Below, piece after piece: positions 1 through 34,625 of a DNA stretch of 34,625 bases (its first letter is position 1; each line of letters begins with the position of its first letter). The notes beneath the pieces are model-generated. The model was not told the DNA's origin. It made no database searches and worked only from the letters and a program-made list of their open reading frames with translations. Source of the DNA: Microbacterium sp. (GTDB lineage Bacteria > Actinomycetota > Actinomycetes > Actinomycetales > Microbacteriaceae); the NCBI RefSeq assembly GCF_031178525.1, contig NZ_JAPSJA010000005.1, positions 1-34,625 on the forward strand. Reading direction: 5' to 3'. Both the position numbers and the translations under genes were made by a program.

Positions 1-777
1 CCCGCCTACGTGGCGGCGGCGCGCGAGCGCGTGCCCTTCGTCGTCCACGAGGCGAACGCGAAGCCGGGGTTGGCCAACGTGCTCGGCGCCCGGCGCGCTG
101 CGGCCGTCGGGGTCGCGTTTCCCGGCACCCCGCTCGCGCGGGGGGAGGTCGTCGGGATGCCACTGCGCCGCGAGATCGTGGACCTGGATCGCACGGCACT
201 GAGGGCGCAGGCGGCGGCGGAATTCGGGCTGGATGCCGACGGGCCCGTGCTCCTCGTGTTCGGCGGCTCGCTGGGCGCGCAGCGGCTGAACGACGCGCTC
301 GCCGACTCGTGGGCCGACGTGCTCGCCGCGGGCTGGCAGCTGCTGCACGTGACGGGGGAGCGCAGCGAACTGGCCGACCCCGGCGTGCCCGGATACACCC
401 TGCGCCGCTATGTCGACCGGATGGATCTCGCCTTCGCCCTCGCCGACCTGGTCGTCTCCCGATCGGGATCGGCGACCGTCAGCGAGGTGAGCGCACTCGG
501 CATCCCCGCCGTCTACGTGCCCTATGCCGTCGGCAACGGCGAGCAGCGACTCAACGCGGCCTCCGCCGTCGAGGCGGGCGCCGCCATCCTGCTCGACGAT
601 GCGGCCTTCGACGGCGACGCGGTGCGCACCCGGGTGATCCCGCTGCTCGGCGACCCTGAGCGGCTCGCGCGCATGACCGCGGCAGCCGCGGAGGTCGGTA
701 CGCGCACCGGCACCGAGGACCTCGTCGCGCTCGTCGACAGGGCCGTCGCGGACAGGGCCGCCACCGGCGGAAAGTAG
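1..777 (+). CDS. murG: UDP-N-acetylglucosamine--N-acetylmuramyl-(pentapeptide) pyrophosphoryl-undecaprenol GlcNAc transferase, 5'-truncated by the window
   Basis: Open frame from base 1 (PAYVAAARERVPFVVHEANAKPGLAN...); GT28-type C-terminal motifs (FGGSLGAQRLND, SRSGSATVSEV); directly precedes murC. Confidence 0.95.
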   Translation, partial: PAYVAAARERVPFVVHEANAKPGLANVLGARRAAAVGVAFPGTPLARGEVVGMPLRREIVDLDRTALRAQAAAEFGLDADGPVLLVFGGSLGAQRLNDALADSWADVLAAGWQLLHVTGERSELADPGVPGYTLRRYVDRMDLAFALADLVVSRSGSATVSEVSALGIPAVYVPYAVGNGEQRLNAASAVEAGAAILLDDAAFDGDAVRTRVIPLLGDPERLARMTAAAAEVGTRTGTEDLVALVDRAVADRAATGGK

Positions 778-789
778 ACTGAACGCGAC

Positions 790-2190
790 ATGATCAGACC
801 CGACCTCTCTCTCCCGATCCCCGAAACCATCCGCTGCGCCCACTTCATCGGCATCGGCGGTTCGGGCATGAGCGGGCTCGCCCGGATGTTCCTCGACGCC
901 GGCATCCGCGTGTCGGGTTCCGACCGCGCCGACAGCGACAACCTGCGCGCGCTGGCAGAGGCCGGAGCGGTCGTGCACGTCGGCCATGATGCCGCCCACC
1001 TCGGGGAAGCCGACACGGTTGTGCACACCGGAGCCATCTGGCCCGAGAACCCGGAGTTCGTCACGGCGAAGCAGCGCGGTCTGCACGTGATCCACCGTTC
1101 GCAGGCGCTGCACTGGCTCATCGGCGGAAGCCGGCTGGTGTCGGTCGCCGGCGCGCACGGCAAGACCACGTCGACCGGCATGCTCGTCACCGCGCTCCAG
1201 GCGCTCGGCGCCGACCCCAGTTTCGTCAACGGCGGCGTGATCGAGCAGCTCGGCACGTCGAGTGCGACAGGCGCCGATCCGCTGTTCGTCATCGAGGCGG
1301 ACGAGTCCGACGGGACCTTCCTGCTCTACGACACCGCGATCGCGCTGATCACGAACGTCGACCCCGATCACCTCGATTTCTTCAGCTCGGAGGACGCCTT
1401 CTACGACGCCTTCGTGCGGTTCGGGAACGAGGCGTCCGAGGCCGTGGTGATCTCCAGCGACGACCCTGGCGCGCAGCGCGTTCGGGCAGGCCTCCGGCAT
1501 CCGAACGTTCTCACTTTCGGCCAGACGGCGGATGCCGGGCTGCGCATCGACGACATCGTCGCACGCGGGCCCGTCTCCGCGACCCTCGTGCACGGCGGCG
1601 AGTCGGCGCGCATGCAGCTGCAGGTGCCCGGCGCCCACAACGCGATCAACGCGGCAGGCGCCGTCGCGGTGCTGCTCACCCTCGGCCATGTCCTGCCCGA
1701 CGCCGTCCGCGCCGTCGAGGGGTTCGGTGGCACGGTTCGCCGGCTGGAGCGGCACGGCGAGGCCCGCGGGGTAGAGGTGTACGACGACTACTCGCATCAC
1801 CCGACCGAGGTTCGCGCCGCGCTCGAGGCGATGCGCAGCATCGCCGGTGAGGGCCGCATCATCGCGATCCAGCAGCCGCACACGTACTCGCGCACGCAGC
1901 ACATGTTCCGCGAGTTCGCCGAGGTTCTCGAAGAACTCGCCGACCACACGGTCATGCTCGACGTGTACGGCGCGCGGGAGGACCCGGTTCCCGGCGTGAC
2001 CGGCGAACTGGTCAGCGGCGCGTTCTCCGACCCCGCGAAGGTGCACTACGTGCCGGACTGGCAGGACGCCGCCGACTATACGGCGCAGGTCGCGAAAGAC
2101 GGCGACTACGTCGTCACCCTCGGATGCGGCAACGTCTACCAGATCATCCCGCAGGTGCTCGATTCCCTTCGGCGGACTCCCGGAGCCTGA
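790..2190 (+). CDS. murC: UDP-N-acetylmuramate--L-alanine ligase
   Basis: [22 protein letters not shown]-terminus, [12 protein letters not shown]-binding motif, [11 protein letters not shown] motif; dcw context. Confidence 0.97.
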
Positions 2191-2191
2191 C

Positions 2192-3151
2192 ATGCGACGC
2201 CCGGCACCGCTGCCCGCATCGGCGGACGAGCCCGAGGGAGACCGGCCTGCCCGGCGTGGGCGCCGCGCCGTCGTGGCCGACCCGCCCGAGGCGGTCGTCG
2301 GCGATCGGGATGCCGTCGCGACGCCGCCGGCGGGCGGGGCGGCGGACACGGCGCCGGTCGACGTGCAGGTCGTCGAGGTGAAGGACGTCGAGCGGGAGCT
2401 GAGCAGCGTCGACGTATGGCGGGCGGCGAGGGCGCGTCGCAAGGCGCTGCGCGCCGAGATCCGCCGCTTCACCCAGCGCTCGCGCCGGCGACGGATGCTG
2501 TGGTGGGGAACGCTCGGAGCCGTGCTCGCGCTCGTGGTCGGCAGCGTGGTGGCCGCGTACAGTCCGCTGTTCGCGGTCGAGAAGATCACCGTCGCCGGCG
2601 CGGAGAGCCTCGATCCCGCGGCTGTGGAGCAGGCGCTCGGCGCGCAGTTGGGAACCCCGCTGGCGCTCGTCGACGCGAGCGAGGTGAAATCCGCCCTCGT
2701 CGCTTTCCCCATCATCGAGTCCTACGCGCTGGAGGCGCGTCCGCCGCACGAACTGCTGGTGCGCATCGTCGAGCGAACCCCGATCGGGGTCATCCGATCG
2801 GACGCCGGATTCTCACTGGTCGATGCTGCCGGCGTCGTGCTGGCCACCACCGAGCAGGCGCCCGAGGGGCAGCCGCTGCTCGAGATCTCGGGCGGCAGGG
2901 ACTCGGCGGCATTCCGCAGCGCCGGGATGGTCGTCCGCACTCTTCCGGCCGACCTGCGCGCCACCGTGGTCGGCGTGCGGGCCACCTCAGCGGACGACGT
3001 CACGCTCAGTCTGCAGGGGGACCGCACGGTGATCTGGGGCAGCGCCGAGAACTCCGTCAAGAAGGCCACGGCTCTGGTCAAGGTGATGGCCGCCGCACCG
3101 GACGCGCGCACCTTCGACGTCTCCTCGCCCTCGGTCGCCGTCGTCGGCTGA
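2192..3151 (+). CDS. ftsQ: Cell division protein FtsQ (POTRA domain)
   Basis: Basic cytoplasmic N-terminus, one TM segment (MLWWGTLGAVLALVVGSVVAAY), POTRA-like FAVEKITVAGAESLDPAAVEQAL; lies between murC and ftsZ. Confidence 0.92.
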   Translation: MRRPAPLPASADEPEGDRPARRGRRAVVADPPEAVVGDRDAVATPPAGGAADTAPVDVQVVEVKDVERELSSVDVWRAARARRKALRAEIRRFTQRSRRRRMLWWGTLGAVLALVVGSVVAAYSPLFAVEKITVAGAESLDPAAVEQALGAQLGTPLALVDASEVKSALVAFPIIESYALEARPPHELLVRIVERTPIGVIRSDAGFSLVDAAGVVLATTEQAPEGQPLLEISGGRDSAAFRSAGMVVRTLPADLRATVVGVRATSADDVTLSLQGDRTVIWGSAENSVKKATALVKVMAAAPDARTFDVSSPSVAVVG

Positions 3152-3251
3152 GCACGCATCATCGGGGATCGCCACGACACGCCGTGTCGCTGCGAGCGGA
3201 CGGGGCCCGCTGGCCTACCGTCGATCAAAGAACGCAATACCGGGAAATAGT

Positions 3252-3280
3252 TTAACCCTCTTCTTGAGGTTTAAGGTTTA
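3252..3280. promoter_or_regulatory. AT-rich imperfect palindrome plus tandem heptamer upstream of ftsZ
   Basis: TTAACCCTC (3252-3260) / GAGGTTTAA (3266-3274), 8 of 9 pairs; tandem AGGTTTA at 3267-3273 and 3274-3280. Confidence 0.55.
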
Positions 3281-3313
3281 TCCCTCGTCAGGCTCGAATA
3301 ACGGAGGCCGGCC

Positions 3314-4453
3314 ATGAGCCAGAACCAGAACTACCTCGCCGTGATCAAGGTCGTCGGCGTCGGCGGTGGCGGCGTCAACGCCGTCAACCGCATGATCGAA
3401 CTCGGCCTGCGCGGCGTCGAGTTCATCGCCGTGAACACCGATGCGCAGGCGCTGCTGATGAGCGACGCCGACGTCAAGCTCGACGTGGGTCGCGAGCTCA
3501 CCCGCGGGCTCGGCGCGGGCGCCGACCCTGAGGTCGGCCGTCGCGCCGCCGAGGACCACGCCGAGGAGATCGAGCAGGCGCTGACCGGAGCCGACATGGT
3601 CTTCGTCACCGCCGGAGAGGGCGGCGGCACCGGCACCGGCGGTGCTCCCGTTGTGGCGCGCATCGCGAAGTCGATCGGCGCTCTGACCATCGGTGTCGTC
3701 ACCAAGCCGTTCTCCTTCGAGGGGCGCCGCCGGCAGAGCCAGGCCGAGGCCGGTGTGGCCAAGCTGAAGGAAGAGGTCGACACCCTCATCGTCGTCCCCA
3801 ACGACCGTCTGCTGGAGATCAGTGACCGCGGCATCTCGATGATCGAGGCGTTCGCCACCGCCGACCAGGTTCTCCTCGCCGGTGTCCAGGGCATCACGGA
3901 CCTGATCACCACGCCGGGGCTGATCAACCTCGACTTCGCCGATGTGAAGTCGGTGATGCAGGGAGCAGGATCCGCACTGATGGGCATCGGCTCGGCGCGC
4001 GGTGCAGACCGGGCGATCAAGGCGGCCGAGCTCGCCGTCGAGTCGCCGCTGCTCGAAGCCTCGATCGAGGGCGCGCACGGCGTGCTGCTGTCGATCCAGG
4101 GCGGGTCCAACCTCGGCATCTTCGAGATCCACGACGCCGCCGACCTCGTCAAGGAGGCCGCTCACCCCGAGGCGAACATCATCTTCGGTACGGTCATCGA
4201 CGACACGCTCGGCGACGAGGTCCGGGTCACGGTGATCGCTGCCGGCTTCGACGGCGGCCAGCCCGCGACGAAGCTGGAGCCGATGGTCGTCGAGCGCCCC
4301 GCCGCGACCCCGCTGCCCGAGGTTCGTCTTGAGGAGGATGAGCCCGAGCGCAAGCCCGAGCCGGCCAGGCCGGCGGCCCCCGCGCCGGTGTCGTCGAGCA
4401 TCGACCCGGCGTTCGCCGACGAGGACCTCGACATCCCCGAGTTCCTGAGGTGA
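3314..4453 (+). CDS. ftsZ: Cell division protein FtsZ
   Basis: Tubulin-signature [28 protein letters not shown]-terminal tail [14 protein letters not shown] ribosome-binding site upstream. Confidence 0.99.
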
Positions 4454-5163
4454 GCGAACGCGGGCCCGTGAGTCTGCAGGAGCGGCTGTCGGCGATCGAT
4501 GAGCAGATCGCCGACGCCGCCCGCCGGGCCGATCGGGATGCGAGCGAGATCACCCGCATCGTGGTGACCAAGTTCCACCCCGCCCAGCTCGTGCAGGAGC
4601 TCGCCGCGCTCGGGGTCACCGATGTCGGCGAGAACCGGCAGCAGGAGCTGACGGCGAAACGCGCCGCCCTTCGCGACGCGCACGGGCCCGGCCTCGATCA
4701 GCTGCGGTGGCACTACATCGGACAGGCGCAGACCAACAAGGCCGCCGCCATTCGACGCGATGCGGATGCCGTCCACTCGGTCGACCGCGTCAAGCTCGCC
4801 GAGGCGCTGCACCGGGCCGCTGCCGACCTGCATCCGCTCGACGTGCTCGTCCAGGTGAACCTCACGCAGGATCCCGGCCGCGGCGGCGTCGCGCCGGACG
4901 AGGCCGGTGCGCTGGCCGAACGCATCCTCGAGCTCGACACTCTGCGATTGCGCGGCGTGATGGCTGTGGCACCACTGGACGAACCGCCCGCTCCGGCATT
5001 CGCCCGGTTGCGCGCGGTGGCCGACGGCATCCGCCGCATCGCACCGGATGCGACGTGGATCTCCGCCGGGATGACCGGCGACTTCGCCGAGGCGATCGAC
5101 GCGGGTGCGACACACCTGCGGATCGGCTCGGCAATCACAGGACCCCGCCCCGACCGGGGTTAA
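4450..5163 (+). CDS. YggS-family PLP-binding protein
   Basis: [66 protein letters not shown] start overlaps the ftsZ stop. Confidence 0.93.
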
Positions 5164-5206
5164 CCTTTCAACCAGACCAGCCCGACAGTTCGACACGGAG
5201 GACACG

Positions 5207-5683
5207 ATGGGTAACCCGCTGAAGAAGACCATGGTGTATCTCGGCCTCGCCGATGAGGAAGAGGTGTACGAGGAGCAGCCCGCCGCGACACCCGCGCGCG
5301 CCTCCCGTGAGCGCGATCGCGATCGTGAGCGCGACGAGCAGCCGCCGGCACCCGTCACTCCGCTGCGCCGTCCCGTTGAGGTCCGCCAGCCTGCCGCGGG
5401 CACCGTGAACGAGATCCTCACCGTGCACCCCAAGCAGTACCGCGATGCTCAGGTGATCGCCGAGAACTTCCGCGAGGGCGTACCGGTGATCATCAACCTC
5501 TCGCAGATGAGCGATGCTGACGCTCGCCGTCTGATCGACTTCGCCAGCGGCCTGTCGCTCGGTCTGTACGGGCGCATCGAGCGCGTGACGAGCAAGGTCT
5601 TCCTTCTCTCGCCCGAGAACATCGCCGTCTCGGGTCAAGGCACCATTGCGCAGGCGGATTCCGCCTCGTTCGATCACTCCTGA
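5207..5683 (+). CDS. sepF: Cell division protein SepF
   Basis: [20 protein letters not shown]-terminus and conserved DUF552 core ([42 protein letters not shown]). ATG 5207 preferred over the upstream ORF start (ACGGAGGA RBS). Confidence 0.96.
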
Positions 5684-5689
5684 TCCGCG

Positions 5690-5989
5690 GTGGGCTCTGT
5701 TCTCAGCATCATCGGCGGCATCGTCGAACTGGTGCTGACTCTCTACATCGTGGTGCTCATCGCACGGCTGGTCCTGGAATACATCCCGCTGTTCAACCGG
5801 GGATGGCGCCCCCAGGGCTTCGGGCTGGTCGCCGCCGAAGCGGTGTACACCGTCACGGATCCGCCGATCCGCTTCTTCCGCCGTCTGATCCCGCCGCTGC
5901 GCATCGGCACGCTCGCACTCGATTTCGGCTTCGCGCTGACGATGCTGTGCGTGCTGATCCTGATGTCCATCGTCCGCGCCGTCACCTGA
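5690..5989 (+). CDS. YggT family membrane protein
   Basis: About 99 aa, two TM segments, FRRLIPPLRIGTLALDFGFALTML motif; between sepF and divIVA. Confidence 0.9.
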   Translation: MGSVLSIIGGIVELVLTLYIVVLIARLVLEYIPLFNRGWRPQGFGLVAAEAVYTVTDPPIRFFRRLIPPLRIGTLALDFGFALTMLCVLILMSIVRAVT

Positions 5990-6002
5990 GTCGAGCACCT
6001 CA

Positions 6003-6021
6003 GTGCGACATCGCGTCGCAC
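6003..6021. promoter_or_regulatory. Perfect inverted repeat upstream of divIVA (operator or terminator candidate)
   Basis: GTGCGAC (6003-6009) - ATCGC - GTCGCAC (6015-6021); a -10-like TATGCT follows at 6034-6039. Confidence 0.5.
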
Positions 6022-6133
6022 AGACTGGGGGACTATGCTTGGCTCCCAGGCGCGCGCCCCGGGTTCGCGTCGAACGAACCACGCGCCATCTCTCAACGAC
6101 TGGCCACCGAACTCATCGAAAGAGGAGCCTCAC

Positions 6134-6697
6134 ATGGCACTGACCCCGGATGACGTCGTCCACAAGGAGTTCCAGCACGTCCGCTTCAAGGACGGCTTCG
6201 ACCCGGAAGAGGTCGACGACTACCTCGACGAGATCGTCGTTGAATGGCGCAAGACCATCGAGGAGAACAACGAGCTGAAGGCCAAGCTCGCCGCGTACGA
6301 GTCCGGTGAGAACGCCCCCGCGGCCGCCGCCGCACCCGCTGCCCCGGCCGCCTCGGGCCCCGTGGAGGCCACCAGCGCCACCGCCGGCATCATCGAGCTC
6401 GCCCAGCGTCTGCACGACGAGCACGTCGCCGAGGGCGAGGCCAAGCGCAAGCAGCTCATCGAGGAGGCGGAGGCCGAGGTCAGCCGCATCCGCAGCGAGG
6501 CCGAGGCGAAGCAGCGCGAGGAGACCGCTCGTCTCGAGCGCGAGCGCAACACCCTCGAGGGTCGCATCACCGAGCTCCGCGAGTTCGAGCGCGACTACCG
6601 CGGCAAGCTGCGCGCGCTGATCGAGGGTCAGCTGCGCGAGCTGGACCAGAAGGGTTCGTCCAGCGACGCGACCCCGGTGTCCGCCATCGGCCTGTAG
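6134..6697 (+). CDS. divIVA: DivIVA domain-containing polar growth/septum protein (Wag31-type)
   Basis: MALTPDDVVHKEFQHVRFKDGFDPEEVDDYLDEIV N-terminus, Ala-rich linker, coiled coil; AAGAGGAG RBS upstream. Confidence 0.96.
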   Translation: MALTPDDVVHKEFQHVRFKDGFDPEEVDDYLDEIVVEWRKTIEENNELKAKLAAYESGENAPAAAAAPAAPAASGPVEATSATAGIIELAQRLHDEHVAEGEAKRKQLIEEAEAEVSRIRSEAEAKQREETARLERERNTLEGRITELREFERDYRGKLRALIEGQLRELDQKGSSSDATPVSAIGL

Positions 6698-6703
6698 GTC
6701 GTC

Positions 6704-7252
6704 TTGGCAGGACGTCGCCCCATTCGTCGGTCGGCGGCCGGTGCCATCGTCGCGGTTCTCGCGGCGATCGTGCTGGCCGCCGATCAGTTTGTGAAGCACC
6801 TCACGGTGCAGAATCTGCCCGAGAACGAGGCCGTGCCCGTGCTCGGCGAGTTCCTGCAACTGCACTTCGTGCGCAACTCGGGTGCAGCGTTCTCGATCGG
6901 CGCCGGCATGACATGGATCTTCACCATCGCGCTGGCGGTCGTGACGGTCATCATCGTCTGGAAGGCGCTCGACATCCGCTCGCGCATCTGGGCGGTCGTC
7001 CTCGGCTGCCTGCTGGGCGGCGTACTCGGAAACCTCACGGACCGACTGTTCCGTGAGCCGGGCTTCGCCGTCGGTCACGTGGTGGACATGATCTCCATGC
7101 CCTGGATGATGCCCGCGATCTTCAACGTGGCCGACATCTTCATCGTCTGCGGGATGATCGTCGTCGCGCTCCTCGTCGTGATGGGGCTGCGGCTCGACGG
7201 CACCCGCGAGCGCGATCACGTCGCGCCGGCGGATGCCGCACAGGAGAGCTGA
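6704..7252 (+). CDS. lspA: Lipoprotein signal peptidase (signal peptidase II)
   Basis: Four TM segments, catalytic [12 protein letters not shown] and [10 protein letters not shown] motifs; TTG start. Confidence 0.95.
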
Positions 7253-7254
7253 CG

Positions 7255-8175
7255 GTGGATCACCGCACACTGCCCGTCCCCGACGGTCTCGACGGCACGC
7301 GCGTGGACGCCGCGCTGGCGAAGATGCTGGGGTTCTCGCGCACCTTCGCCGCGGAGGTCGCGGAGGCCGGCGGGGTCAGCCTCGACGGAGTCGTGCTCGG
7401 CAAGTCGGACAGGCTCCGCGCCGGCGGTTGGCTCGAGGTGAGCTGGCAGCCGAAGGAGGAGCCCCGCATCGTCCCGATCGCCGTGCCTGAGCTCGGCATC
7501 GTCCACGATGACGACGACATCGTGGTGGTGGACAAGCCCACGGGCGTGGCCGCGCACCCCTCGCTCGGCTGGGAAGGCCCGACCGTGGTCGGAGCCCTCG
7601 CCGCGGCCGGCTTCCGGGTCGCCACCAGTGGCGCGCCGGAACGACAGGGCGTCGTCCACCGGCTGGACGTCGGCACCAGCGGCCTGATGGTGGTCGCGAA
7701 GACCGAGTCGGCCTACACGGCGCTGAAGCATGCGTTCAAGGACCGCACCGTGGAGAAGATCTACCACACGGTGGTGCAGGGGCACCCCGATCCGCTCGCC
7801 GGAACCATCGACGCGCCCATCGGCCGGCATCCGCACCACCAGTGGAAATTCGCGGTGACCCCCGACGGCAAGCCGTCGGTCACCCACTACGAGACGCTCG
7901 AGGCGTTCCCCGGCGCCTCGCTGCTCGAGATCCATCTCGAGACCGGACGCACGCATCAGATCCGTGTGCACATGGCGGCCCACCGGCATCCGTGCGTCGG
8001 CGACCCGCTGTATGGAGCCGACCCGACCATGTCGGCCCGGCTGGGTCTGAGCCGTCAATGGCTGCACGCGCATCAGCTCGCCTTCGCCCACCCGGCCACG
8101 GGGGAGTGGGTGCAGTTCACCTCGCCCTACCCGGACGACTTCCAGCACGCGCTGCGGCTCCTGCGCGGCGACTGA
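7255..8175 (+). CDS. RluA/RluD-family 23S rRNA pseudouridine synthase
   Basis: S4-like N-terminus, [19 protein letters not shown] catalytic motif, [14 protein letters not shown]. Confidence 0.94.
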
Positions 8176-8215
8176 TTCGGCCCCGGATGTCGGATGCCGG
8201 TGGCACACTTTCGGC

Positions 8216-8794
8216 ATGAGTATCGAGGTGCGGCCCGCGACGGTCTTCGAGGACGTCGCCACGCTGGTCGGCCCGAAGAAGCCGACCTCGAACGTCTGCT
8301 TCTGCCTGAGCTACCGCCTCGGCAGCAAGGAGAATCTCGCCCTGCGCGGAGAGGCCAGGGCCGAGAAGGTCCGCGAGCTGTGTGCGCAGGATCCGCCGCC
8401 CGGCGTCATCGCGTACCTCGATGGCGAGCCGGTCGGCTGGGCGGCCCTGCATCCGCGTCGTGAGACGAGTTTCGCGCGCAACCGGCTGATCCCGCACGTC
8501 GACGATCTCGACGTCTGGTCGCTGTGGTGCTTCCGGGTCCGGCCCGGGTATCGCAAGCAGGGCGTGACGCATGCGCTGATCGACGGCGCCGTGGCCTACG
8601 CCGGTGAGCGCGGGGCTCCGGCTGTCGAGGGGTACCCGGTGGACAACCGTGGCGAGAAGGTGGATCTGACCATGGCGTACGTCGGCACCCGAGCGCTGTT
8701 CGAGCGGGCGGGTTTCGTGAAGGCGGCCGACACCGGATCCGTGCTCAGCGGGTTCCCGCGCGTGCTCATGCGGCTGGATCTGCGCAAGGGGTGA
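8216..8794 (+). CDS. GNAT family N-acetyltransferase
   Basis: VWSLWCFRVRPGYRKQGVTHALIDGAVAYA acetyl-CoA binding motif; C-terminal LFERAGFVKA. Confidence 0.85.
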   Translation: MSIEVRPATVFEDVATLVGPKKPTSNVCFCLSYRLGSKENLALRGEARAEKVRELCAQDPPPGVIAYLDGEPVGWAALHPRRETSFARNRLIPHVDDLDVWSLWCFRVRPGYRKQGVTHALIDGAVAYAGERGAPAVEGYPVDNRGEKVDLTMAYVGTRALFERAGFVKAADTGSVLSGFPRVLMRLDLRKG

Positions 8795-8800
8795 CGGCTC

Positions 8801-9283
8801 TCAGCGCCTGACGCGTCCGCCGCGGAAGTGTGCCGGGTCGTCCTCGGCGACGGCGAGCGCGATCCTGCGCACCTCGGACTGGTCGAGATCGCCCATCGCG
8901 GCGAGGTCGTAGAAGCCCACTTCGGAGAGCTCGCCGTCGACCGGGCGCGGGTCGCCGGAGACCCAGCTGCACCGGAACACGAGATCCAGGTAGTCCACCT
9001 GGTCGCCGTTCGCGTAGGTCACGCGAGGCAGTCGATGAACCAGCGCGAGCCGGTCGACGGACACGACCACCCCGGCCTCCTCCAGGCACTCCCGCGCGGC
9101 GGCGTCCGCCGGCTCCTCGCCGGGTTCGACGATGCCGGCGATCGGCTGCCACGCGCCATTGTCGGCACGCCGGCCGAGCATCACCTTCTCGTCGCGGAAC
9201 ACCACGGCCGTCACACCCACGAGGGGCAGCGGTTCGTGACCGACGCGCTCACGGAGACGGAGGACGAACTCGGGGGTGGGCAT
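8801..9283 (-). CDS. NUDIX hydrolase
   Basis: Nudix box GIVEPGEEPADAAARECLEEAGV. Start set at MPTPEF (9283), with TACGCT 7 nt upstream, not at the longer ORF start. Confidence 0.92.
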   Translation of the reverse strand: MPTPEFVLRLRERVGHEPLPLVGVTAVVFRDEKVMLGRRADNGAWQPIAGIVEPGEEPADAAARECLEEAGVVVSVDRLALVHRLPRVTYANGDQVDYLDLVFRCSWVSGDPRPVDGELSEVGFYDLAAMGDLDQSEVRRIALAVAEDDPAHFRGGRVRR

Positions 9284-9352
9284 ACGATTCAGCGTATCGG
9301 CGATCGATCGAAGTGCCGTGAACCGGATTCCGGCGCGAAGGCAATACAGAGT

Positions 9353-9955
9353 GTGAGCACAGACAGCGACATCATCGCCCGGTCGATCGACGAGCCAGAG
9401 GCCTTCTCGACGATCTTCGAGCGGCACGTCCGGCCGGTCGGCGGCTATATCCGCAGACGGGTCGGACCGGATGCCGTCGACGATGCGCTGAGCGAGACGT
9501 TCCTGGTGGCGTTCAACAAACGCGCCGCCTTCGATCGGAGCGTCGGATCAGCGCTGCCGTGGCTGCTCGGCATCGCCACGCGGATCGTCCGCAAGCATCG
9601 AGCCGATGAGGCCCGGCAGTGGCGATCGTTCCAGGCGGCGGCAGGTGCGTCGCCGCAGCCGGAGAGCGTGCACGGCGCGGCGGACGAGCGACTGGACGCG
9701 GATGCCGCTGTGCGTTCGCTTGCGCCGCGCATCGCGGCGCTCGCGTCGCGCGACCGCGACACCCTGCTGCTGTATGCGTGGGCGGACCTCACCTACGAGC
9801 AGATCGCCATCGCGCTCGGCATACCCATCGGCACGGTCAGGTCGCGGTTGAACCGTGTCCGGCGCAAGCTCGCACCTCCGGGTTCGCACACGGCGACCCG
9901 GCTGACCTGGATGGCGAAGGAGGAGAGCGATGTCGCTTATGGAACGCGTGCGTGA
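9353..9955 (+). CDS. RNA polymerase sigma factor, ECF type
   Basis: Region 2 (FSTIFERHVRPVGGYIRRRVG...DALSETFLVAFNKRAAFD) and region 4 HTH (DLTYEQIAIALGIPIGTVRSRLNRVRRKL). GTG 9353; the longer ORF is antisense to the NUDIX gene. Confidence 0.9.
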   Translation: MSTDSDIIARSIDEPEAFSTIFERHVRPVGGYIRRRVGPDAVDDALSETFLVAFNKRAAFDRSVGSALPWLLGIATRIVRKHRADEARQWRSFQAAAGASPQPESVHGAADERLDADAAVRSLAPRIAALASRDRDTLLLYAWADLTYEQIAIALGIPIGTVRSRLNRVRRKLAPPGSHTATRLTWMAKEESDVAYGTRA

Positions 9956-10979
9956 GATCGGCGCAGCAGAGAACGAGGTGTCGGAGCAGACGGTCGCAGT
10001 CGCCCGGCGGACGCTCATGAACGAAGTGACGCGTGCGACGCGCCCCGCCCACGCTCGGCGCCGTAGGCATGCCTGGGCGGGTGTCGGCATCGGCGGTCTC
10101 GTGGCCGGAACGGCGGTCACGGCGATCGTGGTGGGGTCGGTGATCGCGCCGCCCGCAACATCGAGCGCATCGGCAGCGGAGGCGCTGAATGCGGCGGCGA
10201 AGGCGACGCTCTCGGCGACGGTCCTCGACCCGGCGCCGGGGCAGTACCTCCGGATTCAGGAGGTGTCGACGCAACGCCTCGGCTGGCGCGCGGACGAGAC
10301 CAGTCCCGACGGCGGCTACTGGGACAGTCAGGATTCGGCGACGACCGCTGTGGTGCGCCAGTCCCGGTCGCTGTACGTGCCCGCCGACCGCTCCGGTGAC
10401 TGGGTCGAGGACTACGGCGAATCCACGGAACTGCTCGAGATCTCCGGTCCCGACGCCGGGACGGCGAAGAACGCCGTCGATCAGCTCGAGTTCGGCACGC
10501 GCGTCGAGGTGTATCCGGGGGGTCTCCACGGCGTGACCGGCGTCGGCGCCGAGGGTGTCGATCCGGCCGACGTCCACCAGTTCGCGCGGAACGCGCTGTC
10601 CTGCTACTACGACGAGATGCCGCGCGATCCGCGCGCACTCGTAGAGTGGCTGGACAACTCGTCGTACGAGTACCTCTCGGAATGCGCCCCACCGCAGCTC
10701 GGCGATCCGGTCGGCTTCAACCTGGCGCCGGCAGATCTCCGAGCCGCGATGTTCCAGGCGCTCGCGCTGGTCGAGGGTGCACGCGTGGAGCGCGTCGACG
10801 GCGACATCACGACGATCGCCTTCCCCGAGGGTGGCGAGAGCGATTGGATGCAGACCGTCGATGTCGACACCGCACAGGGCTTGATCGTGGGCCGAGGCGG
10901 ACTCGATGACGACCGCTGGTCCAGCCGGGTGTACGTCACGGTTGTCGATGCGATCCCGACATTCGTGCCGGTGCCTTGA
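9930..10979 (+). CDS. Membrane-anchored protein co-transcribed with the sigma factor (anti-sigma or CU044_5270-like, unproven)
   Basis: Overlaps the sigma gene by 26 bp, with GGAGG before ATG; basic cytoplasmic N-terminus, one TM (WAGVGIGGLVAGTAVTAIVVGSVI), large extracytoplasmic domain. Confidence 0.75.
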   Translation: MSLMERVREIGAAENEVSEQTVAVARRTLMNEVTRATRPAHARRRRHAWAGVGIGGLVAGTAVTAIVVGSVIAPPATSSASAAEALNAAAKATLSATVLDPAPGQYLRIQEVSTQRLGWRADETSPDGGYWDSQDSATTAVVRQSRSLYVPADRSGDWVEDYGESTELLEISGPDAGTAKNAVDQLEFGTRVEVYPGGLHGVTGVGAEGVDPADVHQFARNALSCYYDEMPRDPRALVEWLDNSSYEYLSECAPPQLGDPVGFNLAPADLRAAMFQALALVEGARVERVDGDITTIAFPEGGESDWMQTVDVDTAQGLIVGRGGLDDDRWSSRVYVTVVDAIPTFVPVP

Positions 10980-11055
10980 CGCGGCGTGAGGCTTCGTCCG
11001 CCCGCCTGACCGGTGTGAGCCCCGCCGATGTCGGCCCCCCTCGTAGACTCGAACC

Positions 11056-14574
<3,519 letters not shown>

Positions 14575-14687
14575 CCATCCCGGCTGTCTCGGCTGACCGC
14601 CCAAGTCGTGTCCCGGGCGGCTCCCGGACTGGCTCGGTAGGATCGGGTTTCGCACGCGGACCCGACTGCGATGAAAGGACTGCTCCG

Positions 14688-15971
14688 ATGAGCACCGAAT
14701 GGACCAGCGACGAGCCGGATGCCGGCGTGCCCGCCGCCGACGCGCCGACGGACGGGACGCGGGCGGACCAGGATCCCGCCGCGGACGGCATCCTCTACGA
14801 GGAGCAGGTCCAGCCCGAGTACGGGATCCTGGGTCTCACGCTGCGCGAACTGCTGATCGTCGGCGCGTGGGCGCTCGCATTCATCGCAAGCTTCTTCCCG
14901 GTCGTGCCCGGCGGCTCGTCGGTGTGGTCGCAGGGGATCGCGTGGGTGCTGTCGATCGGCGTGCCCACCGCGGCCGTGTTCCTCGTCGTGCTGCGTCGCT
15001 TCTCTCCAGACGGCATCCGCCGGGTCGGCTCGCTCGGCATCGACCAGTTCGCGTCGGTCGCGTTCTCGGTCGCCTCCGTGATCTGGCTGCAGGCGCTGTG
15101 GGCGGGCATCGCCCGCTCGATCGAGTTCGAGCAGTACCTGGCGGGTTGGGTGCCGATCCTCGAAACGCTCCTGATGCTCGCGCTGGTGACGTTCACCGTC
15201 GCGGCACCGCTGATCCCCGGTCTGCGTGAGGACTTCCACGGACGACTTGAGACCCTGGCGCACCGCAACGCCAATCCCGTCCGTCCGGTGATCGCGCGCC
15301 CTCGCCCCGACAAGCCGGCCGCCGCCGCGCAGCCTGCGCCCGCGACGGTGGCAGCCCCTCCTGTCCACCCGGACACGGATGCCGATGAGCCCGCCGACGA
15401 CCTGACGCGTGAGCACCCGGTGCTGGACGACGGAATCGGCGACGTGCACGAGCTCATCGCGCCGACTCTCGAGGAGCCGGCGCGACCGGCCCAGCCGGGT
15501 GACGACGAGGCGCCCGCCGCGGCACAGCCGCGGATGGACACCGAGACGACGATGGTCATCCAGGACGGCGACGACGACGCACTCGACTCCGACAACGACG
15601 CCGTCGACGCGGACAGGAGCGACGTCGACAAGGGCGACGCCGACGAGAACGGCGCACGCCTCCCGGTCTCGTCGCACGCCTCCGGCGGCGACACCGGCAC
15701 GTCCACGACGGTGTCGCCCGGTGACTACGCGCCGTCGTACTCGCGTCGCAGCACGGCACGCGACCCCGAGACGGATGGACAGCCCGCACCGTTCTGGATC
15801 CTGGTGCCGACCGAACGCGACGTCCTCGACGAGAACGGTCGCCCGCTGTTCCGGATCGGCCCGACGGCCTGGGCCCTCGCGATCGAGGACCGCGGCGGCG
15901 CATACGTCGTGCGCCATGACGACGGCCGCATCGGCTACCTCCACGACATCACCGACGTCACGAAAGGCTGA
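14688..15971 (+). CDS. Uncharacterised membrane protein with acidic disordered linker and conserved-looking C-terminal domain
   Basis: 427 aa; about 4 TM segments, long Asp/Ala/Pro-rich segment, C-terminal WILVPTERDVLDENGRPLFRIGPTAWALAIEDRGGAYVVRHDDGRIGYLHDITDV. Confidence 0.85.
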   Translation: MSTEWTSDEPDAGVPAADAPTDGTRADQDPAADGILYEEQVQPEYGILGLTLRELLIVGAWALAFIASFFPVVPGGSSVWSQGIAWVLSIGVPTAAVFLVVLRRFSPDGIRRVGSLGIDQFASVAFSVASVIWLQALWAGIARSIEFEQYLAGWVPILETLLMLALVTFTVAAPLIPGLREDFHGRLETLAHRNANPVRPVIARPRPDKPAAAAQPAPATVAAPPVHPDTDADEPADDLTREHPVLDDGIGDVHELIAPTLEEPARPAQPGDDEAPAAAQPRMDTETTMVIQDGDDDALDSDNDAVDADRSDVDKGDADENGARLPVSSHASGGDTGTSTTVSPGDYAPSYSRRSTARDPETDGQPAPFWILVPTERDVLDENGRPLFRIGPTAWALAIEDRGGAYVVRHDDGRIGYLHDITDVTKG

Positions 15972-15975
15972 GTGC

Positions 15976-17295
15976 GTGCGCACCATCGATCTCCGCGGCA
16001 AGAACCTGGACCGCGCCGGCATGCTCGCAGCCGTCCCGCGTGCGACGCAGGCGCGCGCCGAGGCGCTGGACGCGGCGACCCGCATCGTCGACGACGTGCG
16101 CCGGCGCGGGGAGGACGCGCTGCGCGAGCAGGCGGAGCGCTTCGACCGGGTGAGCGGTCACGATATCCGGGTTCCCGCCGCACACCTCGCCGAAGCGCTC
16201 GCCAACGTCGATCCCGAGGTGCGCGCAGCCCTGGAGACGGCGATCGACCGGGTGCGGCAGGCCTCGGCGGCACAGGTGCCCGCCCCGCAGGTCACCGACA
16301 TCGGCCCCGGTGCGCGCATCCGCCAGCGGTGGCAGCCGGTGACCAGAGCCGGCGTGTACATCCCCGGTGGCAAGGCCGTCTACCCGTCCAGCGTGATCAT
16401 GAACGTCGTGCCCGCGCAGGTCGCCGGGGTCACCGCCATCGCCCTGGCATCGCCGCCGCAGGCCGAGCACGGCGGTCGTGTCCACCCGACGATCCTCGCC
16501 GCGGCCGCGCTGCTCGGCGTGGACGAGATCTACGCTATGGGCGGCGCGGGCGCGATCGGCGCCCTCGCGCACGGCGTCGCCTCACTGGGGCTGGACCCCG
16601 TCGACGTCGTCTCCGGGCCCGGCAACAACTACGTCGCCTCCGCGAAGCGTGCGGTCGCCGGCGTCGTCGGCACCGACTCCGAGGCGGGCGCGACCGAGAT
16701 CCTCGTCGTCGCGGATGCCGGAGCCGACCCGCGCCTCATCGCCGCGGACCTCATCAGCCAGGCGGAGCACGACGAACAGGCGTCCGCCGTGCTCGTCACC
16801 GACTCGGCCGAGCTCGCCGAGCGCGTCGCCGCTGACGTCGCCGAGCTCGCCGCCGCGACCCGCCACCGGGAGCGCGTCGCTGCCGCGCTCGAGGGCCCCC
16901 AGTCCGCGATCGTGCTCGTGGACGACCGGGCGGCCGCGGAGGCGTTCAGCAACGCGTACGCCCCGGAGCACCTCGAGCTGCACCTGGCGGACGCGGCGTC
17001 GGCCGCAGCACACTTCACCAGCGCGGGGGCGGTGTTCGTCGGCGACCAGACGCCGGTCAGCCTGGGCGACTACATGGCGGGCAGCAACCACGTGCTCCCC
17101 ACCGGCGGGCAGGCCCGGTACGCGCCCGGACTCGGCGCCTACACGTTCCTGCGCCCGCAACAGGTGATCGAGTACGACCACGCCGCTCTCGCCGAGGTGC
17201 GGGCGGGGGTGGTCGCCCTCGCCGAGGCCGAGGTCCTTCCCGCGCACGGGGAGGCCATCGAAGCCCGCTTCCAGGGGAATCCGGGGTCGCGCTGA
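15976..17295 (+). CDS. hisD: Histidinol dehydrogenase
   Basis: AGVYIPGGKAVYPSSVIMNVVPAQVAGV, DVVSGPGNNYVASAKR, AYAPEHLEL, GDYMAGSNHVLPTGG. GTG 15976 preferred over the ORF start at 15409. Confidence 0.96.
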   Translation: MRTIDLRGKNLDRAGMLAAVPRATQARAEALDAATRIVDDVRRRGEDALREQAERFDRVSGHDIRVPAAHLAEALANVDPEVRAALETAIDRVRQASAAQVPAPQVTDIGPGARIRQRWQPVTRAGVYIPGGKAVYPSSVIMNVVPAQVAGVTAIALASPPQAEHGGRVHPTILAAAALLGVDEIYAMGGAGAIGALAHGVASLGLDPVDVVSGPGNNYVASAKRAVAGVVGTDSEAGATEILVVADAGADPRLIAADLISQAEHDEQASAVLVTDSAELAERVAADVAELAAATRHRERVAAALEGPQSAIVLVDDRAAAEAFSNAYAPEHLELHLADAASAAAHFTSAGAVFVGDQTPVSLGDYMAGSNHVLPTGGQARYAPGLGAYTFLRPQQVIEYDHAALAEVRAGVVALAEAEVLPAHGEAIEARFQGNPGSR

Positions 17296-17319
17296 TCGCA
17301 GCGCGTACGCTTAGAGATC

Positions 17320-17790
17320 ATGCACTGCCCCTTCTGCCGGCATCCGGACTCTCGCGTCATCGACTCGCGCACCAGCGACGACGGTCTGTCGATCCGCCGC
17401 CGGCGGCAGTGCCCCGAGTGCGGCGGACGATTCTCGACCACCGAAACCGCCAGTCTCATGGTGATCAAGCGCTCCGGTGTGATGGAGTCGTTCAGCCGTG
17501 ACAAGGTGATCGCCGGAGTGCGAAAGGCGTGCCAGGGCCGTCCCGTCACAGAGGCGGATCTGGCCGTGCTCGCGCAGAAGGTCGAGGAGGCGGTGCGTCA
17601 GACCGGCGTCTCGCAGCTCGACACCAACGAGATCGGCCTCGCGATCCTCGGCCCGCTCCGCGAGCTCGACGAGGTCGCGTACCTCCGCTTCGCGAGCGTG
17701 TACCAGGAGTTCGATTCGCTGGAGGACTTCGAGGCTGCCATCAGCGAGCTGCGCGCAGACCATGCCGGGACGCCGGGCTCCGACCGGTAG
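17320..17790 (+). CDS. nrdR: Transcriptional repressor NrdR
   Basis: [17 protein letters not shown]...[17 protein letters not shown] zinc ribbon, then ATP-cone. Confidence 0.97.
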
Positions 17791-17800
17791 CCTGGCAGTG

Positions 17801-18823
17801 ATGTATCCGCTGCTCTTCCGCCACGTCCTGTCGCGCCTCGACCCCGAGTTCGCCCACCACGCCGGCATGGCCGTCGTCCGCGTGCTCGGCGTGCCACCCT
17901 TCTCGTGGGTGACCAGGGCGCTGTGCGCGCCGGCATCCGATCTCCAGGTCCGCGCCCTCGGTCTGACGTTCCCGTCGCCGTTCGGTGTCGCCGCGGGCTT
18001 CGACAAGAACGCCGTGGGGGTGCGCGGCCTCGCCGCGCTGGGCTTCGGCCATGTCGAGGTCGGGACGATCACTGCGATCCCGCAGGAGGGCAACCCGAAG
18101 CCGCGACTGTTCCGCCTCGTTCCGGACCGTGCGGTCATCAACCGGATGGGCTTCAACAACGCCGGCGCGGACGCCGCCGCCAGGCGGCTGAGGCGACTGC
18201 GTCGCCGTGCCCCGCACGCGGTGATCGGCGTGAACATCGGCAAGAGCCGCGTCGTCGACGTGGAGAACGCGACCGCCGACTACGTCACCTCGGCGATCGT
18301 GCTCGCCCCGCTCGCCGACTACCTCGCGGTCAACGTGTCGTCGCCGAACACCCCCGGCCTGCGCGGTCTGCAGGCCGTCGAGACGCTCGCGCCGCTGCTG
18401 CGTGCCGTGAAGACGGCGGCGGGGGACACCCCGCTGCTCGTCAAGATCGCGCCCGACCTTCCCGACGACGAGATCGCTGCGATCGCGCGCCTCGCGGTCG
18501 TCGAGGGACTGGACGGGATCATCGCCCACAACACCACGATCTCGCGCGACGGCCTGCGCACCGACCCGGCGATCGTCGAAGCCGCCGGAGCCGGTGGGCT
18601 GTCGGGAGCACCGCTGCGGGAGCGCTCGCTCGAGGTGCTCGCCGTGGTCAAGGCCGCCGTCCCCGACGACTTCTGCGTCATCGCCGTCGGGGGAGTGGAG
18701 ACCGCCGAGGACGTGCAGAAGCGGCTGGATGCCGGCGCGACCCTGGTGCAGGGCTACACAGGGTTCCTCTACCGGGGTCCGCTGTGGGCGCGCCAGATCA
18801 ACCGCGGACTGGCCCGGCGCTGA
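17801..18823 (+). CDS. pyrD: Quinone-dependent dihydroorotate dehydrogenase
   Basis: VAAGFDKNAVGVRGLAALGFGHVEVGTIT, NRMGFNNAG, NVSSPNTPGLRGLQ, GVETAEDVQKRLDAGATLVQGYTGFLYRGP. Confidence 0.95.
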   Translation: MYPLLFRHVLSRLDPEFAHHAGMAVVRVLGVPPFSWVTRALCAPASDLQVRALGLTFPSPFGVAAGFDKNAVGVRGLAALGFGHVEVGTITAIPQEGNPKPRLFRLVPDRAVINRMGFNNAGADAAARRLRRLRRRAPHAVIGVNIGKSRVVDVENATADYVTSAIVLAPLADYLAVNVSSPNTPGLRGLQAVETLAPLLRAVKTAAGDTPLLVKIAPDLPDDEIAAIARLAVVEGLDGIIAHNTTISRDGLRTDPAIVEAAGAGGLSGAPLRERSLEVLAVVKAAVPDDFCVIAVGGVETAEDVQKRLDAGATLVQGYTGFLYRGPLWARQINRGLARR

Positions 18824-18880
18824 CGCCAGCGCGGCCGTCGACCCCCGCGGAACCGCGCCCGCGCCGCGAGGCGGCGAGGA

Positions 18881-19474
18881 TCAGGCGGGGTACTGGCCGC
18901 GCTTGACCTGCGGCTTCGGCAGACGCATGAAGCGCATCTGCAGGGCGCGCATGGCGGCGTACCAGCCGAGGCCCTTCTCACGCCGCTCCGCACCGAACTT
19001 CGCGGCAGCCTTCCGCTTGACCCGGAGGCCGAGCAGGACCATGTCGCCGATCGCGAGCAGCATGTACGCCCACAGGCCGAGCATGGACCAGTACTGCACC
19101 TCCGGCACCGGGATGATCGCCGCGATGATGACGATCAGCATGGCGGCCATCACCCACTCCGAGATGTGCCAGCCGGCGTCGACGTAGTCGCGCACCCAAC
19201 GGCGCTGCGGGCCCTTGTCCCGCGGCGGGAGGTACTTGTCCTCCCCGTTCTCCATGCCGATGCGGGCACGCTCGCGGCGCGCCTGCAGTTCGGCCTTCGC
19301 TGCCGCGCGGGCCTCCTTCGTGTTCGCGACGAGGGGGCGGCGGCGGGCGGCCTCGCGCTCGGCGCGCGTCGGCGTCGCACGTCCCTTGCCCGCAGCCGGG
19401 GTCTGGGGGGCGTCGTCGTTCGTCGGAGAAGAGGGAGTGGGCACGGGGGTCCTCAGTTTGAAGTCGGGGTTCAC
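18881..19474 (-). CDS. DUF3043 domain-containing membrane protein
   Basis: Basic N-terminus ([21 protein letters not shown]), [40 protein letters not shown], two TM segments. Exact start uncertain. Confidence 0.85.
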
Positions 19475-19476
19475 CT

Positions 19477-19484
19477 TAAGATTA
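19477..19484. promoter_or_regulatory. Overlapping divergent -10-like hexamers for the DUF3043 gene (-) and M20 peptidase gene (+)
   Basis: + strand TAAGAT 19477-19482; - strand TAATCT (AGATTA on +) 19479-19484. Confidence 0.5.
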
Positions 19485-19489
19485 CCCGC

Positions 19490-20905
19490 ATGACCTCTTC
19501 TGCAACGCCGGCATCATCCGACCTCGAATCGGCCGTGCTGGAGGCGGTCGCGCTGGGTGCGCCCGCCGCTCTCAACGACCTCGGCACGCTGGTCCGGATC
19601 CCGGGCATCGCCTGGCCGGCGTTCGATCAGACGCAGCTGGAGCGCAGCGCCGAGGCGGTCGCCGCCCTGGCGCGCGACACCGGCGTGTTCGACGAGGTCA
19701 GAGTGCTGCGCGCGCACATCGACGACACCGACGAGCTGGGACAGCCGGCCGTGCTCGCCACCAGGGCGGCCCGCAACGGCAAGCCCACCATCCTGCTGTA
19801 CGCGCACCACGACGTGCAGCCGCCCGGCGCCGAGGAGCTGTGGGACAGCCCGCCGTTCGAGCCGACGGTGCGCGACGGGCGGCTGTACGGGCGGGGCGCG
19901 GCGGACGACAAGGCGGGCATCATGGCGCACATCGCCGCGCTGCGCGCCGTGGCCGAGACGGTCGGCGACGACCTCGAACTGGGCATCGCCCTGTTCATCG
20001 AGGGGGAGGAGGAGTACGGCTCCCGCTCGTTCGCCCGCTTCCTCTCCGACAATGCCGATGCGCTCCGAGCGGATGCCATCGTCGTGGCCGACTCGGGCAA
20101 TCTCGACTCGCACACCCCTGGTCTCACCGTGTCGCTGCGCGGCAATGCGCGGTTCACGCTGACCGTCCGCACGCTCGATCACGCCTCGCACTCCGGCATG
20201 TTCGGGGGAGCGGTGCCGGATGCCATGATGGCCGCCGTCACGCTGCTCGCGACGCTCTGGGACGCGGACGGTGCCGTCGCCGTCGACGGACTCGCCGTCC
20301 GCGACGCCGACACGCCGCCGTACTCGGAGCAGACGCTGCGGGAGGAGACCGGGCTGCTGCCCGGGGTGTCCCCGGTCGGGCGCGACAGCATCCTGAGCCG
20401 GATCTGGAACAAGCCGTCGGTGACGATCACCGGCATCGACGCGACCAGCGTGGCCGAGGCGTCGAACACGCTGCTCCCGGAGGTCAGCGTCGTGATCAGC
20501 GCGCGCGTCGCCCCGGGCCAGAGCGCGCACGACGCGTACCGCGCCCTCGAGGCGCATCTGCGGGCACACGCGCCCTTCGGAGCGGAACTGACATTCTCGG
20601 ACGTCGACCTCGGCGACGGATTCCTGGTGGACACCGCTGGGTGGGCGGTCGCCATGACGCGGGATGCCATGGCCGACGGCTACGGGGTCGAGCCGGTCGA
20701 CCTGGGGGTGGGCGGATCCATCCCGTTCATCGCCGATCTCGTCCGGGAGTTCCCGGGCGCGCAGATCCTCGTCACCGGCGTGGAGGACCCGCACTCGCGC
20801 GCGCACAGCCCCAACGAGTCGCTGCACCTGGAGACGTTCCGCAACGCCGTGCGCACCGAGGCGCTGCTCCTCACGCGCATGAACGCCGGCGTCCCGGCAT
20901 CCTGA
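19490..20905 (+). CDS. M20/M28-family dipeptidase/metallopeptidase
   Basis: [58 protein letters not shown] 19490, leaderless-type. Confidence 0.92.
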
Positions 20906-21034
20906 ACCATTGCCTGCGCCGGGTCGTCGACGGCGCGCGGGGCGCCAGGCCGCCCGCTTCCCGCCCCCGGCTCAGGCCCCGACGGTAGAATCGGTGCTGA
21001 GCAGCATGCCGCTGCCGCCGTTCCAAGGAGTGAC

Positions 21035-21397
21035 ATGAGCGACACCACACTGACTGCCGAGACCACGCGCGCTCACGGAGTCTCGCTGACGGATGCAGCC
21101 GCCCAGAAGGTGAAGAGCCTTCTCGAGCAGGAGGGCCGCGACGACCTGCGCCTGCGCGTCGCCGTCCAGCCCGGCGGATGCTCCGGCCTGATCTACCAGC
21201 TCTACTTCGACGAGCGCTTCCTCGAGGGCGACCAGACCGTCGACTTCGACGGCGTCGAGGTCATCGTCGACAACATGAGCGTCCCGTATCTCGACGGCGC
21301 CTCGATCGACTTCAAGGACACCATTTCGGAGCAGGGGTTCACCATCGACAACCCCAACGCAGCGGGCAGCTGCGCGTGCGGAGACAGCTTCCACTGA
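21035..21397 (+). CDS. erpA: HesB/IscA-type iron-sulfur cluster insertion protein, ErpA-like
   Basis: LTDAAAQKVKSLLEQEG, VQPGGCSGLIYQL, C-terminal CACGDSF; upstream of ctaC. Confidence 0.9.
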   Translation: MSDTTLTAETTRAHGVSLTDAAAQKVKSLLEQEGRDDLRLRVAVQPGGCSGLIYQLYFDERFLEGDQTVDFDGVEVIVDNMSVPYLDGASIDFKDTISEQGFTIDNPNAAGSCACGDSFH

Positions 21398-21402
21398 GAC
21401 CC

Positions 21403-21421
21403 GCCAACCTGCGTGGTTGGC
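21403..21421 (+). terminator. Small perfect stem-loop between erpA and ctaC (attenuator/terminator candidate)
   Basis: GCCAACC (21403-21409) - TGCGT - GGTTGGC (21415-21421); no clear U-tract. Confidence 0.4.
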
Positions 21422-21486
21422 ATGAATCGGGTGTGAGGTTGCCCTAGACTTGAGGCCGCCCCTGTCCGTGATCTGAAAGGTGCATC

Positions 21487-22401
21487 GTGCCGTCGAATCG
21501 CCGCCTTCGTTGGGCCGCCCTCCCTCTGGGAGTCGCGGCAGCTGTGGCCCTGGCGGGATGTACTCCCACCGAACTCCACGGCTTCCTCCCAGGCTTCGTC
21601 GAGGATGGCACTGCCACCACGAACCAGACCGAGCGCGTCGCCGGCCTGTGGGTCACCTCCTGGGTGGTCCTGCTCGCCGTCGGCCTCATCACCTGGGGCC
21701 TAATGGGGTGGGCTGCGGTCGTGTACCGCCGTCGCAAGGGGCAGACCGGTCTGCCGGTGCAGCTGCGTTACAACATGCCGCTGGAGATCCTCTACACGGT
21801 GGTCCCGCTGATCCTGGTGCTCGGCATGTTCTTCTTCACCGCGCGCGATCAGACCGCGATCGAGACACAGTGGGACGAGCCCGACGTCGAGATCACGGCC
21901 ATCGCGAAGCAGTGGGCGTGGGACTTCCAGTACAACGGCCAGGACGACGACAACGAGGACGCCGTCTGGACGATGGGCATCCAGGCGCAGCCGAACGCCC
22001 AGGGCGACATCGACAAGAGCCAGCTGCCCACCCTAGTGCTGCCGGTCGACCAGAAGGTCACCATCCACCTGCAGTCGCGCGACGTCATCCACTCGTTCTG
22101 GATCATCGACTTCCTCTACAAGAAGGACATGTACATCGGGAAGGACAACACCTGGTCCTTCACCCCGACCCGTGTCGGCGAGTACGACGGCAAGTGCGCC
22201 GAGCTGTGCGGTGAGTACCACTCGATGATGCTGTTCAACGTGAAGGTCGTCGAGCAGGACGAGTACGAAGCCTACCTCGAGTCGCTGCGCGAGCAGGGCA
22301 ACACCGGCGACATCAACGACGCCTACGACCGACTCGCGAACTTCCCCGGTACCGGAAGCAGCTCCGACGGTTCGGACAACTTCGAGGGAGATGAGGAGTA
22401 A
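21487..22401 (+). CDS. ctaC: Cytochrome c oxidase subunit II (aa3 type)
   Basis: Lipobox-like VALAGC, AIAKQWAWDFQYN, CuA ligands CAELCGEYHSMM, two TM segments; GTG start. Confidence 0.96.
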   Translation: MPSNRRLRWAALPLGVAAAVALAGCTPTELHGFLPGFVEDGTATTNQTERVAGLWVTSWVVLLAVGLITWGLMGWAAVVYRRRKGQTGLPVQLRYNMPLEILYTVVPLILVLGMFFFTARDQTAIETQWDEPDVEITAIAKQWAWDFQYNGQDDDNEDAVWTMGIQAQPNAQGDIDKSQLPTLVLPVDQKVTIHLQSRDVIHSFWIIDFLYKKDMYIGKDNTWSFTPTRVGEYDGKCAELCGEYHSMMLFNVKVVEQDEYEAYLESLREQGNTGDINDAYDRLANFPGTGSSSDGSDNFEGDEE

Positions 22402-22404
22402 CCC

Positions 22405-24150
22405 ATGTCCACCACAGAGGCACCCCGCACCGACGAGGCTCCGCGCTCCCGTCCCACCACCCTTCCGCCGCGTCAGGCGGCTCTGCTCACGTCCTCGCGC
22501 GTCGAGCAGAAGGGCAACATCGTCGTGAAGTGGATCACCTCCACCGACCACAAGACGATCGGGTACATGTACCTCATCGCCTCGGTGCTGTTCTTCCTCC
22601 TCGGCGGTGTGATGGCGCTGGTCATCCGCGCAGAGCTGTTCGCCCCCGGCATGCAGATCGTGCCGACCAAGGAGCAGTACAACCAGCTGTTCACGATGCA
22701 CGGCACGATCATGCTGCTGATGTTCGCGACGCCGCTGTTCGCCGGGTTCGCCAACGCCGTGCTGCCGCTGCAGATCGGCGCCCCCGATGTCGCGTTCCCT
22801 CGTCTGAACGCGTTCGCCTTCTGGCTGTTCCTGTTCGGCTCGACGATCGCGGTGGCCGGCTTCCTGACCCCGCAGGGTGCGGCCTCGTTCGGATGGTTCG
22901 CCTACCAGCCGCTCGCCAACGCGACCTTCTCGCCCGGCGCCGGCGGCAACCTGTGGATGCTGGGTCTCGGCCTGTCCGGTTTCGGCACCATCCTCGGTGC
23001 GGTGAACTTCATCACCACGATCATCACGATGCGCGCCCCCGGCATGACGATGTGGCGGATGCCGATCTTCTCGTGGAACACGCTGATCACCAGCCTGCTC
23101 ATCCTGATGGCGTTCCCGGTGCTGGCCGCCGCGATCTTCGCGGCCGGTGCCGACCGAGTCCTGGGTGCGCACGTCTACGACGCGGCCAACGGCGGCGTGC
23201 TGCTGTGGCAGCACCTGTTCTGGTTCTTCGGCCACCCCGAGGTGTACATCATCGCGCTGCCCTTCTTCGGCATCGTCTCCGAGGTGTTCCCGGTGTTCAG
23301 CCGCAAGCCGATCTTCGGGTACAAGACGCTGGTGTACGCGACCATCGCGATCGCCGCCCTCTCCGTGGCCGTGTGGGCGCACCACATGTACGTCACCGGT
23401 TCCGTGCTGCTGCCGTTCTTCGCCCTGATGACGATGCTCATCGCGGTGCCCACGGGTGTGAAGATCTTCAACTGGATCGGCACCATGTGGCGCGGCTCGG
23501 TGACCTTCGAGACGCCCATGGTGTTCGCGCTCGGGTTCCTGGTGTCGTTCGTGTTCGGTGGTCTCACCGGCGTCATCCTCGCCTCGCCGCCGCTGGACTT
23601 CCACCTCAGCGACTCGTACTTCGTCGTCGCACACTTCCACTACGTGGTGTTCGGAACGGTCGTGTTCGCGATGTTCTCGGGCTTCTACTTCTGGTGGCCG
23701 AAGTGGACCGGTCGCATGCTGAACGAGCGCCTCGGCTACGTGCACTTCTGGATGCTGTTCATCGGCTTCCACATGACGTTCCTCATCCAGCACTGGCTGG
23801 GCGTCGACGGCATGGTGCGTCGCTACGCCGACTACTCGGCCGCGGACGGCTGGGCGTGGCAGAACCAGGTGTCGACGATCGGTGCCGTCATCCTCGGCGC
23901 GTCGATGCTGCCGTTCTTCCTGAACGTGTGGATCACCGCGCGCAAGGCGCCCAAGGTCACCGTGAACGACCCGTGGGGCTACGGCGCGTCGCTCGAGTGG
24001 GCGACCTCCTGCCCGCCCCCGCGCCACAACTTCACCTCGATCCCGCGCATCCGCAGCGAGCGGCCGGCGTTCGACCTGAACCACCCCGAGGCCGCGGAGC
24101 ACCCCGTGCCCGCGCCGGTCGGTGGTTACGCAGACGGAGAGGGCAAGTAA
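22405..24150 (+). CDS. ctaD: Cytochrome c oxidase subunit I
   Basis: [22 protein letters not shown]-type motif, [37 protein letters not shown]. Confidence 0.98.
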
Positions 24151-24153
24151 GTC

Positions 24154-24588
24154 ATGCGCGACAACGTCATCCTGTGGTGGATCGTCTGTGCGTTCTGCAC
24201 GATCGTCGCGATCGGGTACACGGTGTGGAGCATCACCGAGTACTCCGAGCGCCCGGTGACCGTGGCCATCGAGTGGGTCGGCTCCATCGCGCTGCTGTTC
24301 GGCGCGGCGATGAGCGCGATGATCGCGTTCTATCTGAGCAAGACCCACAAGGCGCAGGGCGGCGAGCTGCCCGAGGACGTGCTCACGGCGGACATCGACG
24401 ACGGTGACCCCGAGCTGGGCGAGTTCAGCCCGTGGTCCTGGTGGCCCATCGTGCTGGCCGCCTCCGCCGCGATCTTCCTCATCGGCCTGGCCGTCGGGCA
24501 CTTCCTGCTGCCGATCGGCCTGGCGATCTTCGCCGTGGCGATCGTCGGTTGGGTGTACGAGTACTACCGCGGCCACTTCGCTCGCTGA
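24154..24588 (+). CDS. ctaF: Cytochrome c oxidase subunit 4 (actinobacterial CtaF)
   Basis: About 144 aa, 4 TM segments, directly follows ctaD; C-terminal GWVYEYYRGHFAR. Confidence 0.92.
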   Translation: MRDNVILWWIVCAFCTIVAIGYTVWSITEYSERPVTVAIEWVGSIALLFGAAMSAMIAFYLSKTHKAQGGELPEDVLTADIDDGDPELGEFSPWSWWPIVLAASAAIFLIGLAVGHFLLPIGLAIFAVAIVGWVYEYYRGHFAR

Positions 24589-24595
24589 GACATCC

Positions 24596-24706
24596 ACGAA
24601 GGCCCCTCAGGACGTGGGCGGATTCAAGGGGTGGTCGCAACACCGAGTTTCGGGAGGTTGCGACCACCATTTGAAATCCGCCCGGCCTGTCCTGAGGGGC
24701 CTTCGT
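24596..24706. repeat. 111-bp nested fold-back: outer 18-bp terminator-like stem with a second inverted-repeat element in its loop
   Basis: ACGAAGGCCCCTCAGGAC (24596-24613) / GTCCTGAGGGGCCTTCGT (24689-24706), 18 of 18 pairs; GGGCGGATT (24616-24624) / AATCCGCCC (24675-24683); GGTGGTCGCAAC (24630-24641) / GTTGCGACCACC (24657-24668), 12 of 12; apical CCGA-GTT-TCGG (24643-24653). Confidence 0.9.
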
Positions 24707-24749
24707 CATACTTTCATGTCCGCGCCCGGCGAATGACGACAGGACCGGC

Positions 24750-25169
24750 TCAGGCGCGCATGCGCACGCGGGGAACGCCTGTGAGCGGGTCGATGGGGCG
24801 GCGATGCACCCCGTCGGCGTCCTCGACCGGATAGCCCTCCCGCCCCCAGTACTCGAAGCCGCCGATCATCTCGCGCACCGCGTACCCGAGCGCGGCGAAC
24901 TCGAGCGCGCCCTTGGCGCCGGCGTTGCAACCCGGGCTCCAGCAGTAGACGATGACCTCGGCCGTCTGCGGGATCTCTTGTGGTGCACGCGTGGCGATCT
25001 CGCTGTAGTGCATGTGGATCGCCCCGGGGACGCGTCCCTGGGTCCAGGCCTCGTCGGAGCGCACGTCGACGACGACGAGAGGAGTCCCGGCCTTGCGTGC
25101 GGCGTGCACATCACTGGCATCCGTCTCGTAGGCGAGCTTGGCGGCGAAGTAGTCGTGGCGGTCGATCAT
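24750..25169 (-). CDS. Rhodanese-like domain protein
   Basis: VVVDVRSDEAWTQGRVPGAIHMHYSEI, YCWSPGCNAGAKGALEFAALGYAVREMIGGFEYW; start at MIDRHDY, leaderless-type. Confidence 0.92.
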   Translation of the reverse strand: MIDRHDYFAAKLAYETDASDVHAARKAGTPLVVVDVRSDEAWTQGRVPGAIHMHYSEIATRAPQEIPQTAEVIVYCWSPGCNAGAKGALEFAALGYAVREMIGGFEYWGREGYPVEDADGVHRRPIDPLTGVPRVRMRA

Positions 25170-25243
25170 GAACCCAGGGTACGCCGTGCCGGTCACGGGT
25201 CGCGGCCGTATGGCATCCGCTCGGGGGAGTGCGGGGTATGCCA

Positions 25244-25289
25244 GAGGCCCCGCCGGTGCTGAGACGAGCTCAGCGGCCGACGGGGCCTC
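25244..25289 (-). terminator. Long stem-loop downstream of qcrB
   Basis: GAGGCCCCG (25244-25252) / CGGGGCCTC (25281-25289), inner GCTGAG (25258-25263) / CTCAGC (25269-25274); 20 bp past the qcrB stop. Confidence 0.75.
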
Positions 25290-25309
25290 CGGTGGGGGAG
25301 CGGCGGGTG

Positions 25310-27133
25310 TTACTCGCCGTCCTCCGACTTCTTCTTGCGCGGCCGCTTGACGGGCTCCTTCGCGATCACCGAGGTCGGCACGTTGCCCGTCTCGGGCACA
25401 TGCGGATCCACGGGAGCGATGTCGTCTTCGGCGACCCCGGCGCGCTCGTGCGCTCCGGCGATCTCCTCGGCCTCGATCTCTGCCATGCTCGCGAGAGCGT
25501 GGTGCTGGTGCGCGTCCGCGGCGAGCAGCTCCGCCTGGGTGAGCGGCTGCAGGCGGTCCTCGAAGAACCAGCGCGAGATCGAGGAGCGCAGGTTCTCGTG
25601 CCACGGGATGCGGCCCTTCGCGTTCGGGCGCACGACCAGAGGCTCGTACGTCTCGAAGTCGATCAGCTTCCAGCGGTCGTAGATGTCGACCGGCTGGTGC
25701 ACCTCGATGAACTCGCCGCCGGGGAGGCGCACGATGCGGCCCGACTCGTAACCGTGCAGGACGATCTCGCGGTCCTTCTTCTGCAGCGCGATGCAGATGC
25801 GCTTGGCGATGAAGTAGCCGAGGATCGGGCCGACGATGAGCAGGATCTGCAGGGCGCGGATCACACCCTCCATCGTCAGCATGAAGTGCGTCGCGATGAG
25901 GTCGGACGAAGCCGATGCCCACAGCACCGCGTAGAAGATCACGCCGGCGACGCCGATTCCGGTGCGGGTCGGGGCGTTGCGCGGACGGACCGCGATGTGG
26001 TGCTCGCGCTTGTCACCGGTGATCCACGCCTCGATGAACGGGTACAGCGCGACCAGCACGATGAACAGACCCAGAACCACGAGCGGGATCAGGATGCCGA
26101 ACGACCAGGTGCGGTCGAGGAACACGATGTCCAGGTTCGACGGCGCCAGTCGCAGCGCACCGTCGGCGAAGCCGATGTACCAGTCGGGCTGGGTACCCGC
26201 GGACACAGGGGACGGGTCGTACGGACCGTAGTTCCAGATCGGGTTGATCTGGAAGAGCGAGGCGATCAGCACGATCGTGCCGAACACGATGAACAGGAAC
26301 CCGCCCATCTTGGACATGTACACCGGCATCATCGGGTAGCCCACGACGTTGTCGTTGGTGCGGCCAGGCCCGGCGAACTGGGTGTGCTTGTTGATCACCA
26401 TCAGCATCAGGTGCAGCACGATGAGCGCGAGCACCAGCAGCGGCAGCAACAGGATGTGCAGGGTGTACAGGCGTCCGACGATGTCGGTACCGGGGAACTC
26501 GCCGCCGAACAGCAGGTACGAGGTCCAGGTGCCGATCAGCGGGATGCCCTTGATCATGCCGTCGATGATGCGGAGGCCGTTGCCCGAGAGCAGGTCGTCG
26601 GGGAGCGAGTAGCCGGTGAAGCCCTCAGCCATGGCCAGGACGAACAGCACGAATCCGATCACCCAGTTCAGCTCGCGCGGCTTGCGGAACGCGCCGGTGA
26701 AGAACACACGGAGCATGTGCACGCCGATGCCCGCGACGAAGGTCAGCGCCGCCCAGTGGTGGATCTGTCGGACCAGCAGACCGCCGCGCAGGTCGAACGA
26801 GATGTGCAGCGTCGACTCGAGGGCCGCGGACATCTCGATGCCGCGCATCGGCTCGTACGCACCGGTGTAGTGCGTGGGGACCATCGAGGCCTGGAAGAAG
26901 AACGTCAGGAACGTGCCCGACAGGAACACGACCACGAAGCTCCACAGCGCGATCTCACCCAGCATGAACGACCAGTGGTCGGGGAAGATCTTCCGGCCCA
27001 GCTCCTTGACGAAGCCGGAGAGGCTGGTGCGCTCATCGATGTAGTTCGCGGTCGCGCCGATGAACCGGCCACCGAGAGGCGCCTGCCTGGTGTCGGCGTT
27101 CGTGGTGTCCTGGTGAAGAGTTGCGGTGCTCAA
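25310..27133 (-). CDS. qcrB: Cytochrome bc1 (bcc) complex cytochrome b subunit
   Basis: HHWAALTFVAGIGVHMLRVFFTGAFRKPRELNW, GYSLPDDLLSG, WNYGPYDPSPVSAGTQPDWYIGF. TTG start overlaps the qcrA stop. Confidence 0.96.
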   Translation of the reverse strand: MSTATLHQDTTNADTRQAPLGGRFIGATANYIDERTSLSGFVKELGRKIFPDHWSFMLGEIALWSFVVVFLSGTFLTFFFQASMVPTHYTGAYEPMRGIEMSAALESTLHISFDLRGGLLVRQIHHWAALTFVAGIGVHMLRVFFTGAFRKPRELNWVIGFVLFVLAMAEGFTGYSLPDDLLSGNGLRIIDGMIKGIPLIGTWTSYLLFGGEFPGTDIVGRLYTLHILLLPLLVLALIVLHLMLMVINKHTQFAGPGRTNDNVVGYPMMPVYMSKMGGFLFIVFGTIVLIASLFQINPIWNYGPYDPSPVSAGTQPDWYIGFADGALRLAPSNLDIVFLDRTWSFGILIPLVVLGLFIVLVALYPFIEAWITGDKREHHIAVRPRNAPTRTGIGVAGVIFYAVLWASASSDLIATHFMLTMEGVIRALQILLIVGPILGYFIAKRICIALQKKDREIVLHGYESGRIVRLPGGEFIEVHQPVDIYDRWKLIDFETYEPLVVRPNAKGRIPWHENLRSSISRWFFEDRLQPLTQAELLAADAHQHHALASMAEIEAEEIAGAHERAGVAEDDIAPVDPHVPETGNVPTSVIAKEPVKRPRKKKSEDGE

Positions 27134-28206
27134 TGACGCTCCCAGAAGCTCGGGCCGACGGGTTCCTTGAAGTCGCTCTGCGCGATGAGGTAGCCCTCAT
27201 CGTCGACGGCGATGGGCAGCTGCGGCAGCGGGCGGGCGGCCGGGCCGAAGATGACCTTGGCGTGCTCGGTCACGTCGAACTGCGACTGGTGGCACGGGCA
27301 GAGCAGGTGGTGCGTCTGCTGCTCGTACAGCGCGACCGGGCAGCCGACGTGCGTGCAGACCTTGGAGTAGGCGACGATGCCGTCGTACGACCAGTCCTTG
27401 CGGTCCTCGTCCTCGATCAGATCCTCGGGACGCAGGCGCATGAGCAGGACGATGGCCTTCGCCTTCTCCTCGAGAAGACCGCCCTCGTGGCCGAGGTCGT
27501 TCAGACCGTCGGGGATGACGTGCACCGCCGAGCCGAGGGTCACATCCGCCGCGCGGATCGGCGTGCCGTCGGGGTCGCGGACCAGACGGGTGCCCTTGTC
27601 CCACATGGTGTGCTTGAGAAGCGCCACGGGGTCGCCGGCGGTGGGGTGCTCGGCGGTGGCGTGCGGGGCGAGGCCGCGGAACAGCGTCACGCCGGGCACG
27701 ATGGATGCCACCACGGCGGCGATCAGCGAGTTGCGGATCATGGTACGGCGACCGAAGCCGGATTCCTCGTTGGCGTCCGCGAATGCCTTCACGGCGGCCT
27801 CACGCGTGCTGTCGCGCCCGCGGGTCGGGTGGCGGTGCTCGATGTGCTCGCGGTCGGACATGAGCGCCTTGGACCAGTGGATGGCACCGAGGCCGAGCGC
27901 GAGGAGGGCGAAGCCGATGCCGAGGCCGACGAACAGGTTGTTGTTGCGCACGTCGATGAGAGCGCCGCTCTCGATCGGGAACAGCATGTAGGCGGCGACG
28001 GCCCAGATGCTGGCGGCGAGCGACAGGTAGAACAGCGTGTAGACCGTGCGGGCGGCGGTCTTCTCGGCCCGCGGGTCCTTGTCGGTCATCCGCTCACGAT
28101 GCGGCGGCAGTCCCGGGTTCTGTGCGGGATCGCTGACTGCGACGCCCAGCCCCGGCGAGGGCTGGTAGGCCCTGTCAAGAGCCTGCGTGTCGACGTCGTG
28201 TGCCAT
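27130..28206 (-). CDS. qcrA: Rieske iron-sulfur subunit of the bcc complex
   Basis: Rieske motifs CTHVGCPV and CPCHQSQFD, N-terminal TM segments. Confidence 0.96.
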   Translation of the reverse strand: MAHDVDTQALDRAYQPSPGLGVAVSDPAQNPGLPPHRERMTDKDPRAEKTAARTVYTLFYLSLAASIWAVAAYMLFPIESGALIDVRNNNLFVGLGIGFALLALGLGAIHWSKALMSDREHIEHRHPTRGRDSTREAAVKAFADANEESGFGRRTMIRNSLIAAVVASIVPGVTLFRGLAPHATAEHPTAGDPVALLKHTMWDKGTRLVRDPDGTPIRAADVTLGSAVHVIPDGLNDLGHEGGLLEEKAKAIVLLMRLRPEDLIEDEDRKDWSYDGIVAYSKVCTHVGCPVALYEQQTHHLLCPCHQSQFDVTEHAKVIFGPAARPLPQLPIAVDDEGYLIAQSDFKEPVGPSFWERH

Positions 28207-28242
28207 GGTGCTCCTCGTACGTAAGTCTTCGATGTATGTGCG

Positions 28243-29046
28243 TCAGTTGGACTTCGCCGTGATCCACACGGTGAGGGCGACCAGGGCGCCGATACCGAAG
28301 ATCCAGATGAAGAGGCCCTCCGAGACGGGACCCAGCGAACCGAGTGTGAACCCGCCGACCTGGACGGCCTCCTGCTGGTACAGCAGGGCCGAGATGATGT
28401 CGCGCTTGTCCTCGGTGCTCAGGTTCATGTCACCGAACACCGGCATGTTCTGCGGACCGGTGACCATCGCCGCGTAGATGTGCAGCGCGCTGGTCGATGT
28501 CAGCGCGGGGGCGTACTTGCCCTCGGTGAGCGCACCACCGGCGGCGGCGACGTTGTGGCACATGGCGCAGTTGATGCGGAACAGCTCCGCACCGTGCGAC
28601 ACGTCGCCCTTCCCGTCGAGAACCTCGTCGTCGGGGTAGGTCGGTCCGGGGGCGACGGACTGCACGTAGGCGGCCATCGCGCGGATCTGCGCGTCGGTGA
28701 ACTGCGGCGGCTTCTGCGGAGCCTGCGGTCCCTGCATCTGCAGCGGCATCCGACCCGTCGCGAGCTGGAACTCGACGGACAGCTCACCCACGCCGATGAG
28801 GCTGGGGCCGTTGTCGGTGCCCTCCAGGTTCATGCCGTGACAGGTGGCGCAGTTCGCCGTGAACAGCTTCTCGCCGTCCTCGACGGTCAGCTCGGAGGAT
28901 GCGGCGGTCTGCACATCCGACGACGCCATCGCAGCAGACGCACCGGCGTACGCGCCACCGGTGATCAGCAGGCCGGCCCCGATCAGGGCGGCGGCGGCGA
29001 GGGGACTGCGACGGCCGCGGGAGCGGCGCTTCTTCTCTCGTGCCAT
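28243..29046 (-). CDS. qcrC: Di-heme cytochrome c subunit of the bcc complex
   Basis: Two CxxCH motifs (CATCHGMNLEG, CAMCHNVAAAGG), signal/TM at N-terminus, C-terminal TM. Start MAREKKRRS at 29046. Confidence 0.96.
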   Translation of the reverse strand: MAREKKRRSRGRRSPLAAAALIGAGLLITGGAYAGASAAMASSDVQTAASSELTVEDGEKLFTANCATCHGMNLEGTDNGPSLIGVGELSVEFQLATGRMPLQMQGPQAPQKPPQFTDAQIRAMAAYVQSVAPGPTYPDDEVLDGKGDVSHGAELFRINCAMCHNVAAAGGALTEGKYAPALTSTSALHIYAAMVTGPQNMPVFGDMNLSTEDKRDIISALLYQQEAVQVGGFTLGSLGPVSEGLFIWIFGIGALVALTVWITAKSN

Positions 29047-29066
29047 TTCGTGAAATCGCTCCGCTC

Positions 29067-29720
29067 TTATTTCAGGAAGTAGATGACGGCGAACAGCACA
29101 AGCCAGACCACGTCGACGAAGTGCCAGTAGTAGGACACGACGATCGAGGACGTCGCCTCCTTGTGCGTGAAGTTCTTGACCGCGAACGCGCGCCCGATGA
29201 CCAGCAGGAACGCGATGAGGCCGCCGGTGACGTGCAGGGCGTGGAAGCCGGTGGTGAGGTAGAACGCGGAGGCGTACGAGTCGGCCTGGATCGGCATCCC
29301 CTCCATGACGAGCTGGGCGTACTCCCAGACCTGGCCGCAGACGAAGATCGCGCCCAGCACGAAGGTGAGCCAGAACCACTCGACCATGCCCCAGCCGAAC
29401 AGGCGGCGGCGGCCCATGGCGTTCACCTGGCCGCGCGCGATGCGGTACGGCTGCAGGTCCTCCGCGGCGAACACGCCCATCTGACAGGTGAACGAGGACG
29501 CGACGAGGATGGCGGTGTTCACCGCCGCGAAGGTCACGTTCAGGAGGCCGGTGCGCTCACCCCACAGTTCGGGGGATGTGCTGCGGAGGGTGAAGTAGAT
29601 CGCGAAGAGTCCCGCGAAGAACATCACCTCGCTGCCGAGCCACACGATGGTGCCGACAGCTACCGGGTTGGGCCGCTTGATCGTTCGGGCAGCCGGGGCA
29701 TACGTCGCTGAGGTGGTCAC
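29067..29720 (-). CDS. ctaE: Cytochrome c oxidase subunit III
   Basis: [70 protein letters not shown] at 29720 preferred over the longer ORF. Confidence 0.95.
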
Positions 29721-29778
29721 CCGTCCATTATGGCCGAAACGCGGTGCCGATTCTCGCACCGGCATGACCCGTTTCGCT

Positions 29779-29803
29779 GGTTCCGCACTTAGGGGAACCT
29801 AAG
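29779..29803. promoter_or_regulatory. Overlapping palindromes in the ctaE/trpD divergent region, possible iron-regulator (DtxR/IdeR-like) box
   Basis: GGTTCC 29779-29784 / GGAACC 29794-29799, and CTTAGG 29788-29793 / CCTAAG 29798-29803. The minus strand reads TTAGGTTCCCCTAAG. Confidence 0.45.
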
Positions 29804-29851
29804 AACTGCCTGCGAATCTGCCGCCGGTGCAGGGTCGATAGGATCACTGGC

Positions 29852-30913
29852 ATGGCGGACACTCTCACCTGGCCCGATGTTCTCGCTTCTCTGCTGCAGC
29901 GGCGCGATCTCAGCGTGTGGGAGTCCACCTGGGCCATGCGTCAGGTGATGCAGGGCAAGGTCGGCGAGGCCCAGCTCGCTGGTTTCCTCATCGCGCTTCG
30001 GGCGAAGGGCGAGACGATCGACGAGATCGTCGGGTTCCGCGACGCCATTCTCGAGGCGGCCGTGCCGCTGCCGGTTTCCTCGGACGTGCTGGACATCGTC
30101 GGCACCGGTGGCGACCGGGTGGGGACGGTCAACGTCTCCACGACCGCCGCGATCATCATCGGTTCGATGGGCATCCCCGTCGTCAAGCACGGCAACCGCG
30201 CGGCGAGCTCCTCGTCGGGATCCTCCGACGTGCTCGCGGCACTCGGCCTCGACATCTCTCTGGATCCTCAGCGCGTGGCATCCGTCCTCGACCGCACCGG
30301 CATCACGTTCGCGTGGGCAGCGGCGTTCCACCCCGGGTTCCGGCACGCCGGCACGGTCCGCTCCGAGCTGGGTGTGCCGACGGTGTTCAACATGCTCGGC
30401 CCGCTCTGCAATCCGGCGCGCGCCGAGGCGAACGCCGTCGGCGTCGCGCAACTGGATCGCGTGCCGCTCATCACGGGCGTGTTCCGCACCCGCGGCGCGA
30501 CTGCGTTGGTGTTCCGCGGGGACGACGGGCTGGACGAGCTCACCACGACCGGTCACAGCCGCATCTGGGAGGTGGTCCGCGGCGACATCCACGAGCACGA
30601 CCTCGACCCCCGCGATCTGGGCATCCCGCTGGCGGAACTCGACGACCTCATCGGCGGATCGCCCGAGCACAACGCCGCGGTCCTGCGTCGCACACTCAGC
30701 GGCGAGAAGGGCGCGGTGCGCGACATCGTGCTGTTGAATGCCGCGGCAGGAATCGTCGCGTACGAGCTGTCGCATGATGCGATGTTGACGCAGGTTCCCA
30801 TCGTCGAGCGACTGAAGGACGCGTTCCATCGTGCGGCGGTCGCGGTCGATGACGGACGCGCGTCGGCGAAGCTCGACGAATGGGTGCGCGTCACGCAGGA
30901 GCGCGAGGGCTGA
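29852..30913 (+). CDS. trpD: Anthranilate phosphoribosyltransferase
   Basis: DIVGTGGDRVGTVNVSTTAAII, KHGNRAASSSSGSSDVLAALG, FNMLGPLCNPARA. Confidence 0.96.
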   Translation: MADTLTWPDVLASLLQRRDLSVWESTWAMRQVMQGKVGEAQLAGFLIALRAKGETIDEIVGFRDAILEAAVPLPVSSDVLDIVGTGGDRVGTVNVSTTAAIIIGSMGIPVVKHGNRAASSSSGSSDVLAALGLDISLDPQRVASVLDRTGITFAWAAAFHPGFRHAGTVRSELGVPTVFNMLGPLCNPARAEANAVGVAQLDRVPLITGVFRTRGATALVFRGDDGLDELTTTGHSRIWEVVRGDIHEHDLDPRDLGIPLAELDDLIGGSPEHNAAVLRRTLSGEKGAVRDIVLLNAAAGIVAYELSHDAMLTQVPIVERLKDAFHRAAVAVDDGRASAKLDEWVRVTQEREG

Positions 30914-30916
30914 GCC

Positions 30917-31906
30917 ATGGATGCCGTCGACGCGCTGCTCGAGATCGCCACACTGCTGGAGCGCGAGCGCGCGTCACGGTATCGGGCGCGCGCGTTCCGG
31001 CAGGCGGCCGCCGTGCTCGGGGAGCTGCCGACCGACGTGATCGCCGATCCCGTGCGGCTCCGTGCCGCGAAGGGCATCGGCTCGTCGACGTTCGAGGTGA
31101 TCAGGCAGGCGCAGGAGGGCCGCACCCCCGATTACCTGGTCGAGCTGCGCGCGGCGGTCGAACCGGAGCACGAGTCGGCGCTGCGGCGGAAGCTGCGCGG
31201 CGACCTGCACTCGCACACCGACTGGTCCGACGGGACCACACCGATCGAGGCGATGGCCCGGACGGCCGCCGCACTCGGGCACGAGTACCTGGCGATCACG
31301 GACCACTCGCCGCGACTGAAGGTCGCCCGGGGGCTCTCGCCGGAGCGCCTGCGCGAACAGATCCCGCTGGTGCGCGCCGCAACCCGGCGCGAGCTGACGG
31401 TGTTGGCCGGGATCGAGGTCGACATCCTGGAGGACGGCGGCCTCGACCAGGAGCCGGAACTGCTTGAAGAGCTCGACATCGTGGTCGCCTCGGTGCATTC
31501 CCTGCTGCGAATGGATGCCGGACCGATGACCGCCCGCATGATCGCCGCCGTGTCGAATCCGCACGTGAACGTACTCGGGCATTGCACGGGCCGCCTCGTG
31601 CAGGGGTCGCGTGGCACCCGCCCGCGGTCGCAGTTCGACGCCGCCGCGGTGTTCGCCGCGTGCGCCGAGAACGGAGTCGCCGTGGAGATCAACTCTCGTC
31701 CGGAGCGGCAGGACCCGCCGGACGATCTCATCGCGATCGCCCTGGCGGAGGGATGTCTGTTCTCGATCGACTCCGACGCGCACGCCCCTGGACAGCTCTC
31801 ACTGCTCGATCACGGCGCCGAGCGCGCGGAGCAGAACGGGGTGCCGCCGGAGCGGATCGTCACGACCTGGAGCCTGGAGCGGCTCACCGCCTGGGCGTCG
31901 GGATAG
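30917..31906 (+). CDS. PHP-domain protein with PolX-like helix-hairpin-helix N-terminus
   Basis: HhH-like ERASRYRARAFRQAAAVL...LRAAKGIGSSTFEVI, then PHP motifs GDLHSHTDWSDGT, YLAITDHSPRL, GIEVDIL, SIDSDAH. Confidence 0.9.
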   Translation: MDAVDALLEIATLLERERASRYRARAFRQAAAVLGELPTDVIADPVRLRAAKGIGSSTFEVIRQAQEGRTPDYLVELRAAVEPEHESALRRKLRGDLHSHTDWSDGTTPIEAMARTAAALGHEYLAITDHSPRLKVARGLSPERLREQIPLVRAATRRELTVLAGIEVDILEDGGLDQEPELLEELDIVVASVHSLLRMDAGPMTARMIAAVSNPHVNVLGHCTGRLVQGSRGTRPRSQFDAAAVFAACAENGVAVEINSRPERQDPPDDLIAIALAEGCLFSIDSDAHAPGQLSLLDHGAERAEQNGVPPERIVTTWSLERLTAWASG

Positions 31907-31915
31907 CGCTGCCGT

Positions 31916-32839
31916 TCAGGAGTTGCTCGCGAGGGCGGCGATCGCGCGGTCCATCGACGACCCGAGATTCCACAGTTCTGCGAGCGACCGGGCCGCGTCA
32001 GCCTCGGTCTGGTCGAGGGGGCGCAGGGGAGTGGCCGGCGCGCTGATGTCGAGGTCGGTGGCGACACGGACCACCTTGGGTGCCACATCGAGGTATGCGG
32101 ACGCCTCTGCGAAGCGGGCGCTGACTGCCGCGCTGAGCTGACCGGCGGCAGCGGCGGCGCGGATGCCGTCCAGATCGCCGTGCGCCTTGAGCAGAGTCGC
32201 GGCGCTCTTCTCGCCGATGCCCTTCACGCCGGGTAGGCCGTCGGAGGCGTCGCCGCGCATGGTCGCGAAATCGGCGTACTGCTCGGGAAGGACGCCGTAC
32301 TTCGTGACGACGGTCTCGTCGGTGACGATCTCGAGGTTGCTCATGCCACGCGCGGTATAGATGACGCGGACGCCGCGCGCGTCGTCGACGAGCTGGAACA
32401 GGTCTCGGTCGCCGGTGACGATGTCGACCGACTTGTCGGCGTGGGTGGCGAGCGTGCCGATCACGTCGTCCGCTTCGTGCTCGGCTGCGCCGATGATCGG
32501 GATGCCGAGAGCGCGCAGCGTCTCGCGGATGAGCGGAACCTGCTGCTCGAGCGGGTCGGGGACCTCTTCAACGTCTGTGCCGCCGGGGATGACCTCGACG
32601 ACGCGGTGCGCCTTGTAGCTGGGGATGAGGTCGACGCGCCACTGCGGACGCCAGTCGTCATCCCAGCAGGCGATCAGATGCGTCGGGTGATACGTCGACA
32701 CGAGCTTCGCGACGATGTCGAGCAGACCACGGACGGCGTTGACGGACATGCCGTCCGGCGCCTTCACTTTGTCCGGCACACCGTAGAACGCGCGGAAGTA
32801 GAGGGACGCGGTGTCGAGCAGCATCAGGCGGTCGGTCAC
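31916..32839 (-). CDS. Stand-alone 5'-3' exonuclease (FEN/PolA-N-terminal type)
   Basis: MLLDTASLYFRAFYG, EADDVIGTLA, DIVTGDRDLFQLV, GDASDGLPGVKGIGEKSAATLL; no polymerase domain. Confidence 0.94.
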   Translation of the reverse strand: MTDRLMLLDTASLYFRAFYGVPDKVKAPDGMSVNAVRGLLDIVAKLVSTYHPTHLIACWDDDWRPQWRVDLIPSYKAHRVVEVIPGGTDVEEVPDPLEQQVPLIRETLRALGIPIIGAAEHEADDVIGTLATHADKSVDIVTGDRDLFQLVDDARGVRVIYTARGMSNLEIVTDETVVTKYGVLPEQYADFATMRGDASDGLPGVKGIGEKSAATLLKAHGDLDGIRAAAAAGQLSAAVSARFAEASAYLDVAPKVVRVATDLDISAPATPLRPLDQTEADAARSLAELWNLGSSMDRAIAALASNS

Positions 32840-32880
32840 GGACTCATCCTGGCACGGCGGTCTGGTTTCTTCTGCGAGCG

Positions 32881-33729
32881 TCAGCAGCCGGGGGAAGAGG
32901 GTCGTTCGGTGCAGGTGTGCGCGACGAGTGCGGTGTGCGCCTCGAAGACCCGGATCAGCTGACCAGGGCCGGTCGCCGTGAGTCGGCCGGAGATCGGGAA
33001 CCAGCCGACACCGAGGTCTATCTCGGCGGAGTATGCGACATCGACGCGGGCGGTGTACTCACCGCGCTCGGCGTAGGTGTGGCTCGTGTCAGTGGGGGTG
33101 AACTGTGCCTGGCCGAGATCGGCCCAGGTCGAGCCGCCGTCGCCGGTCGTCGTGCTGGCGCCGTCGCCGTAGTGGAAGGTGAAGGATGCCGGCGTGAACC
33201 GCACGCTGATCGGGTAGCCGAAGAGCTCTCCCTGCTGAGTGACGGCGGATGCCGTCGCCACGAAGTTCGTCGGCAGGCCGGCGACGCCCAGATTGTTCGG
33301 CTCACCGGCGACCGCGGTCCCGGGAGGGGAGAAACGTGCAAGGTCGGTGATCGTGATCTCGGGGATCGCCGGCGTGGTATCGCCTTCGGCCCGTGGCGTC
33401 TCGCCGTCAGGGTTCCAGCGGTAGCAGCGGATGTAGTTCCACGCGTCTCTGCACTCCTCGAACGTGGGAGGAGTCCAGGCGATCGGGTTGTAGACCGGGT
33501 TCGTGGAGTGGTTGCCTCCGCGTTGCCTTTGGGCGCCGTCGGTACGGGATCCTGGCGAGCCATTCTGATGCTTAGTACCGCTCGCGTATAGATTGCCTGC
33601 GTCGGTTGTGACCGTTGGGCATCCGATCCGCGCGTTTGAGCTGCACGTCGGAGGTGTGCCCGCCGCGGCGCTCACTGGTGACAAAACGATGACCGCGAAG
33701 CATAAGAGCATGGCGGTCAGGATGCGCAT
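32881..33729 (-). CDS. Secreted protein with PKD-like region, uncharacterised
   Basis: Signal peptide MRILTAMLLCFAVIVLSPVSAAAG; FHYGDGASTTT...SHTYAERGEYTARVDVAYSAE PKD-like strand pattern. Confidence 0.8.
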   Translation of the reverse strand: MRILTAMLLCFAVIVLSPVSAAAGTPPTCSSNARIGCPTVTTDAGNLYASGTKHQNGSPGSRTDGAQRQRGGNHSTNPVYNPIAWTPPTFEECRDAWNYIRCYRWNPDGETPRAEGDTTPAIPEITITDLARFSPPGTAVAGEPNNLGVAGLPTNFVATASAVTQQGELFGYPISVRFTPASFTFHYGDGASTTTGDGGSTWADLGQAQFTPTDTSHTYAERGEYTARVDVAYSAEIDLGVGWFPISGRLTATGPGQLIRVFEAHTALVAHTCTERPSSPGC

Positions 33730-34262
33730 GATTCGCCTTCCCGAGGGGTGGAATTTGCCAAAAGCACACTGTCCTCTGACACCTCAAACTGGAGCGCGAG
33801 CACGTACTGGTCGGGTCGATCCGCTGGCACAACGGAAGAGCCTGAAGCGTCCTTGATGTCGAGATCGGCTTGGTCCAAGCAGGCCTCGGCCTGAATTAGG
33901 GCATCGTCCGCGGCGTACTTCGTACCCCGGAACCAGACCACCGCTGTCTTTCCCGTCTGTGAGTACCCGTTCGCGTGCATTTCACTTAAGAACTCTTTGT
34001 CGGTTGAGCGGACTTCGCCCGTGGTGTATGCGAGCGCTGGCTCGAATGACCCCGGATCCGAGAATGAGACAGAATCCAAAGCCTTGATGTACTCCCGGTA
34101 TGTCTTCTCGGCTGCCGCGAAGGCCTCTTCCTCGGTCTCGAACAGGGCCGTCTTCGTCGGCGTCGGCTCGGGCTGGGGTGTGCAGGCGGCGAGCAGCGAG
34201 AGCGTCACCGCTCCGGCCGCCGCGGCGGTGAGAAGGCGCAGGGGAGCGGTCGAGACAATCAC
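33717..34262 (-). CDS. Predicted lipoprotein, uncharacterised
   Basis: Lipobox LSLLAAC; overlaps the next gene's start by 13 bp; GTG start with TACGGT 6 nt upstream. Confidence 0.8.
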   Translation of the reverse strand: MIVSTAPLRLLTAAAAGAVTLSLLAACTPQPEPTPTKTALFETEEEAFAAAEKTYREYIKALDSVSFSDPGSFEPALAYTTGEVRSTDKEFLSEMHANGYSQTGKTAVVWFRGTKYAADDALIQAEACLDQADLDIKDASGSSVVPADRPDQYVLALQFEVSEDSVLLANSTPREGESCAS

Positions 34263-34301
34263 CCCGTCACCGTAGCCGCGACCCGTCCTGCTCCGCAGAA
34301 G

Positions 34302-34310
34302 TTATCCACA
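34302..34310. promoter_or_regulatory. Perfect match to the classical DnaA box
   Basis: TTATCCACA, in the intergenic region between the lipoprotein gene and rpsA. Confidence 0.45.
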
Positions 34311-34411
34311 GGGAATGCCGGCTGTGCGGCATCCGTTGTCTCTGATAGCCTGAAGTGTCACTCGTGGCGAGCATTCGCCTGCCCTCGTGACATCGCAACC
34401 CCAATCCACCT

Positions 34412-34451
34412 GCTTCGAGGCGAACATCCGGCGCTGCCGAGTGCTCGAAGC
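34412..34451 (+). promoter_or_regulatory. Structured leader candidate upstream of rpsA
   Basis: GCTTCGAG (34412-34419) / CTCGAAGC (34444-34451), perfect 8 bp; inner CGGC-GCT-GCCG; 32 nt before the rpsA ATG. Confidence 0.5.
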
Positions 34452-34483
34452 CCGATCATCCATTCACAAGGACAACCCACTAC

Positions 34484-34625
34484 ATGACTAGCGCAACGAC
34501 CGCCCCGGCCACCAAGCAGGTCGCGATCAACGACATCGGCTCTGCTGAGGACTTCCTGGCCGCGGTCGAGAAGACCCTCAAGTTCTTCAACGACGGCGAC
34601 ATCATCGAGGGCACGATCGTCAAGA
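34484..34625 (+). CDS. rpsA: 30S ribosomal protein S1, 3'-truncated by the window
   Basis: MTSATTAPATKQVAINDIGSAEDFLAAVEKTLKFFNDGDIIEGTIVK, typical actinobacterial S1 N-terminus. Confidence 0.95.
   Translation, partial: MTSATTAPATKQVAINDIGSAEDFLAAVEKTLKFFNDGDIIEGTIVK

Follow-up and report, generated by a model that had tools for sequence, protein, structure and literature searches.

A putative IS30-family remnant folded into the loop of a terminator-type hairpin downstream of ctaF in Microbacterium

IS30 itself has a preference for palindromic targets. The full-length elements considered here, which are the nearest relatives of a short insert in Microbacterium sp., resemble the IS30 family (NF033563) in possessing a DDE transposase with an HTH_38 domain, inverted repeats of about 25-28 bp and short target duplications, but unlike IS30 they use the loops of terminator-type hairpins, which share a common form, not one sequence; the Microbacterium sp. 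insert, in addition, has no transposase. Two members of the IS1182 family, IS1272 and TnSha1, find their targets, terminator hairpins among other stem-loops, by structure, not by sequence; with IS1272, the stem-loop is lost and no target duplication arises (PMC4923244, PMC5678879). The present elements are similar to these in having terminator hairpins as targets and differ from IS1272 in that they leave the hairpin arms in place, lie within the loop and commonly show 3-bp duplications. Insertion sequences such as ISPsy8 enter at the symmetry axis of REP hairpins, with a 3-bp duplication in the case of ISPsy8; the families named in this connection are IS3, IS110, IS4, IS256 and IS5, and IS30 is not among them (PMC1525189). 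Insertion at the hairpin axis is common to ISPsy8 and the elements described here, but the target of ISPsy8 is one repeated family (REP), not terminators. Group IIC introns are associated with rho-independent terminator stem-loops (PMC7923331); unlike the insert, however, such an intron is a retroelement that inserts next to the stem-loop instead of entering the loop. Finally, bacterial MITEs are short, non-coding, repeated and transposed elements with inverted repeats, for which stable RNA folds are possible (PMC10969869); the Microbacterium insert is similarly short, non-coding and foldable but is present in a single copy.

The insert is located between a ctaF-like gene and a convergent rhodanese-like gene in the window, i.e., the whole stretch of 34,625 nucleotides that was analyzed. 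The hairpin that encloses it begins 7 bp after the ctaF stop codon, and the insert itself begins 27 bp after that codon. The locus comprises the following features.

24154..24588, + strand: ctaF-like gene for a cytochrome oxidase subunit, 144 aa (open reading frame; homologues in 80 of the 88 relatives searched)
24596..24613, + strand: left arm of the predicted terminator hairpin, ACGAAGGCCCCTCAGGAC (pairing; relatives carry ordinary hairpins with a similar sequence at this position)
24614..24615, no strand: GT, left remainder of the putative terminator loop (sequence)
24616..24683, + strand: candidate cargo-less IS30 remnant, 68 bp, with outer tips GGGCGGATT...AATCCGCCC (matches to IS ends)
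24616..24644, + strand: left terminal inverted repeat GGGCGGATTCAAGGGGTGGTCGCAACACC, with a tip of the right-end type (match to right ends; tip comparison)
24645..24668, + strand: leader-derived part, including the loop (from an alignment to full-length left ends)
24652-24657, + strand: Shine-Dalgarno-like GGGAGG (within the leader-derived part)
24657-24668, + strand: inverted copy of the inverted repeat core, GTTGCGACCACC (within the leader-derived part)
24669..24683, + strand: right tip ATTTGAAATCCGCCC, from the right inverted repeat (tip comparison with full elements)
24684..24688, no strand: GGCCT, right remainder of the putative terminator loop (sequence)
24689..24706, + strand: right arm of the predicted terminator hairpin, GTCCTGAGGGGCCTTCGT (pairing)
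24750..25309, - strand: rhodanese-like gene, convergent; the upper coordinate is approximate because the start is not settled (translation of the open reading frame)

The nested pairings proposed in the sequence-only reading are reproduced: the outer stem (24596-24613 with 24689-24706) is complementary at 18 of 18 positions, the inner repeats consist of GGGCGGATT/AATCCGCCC (9 bp), CAA/TTG, where one base bulges out, and GGTGGTCGCAAC/GTTGCGACCACC (12 of 12), and the apical hairpin is CCGA-GTT-TCGG. As also proposed there, removal of 24616-24683 leaves an 18-bp stem with a 7-nt loop, GTGGCCT; the folding energy of this form is calculated as -39.3 kcal/mol. The RNA fold of the complete structure is a single hairpin made of the insert and the arms, at -89.4 kcal/mol compared with -44.0 +/- 4.0 kcal/mol for shuffled sequences (z = -11.5, with none of the 200 shuffles as good). 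The same structure is present in a second assembly of the species, the Microbacterium sp. MAG RH59_bin.022 (G352), which is 99.994% identical over 18 kb, so that an assembly artefact can be discounted.

Homologues of ctaF were collected from relatives, and the sequence 3' of each stop codon was read. In about 15 relatives from the same genus, ctaF is followed by an ordinary hairpin of 14-19 bp with a loop of 4-5 nt, which corresponds to the empty terminator between ctaF and the rhodanese gene that had been envisaged from the window alone; the closest of these relatives (L054) shows 90% amino acid identity, and more distant members of the set have no hairpin or a different one. The hairpins of the relatives are GC-rich, with stems similar to the window arms (e.g., AAGAAGGCCCCCGGA-GCGA-TCCGGGGGCCTTCTT), and their energies range from -33 to -39 kcal/mol, the window hairpin without the 68 bp being at about -39 kcal/mol. 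Given that the relatives have a short-loop hairpin and that the window arms are of the same kind, the 68 bp represent an addition in the loop. A GC-rich hairpin immediately 3' of the end of ctaF is the arrangement of an intrinsic terminator. No T-rich tract follows the stem, and a strict terminator scan gives no site at the window hairpin; the ctaF hairpins of the relatives likewise lack a T tract and have tails such as CTTCGTG. The form and position of the window hairpin, together with the orthologous hairpins, suggest that it is a terminator.

Searches started with the insert identify IS30-type ends in many genomes, in agreement with the original impression that the inner arms resemble transposon ends. 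Positions 4-55 of the insert (52 bases) match the left end of full-length, 1.47-kb Microbacterium IS30 elements at 91% in G328 and 89% in G303, and the left repeat of the insert (24616-24644) shows a 97% match to right ends in the same two genomes. The transposase of the matching elements is identified as NF033563, transpos_IS30, with E = 8.5e-86, and contains the Pfam domains HTH_38 and rve. Thus, the terminal inverted repeats of the insert match IS30-family ends, as expected of an IS30 remnant. In the full-length Microbacterium elements, the left end reads GGTTCTAGCGGTGGTCGCAACACCCCGAGTTTCGGGAGGTTGCGACCACC-GTG, where GTG is the transposase start codon; the insert follows this left end through GACCACC and then jumps to the right-end tip ATTTGAAATCCGCCC. 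The left tip of the insert, GGCGGATTCAAGGGG, is of the right-end type, not of the left-end type GGGTTCTAGCGG, so that the right-end type is the closer match for both tips; an unsampled progenitor or homogenization of the arms inside the palindrome could explain this. A viral scan and a phage search yield no useful relatives.

The full elements have a characteristic leader, in which an inverted copy of the left repeat follows it and extends over the Shine-Dalgarno site up to the transposase start codon. Because of this inversion, the leader copy and the right repeat have the same orientation, as direct repeats, and in the nearest elements the two are near-identical (GTTGCGACCACC in the leader and GTTGCGACGACC in the right repeat). 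The pairing within the leader is maintained by compensating changes; for example, some elements have GGTGGTCG opposite CGACCACC, and others GATCCCCG opposite CGGGGATC. Paired cells amount to 97.6%, and 6 of the 13 pairs show changes on both sides, far above slid controls. In ISPpu9, from another family, the 5' leader has been shown to hide the ribosome-binding site (PMC8450116); the leader hairpin of the IS30 elements may hide the transposase start site when transcription enters from outside. Decayed IS30 left ends that retain the leader hairpin are found at three loci (L122, L123 and L125), in some cases with half-terminators on the left.

For comparison of flanks, 60 loci from Microbacterium and 14 from other genera were fetched. 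In the transposase tree, the nearest full-length elements form one clade of 19 with support 96/84, of which two members are cut by contig ends; the target habit was counted on the other 17, which are intact with both flanks readable (four each in G345, G399, G731 and G587, and one in G328). The flanks pair across the element in all 17, from three genera, forming GC-rich hairpins that are split at or near the loop (e.g., GAGAAAGCGCCCGCCCCGATatc[IS]ATCGGGGCGGGCGCTTTCTC); these copies are partly non-independent, one flank being common to L156 and L157 and the copies of any one genome having the same transposase. The stem score is at least 10.5 in 16 of the 17 and at least 11 in 15, the lowest being 8. 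For random positions given a simulated 3-bp duplication, the rates are 0.47% for scores of at least 10 and 1.4% for at least 8, and these are, if anything, too high because the random background includes terminator regions. Identical 3-bp flanks are seen, by eye, in about 11 of the 17. Of the nine Microbacterium sites checked, the majority are found 25-51 bp beyond a stop codon, and several are situated between convergent genes. These observations suggest that the transposase of the clade recognizes hairpin shape. Paired flanks are absent in a decayed relative with two in-frame stops (L223), and in another decayed copy (L225) the pattern is absent or the flanks are unreadable. Other Microbacterium IS30 groups (1234 bp and 1216 bp) mostly lack the hairpin-loop habit, and some have other long palindromic targets; at L183/L184, L204, L210/L211 and L206-L208, the targets are long, partly repeated palindromes and look like different target classes. 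Separately, L156 and L157 in G345, separated by over 3 Mb in their coordinates, have a common left flank and different right flanks, pointing to recombination between IS copies. In the open-licence literature searched, no description of the terminator-loop habit in an IS30 group came up, although a negative search does not prove that none exists; the novelty lies in the target habit of the clade nearest to the insert.

Matching IS30 ends, empty hairpins in relatives and a nearest full-length clade that inserts into loops bear out the suggestion of the sequence-only reading that an IS remnant sits in a terminator loop; the ancestral structure that it had set against this suggestion, shared in full by relatives and with arms that match no IS end, is not what is found. 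In the reading that we consider probable, the insert is what remains of a loop-targeting IS30 element that was reduced in situ to a fold-back scar, such that the terminator arms can pair again. An IS30 element of the terminator-loop clade would have inserted into the loop of the terminator shared by ctaF and the rhodanese gene. The transposase gene would then have been lost by deletion between two near-identical copies of GTTGCGACCACC, namely, the leader copy (the inverted left repeat over the transposase start) and the right inverted repeat, and this one-step loss of the intervening DNA would yield the window form; cargo-less pairs of IS30 ends in other bacteria show products of this kind to be recurrent. 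The self-complementary 68-bp scar would fold on itself in RNA, rejoining the terminator arms as one long hairpin. The arms should be able to pair again because, in folds of successive prefixes, the inner hairpin closes before the outer arm is complete, and the modelled structure is compatible with a terminator that probably still works. The order of events, and deletion in place rather than transposition of a short form, appear to be the best interpretation of this arrangement.

No clear target duplication flanks the window copy, where GTG and CGG lie beside the insert ends; mutation, recombination or an irregular event could explain this, and an old remnant may lose its duplication. The lack of a duplication also speaks against the unlikely case that a pre-existing minimal non-autonomous IS30 derivative, a MITE, reached the loop through a transposase acting in trans. 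This scenario gains some plausibility from cargo-less pairs of IS30 ends of about 55-70 bp, with both ends intact, in Streptomyces plasmids, Paraburkholderia, Caulobacter and Microvirga, which show that such forms exist. The insert, however, is single-copy in both assemblies of the species, the one other full match to the 68 bp among 369 genomes of the genus being the same-species assembly, and neither a second copy of the end motif nor a full-length copy or parent element was found in the host species. A search of the complete sister assembly for an IS30 transposase, with positive controls included, gives 0 matches. Thus, the minimal MITE of the sequence-only reading is not supported: the insert is a short non-coding element with both inverted repeats, as MITEs are, but the several transposed copies are lacking, and a multi-copy MITE was rejected for this reason. 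As to their own locations, the cargo-less pairs in these other bacteria are mostly inside IS3-type transposase genes. Another IS30 lineage, found in actinobacteria and proteobacteria, resides inside IS3/IS481-type transposase genes at conserved HSDRGSQ|Y codons (L039, L042-L045, L214, L036, L038 and L119; L046-L051, L216 and L218), and cargo-less forms occur in this lineage as well.

It is also rather improbable that a terminator-targeting IS30 element was present but left its remnant through irregular transposition or a template switch, not through repeat deletion; the site without a target duplication and the two tips closer to the right-end type would fit such an event, but the order of left repeat, leader loop and right tip is the one that repeat deletion predicts. 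Very improbable is a reading with no insertion, in which a structured RNA was co-opted or a terminator evolved a longer stem. The fold is very stable, and the leader hairpin in full-length elements is under pairing constraint, but the relatives have the plain short hairpin, for which reason a purely ancestral RNA was discarded; the match of the insert to IS ends goes most of the way to refuting the reading, and the sole matches in Rfam, to miRNA precursor families, fall far below the gathering scores.

A wider proposal, plausible although somewhat short of probable, is that for a clade of IS30 elements in Microbacteriaceae the loops of terminator hairpins, recognized by shape, are a safe harbour, and that the design of the element ends is such that an internal deletion leaves a scar that restores the terminator. 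By choosing terminator loops, transposons leave genes unbroken and land where transcription ends. If the DDE transposase recognizes hairpin shape, not sequence, this amounts to a testable targeting rule, and the fold-back scar suggests a route by which an insertion may be rendered harmless without excision.
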